Made by a program: the position numbers and the translations under genes. From positions 1 through 40,097 of the forward strand of contig JAKASB010000004.1 in NCBI GenBank assembly GCA_021828255.1: DNA of 40,097 bases. Direction: 5' to 3'. Position 1 is the first letter of the stretch; every line of letters begins with the position of its first letter. The notes under the pieces were generated by a model, which was not told the DNA's origin, searched no databases, and saw only the letters and a list, made by a program, of their open reading frames with translations. Source of the DNA: a bacterium (GTDB lineage: Bacteria; SZUA-79; Acidulodesulfobacterales; Acidulodesulfobacteraceae). This document shows, piece after piece, positions 1-40,097 of this stretch.

Positions 1-36
1 GTAAATTTATATAATTTAATTATTAAGAGGTTAAAA

Positions 37-1179
37 ATGCAGAAAAAGTATTTATTGGCGCCTGGACCTACTCCCGTGCCGGAACGAGCTTTAGCCGAGA
101 TGGCGCTTCCCGTCATTCATCACCGCGCTCCGGAATATTCGGTTATACTTCAGGAAGTAAGGGATAATCTAAAATACCTGTTTCAGACCAAGCAAGAGGT
201 TCTGATATTCACGTCAAGCGGAACAGGGGCAATGGAAGGCTGCGTGTCCAATCTTCTTTCTGCGGGAGACCATGCTCTTGCGGTCAGAGGGGGAAAATTC
301 GGGGAAAGATGGTTCGATATTTGCAAAGCATATTCGGTTAACGTAAAAGCTATAGACGTAGAGTGGGGACATACCGTTTCTCCAAAGTCCATCGAAGATG
401 CGTTAAACGAAGACACGGAAATAAAAGCGGTTTACATACAAGCGTCCGAAACATCCACGGGCGTTTACCATCCCGTAAAAGAAATTGCAGATATAATTAA
501 AAAAAGACCAAATGCCATACTTGTCGTAGATGCCATTACCGCTCTTGGCGTAACAAATGTTCCTCAGGACGAATGGGGCATAGACGTGGTGGTAACCGGT
601 TCGCAAAAGGCTCTTATGCTTCCTCCTGGACTTGCGTTTGCTTCTTTGAGCGAAAAGGCTTGGGGTTTTGTCGAGAAATCTACGCTCCCGAAATATTATT
701 TTAATTTTAAAAAAGAAAAAAAATCCCTCGAAAAAAATCAGAATGCCTATACTCCTAACGTTCAACTTATAGTGGGTTTAAGAGAAGTCTTAAGGGAAAT
801 TAAGGAAGAAGGGCTGGAAAAAGTTTTCAAAAGACATGCAAATCTTGCTAACGCCGTAAGAACTGCAGTACAGGCAATGGGATTAAAACTTTATACCGTA
901 GATGAACCGTCAAATGCTCTTACGGCGGTTTGGGCGCCGGAAGGCATAGATGCCGGTAAAATAACAAAACTTATAAGAGAAAAATACGGTATTACCATAG
1001 CAGGCGGTCAGGATGCCGCTAAAGGTAAGATATTCAGAATAGCCCATCTCGGCTATGCCGGATGTTTTGACGTCATAACCGCTATTTCTGCATTAGAGGC
1101 GGTATTGAAAGAACTCGGTTACAAATTTGAAGCGGGCAGCGGACTCAAAGCCGCCCAGGAAGCTCTTTTCGGCGAATAG
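37..1179 (+). CDS. Class V aminotransferase (alanine-glyoxylate / serine-pyruvate aminotransferase family)
   Basis: MQKKYLLAPGPTPVPERALAEMALPVIHHR start, PLP lysine context 'VVTGSQKALMLPPGLAF'; next to serA. Confidence 0.9.
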   Translation: MQKKYLLAPGPTPVPERALAEMALPVIHHRAPEYSVILQEVRDNLKYLFQTKQEVLIFTSSGTGAMEGCVSNLLSAGDHALAVRGGKFGERWFDICKAYSVNVKAIDVEWGHTVSPKSIEDALNEDTEIKAVYIQASETSTGVYHPVKEIADIIKKRPNAILVVDAITALGVTNVPQDEWGIDVVVTGSQKALMLPPGLAFASLSEKAWGFVEKSTLPKYYFNFKKEKKSLEKNQNAYTPNVQLIVGLREVLREIKEEGLEKVFKRHANLANAVRTAVQAMGLKLYTVDEPSNALTAVWAPEGIDAGKITKLIREKYGITIAGGQDAAKGKIFRIAHLGYAGCFDVITAISALEAVLKELGYKFEAGSGLKAAQEALFGE

Positions 1180-1233
1180 GTTTTGTAATTAACTATTTAC
1201 TATTAATTATATATATAATACGGGAGATAAGCG

Positions 1234-2811
1234 ATGTTTAAGGTTATCGTCAGCGATAAACTTTCCAAAGAAGGGATAGATATATTAACTAATACGGGCA
1301 AAATTCAGGTAGATGTTAAAACGGGGCTGAAACCGGAAGAGCTTAGGCAGATAATTCACGAATACGACGGCATCGTTATAAGAAGCGCCACAAAGCTTAC
1401 TCAGGACATTATAGAAGCCGCAAAAAATCTTAAAGTCATAGGAAGGGCGGGCAGCGGCTTGGACAACGTCGATAAAGCGGCTGCAACCGCCGCCGGCATA
1501 GTCGTTATGAATACGCCGGGAGGGAATACCGTCACTACGGCAGAACTGACCTTTGCTATGCTTCTCGCTATGTCGAGGTATATACCGCAGTCTTTCCTTT
1601 CGATTAAAGAAGGCAAGTGGGAAAAGAGCAAATTTCAAGGTACGGAAGTTTACGGCAAGACTCTCGGCATTATAGGAATGGGTAATATAGGGCAGGCGCT
1701 TTATAACAGGGCAAAGTGTTTCGGAATGAATCCGATGGGATACGACCCTCTTTTATCAAAGGAAAAAGCCAAAGAACTTGAAATAAATCTTGTAAGTTTA
1801 GACGAAATATATGCAAAATCCGACTATATAAGCGTCCATACCCCTTTAGTAAAAGAAACCAAAGGAATGATAAATAAAGAAACTATATCTAAAATGAAAG
1901 ACGGAGTTAAGCTTCTTAATATAGCAAGAGGAGGCATAATCAACGAAGCCGATCTATATGAAGCTCTTAAATCCGGCAAGGTTTCCGCATGCGCATTAGA
2001 CGTATTTGAAATAGAGCCGCCCGTCAACAATCCTCTTTTAACTTTAGATAATCTTATTGCTACTCCGCATCTTGGGGCATCTACCGAAGAAGCCCAAACA
2101 AACGTGGCAGTGGCTATATGCCATCAAATTGCGGATTATCTTATAAGCGGCACGATAAAAAATGCCGTCAACGTTCCTTCCGTGACGAAAGAAGAGGTGG
2201 AAATCATAGGACCTTATCTGAATTTGGGAGAAAAAATAGGCAGGCTGTTGGGAAACATTATAACGGGCGGAATTACAAATATCAAAATAGATTATAACGG
2301 CGCCGTTTCCGCCCATAACACCGGCGCTATAACCCCTAATGTCGTTAAGGGCATTCTTTACCCGCTGCTGGGAGAGGATATAAATTACGTGAATGCAAAC
2401 GAAGTGGCAAAAAAAAGAGGCATATCGGTGATTGAATCGAAATCTGACCAGGCATTCGACTACACAAGTTCGATATCTATTACGGCAACGACCGATGTTA
2501 AAACTTTCAGTATATCGGGGGCAATATTCGGCAAAAAAAATCCATGGATAGTTAAAATGGACGATTATTCTATAGAAGCTATTCCCGAAGGGCACATATT
2601 GGTTATATTCAATCTTGACAGACCAGGCGTTATCGCATCAATAGGAAAGGTCCTCGGTAAGAATAAAATCAATATTGCAAGAATGCATCTCGGAAGGCAT
2701 TTGGATAAGGCTGTCTCGATATTGCAATTAGATTCGGCGGTTGACAATGCCGTAATTAATGAATTAAAAGCCGAGCCAAACATAACCGAAGCTAAATATT
2801 TAGAATTATAG
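1234..2811 (+). CDS. serA: D-3-phosphoglycerate dehydrogenase, long form with C-terminal ACT domain
   Basis: 525 aa; 'GRAGSGLDNVDKAAATAAGIVVMNTPGGNT', 'TLGIIGMGNIGQALYNRA', C-terminal 'HILVIFNLDRPGVIASIGKVLGKNKINIARMHLGR'. Confidence 0.95.
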   Translation: MFKVIVSDKLSKEGIDILTNTGKIQVDVKTGLKPEELRQIIHEYDGIVIRSATKLTQDIIEAAKNLKVIGRAGSGLDNVDKAAATAAGIVVMNTPGGNTVTTAELTFAMLLAMSRYIPQSFLSIKEGKWEKSKFQGTEVYGKTLGIIGMGNIGQALYNRAKCFGMNPMGYDPLLSKEKAKELEINLVSLDEIYAKSDYISVHTPLVKETKGMINKETISKMKDGVKLLNIARGGIINEADLYEALKSGKVSACALDVFEIEPPVNNPLLTLDNLIATPHLGASTEEAQTNVAVAICHQIADYLISGTIKNAVNVPSVTKEEVEIIGPYLNLGEKIGRLLGNIITGGITNIKIDYNGAVSAHNTGAITPNVVKGILYPLLGEDINYVNANEVAKKRGISVIESKSDQAFDYTSSISITATTDVKTFSISGAIFGKKNPWIVKMDDYSIEAIPEGHILVIFNLDRPGVIASIGKVLGKNKINIARMHLGRHLDKAVSILQLDSAVDNAVINELKAEPNITEAKYLEL

Positions 2812-4073
2812 TGAACAGAAAAAATTCGATAATTCCTTCCCAGCCGCCCCAGGGGACAAGGGATTTTCTTCAGGGAGAAACGGAATTAATAGACAGAACC
2901 GCGGATATATTGCTGGAAGAATTTTCAAAATGGGGATACAGCAAGGTTATAACCCCAAGCATAGATTTTTTAGACGTGTTTTTAATGAGCTCGGAAGTTG
3001 CCGAACTGTTTAAAGTTGCCGATATAAGCACCGGAGAGATGTTATCTTTCAGGAGCGATTTTACTCCTCAAATAGGCAGGCTCAGTTCCGCTTTAAAAAA
3101 TTCCATCGTCCTGCCGTATAAGTTTTCTTATAGCGGTCCCGTTCTGAGAAATTTCGACCCGGTTCTCGGCAAGCCTAGGGAAATATGGCAAGTCGGAGCG
3201 GAATTAGTCGGGCCGGAAAGTCCCGAAAGCGATGCCGAGCTTATAATTATGGGTATCGAGTCGCTTAAGCGCCTTAATATAAAAGATTTTAGCGTGGACA
3301 TAGGGAATGTCGAATTTTTTAGAGGGATAGTTTCGGACATAGAAGCGCCCTGCAAAAAAAGAATAGAAGAATTTATATTAAGGAAAGATTCTTCCGGCTT
3401 GCATGATTTTCTTGGCGGCATATCTTTGCCTTCCGGCAAAAAAGAAGCTATAAGCGAGCTTCCTTTTATATTCGGAGAAAAATCAGTTATTAAAAAGGCA
3501 TGGAAAATGGCTTGCAACGAAGCATCGCAAAATGCTCTGGAGAATTTAGAGCGGGTTGTTTCTTATATAAAGTCATATAAGCTTGAAAAATATATCACTA
3601 TCGATTTAGGCGAGATACGGGGACTGAACTATTACACCGGAACGATTTTCGAATGTTTTGCGCCATATGTGGGTTATGAAATTTTTGGGGGAGGCAGATA
3701 TAATAATTTAATAGGCAGGTTCGGGGAGAATTGCGCAGGAGCCGGATTTGCCGTAAATTTAGATATTTTATGCAAATATGCCGCTTGCACCGCTTGCGGT
3801 TATAAAGGGAAAGATTACCTTGTTTTCAATAAGTCTATGGATAAAAAATCGGAAGCCGAACTTATTATATTTTTACGGAAAAAAGGCTGTACCGCCGAAT
3901 CTAATTTTATGAATTATGGATATCCCGATGCCGTAAAATATATGAAAGAAAATAGTATTAAAAATATTATATATATGAACGAAAATAAAATCTTGTTAAA
4001 AAATATTTATACGGGTAAAGAAAAAAATTTTAAAACCGTTTCCGATATTAAAAAATACTTAAAAAATAATTAA
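2811..4073 (+). CDS. hisZ: ATP phosphoribosyltransferase regulatory subunit (HisRS-like)
   Basis: GTG start overlapping the serA stop by 1 nt; 'PQGTRDFL', 'FRSDFTPQIGRL', 'GLNYYTGTIFECFAPYVGYEIFGGGRYNNLIGRFG'; HisRS-like but lacks the synthetase C-terminal anticodon domain. Confidence 0.8.
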   Translation: MNRKNSIIPSQPPQGTRDFLQGETELIDRTADILLEEFSKWGYSKVITPSIDFLDVFLMSSEVAELFKVADISTGEMLSFRSDFTPQIGRLSSALKNSIVLPYKFSYSGPVLRNFDPVLGKPREIWQVGAELVGPESPESDAELIIMGIESLKRLNIKDFSVDIGNVEFFRGIVSDIEAPCKKRIEEFILRKDSSGLHDFLGGISLPSGKKEAISELPFIFGEKSVIKKAWKMACNEASQNALENLERVVSYIKSYKLEKYITIDLGEIRGLNYYTGTIFECFAPYVGYEIFGGGRYNNLIGRFGENCAGAGFAVNLDILCKYAACTACGYKGKDYLVFNKSMDKKSEAELIIFLRKKGCTAESNFMNYGYPDAVKYMKENSIKNIIYMNENKILLKNIYTGKEKNFKTVSDIKKYLKNN

Positions 4074-4095
4074 TCTAAATTTAAATAAAATATTT

Positions 4096-5388
4096 ATGAG
4101 AAAAAAAAATATTATTGTGGTCGGTCTTCAATGGGGAGACGAAGGAAAAGGGAAAATAGTAGATTTGCTGGCCAAAGATGCCGATATAATAGCCCGCTAC
4201 CAGGGAGGGAATAATGCGGGGCATACCGTCGTAAGCGGAGATTTAAGCCTTGTATTCAGACTTGTCCCTTCAGGAATGTTAAATGAGGAAAAAATTTGCA
4301 TTTTGGGCAACGGGGTCGTTATAGACCCGGTAGTGCTGTTGCAAGAGCTTGAAGATTTAAAGGCTATAGGGATAAATATCAAAGGCAGGTTTTTTATTTC
4401 ATACAAGTCGCATATTATAATGCCGTATCATAAAAGATTAGATATAGCGAGAGAAAGATTGAGAGGCGCAGGCATGATAGGGACTACCGGAAGGGGAATA
4501 GGTCCTGCGTATGAAGACAAGGTTGCAAGGCTCGGTATCCGCGCCATAGATTTGCTTAACAGGGACTTGCTATATAAAAAAATTGTTTTAAGCCTTAAAG
4601 AAAAGAACTATCTGTTTAAAAACGTTCTCGGCGAGGACATATTCAATCCAGGCGATTTAATAGAAGAATATTTAAATTACGGCGCAAAAATTCAGGAATT
4701 TTTAATAGATTCTTCAATATTTATCGATGAACGGCTTGATAAAGGATTTAACGTCATGCTTGAAGGGGCGCAGGGAACATTTCTCGATGTCGATCACGGC
4801 ACATATCCTTATGTTACTTCGTCTAACACCGTCGGCGGTTCCGCTCTTTCCGGCATCGGTCTGGGACCTACGAAAATAGACGAGGTAATCGGCATTACAA
4901 AGGCTTACACGACAAGAGTAGGGGAAGGTTATTTCCCGACGGAACTCAAAGGGGAGGAAGGCAGGATAATAAGGGATAAGGGAGAGGAGTTCGGCTCCGT
5001 TACCGGAAGACCGAGAAGATGCGGCTGGTTTGACGTTAACTTAATTAAAGAAGCGGGGCGTTTAAACGGCGCTACCGGAATGGTGGTGACAAAACTCGAT
5101 GTTTTATCGGGATTGGGAAAAATCAATATATGCACCGGCTATATGCTGAACGGTTCTATTATAAACCATCTGCCTTTTTCTTCCGCCGATTACGATAAGG
5201 CAATCCCGGTTTATGAAGAAATGGAAGGATGGAGCGGCGATATATCAAGCATAAAATCATTTAAAGACCTCCCCGTTAATTCCCAGAAATATATTCTTAA
5301 AATAGAAGACCTTACGGGTTTGCGGATCAATATGTTGTCCGTCGGTAAAGAAAGAATGCAGACTATAAATTTAAAAAATATTTTTTAG
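4096..5388 (+). CDS. purA: Adenylosuccinate synthetase
   Basis: 'VVGLQWGDEGKGKIVDLLA', 'GGNNAGHTVV', 'GTTGRGIGPAYEDK', 'EGAQGTFLDVDHGTYPYVTSSNT'. Confidence 0.97.
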   Translation: MRKKNIIVVGLQWGDEGKGKIVDLLAKDADIIARYQGGNNAGHTVVSGDLSLVFRLVPSGMLNEEKICILGNGVVIDPVVLLQELEDLKAIGINIKGRFFISYKSHIIMPYHKRLDIARERLRGAGMIGTTGRGIGPAYEDKVARLGIRAIDLLNRDLLYKKIVLSLKEKNYLFKNVLGEDIFNPGDLIEEYLNYGAKIQEFLIDSSIFIDERLDKGFNVMLEGAQGTFLDVDHGTYPYVTSSNTVGGSALSGIGLGPTKIDEVIGITKAYTTRVGEGYFPTELKGEEGRIIRDKGEEFGSVTGRPRRCGWFDVNLIKEAGRLNGATGMVVTKLDVLSGLGKINICTGYMLNGSIINHLPFSSADYDKAIPVYEEMEGWSGDISSIKSFKDLPVNSQKYILKIEDLTGLRINMLSVGKERMQTINLKNIF

Positions 5389-5397
5389 GAAGGCTAA

Positions 5398-6237
5398 TTG
5401 TATTGTGGACAATTTTTTAATACGGCTTTGTCGCAAGACTATTCTCTAAATGTTCGTTATATGGCATATCAGTCATATTTGACCGCTCCGCACTTTTTAT
5501 ATCAGCTAAACGGTTTAGACTATTCATTTGCCGGCAAGACCGTTGCGGATATCGGTACAGGCGTGGGGATATTGCCTTATTTATTAAAAGATAAAAATCC
5601 TTCAAAGATTATAGGCATAGATTTAGATAGAAATTTTTTAAATGCCGCGCGTTATTTAGCTAATGCCGAAAATATGGGTTATATAAATGCCGACGGCTGT
5701 AATATACCCGTTAAAGATTGTGCTTTCGATGCAGTTTTTGCAAGATATGTTTTTCAGCATGTCAATTTGTCCGGTATTTTTCTTTCGGAAATTAAAAGAA
5801 TAATTAAGGAGGGCGGATTATTAGTTATAGTTGATATTGAAGACGATATGAATATATTTTATCCCGATTTGCCCAAAAGTTCCAAAAAATTATTTGGGAT
5901 TTATTCTGAATATCAAAAACTAAAAGGCGGGGACAGGTTTATTTCCAAAAAATTACCGGCTTTTTTATCATCATGGGGATTTAAGGATATAGAAATAAAA
6001 CCATATGCGCTAATGTTTTTTAAAGGCAGAGGCGAAAGTTCAAAACCCGAAGCATTAAAAAACGCTTTCTTATTGCTTCAAAACGAATTGGAACTTGTAA
6101 AAGAAGATCTTCTATCCAGAAAATTGATCGGCTCCGTAGAATTTCATAAAGGGTTAAATGATTATTTTAAATTTTTAAATTTGGAAGACAATTTGCTGAT
6201 TTCAAAAACCGAATTTTTAATTACATGTAAAAAATAA
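5398..6237 (+). CDS. Class I SAM-dependent methyltransferase
   Basis: SAM-binding 'VADIGTGVGILPYLLKDKNPSKIIGIDLD', 'FDAVFARYVFQHV'; TTG start. Confidence 0.8.
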   Translation: MYCGQFFNTALSQDYSLNVRYMAYQSYLTAPHFLYQLNGLDYSFAGKTVADIGTGVGILPYLLKDKNPSKIIGIDLDRNFLNAARYLANAENMGYINADGCNIPVKDCAFDAVFARYVFQHVNLSGIFLSEIKRIIKEGGLLVIVDIEDDMNIFYPDLPKSSKKLFGIYSEYQKLKGGDRFISKKLPAFLSSWGFKDIEIKPYALMFFKGRGESSKPEALKNAFLLLQNELELVKEDLLSRKLIGSVEFHKGLNDYFKFLNLEDNLLISKTEFLITCKK

Positions 6238-6241
6238 TAAA

Positions 6242-7027
6242 ATGAATAATAACATGAAAAGTGAACTGGGTGCTTTTATTGCGATAAACAACAGAGAAAT
6301 TTTGAAATTTATAAGGCAGAAGTCGAGACTTATTACGGATCTTTCCAGACCGGTAATATGGCTTTTATTCGTAGGCTACGGAATTTCTACAATGGTTAAA
6401 ATTAAAAGCGGTTCGTATATGCAGTTCATTTTTCCGGGCATACTTGTTATGACGGTTCTTTTCAGGTCTATTTTTTCTTCGATATCTATAATTTGGGATA
6501 GGGAATTCGGCGTTTTAAAAGAAATACTTGTTTCCCCGGTTTCAAGAAAGACGTTTGTGCTTGCAAAAATTACTTCCGGCGGTATAGTAAGCACTGCCCA
6601 AGCTCTTATAATGCTGGTATTTGCGCCGTTTATCGGAATTAAATTGACTTTAACGGTTTTCATATTGACGGGGCTCTCTCTTTTTTTAATTTCGTCCGCA
6701 ATTACGGCATTCGGCATAGTTATAGCTTCAAAAATGACTTCTTTCGAAGGATTCAATTCAATTATAAACTTAATAGTCCAGCCTATGTTTTTTGTGAGCG
6801 GGGCGCTTTATCCGATAAAGAGGTTCCCGGATTTTTTAAAAATACTTGCGTATATTAATCCCGTTACTTATTCGGTCGATTTACTGAAATACATCCTTTT
6901 TTACAATAAAAAAATAAATTTATTCATACCCGAAACCCCTATTGTCTGGGACCTTATTTTCATTTTATTATTTATGATTCTAATGATTTTTCTTTCTAAC
7001 TATTTTTTTGAAAGAGAAGACAATTAA
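6242..7027 (+). CDS. ABC-2 type transporter permease
   Basis: Six hydrophobic segments; 'FIFPGILVMTVLFRSIFSSISIIWDREFGVLKEILVSPVSR', 'FFVSGALYPIKRFPDFLKILAYINPVTYSVDLLKY'. Confidence 0.9.
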   Translation: MNNNMKSELGAFIAINNREILKFIRQKSRLITDLSRPVIWLLFVGYGISTMVKIKSGSYMQFIFPGILVMTVLFRSIFSSISIIWDREFGVLKEILVSPVSRKTFVLAKITSGGIVSTAQALIMLVFAPFIGIKLTLTVFILTGLSLFLISSAITAFGIVIASKMTSFEGFNSIINLIVQPMFFVSGALYPIKRFPDFLKILAYINPVTYSVDLLKYILFYNKKINLFIPETPIVWDLIFILLFMILMIFLSNYFFEREDN

Positions 7028-8717
7028 AAATATGAATATGAGAATGAGTTTTTTAAATATTTTTAAAAAATCTATAAGGAAAATAAAAGTAAAAAAGTCT
7101 TTAGAAAAAAAGGGCTTTGTAATATTTCAGATAGACGGTCTTTCTTATGAGGCTTTAAAAAAGGCATTATCGCTTAATTTAATGCCCCATTTAAAAAAGA
7201 TTATAGGGTCAGATAAATATTATTTCAAGAAATATTTTACCGGGGTTCCGAGCGATACGCCTTTTTTTCAAGCAGGGCTTTTATACGGGGATAACGATAA
7301 TATTCCGGGATTCAGATGGATAGAAAGGGAAACAGGGCAGGAAATAATATTTAAGAAGCCTGAAAGTGCGGGGTATATAGAGGAAATGCTTGCAAAAAAT
7401 AATGCCAATCTTTTAAAAGGCGGCTCCAGTTACGTTAATCTATTTTCCGGCGGAGCTTCCCGTTCAACTTTCACACTTTCCACATTTTCCGTCAGATATT
7501 TATTCAAAAAAAAAGTTCGCAATTTTGATATTTTTATAATTTTTGTTTTTCATATTTTTACTCTTTTTAAAACATTTTTTTATGTTTTTTTTGAAGCTTT
7601 ATTCGAAATTGGGGAAAGGGTAGTAGATGTAGTAAAAAACCGCGAGGTTCGTCCCGAAGGTTTTTTTCCTTTTGCGAGAGCAATGTCTAATGTTATATTT
7701 AAGGAAATTGAAACATTCGGAGCCATAATGGATATATCTAGAGGGGTGCCTTCTCTATATCTTGATTATATAGGTTACGACGAACTCTCCCATCATAGGG
7801 GACCTTATTCATTTAGCGCTTTAAGGACATTAAAAGCTATTGATAGAAAAATATACCATATTTATAAAGAAATATCAGTATCGGAAAGAAAGTACGATTT
7901 TTTTATTATATCCGACCACGGGCATACGCCGTCGGTTCCTTTTTCAAGATTAAATAAAGGTAAAATGTTAAGGACCGTGATTCAGGATTATATCGACAAT
8001 CGAGATTTTGAAATTTATGAATTCGATACAGGCTATAATGCGGTTTTTAAAAGATTGTTTTTATATACCGGCGATTTTTTTAGAAAAGGGACATGCAGTA
8101 AAATTTTTAATAAGTTTACCGGCAGCCTTGAATTGCGGAAAAGGTATAAGTACAATGAAAAATTAGATTGGGCAACAAATAAAATAATTTATATTATGGA
8201 TTCAGGACCTATGGTAAATATATACTTTTCAGGCAGGTCATATAGAATGTCCGTCGAAGAAGTAGAAAAAAAATTCAGGGGATTGATAAAAATGCTTGCG
8301 GACAGAAATGGGATAGGATTTATAGCGGGTATTAATAACAACGGAGAAGCGGTCATTTACGATAATATCGATAAAAAATTTTATAAATCTTCATATTATT
8401 TGAATGATCATAAAAATATATGCCCTACTATGAAACATATTATGGATAATTATAAAAACATTAAAGAAAGGCAGGCTGCGCTTTTATCTTTAGAAAAATT
8501 TTCTAAATTTAAAAATTCGGGAGATTTAATATTATTCGGCGAATATGACGGTAAGAATATAACTAATTTTGAAAACCAGATGGGCGCCCACGGCGGTATA
8601 GGCGGAGAACAAAATGACCCTTTTGCGGTTTGGAGCAAAGATGTTCCGTTCGATTTTGCATCGGTTAATAATTCTTGTAAAATTTATGAATTTTTGTATA
8701 ATAAGTATGTAAAGTAA
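7008..8717 (+). CDS. Alkaline phosphatase / type I phosphodiesterase superfamily protein, membrane associated
   Basis: 'FQIDGLSYEALKKAL', 'LDYIGYDELSHHRGPYS', 'FFIISDHGHTPSVPF'; central hydrophobic stretch; start may be one of the ATGs at 7032-7044. Confidence 0.75.
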   Translation: MKEKTIKNMNMRMSFLNIFKKSIRKIKVKKSLEKKGFVIFQIDGLSYEALKKALSLNLMPHLKKIIGSDKYYFKKYFTGVPSDTPFFQAGLLYGDNDNIPGFRWIERETGQEIIFKKPESAGYIEEMLAKNNANLLKGGSSYVNLFSGGASRSTFTLSTFSVRYLFKKKVRNFDIFIIFVFHIFTLFKTFFYVFFEALFEIGERVVDVVKNREVRPEGFFPFARAMSNVIFKEIETFGAIMDISRGVPSLYLDYIGYDELSHHRGPYSFSALRTLKAIDRKIYHIYKEISVSERKYDFFIISDHGHTPSVPFSRLNKGKMLRTVIQDYIDNRDFEIYEFDTGYNAVFKRLFLYTGDFFRKGTCSKIFNKFTGSLELRKRYKYNEKLDWATNKIIYIMDSGPMVNIYFSGRSYRMSVEEVEKKFRGLIKMLADRNGIGFIAGINNNGEAVIYDNIDKKFYKSSYYLNDHKNICPTMKHIMDNYKNIKERQAALLSLEKFSKFKNSGDLILFGEYDGKNITNFENQMGAHGGIGGEQNDPFAVWSKDVPFDFASVNNSCKIYEFLYNKYVK

Positions 8718-8742
8718 TTTTTTTAATTTATATTCATAGTCT

Positions 8743-9828
8743 ATGTCCGAATTAAGACAGGACCCTACCACAAGAGAATGGGTTATAATCGCTACCGAAA
8801 GAAGAAGAAGACCGCACGAGTTCGGAAGCGATTTTTCATCCAAAAAAGATAAAACCGCGAATCTTCAAGAATATTCTAAGGACTGTCCCTTTTGTTCCGG
8901 AAATGAGTATCTTTCGCCTCATGAAACGGCATCGTATAGAACTTTCGGAACAAATCCTAACTCTAAGGGATGGTGGGTCAGGGTCATTCCTAATAAATTT
9001 GCCGCGCTCTCCCTTGATTTTGAAGAAAATGTCCAAGTATATGAAGGAGTGAGAGCCGTTAATCCAGATTTTTCCGGATATTTTTTTCCAAGAGCTACGG
9101 AAATTTTTAGAGCAAAACCTGGAATCGGCGCACATGAAGTTGTTATAGATACGCCCAAACACAATGAACAGCTGCCGTTTTTTTCCGATAAGCAGATACA
9201 GGAACTTTTCTTAATGTATAGGGAAAGATACTTGAATTTACGTGTCAATCCTAAGTTCAAATATATTATAATATTCAAAAATAGCGGCGCTAATGCGGGG
9301 ACCTCGATCGTTCATTCCCATTCGCAAATTATTGCCACCCCTATAATTCCTCTTACTTTAAGAAACAATATCTCTCAAGCAAGATTTTATTACGACGAGG
9401 TCGGCAGATGCATATTCTGCGATATGATACAGGCAGAAATTGTGGACGGAAGGAGAATTATACTGCAAACCGATGATTTTATAGTTTTTCATCCGTTCGC
9501 TTCCACAAGCCCCTTCGAAACATGGATAATGTCTTTATCGCATGAACCATGTTTTTCGGGTATATCTATCGATAAAATTAAAGCCCTTGGGATTATCGTC
9601 AAAAAAGTTCTTAAGGGTATGTATGATGCATTAGGCGATCCAGACTATAATTTTATATTTAACAATCCGCCTATAGCCGATGAAAAAGAAGATTATTATC
9701 ACTGGAGCTTGAGGATTATTCCCAGATTAACAATGAAAGCAGGCTTCGAGATTGGAACCGGTATGTCCATAAATACTGCTATTCCCGAAGAGACCGCGGA
9801 ATTTATGAGAGGCTTTTTAAAATTTTAA
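8743..9828 (+). CDS. galT: Galactose-1-phosphate uridylyltransferase
   Basis: 'ELRQDPTTREWVIIATERRRRP', 'CPFCSGNE', 'NSGANAGTSIVHSHSQIIATP' (HxH active site). Confidence 0.93.
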   Translation: MSELRQDPTTREWVIIATERRRRPHEFGSDFSSKKDKTANLQEYSKDCPFCSGNEYLSPHETASYRTFGTNPNSKGWWVRVIPNKFAALSLDFEENVQVYEGVRAVNPDFSGYFFPRATEIFRAKPGIGAHEVVIDTPKHNEQLPFFSDKQIQELFLMYRERYLNLRVNPKFKYIIIFKNSGANAGTSIVHSHSQIIATPIIPLTLRNNISQARFYYDEVGRCIFCDMIQAEIVDGRRIILQTDDFIVFHPFASTSPFETWIMSLSHEPCFSGISIDKIKALGIIVKKVLKGMYDALGDPDYNFIFNNPPIADEKEDYYHWSLRIIPRLTMKAGFEIGTGMSINTAIPEETAEFMRGFLKF

Positions 9829-10481
9829 AACAATATAATTCTATAATTTTTGATTTAGACGGAACATTAATAGACTCTTTCGAGGCTATTAACGATGCTT
9901 TCGATGCAGTATTTTCTAAATTCCAAAGCAGAAACATAACATTCGAGGAGTCTAACTCTTACGTGGGTGTTCCGCTGGAAGGTCTTCTGGGGAAACTTTT
10001 CGGGAAAGAAAACGAAGAAGAAGCGATAACTATTTTTAGAAACAGATATAAAGAGGTATGTTTTGAAAAAACATCTTTAATGAAGGGAGTAAGAGAACTT
10101 CTTTTATGTCTCAAGGAGGAAAGAAAGTCTTTAAGTATTGCGACTAATAAAACAGGTTCAATATCCAGAAAGTTACTGGAATATTTGGGGATAGACGGAC
10201 TTTTTGATTATGTGTACGGGGTATTTGACGGACTTGAAGGAAAACCTTCGCCTGAAATGATAAATAAAATTGTCGAAAAAACTGCTATCCCTAAAACATC
10301 TACAATATTAATAGGCGATTCCCCGATAGATATAATGACCGCAAAAAATGCAGGCATTCATATTTGCAGCGTAGCTTCGGGGAATCATACTTTTGAAGAG
10401 CTAAAAACATATAACCCCGATTATCTATATGCCGCAATATCTGAATTAAAGCGTATCGATAAAACCGGTGGGCGCGGTTAA
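9822..10481 (+). CDS. HAD-superfamily phosphatase (Gph-like); 5' end not canonical
   Basis: The ORF-track call (9963, GTG) omits HAD motif I. In-frame translation upstream reads ILKQYNSIIFDLDGTLIDSFEAINDAFDAVFSKFQ...; 'LIGDSPIDIMTAKNAG' is motif IV. No ATG/GTG/TTG in this frame between the TGA at 9681 and 9963. 9822 is the first base after a possible -1 slip, or an ATT start. Confidence 0.75.
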   Translation: MLKQYNSIIFDLDGTLIDSFEAINDAFDAVFSKFQSRNITFEESNSYVGVPLEGLLGKLFGKENEEEAITIFRNRYKEVCFEKTSLMKGVRELLLCLKEERKSLSIATNKTGSISRKLLEYLGIDGLFDYVYGVFDGLEGKPSPEMINKIVEKTAIPKTSTILIGDSPIDIMTAKNAGIHICSVASGNHTFEELKTYNPDYLYAAISELKRIDKTGGRG

Positions 10482-11357
10482 ATGATTCGAATCGGAGAAA
10501 TAAATTATCTTAATGTGTATCCGATATATTATTATTTAAAAAAGGCGCTTAAAAATGATAATTTTATGAATTTTGTTCCGGGTAACCCCGCTTTTTTAAA
10601 CAGAGAACTGGGAACGGGGAATATAGATATCAGCCCTTCATCTTCTTTTTATTATATCTTAAATTATAAGTATTCGCATATATTTCCGAACCTTTCAATA
10701 AGTTCCAAAAAAAAAGTAAAAAGCATTTACCTTTTTTCCCCAAAGCAAGTAGAAGATTTTAATGAAAACGAAACAATTTATGTTACCCCCGAAACGCTCA
10801 CATCTATAAATCTTTTGAAGGTTTTACTCGCCGAAATGTATAAAATGGATTTAAATAAAATAAAATTTACAACTTTAAAGTCAAACGATGCATTAGAACT
10901 AGAACTCGGTGCGGTTTCCGGCGGTCAGGCGATAAAAGACGGGATTTTTTTACATATTGGAAATAATGCCTTAAAGTTAATAAAGCATATTCCGGAAGAT
11001 TGCTTTGCTTACGATCTGGCGGATTTATGGTACAAATATACCGGATATCCTTTTGTTTTTGCGCTTTTTATTATAAACAAAAAGGCTTACGATAAAAATA
11101 AAAATGAATTTGATATTTTATATGAATTTCTTATAGAATCAAAAAAAACAGCCGTTTTGGGGTTCAGAGAGGCTGCGCTGTCTATATTGGAATTAGATGA
11201 ATATAAATTTATATCTTACGAAGAACTTATCGACTATTGGACGGAATGTTTAAGTTTCGATTTTGGAAAAAACGAAATTAGAGGATTTAATCTTTACTCG
11301 GAATTATTATATAAAAATAAATTAATATCATCTATCCCGGAACTTAATTTTGTTTAA
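10482..11357 (+). CDS. mqnA: Chorismate dehydratase / futalosine-pathway menaquinone biosynthesis protein
   Basis: 'IRIGEINYLNVYPIYY', 'GNPAFLNRELGTGNIDISPSSSFYY', 'YDLADLWYKYTGYPFVFALF'. Confidence 0.85.
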   Translation: MIRIGEINYLNVYPIYYYLKKALKNDNFMNFVPGNPAFLNRELGTGNIDISPSSSFYYILNYKYSHIFPNLSISSKKKVKSIYLFSPKQVEDFNENETIYVTPETLTSINLLKVLLAEMYKMDLNKIKFTTLKSNDALELELGAVSGGQAIKDGIFLHIGNNALKLIKHIPEDCFAYDLADLWYKYTGYPFVFALFIINKKAYDKNKNEFDILYEFLIESKKTAVLGFREAALSILELDEYKFISYEELIDYWTECLSFDFGKNEIRGFNLYSELLYKNKLISSIPELNFV

Positions 11358-12603
11358 AATTACTTTTTGCCTCCGGTATTATAAAAGAAAATATAAAACC
11401 GTTGCCGAGGCTGCTTTTAATTATTGCCCTGCCTTGAAGAAGTTTTAACGTATGTTTTACGATTGCAAGACCTAATCCGGTTCCTTTATGGGCATCGTTA
11501 TGGGAACTATCGACCCTGAAAAATCTTTCCCCGAGCCTAAAAAGATTAGTGTAGTTAACGCCTTTTCCGTCATCTTCTATCGAAAAGAAAAAGAATTTCC
11601 CGAAGTCTTCTTTAGTTGGAAGATTATCCCATAAAACCGAAGTGTCTTCCATGTTTGAAATGAAATAATCAGCGGCTTTAGAGTCCGCAATGTATCCTTC
11701 AAGCTTAATCGTTCCACCGTTGTCGGTATATTTAACCGCATTCTGAATTAAGTTTGTAATAATTTGATTAATTTTTACAGGATCGGAAATAAATGAAATA
11801 TCAGTTATATTATTAATTATGGTTAGATTTTTTTCTTTTATTTCTTTTTCAAATAAAATCAATGAATGGTCTATGCCGGATTTAATATTGATTTTTTCAT
11901 ATTTTACCGGAGATTTTTCGGTTTCTATATTAGCCAGGGTTATCAGATCGTCGATTAAATAATTAAGCCGTTTTGCATGGTGGTCTATTATATCGATAAA
12001 CTTCATTCTAACATCCGGATTATCGATAGCTCCGTTTTTTAATGTTTCCGTAAAACCCATTATTGCGGCTATAGGGGTTTTTAATTCATGGGATATGTTT
12101 TGAATAAATGCCGCCCGTGCGTTTTCTATTTTTTGAAGATATGTTATATCTCTGATAATAACGGCATATTCATTAGAAGATTCTATCTTTAATATAATAC
12201 AGTTAATTATTTTTTCTTCTGCCCTATCGTAGTATGAAATTTTCTTTTCGATAAATTTAAAATTTATATCTGAAACGGCATTGTCTATTAAAGAATTTAG
12301 CTCTAAATTTCTTGTTAAGATATCGAATTCTTTAATATTTGACTGGATTTTTATGGATCTCATATTTTTATTAAAAGCGCCGTTAACAAATAAGATATTT
12401 TTTCTGCCGTCAATAATTGCCAGACCGTCCATTATATTGTTTAATATGTATAAATAATTTTTTATTTCATCTTGATATTCTTTAAATTTATTTTTAGTAA
12501 ATAATATTTGTATATTTTTATATAAAAAAATATACAAAAAGAATAAAAATAATGATAATATTAAAATATAGAATATAGCCGAAAAAGGATAGCTCATAAC
12601 CAA
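11344..12603 (-). CDS. PAS-containing sensor histidine kinase (PhoR-like), one N-terminal TM helix
   Basis: H-box 'SHELKTPIAAIMGFTETLKNGAIDNP', N-box 'ITNLIQNAVKYTDNGG', G-boxes 'EDDGKGVNY', 'GTGLGLAIVKHTL'. Confidence 0.92.
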   Translation of the reverse strand: MVMSYPFSAIFYILILSLFLFFLYIFLYKNIQILFTKNKFKEYQDEIKNYLYILNNIMDGLAIIDGRKNILFVNGAFNKNMRSIKIQSNIKEFDILTRNLELNSLIDNAVSDINFKFIEKKISYYDRAEEKIINCIILKIESSNEYAVIIRDITYLQKIENARAAFIQNISHELKTPIAAIMGFTETLKNGAIDNPDVRMKFIDIIDHHAKRLNYLIDDLITLANIETEKSPVKYEKINIKSGIDHSLILFEKEIKEKNLTIINNITDISFISDPVKINQIITNLIQNAVKYTDNGGTIKLEGYIADSKAADYFISNMEDTSVLWDNLPTKEDFGKFFFFSIEDDGKGVNYTNLFRLGERFFRVDSSHNDAHKGTGLGLAIVKHTLKLLQGRAIIKSSLGNGFIFSFIIPEAKSNFKQN

Positions 12604-12641
12604 AATTCTATAATATATTGCAAATAATTTCTATTAAAATC

Positions 12642-13286
12642 ATGAGAAGAAAAATAATAAATAAAAAGATTAATATTTTTACAATATCTTTTCTGTCTTT
12701 TATAATTCTATCACTATCCGTTTCAGGTTCTTACGGATTTTTGACTGATGAGATTGCCGCTTCCATAGGTAATACGCCTATAACTTTAAATGAATTATAT
12801 TTTTTATATAATTTTAACATGGTAAATAATTTAAAATACCGCAACATTAATAAAACCATATCTGACGGCAAATTAAAACATGCTCTGAATCTTTATATAA
12901 ACAGGATGCTAATTTTAAAGCAGGAGGAAAGAACCGGAGGATTATCGATATCCGAAAGTCAGGTTAATAAATTAACTGCCGGCTTTGAAAGAAAATTTAA
13001 AATACTGCATAAAAGAATCGGCTTTAATTTATTTTTGGCAAAATTCGGGTTAAATAAAACCTCTTTTCATACTTTCGTAAAAAATATTCTAATTGAAAAA
13101 ATTTTTATAGGCGAACAGCTTCATTTTTTCTTGTTCACTTTAGAAAACAGCGGAAAAATTGCGCATGGCGCAAGGCAAAAATACAATAAAGAATTGTCTC
13201 TAAAACTAAAAAATTTACTGTTAAGCCTGAAAAGACATGCCAAAATCGAGATAAACGATAATTTTAAACTGAATAAACATGTATGA
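12642..13286 (+). CDS. Exported SurA N-terminal-like protein
   Basis: Hydrophobic signal segment, then 'TDEIAASIGNTPITLNEL' and a helical region resembling the SurA N-domain; no PPIase domain; ATG 12642 preferred over TTG 12618. Confidence 0.5.
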   Translation: MRRKIINKKINIFTISFLSFIILSLSVSGSYGFLTDEIAASIGNTPITLNELYFLYNFNMVNNLKYRNINKTISDGKLKHALNLYINRMLILKQEERTGGLSISESQVNKLTAGFERKFKILHKRIGFNLFLAKFGLNKTSFHTFVKNILIEKIFIGEQLHFFLFTLENSGKIAHGARQKYNKELSLKLKNLLLSLKRHAKIEINDNFKLNKHV

Positions 13287-13662
13287 TTTAAAGGTTTTAT
13301 CGGGTTTCTCATCGGCTCATGCCCTTAGAGGTTATAACGGAAAATGCGAAAACATTCACGGTCATAACTGGCATGTTGAACTTATAGTATCTTCAGGCAC
13401 GTTAAATGAAATAGGCCTGGTAATAGATTTTAAATTGCTTAAACAATATCTTAATGAAGTGATAGAAATGCTTGACCATAAATTCATTAATGAAACCGAA
13501 TTTTTTAAAGAAGTAAATCCTTCTGCCGAAAATATTGCCAGATATATATATGAAGAGTTCGAAAAAAAAATAAAAGTAAATAAAATCTTTAATATAGCCG
13601 TTAAAAGAGTTGACGTTTATGAAACTAATTCTTCCATGGCTTCTTATTATAAAATTGATTGA
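13279..13662 (+). CDS. queD: 6-carboxytetrahydropterin synthase / 6-pyruvoyl-tetrahydropterin synthase family
   Basis: 'FSSAHALRGYNGKCENIHGHNWHVEL', 'GLVIDFKLLK', 'LDHKFIN', 'YETNSSMASY'. Confidence 0.92.
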   Translation: MYDLKVLSGFSSAHALRGYNGKCENIHGHNWHVELIVSSGTLNEIGLVIDFKLLKQYLNEVIEMLDHKFINETEFFKEVNPSAENIARYIYEEFEKKIKVNKIFNIAVKRVDVYETNSSMASYYKID

Positions 13663-13762
13663 CTAAAGTTTATTAATAATGTATTAAATATATTAAAGTG
13701 TTTTAAGATGATTTTTATATAATTTAAAATTAACTTATTAGATTCCGGCAAATATTATTTTT

Positions 13763-14797
13763 GTGAATAAAAAAATTATCTATTACATCGTTATTTTAGT
13801 TTTTATAGCTTCTGCATTAGGAGTTTTTTTGGTTTACAAAACTCTGAACACAAAAGAAAAAAGGATAGACTCGGCAATAAGCGTAAGGCTTAATAAGCTT
13901 GAGAACATTCAGAAACATATTGCCGAAAGCATAAAGGGTATTAAAAAAATTGGGTTGCCGGTTCTTAGATACGGATATTCTTTTAATGAGAACGATAGTT
14001 ATTTTATTTCTGAAATAGTAAGGGCTTCTAAAAAATACGGTATAAAATTAGGTTATGTTAAATTAATTCATGCAAATAAAAATAAAAATGCGGTTGTTTA
14101 TTTATTTAAAGCATCCGGTTTTGGAAAGCCCGCGGATATTTATTCGTTTATTAAGACGCTGGAATATAATTATAAAATAGAATTAAAGAAGTTTTATATA
14201 AGCAAAAATTTCAATAAAGACGGCCATGTTTCTTTTTCTTCCCTTTTAGCGGTATACGTAATAAACAAGCCTGAAATATTATCCGGTATCGTAAAACTAA
14301 AAGCTAATCTTTTGCCCCCCGATAATTTTGGAATGATAAATCCGTTTGTTAATGTTCCGAAGGCAAAAAAAATATTAACAAGACGGAAAAAAATAAAGGT
14401 AGCCGAAAATGTCTATAAAAAATTATCGAAAGAATCTAACATAAAAAAATCTGATTTTTATAATAAAAAAGGGGTTTCGTTTTTTGAGAAAAATAATTTC
14501 AATAAAGCATTGGTAATGTTTAAAAAGGCTGTTATGTTAAATCCCAATAATTATATGGCGCTATCCAACGAAGCTCTTGTCGGCTACGAGACTAAAAATT
14601 ATAACGAATCTATATTTTATGCAAAAAAGGCGCTGAACCAAAAAAAATTATGGCAGACTAATTTTATTTTAGGATTGGCATACTTACGTAGCGAAAATTT
14701 TTCTAAAGCAGAATATAATTTTAAAGAGGCTTTAAAATTAAACCCTTCGAATGGACAGATTAAATATTATTTAAATATTTCAAAAAATGGACGATAA
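13763..14797 (+). CDS. Membrane-anchored TPR-repeat protein
   Basis: N-terminal TM helix; C-terminal TPR units 'SFFEKNNFNKALVMFKKAVMLNPNNYMALSN', 'AYLRSENFSKAEYNFKEALKLNPSNGQIK'; GTG start. Confidence 0.75.
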   Translation: MNKKIIYYIVILVFIASALGVFLVYKTLNTKEKRIDSAISVRLNKLENIQKHIAESIKGIKKIGLPVLRYGYSFNENDSYFISEIVRASKKYGIKLGYVKLIHANKNKNAVVYLFKASGFGKPADIYSFIKTLEYNYKIELKKFYISKNFNKDGHVSFSSLLAVYVINKPEILSGIVKLKANLLPPDNFGMINPFVNVPKAKKILTRRKKIKVAENVYKKLSKESNIKKSDFYNKKGVSFFEKNNFNKALVMFKKAVMLNPNNYMALSNEALVGYETKNYNESIFYAKKALNQKKLWQTNFILGLAYLRSENFSKAEYNFKEALKLNPSNGQIKYYLNISKNGR

Positions 14798-14851
14798 ATA
14801 TGTAATAAAAATATACATACATAATTATCATTTTATAGAGGAAATCCAATT

Positions 14852-15949
14852 ATGAATTTAAATGTAAGAAAAGCGGTAACTTATCGTATCATCCTGCTTC
14901 TAATTTCTATTTTAATTTTATCGGCTTCTACGGGGGCATATGCATTTACCACGATAACTATTCTGCCGGGAAAGTTGAATAATTTTAGAATACACGTTCC
15001 CACTATGGTATCTGCAGGGAGCAAATTCACGGTTAAATTAGTAGCATTGGACGATTACGGCAATGTGATTACCGATTTTGCAAATAAATACGAAGGACTT
15101 AATATAAGAGTTAACATCGGAAATAATAATAGTACGGAAGAGTTAGACATTCCCGCATCGGAATTTAAAAACGGAGCAGTTCATTTTGATTTATCTTATA
15201 AAAAGGCAGGGAATATTACAGTTTCTGCTTTATTTGAGGGCGTTAAAAATATTAGTCCAATTATATATGTCGCTGCAGGTCCTTTTCATAATTTAAAAAT
15301 AGTGACGCCTCGAAAAGCGTCGGCAGGAGAACCTTTCAACGTTAAAGTTTATGCAGTGGACCAGTACGGCAATCCTGTCCGTTTTATGCCTAAGCCAAAC
15401 GGAGATATAAAAGTTTATCTTACGGGAGATAATTTCAAAGTTCGTCCAAGAATTATACCGGCAAATTATATTAAAAACGGCTCAGGCAAATTCAGCTTTA
15501 TTTCTGATAGAGCAGGCTCAAGCCGGCTTAATTTTGAAGTGGATTATGACGGAAGCAGCCATGTTTTTATCAGTAAAAATATCGATATCTACCCATCCTA
15601 TTTCAATAAATTTCTTATATCTACCAATATAGCAAAAGTTCCGGCAGGAAAACCTTTTATAATTAAAATTGTTTCCGTAGATAAATACGGAAACGTAGTA
15701 AATGACATAAATAAAATAAAAGGGAAGGTTAAATTGGTTTTGATTTCAAAAAGCGGGATAGAAAGAAGCAGCCTGTTTAGTTTTAAATCTTTCGATAAAG
15801 GCATTGCTTTAGTAAAAACCGTATTTAACAGGGTCGGCACATTTTCTATTTATGCGAAACCGGAAGGGATAAATTTTAAAAAACTTAAAATGCGTTTGCC
15901 CAAGGTTAACCAGAAAATACGGGCTAAAAGTCTTCTCCTATACAAGTAA
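14852..15949 (+). CDS. Secreted/surface protein with three Ig-like (invasin/filamin-like) internal repeats
   Basis: Signal peptide 'IILLLISILILSASTGAYA'; repeats 'SAGSKFTVKLVALDDYGNVI', 'SAGEPFNVKVYAVDQYGNPV', 'PAGKPFIIKIVSVDKYGNVV'. Confidence 0.7.
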   Translation: MNLNVRKAVTYRIILLLISILILSASTGAYAFTTITILPGKLNNFRIHVPTMVSAGSKFTVKLVALDDYGNVITDFANKYEGLNIRVNIGNNNSTEELDIPASEFKNGAVHFDLSYKKAGNITVSALFEGVKNISPIIYVAAGPFHNLKIVTPRKASAGEPFNVKVYAVDQYGNPVRFMPKPNGDIKVYLTGDNFKVRPRIIPANYIKNGSGKFSFISDRAGSSRLNFEVDYDGSSHVFISKNIDIYPSYFNKFLISTNIAKVPAGKPFIIKIVSVDKYGNVVNDINKIKGKVKLVLISKSGIERSSLFSFKSFDKGIALVKTVFNRVGTFSIYAKPEGINFKKLKMRLPKVNQKIRAKSLLLYK

Positions 15950-15967
15950 TAAAAATTCATATTCACT

Positions 15968-16050
15968 CAAATCCCGATTTAGAAATTTTTATATATGAAT
16001 TACCTGAATTGCTTATTGGAATATATAAATATTTTCTAAATCGGGATTTG
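15968..16050. repeat. 18-bp perfect inverted repeat with 47-nt AT-rich centre (hairpin or MITE-like)
   Basis: CAAATCCCGATTTAGAAA (15968-15985) / TTTCTAAATCGGGATTTG (16033-16050); flanked by ATTCACT at 15961-15967 and 16053-16059. Confidence 0.7.
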
Positions 16051-16120
16051 GGATTCACTTTTTCTATTTAAAAAAAAATAAAAAAGTATTATAATAATTA
16101 GGTTAGTCCGTAATATTTAA

Positions 16121-16195
16121 GGCGGCATAGCCAAGCGGTAAGGCAGAGGTCTGCAAAACCTTTATACCTCGGTTCAATTCCGAGTGCCGCCTCCA
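16121..16195 (+). tRNA. tRNA-Cys (anticodon GCA), CCA encoded
   Basis: Acceptor GGCGGCA/TGCCGCC, anticodon arm GAGGT-CTGCAAA-ACCTT, T-arm CTCGG-TTCAATT-CCGAG, discriminator T then CCA. Confidence 0.97.
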
Positions 16196-16239
16196 TCAAT
16201 ATATTTATATTTTGATATTTTGCGAGGTATTAAACAATT

Positions 16240-17079
16240 ATGTATGAAATTGTCGGTAAAAAAAATCTCGGGGAAGGAATAAATTTATACAATATATCTG
16301 CTGCGGATGTTGCATTAAAAGCGTTGCCTGGACAGTTTATAATTCTAAGGGTTAATAAAAACGGGGAAAGAGTTCCAATCACCATAGCTAATTCCGACAA
16401 AAACAATAAAACAGTCACTATACTGGTTCAAACGCTTGGAAAAACAACGCATTTGCTCAGCGAACTTAACGTCGGCGACAGTTTAGCCGATGTAGTAGGT
16501 CCGCTCGGCATTCCTACGGAAATAGAAAAGTTCGGAACGGTAGTCTGCATTGGCGGGGGCTTTGGAATCGCCGCAATTTATCCTATAGCCAAAGCGCTAA
16601 AAGAAGCCGGTAATAACGTTATTTCGATAATAGGAGCGAGAAGCAAAGGACTTCTTTTAATGGAAGGCGAAATGAGGTCGGCAAGCAGTGAAGTCCTTAT
16701 CGCCACAAACGATGGAAGTTACGGCACAAAAGGAATAGTTACGGATGTTTTGAGGGAACTTATTTACGATAAAAAAATACAAATAGACAGGATTATTGCA
16801 ATAGGACCGGTAATTATGATGAAAGCAGTCAGCGACCTTACGAGAGAAAAATCTATTAAAACAATGGTAAGTTTAAATCCTATTATGATCGACGGAACAG
16901 GAATGTGCGGCGCATGCAGGGTCCTTGTCGATAAGAAAACGAAATTCGCCTGTGTGGATGGTCCAGATTTCGACGGACATCTTGTCGACTTCGATAATCT
17001 TATGAACAGGCTTAAATTTTACAAAGAGGAGGAAAAGGCTTCTTACGAATGTCATATGAAGCAACATCATAACGGATAA
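16240..17079 (+). CDS. nfnA: NfnA-like / sulfide dehydrogenase beta subunit-like FAD/NAD(P)-binding [2Fe-2S] oxidoreductase
   Basis: 'LPGQFIILRVNKNGERVPITIA', 'CIGGGFGIAAIYPIAKAL', Cys motif 'DGTGMCGACRVLVDKKTKFACVDGPDFDGHLVDF'; followed by a GltD-like partner. Confidence 0.85.
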   Translation: MYEIVGKKNLGEGINLYNISAADVALKALPGQFIILRVNKNGERVPITIANSDKNNKTVTILVQTLGKTTHLLSELNVGDSLADVVGPLGIPTEIEKFGTVVCIGGGFGIAAIYPIAKALKEAGNNVISIIGARSKGLLLMEGEMRSASSEVLIATNDGSYGTKGIVTDVLRELIYDKKIQIDRIIAIGPVIMMKAVSDLTREKSIKTMVSLNPIMIDGTGMCGACRVLVDKKTKFACVDGPDFDGHLVDFDNLMNRLKFYKEEEKASYECHMKQHHNG

Positions 17080-17129
17080 CCGCTGATAAATTTTATATAA
17101 TTCAGATAGGAAAATAAAGAGATAAAGAT

Positions 17130-18581
17130 ATGGATAAAATCGCAGATACAAATGAACAAAACTCCTTAGGAAATAAAGAAAGGCTCAAAATCAAAAGACA
17201 TGGGATGCAGTGTCAGTCTCCCGAAGAAAGAAGGCATAATTTTAAAGAAGTACCCTACGGGTATTCTTCCGAAGAAGCTATCGAGGAGGCTAAAAGATGT
17301 ATTCAATGCAAAAGACCTTACTGTATTGAGGGATGTCCCGTCAATATCGATATTCCTGCTTTCCTCAAACTTATCGAGGAAGGGGATTTTCTGGGTGCGG
17401 CGAAAAAAATTAAAGAAACTAATTCTTTGCCGGCTATCTGCGGCAGAGTCTGTCCCCAAGAAGATCAGTGCGAAAAGGTTTGCATCATAGGTAAAAGAAA
17501 AGACACGCCTTCCGTTGCTATAGGAAATTTAGAAAGATTTGCCGCGGATTATGAAGCTAAATACGGCGATATTTATGTCGAAGTTAATATGAAAAAAGAT
17601 AAAAAGATTGCCGTAGTCGGCGGGGGACCTGCCGGATTGACGGTAGCGGGAGATTTATGCAAGATGGGTTATTCCGTTTCTATATTTGAAGCTCTTCACG
17701 AAATAGGCGGGGTTTTAATGTACGGAATTCCCGAATTCCGTCTTCCCAAAGAGATTTTATTAAGAGAATTAAAGGTTCTTGAGGATATGGGCGTTGAGAT
17801 ATTTACGAATGAAGTAATAGGAAAAACCATAACAGTCGATGAACTGCTTGGTGAAAGAGGTTATAGCGCCGTTTTTATCGGAACAGGCGCTGGAACGCCT
17901 AAGTTTCTTAACATACCCGGAGAAGAATTTAACGGCGTTTACTCCGCAAACGAATTTCTTACCCGGGTTAATTTAATGAGGGCGTATAATAAATCGGAAT
18001 TCGATACCCCTATTAAATGTGGTAAAACATTAGTTGTTTTTGGAGCCGGTAATACTGCAATGGATGCGGTAAGAACAGGTTTAAGGCTCGGCTATGAGGA
18101 TGCAAGAATTTTTTATAGAAGGTCTAGAAAAGAAATGACGGCAAGACTCGAAGAGGTTCATCATGCCGAAGAGGAGGGAATTAAGTTTGAATTTTTAATA
18201 AATCCAGTTAGATTTATAGGAGATGAAAATCATAACGTCACGGCAGTGGAATGTGAACGTATGGAACTGGGAGAACCCGATGAAAGCGGCAGGAGAAGAC
18301 CTATTCCGATAAAAGGCTCGGAGTTTGTTACAAATATAGATGCGGCGGTTATCGCTATAGGAACTAACGTGAATCCTATCGTTCCTTCTTCTACGCCCGG
18401 AATGAATTTAAATAAATGGGGTTATATAATCGCGGACGAAAATACCGGAAAAACTACAAAAAAAGGTGTTTTTGCCGGCGGTGATATAGTTACCGGCGCT
18501 GCAACTGTTATACTTGCAATGGGGGCGGGGAAAAAAGCGGCGGTCGCAATCGATAAATATTTAGAAACAGGTATATGGTAA
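17130..18581 (+). CDS. nfnB: NfnB-like / glutamate synthase small-subunit family (homotetrameric GltA-type) oxidoreductase
   Basis: 'CIQCKRPYCIEGCPVNIDIPAFL', 'CGRVCPQEDQCEKVCIIGKR', 'VVGGGPAGLTVAGDL', 'VFGAGNTAMDAVRTGLRLG'. Confidence 0.88.
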   Translation: MDKIADTNEQNSLGNKERLKIKRHGMQCQSPEERRHNFKEVPYGYSSEEAIEEAKRCIQCKRPYCIEGCPVNIDIPAFLKLIEEGDFLGAAKKIKETNSLPAICGRVCPQEDQCEKVCIIGKRKDTPSVAIGNLERFAADYEAKYGDIYVEVNMKKDKKIAVVGGGPAGLTVAGDLCKMGYSVSIFEALHEIGGVLMYGIPEFRLPKEILLRELKVLEDMGVEIFTNEVIGKTITVDELLGERGYSAVFIGTGAGTPKFLNIPGEEFNGVYSANEFLTRVNLMRAYNKSEFDTPIKCGKTLVVFGAGNTAMDAVRTGLRLGYEDARIFYRRSRKEMTARLEEVHHAEEEGIKFEFLINPVRFIGDENHNVTAVECERMELGEPDESGRRRPIPIKGSEFVTNIDAAVIAIGTNVNPIVPSSTPGMNLNKWGYIIADENTGKTTKKGVFAGGDIVTGAATVILAMGAGKKAAVAIDKYLETGIW

Positions 18582-18625
18582 GTATAACATGGTAATATAC
18601 CACGGCAATTTTGAAGAAAAAAAAG

Positions 18626-18692
18626 AAAAAAGGTGTCAGATTTATTTTTTTTGTTTTGCGGAATAGGAATAAATAAATCTGACACCTTTTTT
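18626..18692. repeat. 22-bp perfect palindromic hairpin (RAYT/REP-type; may act as a bidirectional terminator)
   Basis: AAAAAAGGTGTCAGATTTATTT (18626-18647) / AAATAAATCTGACACCTTTTTT (18671-18692), 23-nt loop. Confidence 0.8.
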
Positions 18693-18737
18693 TACCTTTT
18701 TTTATGTAAAATCGGGATTTGGGTTACATCGTAATAT

Positions 18738-18768
18738 TTGACAAATTTTGTTATTTATGAGATATATT
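18738..18768 (+). promoter_or_regulatory. Candidate sigma70 promoter for tRNA-Leu / pheS
   Basis: Perfect TTGACA at 18738-18743 and TATATT at 18763-18768 with a long (19-nt) spacer. Confidence 0.4.
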
Positions 18769-18816
18769 ATATATTCGTCATATTCGTTTAATCGCCGCAT
18801 TTTATGCAACCTGATT

Positions 18817-18904
18817 GCCGGGGTGGCGGAAGTGGTAGACGCAAGGGACTTAAAATCCCTCGGAACTTAGTTCCGTGCCGGTTCGATTCCGGCCCTCGGC
18901 ACCA
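18817..18904 (+). tRNA. tRNA-Leu (anticodon TAA), CCA encoded
   Basis: Acceptor GCCGGGG/CCTCGGC, anticodon arm AGGGA-CTTAAAA-TCCCT, long variable arm, T-arm CCGG-TTCGATT-CCGG, discriminator A then CCA. Confidence 0.97.
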
Positions 18905-18940
18905 TATTAAGTCATAAAAAAATTAACAAAATTCCTCCTT

Positions 18941-19975
18941 ATGGATAACAAATTAGAAATAATAAACGAAATAGACAAAATCTTCGAAGAGGCGCAAAAA
19001 TCGCTTAATTCTGCAAAGGATTTAAACGAACTTGACATTAGTTTTCGTTTTTTTACCGGAAAAAAGGGTAGGTTAACCGAAATTATGCATAATATACGTT
19101 TATATTCTACCGAAGAAAAGAAAATTGTCGGAGCAAAGTCTAACGAAGTTAAAAACACTATAGAGTTTATTTATAATGCCAGAAAAAACGAGTTTTCCGG
19201 CGCCGAGCAGAAAAAGTTTTTAAATAGATACAGGGTAGATTTAACTATTCCCGGCAATTATATAGAAAGACATCATAAACATCCTATAACCGCAGTTTTA
19301 GAAGAGGCTTCCGATTTTTTTTCCTCTATGGGCTTCGAGATAGTCGAAGGTCCTGAAATCGAAACTACTTATTATAATTTTGATGCCCTTAATATACCTG
19401 CGGACCATCCTGCAAGGGATGTGTGGGACACCTTTTATCTGTTAAATGGACTTGTTCCGAGAACTCATACGTCCAGCGTTCAAGTGAGAACTATGGAAAA
19501 AAAATCTCCTCCGTTCAGAGTTATTGCACCAGGCAGGTGTTATAGATACGAAGCCGTCGATGCTACGCATCTATTTATGTTTAATCAGATGGAAGGACTT
19601 TTTGTCGATAAAAATGTCAGATTAACGGATTTAAAGGGTATTCTGGAAGAAACCGTGAAGAACCTTCTTGGTGCCAGAAAGACGCGTTTTAGGCCGGCTT
19701 TTTATCCATTCGTCGAACCAGGTTTAGATCTCGATATCGAGTGTGTTTTTTGTGGAGGCAGGGGTTGCGGCATTTGTAAAAATACCGGATGGATAGAGGT
19801 TATTCCCTGCGGAATGGTTCATCCCAATGTTTTTAAGTATGCGGGAATAGATCCGCAGGAATATAGGGGATTTGCCTTTGGAATGGGATTCGACAGAATC
19901 GTTATGCTGAAATATAGTATTAACGATCTCAGATTGCTTTACCACGGAAATCTCGATATTCTGAACCAGTTTTAA
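18941..19975 (+). CDS. pheS: Phenylalanyl-tRNA synthetase alpha subunit
   Basis: 'LNIPADHPARDVWDTFYL', 'RTHTSSVQVRTM', 'GRCYRYEAVDATHLFMFNQMEGL', 'GFAFGMGFDRIVMLKY'. Confidence 0.97.
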   Translation: MDNKLEIINEIDKIFEEAQKSLNSAKDLNELDISFRFFTGKKGRLTEIMHNIRLYSTEEKKIVGAKSNEVKNTIEFIYNARKNEFSGAEQKKFLNRYRVDLTIPGNYIERHHKHPITAVLEEASDFFSSMGFEIVEGPEIETTYYNFDALNIPADHPARDVWDTFYLLNGLVPRTHTSSVQVRTMEKKSPPFRVIAPGRCYRYEAVDATHLFMFNQMEGLFVDKNVRLTDLKGILEETVKNLLGARKTRFRPAFYPFVEPGLDLDIECVFCGGRGCGICKNTGWIEVIPCGMVHPNVFKYAGIDPQEYRGFAFGMGFDRIVMLKYSINDLRLLYHGNLDILNQF

Positions 19976-19982
19976 TCCCTTT

Positions 19983-22043
19983 TCACTTCATCAAAAACTC
20001 CGATATTTCTCCCGAATAAGTAATAAAAACTTTTTCTTTAGCTCTTGAAGCCGCAACGTAAAAGAGTTTAACTTCGTCATCCCTGCCGGTTTCCAATTTA
20101 ATCTTGTCATTTAAAAATTGAGCAAACGGGTGTTTCGAGATTTTCCGTTGAGTAACCGTTGGAAACATACTTCTTAAATGCGGAATATTTCCGTTAGATA
20201 CGTTTACTATAAATATAATATCGAATTCCAACCCCTTGCTCTTATGTATCGTTCCTACATAACTGCTTTTATTAAAACCGGGGACGGCTTTAAAACTATT
20301 TTCCTCTTTTTTGGTTCTGACCAAAATAGCGGTCGATTTTCCTTGAGAGTTAAACTTATTAGACATTTTTTTAACAAATTTTTCTTCAAGATTTTTATTT
20401 TTAAATTGCAGAATATTAACAATATTATTATTGCCATTTTTTTCGCCCCTTTTATTTTTCGCCAATAATTTTTTAGGGTATCTAAAGGCAATTTTATTTA
20501 TTATTAAATTGCAAAAATCTATAATTTTATAATGAGACCTATAATTATTTTGAAATACAAAGATTTTTCCGGAAGGGAAAAATAGGTCGAAGAATAATAT
20601 ATTCAAAGAATCGCCGCCGTTAAATCCGTATATAGCCTGGTCGTCGTCTCCGGCATACATAACTGCGCCTCTGGCAAAGTCTAATTTTTTTATAATATAA
20701 TCGCTAAAAAAATCGAGGTCTTGATATTCATCGACGAGGACATATTTGAACCTTGATGCGATATCGTAAACAATATCTTGGTTTTTAAAAAGTTTTAAAA
20801 CATATAAAATAATTTCATCGTAAGATATAAAAACATTCTTTGTGTTTTCGCCGGAATTGTTGTCGTTTTCTTTGATTAAAGGAGTGGATTTGAACCCTAA
20901 TTCTTTATAAAATTCTTTGATAATGGAATAGAAGAAACTGTGATACGTTGAAATATTTAAAACTTTATCATAAGTTAGATTATTATTAGTTTCGTTGTTC
21001 ATTGTAAAGGAGGATGCAATTCTATTTTTTATCTCGGTAGCGGCATTATTCGTAAATGTTAAAATTATTATGGAATCTGCAGAAATAAAATTTGAAAGAT
21101 ATAAAAATTTATTCACTATAATTCCCGTTTTTCCCGACCCCGCTCCTGCAATAACAAGATGAGGGGAAAATATTTCTTTTATAGATATATCTTGAATTGT
21201 ACTCATTTCGCCGAGCCCTGTTTTATTTGTTTTGTTTTTGTTATAACTGCAATGAACCGGCTTGCGGACGTTTCCGGTAGTCCCAAGAAATATTTTAATT
21301 TTATTAATTAATTCGCCTGGATAAAGATAAATATCCGTTAAGGTAGTGTTTATAGATATGCCGTTTTTTGAAATAAATTCGCCGTTTGAATCTACAATTT
21401 TTTTTAACGGAACAATTGTTAATTTAATTTCAAATTTTTTATCGTCAAAAAAAAACAAACCTGTTTTGTCATAATTTTCAGGTTTCTTTTTATTTTTATT
21501 TATATGAAACCCTAAGGCGTTAATTTTATAAATAATGTTAGCCATAGACGAGGTGTAACCGCCGTATTTATTATCTTTAACCATTCTGGTTTCTATCAAA
21601 AAGATTAAGCGTGTTTTGTAAATGTCTAAAATCAAGTATTCGTAAGAATTTTTATCGTAATTTAAATATGAAGAAAAAATGTTATTTATGTTAAAACCGT
21701 TTTCGGCTCTTATGCAAAAGACAATCCGGTTATTTAAAACAAAATCGCAAATCGCATTAAATAATACGGCGTCCCACAGGCATTTTATTTTTATGTCCTC
21801 TAAAATGATGACTCTTGCGGATAAAAACTTATTAATATCTCTAAAGGGAAAATTGAGTGGAGAAGTTATTTTGCCGTTAAAATCAAAATGCGTTTTTAAA
21901 GCTTCAAAAGAATAAAATTTATAATCAATTTCTAATTCATTAATTCTTTTTATAAAATCTTCTTTTTCTAATTCTGAAGAAAGCATAATTCCGATTGAAC
22001 CGGATAGATTAAAATTGAAATTTTTAAAATAAAGATTTATCAT
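19983..22043 (-). CDS. UvrD/Rep-family SF1 helicase with ~290-aa unassigned N-terminal region
   Basis: Walker A 'VIAGAGSGKTGII', Ia 'IILTFTNNAATEIKNRI', II 'VLVDEYQDLD', III 'AGDDDQAIYGFNGGDS', IV 'NNYRSHYKII', V 'TIHKSKGLEFDIIFI', VI 'LFYVAASRAKEKVFI'. Confidence 0.9.
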   Translation of the reverse strand: MINLYFKNFNFNLSGSIGIMLSSELEKEDFIKRINELEIDYKFYSFEALKTHFDFNGKITSPLNFPFRDINKFLSARVIILEDIKIKCLWDAVLFNAICDFVLNNRIVFCIRAENGFNINNIFSSYLNYDKNSYEYLILDIYKTRLIFLIETRMVKDNKYGGYTSSMANIIYKINALGFHINKNKKKPENYDKTGLFFFDDKKFEIKLTIVPLKKIVDSNGEFISKNGISINTTLTDIYLYPGELINKIKIFLGTTGNVRKPVHCSYNKNKTNKTGLGEMSTIQDISIKEIFSPHLVIAGAGSGKTGIIVNKFLYLSNFISADSIIILTFTNNAATEIKNRIASSFTMNNETNNNLTYDKVLNISTYHSFFYSIIKEFYKELGFKSTPLIKENDNNSGENTKNVFISYDEIILYVLKLFKNQDIVYDIASRFKYVLVDEYQDLDFFSDYIIKKLDFARGAVMYAGDDDQAIYGFNGGDSLNILFFDLFFPSGKIFVFQNNYRSHYKIIDFCNLIINKIAFRYPKKLLAKNKRGEKNGNNNIVNILQFKNKNLEEKFVKKMSNKFNSQGKSTAILVRTKKEENSFKAVPGFNKSSYVGTIHKSKGLEFDIIFIVNVSNGNIPHLRSMFPTVTQRKISKHPFAQFLNDKIKLETGRDDEVKLFYVAASRAKEKVFITYSGEISEFLMK

Positions 22044-22044
22044 A

Positions 22045-22058
22045 TTATAAATTTATAA
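22045..22058. promoter_or_regulatory. 14-bp perfect palindrome TTATAAATTTATAA between divergent genes
   Basis: Sits in the 27-bp gap between divergent start codons (22043 minus, 22071 plus); contains overlapping TATAAA/TTTATA elements on both strands. Confidence 0.4.
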
Positions 22059-22070
22059 ATTAAATAAACA

Positions 22071-22673
22071 ATGATCCAAAAATATAATAATATTAATATC
22101 GGTAAAAACGGGGAATATTTTTATCTTAAAGACTATATGCCGAAAAATAAAAAGACCTCGTTAGACAAAGACGCCGTTAAGCATTCGGAATATATATTAA
22201 AATACAAAAAAGGAGATCCCCTGATAATAGCTTTTTTCGTCAAAATTTTAAATAATATTATATATAATTATTTTTATTTTTACGATTTGATTCTTCCTGT
22301 TCCCCCAAGCAATTCCTATTTAGATGTTTATCCTAACGCTATCGTCTGCTCATATCTTTCGGCGCTGGGAACGATAAATACTCTTGAAAGAGCGATTGCC
22401 TGCTATAAAGGACATAAACCCGGACATATAGAAGATATCGAATCTAAAAAAAATGATCTAATGCATATTTCCGTAATAAATAAATATGACTTTGAATATA
22501 AAAACATAATAATTTTGGACGATATTATTACCACTGGAACAACATTTGCCCATATAAAGGATGCTTTGTTAAGAAAAGGCGCAAATTCGGTCACAGGGTT
22601 GTTTCTCGGAAAAACATATTCAGCTTATCCGGCTTACGGTTTTAGAAAAGAGGATATTAATATTAATGGATGA
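22071..22673 (+). CDS. ComF-like type I phosphoribosyltransferase (no N-terminal Zn ribbon seen)
   Basis: PRPP-binding motif 'NIIILDDIITTGTTFAHI'; upstream 'YDLILPVPPSN'; overlaps the next gene by 8 nt. Confidence 0.8.
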   Translation: MIQKYNNINIGKNGEYFYLKDYMPKNKKTSLDKDAVKHSEYILKYKKGDPLIIAFFVKILNNIIYNYFYFYDLILPVPPSNSYLDVYPNAIVCSYLSALGTINTLERAIACYKGHKPGHIEDIESKKNDLMHISVINKYDFEYKNIIILDDIITTGTTFAHIKDALLRKGANSVTGLFLGKTYSAYPAYGFRKEDINING

Positions 22674-23658
22674 TTTAATATGCACTCTTGCACTAAAAAA
22701 GATAAAAGGACTTAAGAATCAGCATATATTTTTTTTATTAAAAACGTTTAAGAATCCATGCGAAATTTTTAGCGCAGATAAGTCTGATTTTATGAGAGCC
22801 GGTTTAAAAACCGAGTATATAAAAATTTTAACTAATCCAAGAATCATAAAGACCGCATTCTTTGATGCGATTAAAGAAATCGAAGAAGCTTCTAAAAATG
22901 GAATTAAAATTATAACCTTTAATTCGGCTTTATACCCTTCTAATCTAAATCTTATAAAAGCCAAACCCCCGGTTCTATATTATAAAGGAGTATTAAAGGA
23001 AAATTTAAGATTTGCGGCAACGGTCGTTGGGCAGAGAAAGCCGCCTAATTATGCATTAGAACTTGCAAGAAATATTACCGTAAAGTTATGTTTACACGGT
23101 TATTCTATAATAAGCGGACTTGCATTAGGGATAGATGCTATAGCCCACAAGACTGCGTTAAAAAATAACGGCTATACTATTGCTTATATCGGTTCGGGTT
23201 TGCTGGCACCGGTGTATCCGCTGGAAAATAAAGACTTGTATAATGAAATAATATTAAGCGGCGGAGCTATAATTTCGGAACTGCCTTTGTATGAAAAAAC
23301 CTCTTCCAAAAATTTAGTCGCAAGAGACAGGTTGCAGAGCGGTTCAGGACTTGGAACGTTTGCGGTGTCTTCGCCGGTAAAAAGCGGAACAATGAAAACA
23401 TGCAATTTTTCCATAAAGCAAAAAAGGCCTGTTTTTGTTCCGGAATATAATTTAAAACTTATGAATTCTCCTGATAATCTGGGCTTAAAATCGCTTTTTG
23501 GAGCCGTAGGTGTCTTTGGTTTAAAGTTAATTAAAGATCTTTCTTTAGATATAACGGAAGCCGTGGACGAGATGATGCAGGTTTATAATAAAATGTATGC
23601 CGAAAAGTTTGATGAAGACGACTCGTTAATACAACCGGGATTATTCGACTTTATGTAA
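22666..23658 (+). CDS. DprA/Smf-like (SLOG) DNA-processing protein, atypical variant
   Basis: N-terminal HhH-like region; 'VVGQRKPPNYALELA', 'SIISGLALGIDAIAHKTAL', 'IAYIGSGLLAPVYPLEN', variant 'VARDRLQSGSGLGTFAVSSPVKSGTMKT' where canonical DprA has RRNR-II-(A/S)GLS. Confidence 0.85.
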   Translation: MDDLICTLALKKIKGLKNQHIFFLLKTFKNPCEIFSADKSDFMRAGLKTEYIKILTNPRIIKTAFFDAIKEIEEASKNGIKIITFNSALYPSNLNLIKAKPPVLYYKGVLKENLRFAATVVGQRKPPNYALELARNITVKLCLHGYSIISGLALGIDAIAHKTALKNNGYTIAYIGSGLLAPVYPLENKDLYNEIILSGGAIISELPLYEKTSSKNLVARDRLQSGSGLGTFAVSSPVKSGTMKTCNFSIKQKRPVFVPEYNLKLMNSPDNLGLKSLFGAVGVFGLKLIKDLSLDITEAVDEMMQVYNKMYAEKFDEDDSLIQPGLFDFM

Positions 23659-23685
23659 CCTATTTTTTTATAAGAAAGGAGGAAT

Positions 23686-26133
23686 TTGAAATTGAAGGTT
23701 AGTTTGAACTGGCTTAAGGAATTTGTAAATTTTAATACGGAAGCCGAAAAAATAGCAAGTCTATTAAATAACAGAACGATGGAAGTAGAAAAAATTTTTC
23801 CTTATTCTTTGCAAAAAAAATCTTTTGAAAATATAGTAGTAGGAGAAATTAAAAGCATAGCTGCGCATCCGTCGAGTGACAAGTTTGGTATTGCAGAAGT
23901 TTACGGCGGGGAGGCTATTGGAACGAAAAGAATAGTTTTTACAAAAGAAGGACTTGATATAAAAGTCGGAGAAAAGCCTTTAATTGCTACGAAGGGAACA
24001 GTGTTTGAGCATGGTTTGAAAATAAGAGATAAAGCTATATTTGGCGTAGTTTCAGAAGCGGCTTTCTGTTCCGAAAAGGATTTAGGCCTCCAGTTAAATA
24101 TATCTTCTATTGTAAAATTTCCCTTTGAAAAAACAGGCAGGACGGCTTACGATATTTTTGAATTAAACGATACTATTTTAGAATTCGATCTTGAGCCAAA
24201 CAGACCGGACTTATTTGGCATGTTAGGGTTTGCTTACGAACTATCGGCTATATTAGATAAAGATTTGATTTTGCCGGAACTATATGGCGGCATAGAATTT
24301 AAACCGGACGGAAATTATTCTTCTAAGGAAAGCGGGTTAACCGTAAATATAGAAAATAAAGACTTAATTCCTGTTTATATAGCTATTAAGATTTCCGGCG
24401 TAAAAATAAAAGAATCTGGTATGGATATAAAAAACAAATTGTTGAAGAGCGGCATAAGACCAATCAACAATATCGTGGATTTAACTAATATCGTTATGAT
24501 GGAAACATCTCAGCCGCTCCACGCTTTCGATGCCGGAAAATTAGAGGGTAATAAAATTAATGTCAGGCATGCGAAAAAAGGGGAACCTATTATTGCCTTA
24601 GACGGCAAGGAAAGAAAATTGTCGGACGAAGATATTGTTATAGCCGATAAAAATAAGATTATTGCCATTGCAGGAGTTATGGGAGCGTTAAACAGCGAAA
24701 TAGATGAAAATACTTTAGATATTATAGTCGAAGCCGCAAATTTTAATATGTCAAGCGTAAGAAAAACATCGAGGATGCTTTCCCTAAGAACGGATGCTTC
24801 GACCCGGTTCGAAAAAGGTCTTCACCCCTCTTTAAGCATATTAGGAATTAAACGTTTTTTACATCTTCTTAACAAATATACCGGCAACATTAATGTTTCC
24901 TGCCAAGCCTATGATATAAAAAAATACGATAAGCCAAAAATTTATGTAATAAAATTGAATGATTTGTCTGATTTTCTGGGAGATTCTGCCGTAAAAAATA
25001 AAGCATCCCGTTTTTTATCGCGCCTTGGATACGAAATAACCGGAGATAAATCTGAAAAAGCCGCCGGTGAAGAGAGCATCTCGGTTATACCGCCTTATTT
25101 CAGGAGCGATATAACGGAGAACGTTAATATTTACGAGGACGTATTCAGAATTTACGGTTATGATAATATTAAATCTTCAATTCCTTGCGGCATTTTAACG
25201 CCGCCGCAAAAAAATTCAAACTTTGAAACGTCGAGGCTCTTCAGAAATTTATTAAGATGTATCGGATTTACCGAGGTTATTTCCCCGTCGCTTACGGGAG
25301 AAAAAGAGATAAATATTTCACTTGGAGGCGGCAGCGATAAAGCCGATGTTCTGGAACTTAAAAATCCGATATCGAAAGATTACTCGTTTTTCAGGATCAG
25401 CATAATACCGGATGAACTAAAGGCGGTATCGCAAAATTCTAAAAAATATAAAAACATTAAAATATTTGAAATTGGGAAGATTTATACCGGAGAAAAGTCC
25501 GAAGGCTATCCCGTTACGGAAAAAAATATTTTATGCGGAAGCATTTGCACAGGAATTAAACATACAAGCCGTGAATCCGAATTTTACAACGGAAAAGGTA
25601 TAGTCGAATTTTTACTCAAAGAATCCGGGATTAAAAAATTCGTATTCAATAAAGTGGATGCCGATAAGATTTACAATGAAAATGCGGCTTTAAAAATTTC
25701 GATAGGTAAAAATATAGCCGGTATTTTTGGAGAAATAAAGAAAGAAATACTAGGTGAGTTTAAGATAGAGTATAAGGTTTTTGCATTTGAGTTCGATATC
25801 GATTTTATCAAGGATTTTATTTCCGATAAAAAATCTTTTATCCAACCTCATAAGTATCCCGAAATAGAGCAGGATATTTCTATTGTAGCAGGCGAAGACA
25901 TTGAATACGCAACCGTAGAAAAATTTATAAAGGGTTTTTCTGGATTAATTAAAAATGTGAGATTGGCGGATATTTATAGAGGCAAACAGATCGAGGAGGG
26001 GAAAATAGCTTTCCTCATAAGATACGATGCAATGGCGGAAGGCAGGACGCTGACTATGGAAGAAGTCAATTCATTAAGAGACAGTCTTATAAAAGAGTTG
26101 AATGTCCGTTTTGGAATTACCCTAAGAAGTTAA
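23686..26133 (+). CDS. pheT: Phenylalanyl-tRNA synthetase beta subunit
   Basis: TTG start after AAAGGAGG; 'LKVSLNWLKEFVNF', tRNA-binding domain, 'PNRPDLFGMLGFAYELSAI', 'NIVDLTNIVMMETSQPLHAFDAGKL', C-terminal FDX-ACB domain. Confidence 0.97.
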   Translation: MKLKVSLNWLKEFVNFNTEAEKIASLLNNRTMEVEKIFPYSLQKKSFENIVVGEIKSIAAHPSSDKFGIAEVYGGEAIGTKRIVFTKEGLDIKVGEKPLIATKGTVFEHGLKIRDKAIFGVVSEAAFCSEKDLGLQLNISSIVKFPFEKTGRTAYDIFELNDTILEFDLEPNRPDLFGMLGFAYELSAILDKDLILPELYGGIEFKPDGNYSSKESGLTVNIENKDLIPVYIAIKISGVKIKESGMDIKNKLLKSGIRPINNIVDLTNIVMMETSQPLHAFDAGKLEGNKINVRHAKKGEPIIALDGKERKLSDEDIVIADKNKIIAIAGVMGALNSEIDENTLDIIVEAANFNMSSVRKTSRMLSLRTDASTRFEKGLHPSLSILGIKRFLHLLNKYTGNINVSCQAYDIKKYDKPKIYVIKLNDLSDFLGDSAVKNKASRFLSRLGYEITGDKSEKAAGEESISVIPPYFRSDITENVNIYEDVFRIYGYDNIKSSIPCGILTPPQKNSNFETSRLFRNLLRCIGFTEVISPSLTGEKEINISLGGGSDKADVLELKNPISKDYSFFRISIIPDELKAVSQNSKKYKNIKIFEIGKIYTGEKSEGYPVTEKNILCGSICTGIKHTSRESEFYNGKGIVEFLLKESGIKKFVFNKVDADKIYNENAALKISIGKNIAGIFGEIKKEILGEFKIEYKVFAFEFDIDFIKDFISDKKSFIQPHKYPEIEQDISIVAGEDIEYATVEKFIKGFSGLIKNVRLADIYRGKQIEEGKIAFLIRYDAMAEGRTLTMEEVNSLRDSLIKELNVRFGITLRS

Positions 26134-26139
26134 AAAAAA

Positions 26140-26168
26140 TTGCATTTTTAGCAAAAAAAAAATATAAT
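26140..26168 (+). promoter_or_regulatory. Candidate promoter for rseP
   Basis: Perfect TATAAT at 26163-26168, weak TTGCAT at 26140-26145, 17-nt spacer. Confidence 0.35.
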
Positions 26169-26220
26169 AAAATACATAAAGTAGAAAAATATTAAAAAAT
26201 TTTATAAATTAAGGTAAATT

Positions 26221-27300
26221 ATGATTAACGGAATTATCTATGACATCGTTGCTTTTCTTATCGTTATAAGCATCATTGTTCTCATTCATGAGTTCGGACA
26301 TTTTATAGTCGCAAAAAAAATGGGCGTTAAAGTCGAGAAGTTTTCGCTGGGTTTCGGACCGAAGGTTTTCGGTAAAAAGATGGGAGAAACGGAATATGTT
26401 GTGTCTGCGCTCCCTCTTGGCGGGTATGTAAAGCTTCTCGGCGAAGACCCTTCGGAAGAACTGTCTCCCGAAGATCAAAAGCGTTCTTACGGCAATCTAT
26501 CCCCGTATAAAAAGTTTTTAATTATCTTTTTCGGTCCGTTCTTTAATTTTATTTTAGCGGCGATAATATTTACTATTATTTTTATGGCGGGAAGACCGGT
26601 TTTAAAGCCGGTTATAGGCGGGGTAATGAAGGGTCGTCCGGCAATAAAAGCGGGACTTAAAAAAGGCGATATTATTACAAGCATTAACGGAATAAAGATA
26701 AAGTCATGGGCAGGCTTGTCCAAATATATAGAAAAATTCGGCAAGCATAAAATAACTTTGGGGATTAAAGAAAATAGTAAATATAAAAAGGTGCAGTTAA
26801 AACCGGAATTAATTTCAGGCTTAAATATTTACCGACAAAAGATAAAAAGATATATTATAGGAATAACCCCGTCAAATAAAGCGGTTTTTTATAAATACGG
26901 CAGTTTGTGGAACTCTTTCTACTCCGCCGTAAAAGAAATATGGTTTATTATATATATTACCGTGGTGAGTCTTTTTTATCTAATAGCAGGAAAACTTCCG
27001 GCAAGCGATCTCGGCGGACCTATAATGATAGCCCAGCTATCCGGAAGAGCTGCAACCCTTGGGGTTTCCGATTTTTTTTATTTTATAGCATTTATCAGTG
27101 TCAATATAGGACTTATAAATCTATTCCCCATTCCCGCCTTAGACGGAGGTCATTTATTATTTTCCATAATAGAAATGATTAAGAGGGGTCCCTTAAGCGT
27201 TAAGTTTCAGGAAACGGCGGCAAAAGTCGGGTTTGCGCTTTTAATCATACTTCTTTTATTTGTTTCTTATAATGACATAATAAGGACCATAAAAACATAG
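26221..27300 (+). CDS. rseP: RIP metalloprotease (site-2 protease)
   Basis: 'VLIHEFGHFIVAKKMGVKVEKFSLGFGP', one PDZ 'IGGVMKGRPAIKAGLKKGDIITSINGI', 'NLFPIPALDGGHLLF'. Confidence 0.95.
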   Translation: MINGIIYDIVAFLIVISIIVLIHEFGHFIVAKKMGVKVEKFSLGFGPKVFGKKMGETEYVVSALPLGGYVKLLGEDPSEELSPEDQKRSYGNLSPYKKFLIIFFGPFFNFILAAIIFTIIFMAGRPVLKPVIGGVMKGRPAIKAGLKKGDIITSINGIKIKSWAGLSKYIEKFGKHKITLGIKENSKYKKVQLKPELISGLNIYRQKIKRYIIGITPSNKAVFYKYGSLWNSFYSAVKEIWFIIYITVVSLFYLIAGKLPASDLGGPIMIAQLSGRAATLGVSDFFYFIAFISVNIGLINLFPIPALDGGHLLFSIIEMIKRGPLSVKFQETAAKVGFALLIILLLFVSYNDIIRTIKT

Positions 27301-27303
27301 GCT

Positions 27304-27996
27304 ATGTTTTTTTTGTCGATAGACAGTTCAAACGGATATTCTAATGTATTGATAACTGATGAAAATTTAAATAAAGTTTCCGAATCTATTTCTGATTTTC
27401 ATGAAAAGCATTCTATAATAATCTTTAAGCAATTAGACGAAATAATGCGGAAAGCCGACATAAAATTAAGCGATTTAACCGGAATAACCGTTATTTTAGG
27501 TCCCGGCTCTTATACGGGCATCAGAGTTTCATTGACTATTGCAAAAACGTTATCATATGCTTTAGGAATAAATATTATGGGCACAGGAAGTTTATATTTA
27601 TGCGCATATTCTATAGCTAAAAATAGCGCGAATTTTAAAAATATCGTTGCCGTAAAAGACGCGGCAAAAGGTCATTATTATATATCGGAATATTTTGCCG
27701 ATAAAGCAAATTTTACGCGGCAACTTAAAATCAGCCTTTTAAATATAAACGAACTTAAATCATATATTGAAAATATGAAAAACAAGCCGTCCATTGTTTA
27801 CGGCTTTAATAAAAAAAACGATTACGAAAAATTTAAATATGAATTTGAAAATATTGGCCTGAAGGCCGCACCTTTTGATTTAAAGCAGAGCGCTTATTTT
27901 GCGTCTGTGTATGCGTCGGAAAGCAATTTTGAAAACGATTCAAAATATGCGGAAGAGTTATCCCCGTATTATGTTTACGGCAACGGGCCTTTTTAA
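27304..27996 (+). CDS. tsaB: tRNA threonylcarbamoyladenosine biosynthesis protein TsaB
   Basis: 'FFLSIDSSNGYSNVLI', 'LGPGSYTGIRVSLTIAKTLSYALGINIMGTGSL'. Confidence 0.9.
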   Translation: MFFLSIDSSNGYSNVLITDENLNKVSESISDFHEKHSIIIFKQLDEIMRKADIKLSDLTGITVILGPGSYTGIRVSLTIAKTLSYALGINIMGTGSLYLCAYSIAKNSANFKNIVAVKDAAKGHYYISEYFADKANFTRQLKISLLNINELKSYIENMKNKPSIVYGFNKKNDYEKFKYEFENIGLKAAPFDLKQSAYFASVYASESNFENDSKYAEELSPYYVYGNGPF

Positions 27997-28036
27997 AATT
28001 TTTTTATTTTATTTTTATTTTAAAGGAGGTTTATTT

Positions 28037-28270
28037 ATGCAATTTTTAGATGAAACCGAAAAAAAGATGGCGAAATTTCTTGCCGCTGGCGACGAACATT
28101 TTAAAAATATATACAACGAACATATGGAAATAGAAAAAATGTTAAATAAATACAGCACCAAGCCTTTTTTGACTCCCGAGGAGCAGAAAATCATAAAAGA
28201 ACTTAAACTAAAAAAGCTTAAGGGCAATGACATAATGAAAAAAATTATTAGAGAAAAAATAGCAGGATAA
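28037..28270 (+). CDS. DUF465/YdcH-like small helical protein
   Basis: ATG at 28037 after AAAGGAGGT; '[43 protein letters not shown]'; the longer ORF starting at 27899 runs into tsaB out of frame. Confidence 0.75.
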
Positions 28271-28304
28271 ATTAAAATTTGAATTAATATTTAAATTAAC
28301 ATTA

Positions 28305-29987
28305 ATGATAAAATTTATGAGAAGCAACAATATAAAAGAAGGAATAGACAGAACTCCTCACAGGTCGCTCTTATATGCAACGGGAATAGCCAAAAGCGAG
28401 ATGAAAAAACCTTTTATAGGTATTGCATCGAGCTTTACGGATTTAATACCCGGGCATGTAGGAATAAGAGATTTAGAAAGAGCGGCGGAAAATGGGGTAT
28501 ATAGCAACGGAGGGCATCCTTTCGTTTTCGGCATTCCGGGAATTTGCGACGGAATCGCCATGGGACACATGGGTATGCACTATTCGCTTCCTTCCAGAGA
28601 ACTTATCGCCGATATGATAGAGACGATAGTGGAAGCCCACTGTCTCGACGGTCTTATTCTTTTAACAAATTGCGATAAAATCACCCCCGGTATGCTTATG
28701 GCTTCTTTGCGTCTTAATGTCCCTTCCGTGGTAGTTACGGCAGGACCTATGCTTTCGGGACATTATCACGGAAAGAGGCTTTCTTTTGTGAGAGATACGT
28801 TTGAAGCTGTGGCAAAATTCAGAATAAATGAAATAACTGAAAAGGAGCTTAACGATTTAGAAATGTGCGCATGTCCGGGACAGGGGTCGTGTCAGGGGCT
28901 TTATACCGCCAATACAATGGCATGTTTGACGGAAGCCTTGGGTATGTCTTTACCGGGAGCCGGGACAGCCCTTGCCGGTTCGGCTATAAAAAAGCGGATG
29001 GCTTTTGAAAGCGGTGCCAGGGTAGTTCAACTTGTAAAAGATGGAATACATCCTAGAGATATTGTAACAATGGATTCTTTTAAAAATGCTATAGCGGTAG
29101 ATATGGCTCTTGGAGGTTCGTCAAATTCTGTTTTACACCTGCTTGCTATCGCAAATGAAGCCGGTATAAAATTAGATTTAAAGCTTTTTGACGAGATTTC
29201 GAAGAATACTCCGCAGATTACCAGTTTAAGACCTGCAGGAGAATATTTTTTAGAAGATCTTGATTTTGCAGGTGGAATACCTTCTTTGCTTTATGAGCTA
29301 AAAATGGTTATAAATCCTAACCCCGTTACTGTCAGCGGCAAATCTATCGGTGAAATAATATCAGACGTTAATTATGTTAATAATGAAGTTATACGAAAGA
29401 CCGACAATCCTTATCGCAAAGAAGGCGGGATAGCAGTTCTTTTCGGTAATTTAGCTCCAAACGGCGCTATAATAAAATCCAGCGGAGTCAGTCCGTCGAT
29501 AATGAAGTTTACCGGAAATGCGGCGGTTTTTGACAGCGAAGAATCGGCAATGGAAAATATTTCTAAAGGCAGGATTAAAGAAAGAGACGTCGTAGTCATA
29601 AGATATGAGGGGCCAAAAGGAGGACCAGGAATGAGAGAGATGCTTGCGCCGACCTCTCGGATAGTAGGCATGGGTCTTGGGGATAAAGTTGCCCTTATCA
29701 CGGATGGAAGGTTTTCCGGCGGAACAAGAGGTCCATGCGTAGGACACATATCGCCTGAAGCACAGGAAGGAGGTCCTATTGCGCTTGTGAACAACGGCGA
29801 TAAAATTGAAATAGATATTGTGGAAAGGAAACTAAACGTGCTTATTTCGGATGAAGAATTAAATAAAAGAAAGCTGAAAATTTCGAAAAAACCCAAAAAA
29901 ATCGATTACGGTTATCTATCAAGATATGCAGAAATGGTTTCATCCGCCGACGAAGGAGCGATAATCAATAGAAATATTAGAAAATGA
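28305..29987 (+). CDS. ilvD: Dihydroxy-acid dehydratase
   Basis: '[25 protein letters not shown]', '[12 protein letters not shown]', '[26 protein letters not shown]', '[21 protein letters not shown]'; start may be ATG 28317. Confidence 0.97.
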
Positions 29988-30059
29988 ATTATAGTAAAAC
30001 AATAAATTGCCGTATCCGGTTAATAATAAACATAATTCAAAAAAATAAAGGATTAAGCG

Positions 30060-31778
30060 ATGAATCATAATTCAAAAAAAAATTTAATGACCGGTTCAAA
30101 GATAATTATAGAAAGCCTTATTAAAGAAGGCGTAGATACTATATTCGGATATCCGGGTGGAGCAGTTTTAAATATTTATGATGAACTTTTTAATTATAAA
30201 GATAAAATAAAACATATTCTTGTCAGACACGAACAGGGGGCTGCTCATGCCGCAGACGGTTATGCGAGGGCATCCGGAAAAGTGGGCGTTGTCCTCGTAA
30301 CATCGGGTCCCGGCGCTACCAACACGATAACCGGTATTGCTACCGCCAATATGGATTCCGTACCTATAGTTATCCTTACGGGACAGGTTCCGACTAATTT
30401 AATCGGCAACGATGCATTTCAGGAAGCCGATACGGTCGGCATAACGAGACCATGCACAAAACATAATTATTTGGTAAAAGATATAAAAGATCTTGCAAAG
30501 ACTATTAAGGAGGCATTTTATATTGCTTCCACCGGCAGGCCGGGACCGGTATTAATCGATATTCCTAAAGATATTACCTCAAGCGTATACGAATTTGATT
30601 ATCCTGAAACAGTTGAGTTAAGGGGTTACAGTCCGACATATTTCGGGCATCATGTCCAGATTTCAAAACTTGCGGCAGAAATTTTAAAGGCAAAAAGGCC
30701 TTTGCTTTATACAGGCGGGGGCGTTATAAGTTCAAACGCGGCCAATGAACTAAAAGAACTGGCAGAATTGCTTGATTTGCCTGTTGCGTCCACTCTTATG
30801 GGACTCGGCGGTTTTCCTCCCGACCACCCCCTCTTTTTCGGCATGCTTGGAATGCACGGCACTTACGCGGCAAATATGGCGATATCCAATGCGGATTTTA
30901 TCGTAGCTATAGGGGCAAGATTTGACGACAGGGTTACCGGAAAGGTGGAGGAATTCGGCAAAAATGCAAAATTTGCTCATATAGATATCGACCCGTCTTC
31001 GATAGGCAAGAATGTAAAGATAGAAATACCCGTGGTAGGCGACGTTAAATCTGTTTTAAGCAGCCTTCTTGAAATTTTAAACAATAAGACCGAAGAAATT
31101 TCATCGGCTAAATATGATAGGTTAGGCTGGCTCGAAGAAATAAATGCATGGAAATACGAACACCCCCTTTTATATCGAATGAACGACATAATAAAACCTC
31201 AATATGTAATAGAAAAAATTTATGAACTTACCGGTGGAGAAGCCATAATAGCGACCGAAGTAGGTCAAAACCAGATGTGGACGGCGCAGTTTTATAAATT
31301 TAAAAATCCTAGAACTTTGCTGACTTCCGGCGGACTTGGGACGATGGGTTTTGGATTTCCGGCGGCAATCGGCGCCCAGATTGCATGCCCGGATAAAACC
31401 GTTTTTGACATTGCCGGAGACGGGAGCATTCAAATGAATATTCAAGAGTTGGCGACCGCCGTGCAGTATAATCTGCCTGTTAAAATAGCAATAATTAATA
31501 ATAATTTTTTGGGTATGATAAGACAATGGCAGGAATTATTTTACCATAAAAGATATTCGTTTTCGGAAATGAATGTTAACCCCGATTTCGTTAAACTTGC
31601 CGAGGCATACGGCGCGGTCGGATTAAGGGCAAAAAATCCCGAAGAAGTGGTTCCGGTAATAGAAAAAGCATTGTCTATAAAAAAGCCGGTTATAATGGAC
31701 TTTGTAGTAGATAAAGAAGAGAACGTTTACCCAATTGTCGCTCCGGGTTCTCCTATTACCGGAATGTTATTAGTATAA
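30060..31778 (+). CDS. ilvB: Acetolactate synthase large subunit
   Basis: '[20 protein letters not shown]', '[18 protein letters not shown]', '[41 protein letters not shown]'. Confidence 0.97.
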
Positions 31779-31804
31779 TAAATAACTAAAAAATTAAAAC
31801 TATT

Positions 31805-32296
31805 ATGGAAAAAACCCATATTCTTTCTATTCTTGTAGAAAATGAATCCGGCGTACTCACGAGAGTCGCGGGACTTTTTTCGGCAAGAGGATTCAATATC
31901 GACAGTATCTGCGTTGCAAAAACGCTTGAGAAGAACGAATCTAAGATGATAATCGCCACGTCTGGAGATACGCAAATTTTAGAGCAGATTACAAAACAAC
32001 TTAACAGGCTTGTTAATGTGATAAAAGTGCAGGAATTAACGGACGAAGATTCTGTAGTAAGGCAAACGGTTTTAATTAAAGTAAATGCTGATGAAACTAC
32101 AAAAAGCGATATATTCAGAATAAAAGATATATTCGGGGGCCGCGTTATAGACGTTTCGAGAAATTCATATACACTCGAGGTTACCGGTTCCGAAAGGAAG
32201 ATAGAATCGCTTATAGATATTTTAAGACCTTTAGGTATAAAAGATATCGTTAAGACTGGGATAATAGCTTTACAGCGGACAAGAAGGTCAAGCTGA
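31805..32296 (+). CDS. ilvN: Acetolactate synthase small subunit
   Basis: ACT domain 'HILSILVENESGVLTRVAGLFSARGFNIDSICVAKT', 'IDVSRNSYTLEVTGSERKIESLIDILRP'. Confidence 0.95.
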   Translation: MEKTHILSILVENESGVLTRVAGLFSARGFNIDSICVAKTLEKNESKMIIATSGDTQILEQITKQLNRLVNVIKVQELTDEDSVVRQTVLIKVNADETTKSDIFRIKDIFGGRVIDVSRNSYTLEVTGSERKIESLIDILRPLGIKDIVKTGIIALQRTRRSS

Positions 32297-32313
32297 TAAC
32301 TACAATAAGTGAA

Positions 32314-33379
<1,066 letters not shown>

Positions 33380-33401
33380 TAACGATGTTTGAAAAATAAT
33401 A

Positions 33402-34088
33402 ATGCAATATATCGCAAAAGAAGGAATTAAATTTATAATAATAGCATTATTATTTTCCGTCTTTTTTCTCTTTTTATATTTTTTCGTAAAATATACATTT
33501 TTCAAATATCTTTTTTTATCATTATTTTTTTTATTTTTTTTATTTTTTCTCTTTAATATTTATTTTTTTAGGGATCCTGAACGCAAACCTGATTCCATAT
33601 TGAGCGGCGACGAAATAGTTTCTCCAGCCGACGGCAGAGTCATATTTTTGGAAAAAGTTTTTGACGATAGATTTTTAAAAGGCGAAACCGTTAAGATAAG
33701 CATTTTTATGTCTCTGTTTAACGTTCATATAAACAGAATTCCTATCGGCGGCAGAGTGGAAAAGATACTCTACAACAAAGGGAAATTTTTTTCCGCAAAT
33801 TTAGACAAAGCATCTATAGAAAACGAGTTTAACGGAGTAATAATAAATATAGACGACAATGTGGGCGAAAAAAGCAGAAGAATGGCTTTTGTTCAGATAG
33901 CGGGATTTATTGCAAGAAGAATAGTATGTAAAATCAAAGAAGGAGATAAAGTACAATCCGGAAACAGGTTTGGTCTAATTAAATTCGGCTCCAGGTTGGA
34001 TCTGTACCTGCCTTTAAGTTTTAAACGGAGCGTTAAAGTTGGAGACAGAGTGTTTTCCGGAAAAACGATTCTAGGCGGAATATCGTAA
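33402..34088 (+). CDS. psd: Phosphatidylserine decarboxylase (short, membrane-anchored)
   Basis: 'FFRDPERKP', 'SPADGRVIFLEKV', 'FMSLFNVHINRIPIGGRV', LGSS-like cleavage variant 'LIKFGSRLDLYLP'. Confidence 0.92.
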   Translation: MQYIAKEGIKFIIIALLFSVFFLFLYFFVKYTFFKYLFLSLFFLFFLFFLFNIYFFRDPERKPDSILSGDEIVSPADGRVIFLEKVFDDRFLKGETVKISIFMSLFNVHINRIPIGGRVEKILYNKGKFFSANLDKASIENEFNGVIINIDDNVGEKSRRMAFVQIAGFIARRIVCKIKEGDKVQSGNRFGLIKFGSRLDLYLPLSFKRSVKVGDRVFSGKTILGGIS

Positions 34089-34093
34089 AAATT

Positions 34094-34879
34094 ATGAAAA
34101 AACCGCATCAGCCCCTAAAAGATGTCTTAGTCTCGAATAATATTTATAAAAACAGTATGACGAAGGGCGTCTTTCTTCTACCCAATTTAATAACCAGCCT
34201 TTCGCTTCTATCCGGCTTTTATTCTATTATCAACTCAATAGAAGGAAAATACCGGATTGCCGGCTGGCTGATAATAGCTTCTATTTTTTTTGACGGGGTA
34301 GACGGAAAAGTCGCAAGACTTACAAATACAAGTTCCAAATTTGGCATCGAATACGATTCTCTCTCAGATCTCATAGCATTCGGGGTCGCTCCATCCGTAT
34401 TATTATTTAAATGGTTTCTTATAGGTTACGGCAGGGTGGGATGGGCGGCTGTTTTCGTCTATCTTCTTGGAGCGGCGCTCAGACTTGCCAGATTTAACGT
34501 CCAGCTAAATTCGGTAGAGTATAATAAATTTATGGGACTTCCTTCTCCAGCCGCGGCTGGAACAGTTGTTTCGTTCCTTTTTTTTATGACCGAATTTTCT
34601 TTAAAAACTGTATTAATAAGCGAAATAATGTTTGTTTTGACAATTGTTACAAGTCTTTTAATGATTAGCAACATAAATTATTTTGCAATGAAAGATTTCT
34701 CCGTTTTTAAGCGCAGAACATTTGAGTCGCTTGTTCTGGTTTTATTAATTTTGATTATAATTATAATCAAACCTGTAGAATCCCTTTTTGTGATTTTTAT
34801 CCTGTATTCTTTTATCTCGCCTCTATTGTATTTTTATCTTGTTAGTGCTAAGATAAAAAAGAATAAAGAAATTAAATAA
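34094..34879 (+). CDS. pssA: CDP-diacylglycerol--serine O-phosphatidyltransferase
   Basis: CDP-OH-P motif 'DGVDGKVARLTNTSSKFGIEYDSLSD'. Confidence 0.94.
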   Translation: MKKPHQPLKDVLVSNNIYKNSMTKGVFLLPNLITSLSLLSGFYSIINSIEGKYRIAGWLIIASIFFDGVDGKVARLTNTSSKFGIEYDSLSDLIAFGVAPSVLLFKWFLIGYGRVGWAAVFVYLLGAALRLARFNVQLNSVEYNKFMGLPSPAAAGTVVSFLFFMTEFSLKTVLISEIMFVLTIVTSLLMISNINYFAMKDFSVFKRRTFESLVLVLLILIIIIIKPVESLFVIFILYSFISPLLYFYLVSAKIKKNKEIK

Positions 34880-34898
34880 GCAGTGTTTCGGAGGGCTT

Positions 34899-36461
34899 AT
34901 GGGCGATAATCAATTTAAAAAAATTAAAATATTCGATACTACTTTAAGAGACGGCGAACAGTCTCCCGGAGCAAGTATGAACATAGAAGAAAAATTAAAT
35001 CTTGCGCGCCAGCTTTCCCGGCTTGGGGTCGATGTCATAGAAGCCGGTTTTCCAATTGCTTCCGAAGGCGACTTTGAAGCCGTAAAGACTATAGCTATGG
35101 AGATAAAAGGAGCCGAGATAGCAGGGCTTGCAAGGGCAAACGAAAAAGATATATACAGGGCATATTCCGCTGTCAAATATGCTGCAAAACCTGTTATACA
35201 TACGTTTATAGCTACGTCCGACGTGCATCTTAAATATAAACTTAAAATAACCCGGGACGAATTATACGAAAGAGCCGTCGACATGGTAAAATATGCCAAA
35301 TCGTTTACGGAAAATATCGAGTTTTCCGCCGAAGACGCCTCGCGGTCGGATTTAGATTTTTTATGCAGGGTAATAGAAGGAGTTATAGAAGCAGGCGCAA
35401 CAACCGTCAATATTCCGGACACTGTCGGATATGCTACCCCGTTTGAGTTTTTTAATTTTATAAAAAATATAAGAGAAAGGGTAAGAGGTATAGGGAATAT
35501 TATACTTAGCGTTCACTGTCATAACGATTTAGGCTTAGGTACGGCAAATTCTCTGTCGGCGATTTTAGCCGGAGCAAATCAGGTCGAATGTACTATTAAC
35601 GGCATCGGGGAAAGAGCCGGAAATGCGGCGCTTGAAGAAATAGTAATGGCTTTAGACGTCAGAAAAGATATATATAATGCGGTTACCGGTATAAACACGA
35701 CTGAAATATACAGGTCTTCCCAGCTTTTAACCCACATAACCGGAATATCGGTTCAACAGAATAAAGCAATAGTAGGCAAAAATGCTTTTGCACACGAAGC
35801 CGGTATTCATCAGGACGGTGTATTAAAGGAAAAAACTACGTACGAAATTATGACTCCGGAACGCGTAGGAAGACAGTCTAACGAGTTAGTATTAGGAAAA
35901 CATTCGGGGAAACATGCTTTTAAAGAAAAGATTTTATCTTTAGGTTATTTGTTGAATGATGAAGAAATCGAAAAAGCTTTTGTCAAATTTAAGAATCTGG
36001 CGGACAGAAAAAAAGATATTTACGACGAAGATATAGATTCCCTTATTGCAAAATCTCATCCTCTTGAAAAATATGAGCTAAAATACGTTAACGTCGTATG
36101 CGGCGATACGGTTTCACCTCTTTCTATGGTAAAAGTTATGGTTGACGGTGAATTAAAACATGATTCTTCATGCGGAAACGGTCCGGTAGATGCGGCAATA
36201 AACGCAATAGAAAAAATTATTAACTCAAAAGCGAAGGTTGTGGCTTATGAAGTCAAATCCATAAGGGGAACGACGGAGGCGCAGGGAGATGTTTCCATTA
36301 CCATAGAAGATGCAGATAATGGAAGCAACATTACAGGAAGAAGCGCCCATACCGATATCGTAGTCGCAAGCGCAAAGGCATACGTCAATGCTTTAAACAA
36401 ACTGTACGTTCATAATAAAAATACCGGTAAACCAGCCTGCGAAATGGAAATACATGCATAA
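34899..36461 (+). CDS. leuA: 2-isopropylmalate synthase
   Basis: 'KIFDTTLRDGEQSPGASMNIEEKLNLARQL', 'VHCHNDLGLGTANSLSAILAGA', 'GERAGNAALEEIVMAL', 'AHEAGIHQDGVLKEKTTYEIM'. Confidence 0.97.
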   Translation: MGDNQFKKIKIFDTTLRDGEQSPGASMNIEEKLNLARQLSRLGVDVIEAGFPIASEGDFEAVKTIAMEIKGAEIAGLARANEKDIYRAYSAVKYAAKPVIHTFIATSDVHLKYKLKITRDELYERAVDMVKYAKSFTENIEFSAEDASRSDLDFLCRVIEGVIEAGATTVNIPDTVGYATPFEFFNFIKNIRERVRGIGNIILSVHCHNDLGLGTANSLSAILAGANQVECTINGIGERAGNAALEEIVMALDVRKDIYNAVTGINTTEIYRSSQLLTHITGISVQQNKAIVGKNAFAHEAGIHQDGVLKEKTTYEIMTPERVGRQSNELVLGKHSGKHAFKEKILSLGYLLNDEEIEKAFVKFKNLADRKKDIYDEDIDSLIAKSHPLEKYELKYVNVVCGDTVSPLSMVKVMVDGELKHDSSCGNGPVDAAINAIEKIINSKAKVVAYEVKSIRGTTEAQGDVSITIEDADNGSNITGRSAHTDIVVASAKAYVNALNKLYVHNKNTGKPACEMEIHA

Positions 36462-36558
36462 TTCATAATCATAATTATAATACTAAATAATACTTATAGT
36501 TAAAATGTAAACTTACATTAATTAAGTAATTAAGATTATAAATAAAAGAGGATAAAAT

Positions 36559-37830
36559 ATGGGAAGACCTTTAACTATTACGGAAAAAATAATTCAAAAT
36601 CATACTGATCTGGGTACCGTTGTTCCCGGCGATATCGTAAACGCTAGAGTCGATATTGCTCTCGGGAACGATATTACCGCTCCAATAGCCATAAAAGAGT
36701 TTGAGGTTATAGGAATAGACGAGGTTTTCGACAAAAAAAAAATTGCCTTAGTCCCAGACCACTTCGTTCCGAACAAAGATATATTGAGTGCAAAACAGGC
36801 TAAAATGTTAAGAGAGTTTGCAAAGAAGCATGATATCGAAAACTATTTCGAATGCGGGGAGATGGGAGTCGAACATGCGCTTTTGCCGGAAAAAGGCATA
36901 GTTTTGCCCGGAGACCTTGTTATAGGGGCAGATTCCCACACTTGCACTTACGGTGCTTTAGGGGCTTTCGCTACGGGGGTGGGCTCTACTGATCTCGCTT
37001 ATGCCTTTGCTTTCGGCGAGTTATGGCTTAAAGTCCCGGAATCCATAAAAGTGATTTTTGAAGGCAAGCCAAAAAAATGGGTATCAGGCAAAGACCTTGT
37101 TCTTTATCTTATCGGCAAGATAGGAGTAGAAGGGGCAAACTATATGGCTTTAGAGTTTACGGGAAACACGTTTAAGCATCTTGGAATGGCGGATAGATTT
37201 ACCATATCCAATATGGCTATAGAAGCAGGAGCAAAAAGCGGAATATTCGAACCCGATGAAATTACAGAAGATTATGTTAAAGGCAGGGCTAAGAGGGATT
37301 ATATATTTTATAAGAGCGACGAGGGTGCCGAATATGCTAAAGTTTTAAATTTTAATGCCGAATCCATTAATCCGCAGGTCGCCTTTCCACATCTTCCGGA
37401 AAACAGCATCGATATTAATGAGGCTTCGGCAAAAAACATTAAGATAGACCAGTCCGTCATAGGTTCCTGTACAAACGGAAGAATAGAAGATTTAAGAATC
37501 GCCGCAGGAGTTTTAAAAGGCAAAAAGATAGCAAAGTATTCAAGGCTTATCGTTATTCCCGCTACCCCAGGTATTTACAGAATGGCGGAGAAAGAAGGAC
37601 TTATAGATATATTTATGGATGCCGGCGCGGTAGTCAGCACTCCGACATGCGGGCCCTGCCTCGGCGGATACATGGGAATATTAGCCGACGGCGAAAGGGC
37701 TATATCTTCCACAAATAGAAACTTTAAAGGAAGAATGGGGGACGTAACAAGCGAAGTTTATCTTGCAAATCCGGCAGTATGCGCGGCATCCGCCATACTC
37801 GGTAAAATTGCAAGTCCAGACGAAGTATAA
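36559..37830 (+). CDS. leuC: 3-isopropylmalate dehydratase large subunit
   Basis: '[12 protein letters not shown]', '[23 protein letters not shown]', '[16 protein letters not shown]', '[15 protein letters not shown]'. Confidence 0.95.
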
Positions 37831-37845
37831 TATATAGGAGAGGTT

Positions 37846-38343
37846 ATGATATTTAGCGGAAAAGTTTTTAAATTTGGAGACAATATAGATACCGATGCGA
37901 TTATGCCGGCAAGATATTTAAACGATTCAAGCGACGAAAACTTAAGAAAACATTGTATGGAAGACACAGGCGGATCATTTTCGTCAAAAGTATCTAAAGG
38001 AGACTTTATTGTCGCCGGAAATAATTTCGGTTGCGGTTCTTCGAGAGAGCATGCTCCGAGAGCTATTAAGGTCAGCGGAGTGCCGGTTGTAATAGCTAAG
38101 AGTTTTGCAAGGATTTTTTACCGTAATGCCTTTAACATAGGACTATTTATACTTGAAGCCGATACTGACGGAATAGACAACGGTGATATATTGGAAGTTG
38201 ATACCGATACCGGAGAAATTAAAAACAAAACAAAAAACGCCGTTGTAAAAGCCAAGCCTATCCCTAAATTTATGTCTGAACTTGTTAACGCAGGCGGTTT
38301 GATTGCATATGCCAAAAAAAAGATTAAGGAGGGTAAGAAATAA
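37846..38343 (+). CDS. leuD: 3-isopropylmalate dehydratase small subunit
   Basis: 'KFGDNIDTDAIMPARYLN', 'GNNFGCGSSREHAPRAIK', 'FARIFYRNAFNIGLF'. Confidence 0.96.
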   Translation: MIFSGKVFKFGDNIDTDAIMPARYLNDSSDENLRKHCMEDTGGSFSSKVSKGDFIVAGNNFGCGSSREHAPRAIKVSGVPVVIAKSFARIFYRNAFNIGLFILEADTDGIDNGDILEVDTDTGEIKNKTKNAVVKAKPIPKFMSELVNAGGLIAYAKKKIKEGKK

Positions 38344-38346
38344 GTT

Positions 38347-39426
38347 ATGGTAAAATTAGCTCTTTTTGCCGGCGACGGAATCGGAGCTGAAGTTGCGGGC
38401 GAAGCAGTTAACGTATTAAAGTTTTTATTCAATTCTAATTCCGTCAGATACGAAATAGAAGAAGACCTTGTGGGAGGAGCTTCTTACGACGAATATAAAA
38501 AACCTATAACGGAAAGAGCCCTCAAACTGGCGAAAGAGGCGGATGCGGTTATTTTTGGAGCCGTAGGCGGACCTAAATGGGAATCTCTTCCCATTGAACT
38601 GAGACCCGAAAAGGCGCTCTTAACATTAAGATACGACCTTGAACTATACGCAAATTTAAGACCGGCAAAGATTTACGATGAACTTATCGATGCTTCGCCG
38701 TTAAAAAAAGACGTCGTTCAGGGAACCGATATGATGATAGTAAGGGAACTGACCGGCGGCATATACTTCGGTCAGCCGAGAGGCGTTTTTGATTTGGAAG
38801 ACGGACAGAAAAAGGGTGTTAATACATTAGTTTATACAACGAAAGAGATAGAAAGAATAGCTAAGATAGCCTTTGAAATTGCGAGAAAAAGAAGAAAGAA
38901 AGTTTTATCGGTAGATAAAGCCAACGTTCTGGAATGTACCGAGTTATGGAGAAACGTCGTTGCCGAGGTAGCCAAAGAATATCCCGATGTAGAATTAAGC
39001 AATATGTATGTGGATAACTGTTCTATGCAGCTTATAAGACAACCTAGGTCTTTCGACGTTATCGTAACGACTAATATGTTTGGGGATATACTCAGCGATG
39101 AATCTTCGATGGCCTGTGGTTCTATAGGAATGCTTCCGTCGGCGAGCCTTAATGGCAAAAAAGGAATGTATGAGCCGATTCACGGAAGCGCGCCGGATAT
39201 TGCCGGTCAAAATAAAGCCAATCCCGTTGCCGCTATTTTATCCGTTGCGATGATGCTTAGATACAGTTTTGATATGGATAATCTTGCCGAAAAAATAGAA
39301 AATGCCGTAGAAAAAGTTATTAAAAACGGATACAGGACTGCCGATATTTATTCAAATGCCGCTGGAACGAAACTTGTAGGTACTAAAGAAATGGGCAAAG
39401 CGGTCATAGACGAATTAAAACCTTAA
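38347..39426 (+). CDS. leuB: 3-isopropylmalate dehydrogenase
   Basis: '[11 protein letters not shown]', '[14 protein letters not shown]', '[14 protein letters not shown]', '[29 protein letters not shown]', '[18 protein letters not shown]'. Confidence 0.97.
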
Positions 39427-39518
39427 TCCCGCAATATAATTCTATTATATTTAATAGATTCTCTAATTGCAGGAGGATTACGGTAAATCATATTACGGCA
39501 TAGAAGATTACCTGCATA

Positions 39519-39559
39519 ACTCCCCTCCTTAAAAGGAGGGGTGCCCGTCAGGGCGGAGT
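39519..39559. repeat. GC-rich double-hairpin dispersed-repeat-like element
   Basis: CCCCTCCTT-AA-AAGGAGGGG (39522-39541), then GCCC-GTCA-GGGC (39543-39554), outer ACTCC/GGAGT (39519-39523 / 39555-39559). Confidence 0.7.
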
Positions 39560-39616
39560 GGTTATTTTCTATTGTAGGATTAAGGTAAAAAATATAAAGA
39601 TTGACATGTGAACGAT

Positions 39617-40097
39617 ATGAAAAAAGGAAAATATAACGTCGCCATAATGGGAGCTACCGGTCTTGTCGGCAGAGAATTTATAGAAATATTGGAACAGAGA
39701 AATTTTCCGGTCGGAGAACTTTATCTTTTTGCTTCCGAAAACTCTCTCGGCGAAACCATAAAATTTAAAGGCGAAGATTATATTGTGGATGCTTTGAAAG
39801 AAGATTCTTTTAAGAAAAAGAATATCGATATAGTCTTATCCAGTCCGGGAGGAAAGGTAAGCTCAAGGTTTTCGCCTATTGCCGCAAAGGAAGGAGCAGT
39901 AGTTATCGATAATACGTCTTATTTCAGGATGGACGAAGATGTTCCATTAGTAGTTCCTGAAGTTAACCCGGACGATATAAAATATTATTCAAAAAAAAAT
40001 ATAATAGCGAATCCGAATTGTTCCACTATTCAAATGGTCGTGCCGCTTAAACCTATTCACGACAGGTATAAAATAAAAAGGATAGTCGTATCTACAT
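39617..40097 (+). CDS. asd: Aspartate-semialdehyde dehydrogenase, truncated by the window end
   Basis: MKKGKYNVAIMGATGLVGREFIEILEQRNFPVGELYLFAS...VIDNTSYFRMDEDVPLVVPEVNPDDI...ANPNCSTIQMV; not in the ORF track because it is open at the 3' end. Confidence 0.95.
   Translation, partial: MKKGKYNVAIMGATGLVGREFIEILEQRNFPVGELYLFASENSLGETIKFKGEDYIVDALKEDSFKKKNIDIVLSSPGGKVSSRFSPIAAKEGAVVIDNTSYFRMDEDVPLVVPEVNPDDIKYYSKKNIIANPNCSTIQMVVPLKPIHDRYKIKRIVVST

What the first reader, a model, noticed from the sequence alone, without database searches (positions are those of the whole stretch)
19983..23658. Helicase / PRTase / atypical DprA module inserted between pheS and pheT
pheS (ends 19975) and pheT (starts 23686) are normally adjacent. 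Here they are split by a minus-strand SF1 helicase and a divergent, translationally overlapping PRTase-dprA pair (8-nt overlap). Gaps are very tight: 7 bp pheS/helicase, 27 bp divergent promoter, 27 bp dprA/pheT. The three families (UvrD-type helicase, PRPP-binding PRTase, SLOG/DprA fold) suggest a linked DNA-processing, uptake or defence function rather than three unrelated genes. I recall DprA-like/PRTase/helicase associations being discussed in comparative genomics of SLOG proteins, but cannot verify that here. The module function is inference.
Basis: partly seen in the sequence, partly recalled or inferred. Interest (0 to 1): 0.72.

Follow-up and report, generated by a model that had tools for sequence, protein, structure and literature searches.

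The report
Phylum-wide helicase, PRTase and DprA module
Between two essential tRNA-synthetase genes, a whole phylum of acid-mine bacteria carries a fixed trio of DNA-handling genes; two of them resemble known anti-phage toxin-antitoxin pairs rather than DNA-uptake genes, although the genomes lack the DNA-uptake channel.

Summary
It is not a recent insertion. The same order is found in 25 of the 30 genomes held for the phylum (one family, six genera, evidently Ca. Acidulodesulfobacterales). Three more are cut by contig ends but agree, one lacks only the helicase, and one gave no data. All three genes are under purifying selection. The DprA is the only one per genome, the PRTase is essentially the only ComF-like protein, and ComEC is absent in all 30 genomes, so ordinary transformation is excluded. 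PADLOC's ShosA model is no evidence: canonical DprAs score higher on it. The protein signatures are better evidence. The DprA has RDRLQ...SGTMKT in 26/26 members, as in ShosA- and RqlI-type antitoxins, against RNR in 64/64 nearest outside DprAs. The PRTase lacks the ComFC zinc finger and arginine loop and ends in the LxK of ShosT-type toxins. The helicase's 280-residue N-terminus occurs nowhere else searched. Best reading: a vertically fixed, ShosTA/RqlHI-like PRTase-DprA switch with its own helicase, probably acting in genome-integrity sensing or defence. Biochemical function is untested. New variant of a known kind.

The parts
18941..19975 (+). pheS, left border
   Evidence: Pfam PF01409 2e-94
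19983..22043 (-). SF1A (UvrD-type) helicase, 686 aa; all helicase motifs kept (AGAGSGKT, VDEYQD, GDDDQ, TIHKSKG, YVAxSRA); residues 1-280 are an N-terminal domain found only in this phylum
   Evidence: Pfam PF00580/PF13361; family alignment A1; N-terminal search
21204..22043 (-). N-terminal 280-aa domain of the helicase, no known family
   Evidence: 27/30 genomes of the phylum and none of 356 others at E <= 1e-3; none in plasmids or viral contigs
22044..22070 (.). 27-bp AT-rich divergent intergenic region; probable start of the PRTase-dprA(-pheT) transcript (inference)
   Evidence: sequence; promoter scan not above chance
22071..22673 (+). PRTase, 200 aa, ComF/ShosT superfamily, PRPP loop DDIITTGTT intact, no zinc finger; candidate toxin/effector
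22666..23658 (+). DprA-like SLOG-fold protein, 330 aa, RDRLQ/SGTMKT signature; candidate antitoxin/sensor; 8-nt overlap with the PRTase
23686..26133 (+). pheT, right border (start more likely 23692)
   Evidence: Pfam PF03483/PF17759; sequence

Best explanation
It is a chromosomally fixed, phylum-wide relative of the PRTase-DprA toxin-antitoxin/defence pairs (ShosTA, RqlHI/PsyrTA, the P2-phage DprA-PRTase pair), with a dedicated, phylum-specific SF1 helicase. Shown here: the three genes stay together by vertical descent; the catalytic motifs of the PRTase and helicase are kept; the DprA carries the signature of PRTase-partnered DprAs; ComEC and a second DprA are absent. Inferred: the DprA-like protein binds the PRTase and holds it silent, and is released when it meets ssDNA or damaged or invading DNA exposed or processed by the helicase. 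The freed PRTase then acts on PRPP or nucleotides to stop growth or replication. Because the pair lies just upstream of pheT on the same strand, it is probably co-transcribed with an essential gene.
For: Synteny in 25 of 30 genomes, three more consistent at contig ends. Purifying selection: dN/dS about 0.09-0.15 (dprA), 0.11-0.24 (PRTase), 0.17-0.25 (helicase). DprA signature RDRLQ...GTMKT in 26/26 against FPxRNR in 64/64 nearest outside DprAs; RecQ-, HAD- and PRTase-linked DprAs share R[DN]RxQ and often GTMHT. Among the sampled outside loci a PRTase neighbour was detected for 7/21 RxQ-type and 3/93 RNR-type DprAs (p = 2e-4; with annotation and alignment at least 14/21). PRTase: ShosT 53.7 > ComF 45.7 > PsyrT 19.7 bits, whereas four ComF controls score ComF 45-129, PsyrT 27-59, ShosT 27-48. 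No zinc finger in 27/27, no ComFC arginine loop, C-terminal LxK/R. Best PDB fold match ShosT 8zvb, from a weak model. No ComEC in 30/30. Literature: DprA + PRTase defends against phage (PMC9122126); RqlI restrains the RqlH PRTase and binds it (PMC4670107).
Against: Core-gene behaviour (no loss of the pair seen, single copy, no defence island; neighbours are amino-acid and tRNA genes) is unusual for defence systems. On the DprA tree the family falls neither inside the canonical clade nor inside the antitoxin set, on a long branch. No HAD domain, which ShosT-type partners often have. The PRTase still matches the ComF core. One genome lives without the helicase (L054). No functional data.
Confidence: 0.5

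Rival explanations
1. A competence-derived ssDNA-handling complex (helicase + ComFC-like PRTase + DprA, like the ComFA-ComFC-DprA complex of Gram-positives) kept after loss of the uptake channel, now serving conjugation, repair or another uptake route.
For: PRTase matches ComF core positions 46-188 of 190 and is essentially the only ComF-like protein in the genome (two genomes show one extra weak hit). The DprA is the only DprA. ComFA, ComFC and DprA form complexes (Diallo 2017, cited in PMC9005727). In H. pylori the ComFC zinc finger is needed for internalisation and membrane association, not for later ssDNA handling (PMC9005727); here zinc finger and ComEC are both missing.
Against: DprA and PRTase signatures depart from competence proteins at positions invariant in canonical ones; the helicase is SF1, not the SF2-type ComFA; the dprA is not among canonical DprAs in the tree.
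Confidence: 0.25
2. Housekeeping recombination repair: the DprA-like protein loads RecA, and the helicase and PRTase assist at gaps or forks; not a toxin-antitoxin or defence system.
For: Universal, single-copy, vertically inherited, strong purifying selection; DprA family is known to load RecA.
Against: The phylum has RecR (30/30) and RecO (29/30), so no gap needs filling; the residues that mark canonical DprA are replaced.
Confidence: 0.17
3. Chance or neutral neighbours: three unrelated genes that happened to settle between pheS and pheT.
For: pheS and pheT are split in some bacteria, so intervening genes are tolerated (general knowledge).
Against: Order and orientation kept across six genera although proteins have diverged to 36-60% identity; partner families co-occur elsewhere.
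Confidence: 0.04
4. A regulatory role in PheRS expression or tRNA metabolism.
For: Only 27-33 bp separate dprA from pheT in the window, so the pair may set pheT transcription.
Against: All three families are DNA/nucleotide-handling; dprA-pheT distance varies up to about 330 bp in other genera.
Confidence: 0.04

Closest known systems
ShosTA toxin-antitoxin / DprA-PRTase phage-defence pairs (PDB 8zvb, 9vzo; PfAC02a phage L176; P2 phage L169)
   Same: PRTase next to a DprA-like protein with the RxQ signature; PRTase closest to ShosT in PADLOC and in fold search
   Different: No HAD domain, an added SF1 helicase, chromosomal and vertical across a phylum instead of patchy on mobile elements
RqlHI / PsyrTA (RecQ-like helicase-PRTase toxin + DprA-like antitoxin)
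   Same: Helicase + PRTase + DprA triad
   Different: Helicase is SF1 (UvrD), encoded by a separate divergent gene; PRTase not fused; PRTase matches PsyrT weakly (19.7 bits)
ComFA-ComFC-DprA of natural transformation
   Same: Same three functional classes; PRTase matches the ComF core
   Different: No ComEC, no zinc finger in the PRTase, SF1 rather than ComFA helicase, non-canonical DprA
Tunicatimonas pelagia plasmid locus NZ_CP120684 (L178/L186)
   Same: PRTase-DprA (4-nt overlap) followed by a UvrD-type helicase
   Different: Larger PRTase, helicase fused to a PD-(D/E)XK nuclease and without the N-terminal domain; beside a transposon and a restriction system

Membership tests
Canonical competence DprA | FPxRNR(I/V) and VVVEA...SGSLIT motifs | tested here: not met
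   RDRLQ/SGTMKT in 26/26; canonical residues in 64/64 nearest outside DprAs
Canonical competence DprA | Clusters with canonical DprAs in a tree | tested here: not met
   Canonical clade 100/97 excludes the family; long branch, so with caution
Canonical competence DprA | ComEC channel in the same genome | tested here: not met
   PF03772 0/30, control 10/14; weak DUF4131 hits are off-target, the window's own being phosphatidylserine decarboxylase
ComFC | N-terminal 4-Cys zinc finger | tested here: not met
   No CxxC in 27/27
ComFC | PRPP loop DDxxTTGxT | tested here: met
   DDIITTGTT, near-invariant
ComFC | R...RG[FY][ND] loop after the second strand | tested here: not met
   SNSYLDVYPN in its place; 4/4 ComF controls have R..R(G/S)(F/Y)(N/D)
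ShosTA / PRTase-DprA toxin-antitoxin | PRTase adjacent to a DprA-like gene | tested here: met
   All genomes where the contig allows
ShosTA / PRTase-DprA toxin-antitoxin | DprA of antitoxin type (RxQ signature) | tested here: met
   but PADLOC PDLC03961 itself does not discriminate
ShosTA / PRTase-DprA toxin-antitoxin | Sequence clade with known antitoxin DprAs | tested here: inconclusive
   Family lies between the antitoxin set and the canonical clade, fork 88/82
ShosTA / PRTase-DprA toxin-antitoxin | HAD domain with the PRTase (in ShosT and many relatives) | tested here: not met
   Pfam finds no HAD in the 200-aa PRTase; present in L176
ShosTA / PRTase-DprA toxin-antitoxin | Toxin activity relieved by the DprA; phage defence | not testable with these tools
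   needs bench work
RqlHI / PsyrTA | RecQ-type SF2 helicase fused to the PRTase | tested here: not met
   Separate UvrD-type SF1 helicase

The most novel reading that the evidence does not exclude
A PRTase-DprA toxin-antitoxin-like pair became a fixed core function of a whole bacterial phylum (a permanent genome-integrity or anti-phage switch locked upstream of an essential gene), paired with a helicase that carries a domain family unknown elsewhere as its DNA sensor.
Probability: 0.3. Interest if true: 0.75.

Novelty: new variant of a known kind. Interest (0 to 1): 0.55.

Why it matters
It shows the helicase-PRTase-DprA association in a third form (after ComFA-ComFC-DprA and RqlHI) and as a core, vertically inherited trait in organisms without ComEC. 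That offers a natural test of what DprA and ComF-type PRTases do apart from DNA uptake, and of whether a toxin-antitoxin or defence module can be domesticated phylum-wide.

Tried and rejected
PADLOC ShosA label as proof of defence: rejected, because eight canonical DprAs score 216-242 bits on the same model against the window's 198. ShosT label: ComF controls also score 27-48 bits, so only the order ShosT > ComF > PsyrT is used. GajB hits of the helicase: generic UvrD similarity. DUF4131 as a ComEC trace: the window's own hit is a phosphatidylserine decarboxylase. AlphaFold models of the helicase and PRTase are weak (mean pLDDT 58); fold matches are only supporting. Search for the trio beside the 64 nearest outside DprAs found none. 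Plasmid, phage and viral searches for the PRTase or the helicase N-terminus found nothing. A PRPP-motif script missed several annotated PRTases, so its 7/21 is a lower bound.

Full report
1. Observation. Pfam confirms the families: UvrD-type SF1 helicase, DNA_processg_A and PheS/PheT. The PRTase is divergent (21.5 bits, cut-off 26.3) but keeps the PRPP loop IIILDDIITTGTTF. The pheT start is better put at TTG 23692, because the Shine-Dalgarno AAGGAGG ends at 23682.

2. Distribution. The window's genome is 1.48 Mb, 91% complete, in 122 contigs. The GTDB phylum holds 30 genomes, all of one family and six genera. Two of them match, in size and contig number, AP2 (2,217,123 bp, 5 scaffolds) and AP3 (1,873,120 bp, 7 scaffolds) of Ca. 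Acidulodesulfobacterales (PMC6776010), so the host very probably belongs to that acid-mine group (inference). Searches with each protein and 29 fetched loci show the order pheS-helicase(-)-PRTase-dprA-pheT in 24 other genomes. Three further loci are cut by contig ends but agree. L054 (G018, 99% complete) has pheS-PRTase-dprA-pheT without a helicase; one 65%-complete genome gave nothing. Whether L054 lost the helicase or the others gained it is open, because that fork of the tree is unresolved. The module is therefore ancestral and core, not a recent or mobile insertion. dN/dS against the window (Nei-Gojobori script) is about 0.09-0.15 for dprA, 0.11-0.24 for the PRTase and 0.17-0.25 for the helicase. 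DprA is as conserved as PheT (69% and 68% mean identity to the window); PRTase (59%) and helicase (50%) evolve faster.

3. Genome context. DprA occurs once per genome in this family, apart from one copy split between two contigs. The PRTase is the only ComF-like protein in nearly all of them (two genomes show one additional weak hit). ComEC is absent in 30/30 genomes while the control search finds it in 10 of 14 reference genomes. Weak DUF4131 hits do not change this: the window's own hit lies in a phosphatidylserine decarboxylase. RecR (30/30) and RecO (29/30) are present. Neighbouring genes are serine, branched-chain amino acid, purine and tRNA genes, not a defence island.

4. The DprA. PADLOC names it ShosA (198 bits), but the control is decisive: eight canonical outside DprAs score 216-242 bits on that model. 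The informative evidence is residue-level. In the 64 nearest outside DprAs the motif is FPxRNR(I/V) and VVVEA..SGSLIT; in 26/26 family members it is LVARDRLQSGS and SS..SGTMKTC, with minor variation at the flanking positions. DprAs that sit beside PRTase/HAD proteins or a RecQ-family helicase on plasmids and phages read xxR[DN]R(I/L)Q(A/S)(G/A)LS and often GGTMHT or SGTxHT. An adjacent PRTase was detected by motif in 7/21 RxQ-type and 3/93 RNR-type loci (p = 2e-4); adding annotated and aligned PRTases gives at least 14/21. The sample was not random, because some plasmid loci were chosen with PRTase annotation in view. In a maximum-likelihood tree canonical DprAs form a 100/97 clade that excludes the family; the family is also outside the antitoxin set, on a branch of 1.39. 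It is therefore antitoxin-like in signature and intermediate in the tree.

5. The PRTase. It aligns to the ComF core (TIGR00201 positions 46-188 in the window protein, about 40-190 across the family) but lacks the zinc finger (no CxxC in 27/27) and the ComFC arginine loop; its C-terminus LGKT/LGRT resembles the LxK of ShosT-type proteins. Bit scores are ShosT 53.7, ComF 45.7, PsyrT 19.7 for the window. Four ComF controls give ComF 45-129, PsyrT 27-59, ShosT 27-48. The best PDB fold match is ShosT (8zvb), from a model of mean pLDDT 57.5, so it is weak support. In H. pylori ComFC the zinc finger serves internalisation and membrane association (PMC9005727); its absence here together with ComEC is coherent with a role that does not involve uptake.

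6. The helicase. The SF1 motifs are kept throughout the family. Its first 280 residues form a domain found in 27 of 30 genomes of the phylum and in none of 356 others at E <= 1e-3, nor in plasmids or viral contigs. The structure model is weak; fold search returns PcrA/UvrD/Rep for the motor.

7. Does the trio exist elsewhere? PRTase-DprA pairs are widespread on plasmids and phages. A Tunicatimonas plasmid carries PRTase-DprA (4-nt overlap) followed by a UvrD-type helicase fused to a PD-(D/E)XK nuclease, beside a transposon and a restriction system. That is one independent case, suggestive only.

8. Mechanism (inference). By analogy with RqlHI, where the DprA-like RqlI binds and restrains a toxic PRTase (PMC4670107), and with the P2-phage DprA-PRTase pair that protects E. 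coli from T7 and lambda (PMC9122126), the DprA-like protein is proposed to sense ssDNA and hold the PRTase silent, with the helicase supplying or reading the DNA signal. The universal, vertical distribution argues for a genome-integrity or domesticated role as much as for defence. Confidence is 0.5 for the PRTase-DprA switch and 0.25 for a competence-derived ssDNA-handling complex without uptake.

Noticed in passing
L178 and L186 (Tunicatimonas pelagia plasmid NZ_CP120684, 68920-74075): PRTase-DprA-UvrD/PD-(D/E)XK triad next to a Tn3-family transposase and a restriction system; a possible mobile defence variant of the same triad.
   Followed up: partly
window 23676-23692: The pheT start is probably TTG 23692 rather than TTG 23686, judged by the Shine-Dalgarno spacing.
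   Followed up: yes
30 genomes of the phylum: ComEC (PF03772) is absent from all genomes held for this phylum.
   Followed up: yes
L054 (G018) 4349-5987: Natural helicase-less version of the locus; the helicase N-terminal domain is not found elsewhere in that genome.
   Followed up: partly
viral contigs L236, L241, L242, L266, L275, L280, L282, L291: Phage DprA-like genes directly beside a PRTase but without the RNR or RxQ motif, perhaps a further antitoxin type.
   Followed up: no
L052, L057, L059, L061, L063, L064, L065 (genus g2): The helicase has an insertion of about 55-80 residues between the motor motifs, giving 749-772 aa.
   Followed up: no
PADLOC model PDLC03961: The ShosA model matches canonical DprA as strongly as antitoxin DprA, so PADLOC ShosA calls need a partner check.
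   Followed up: yes
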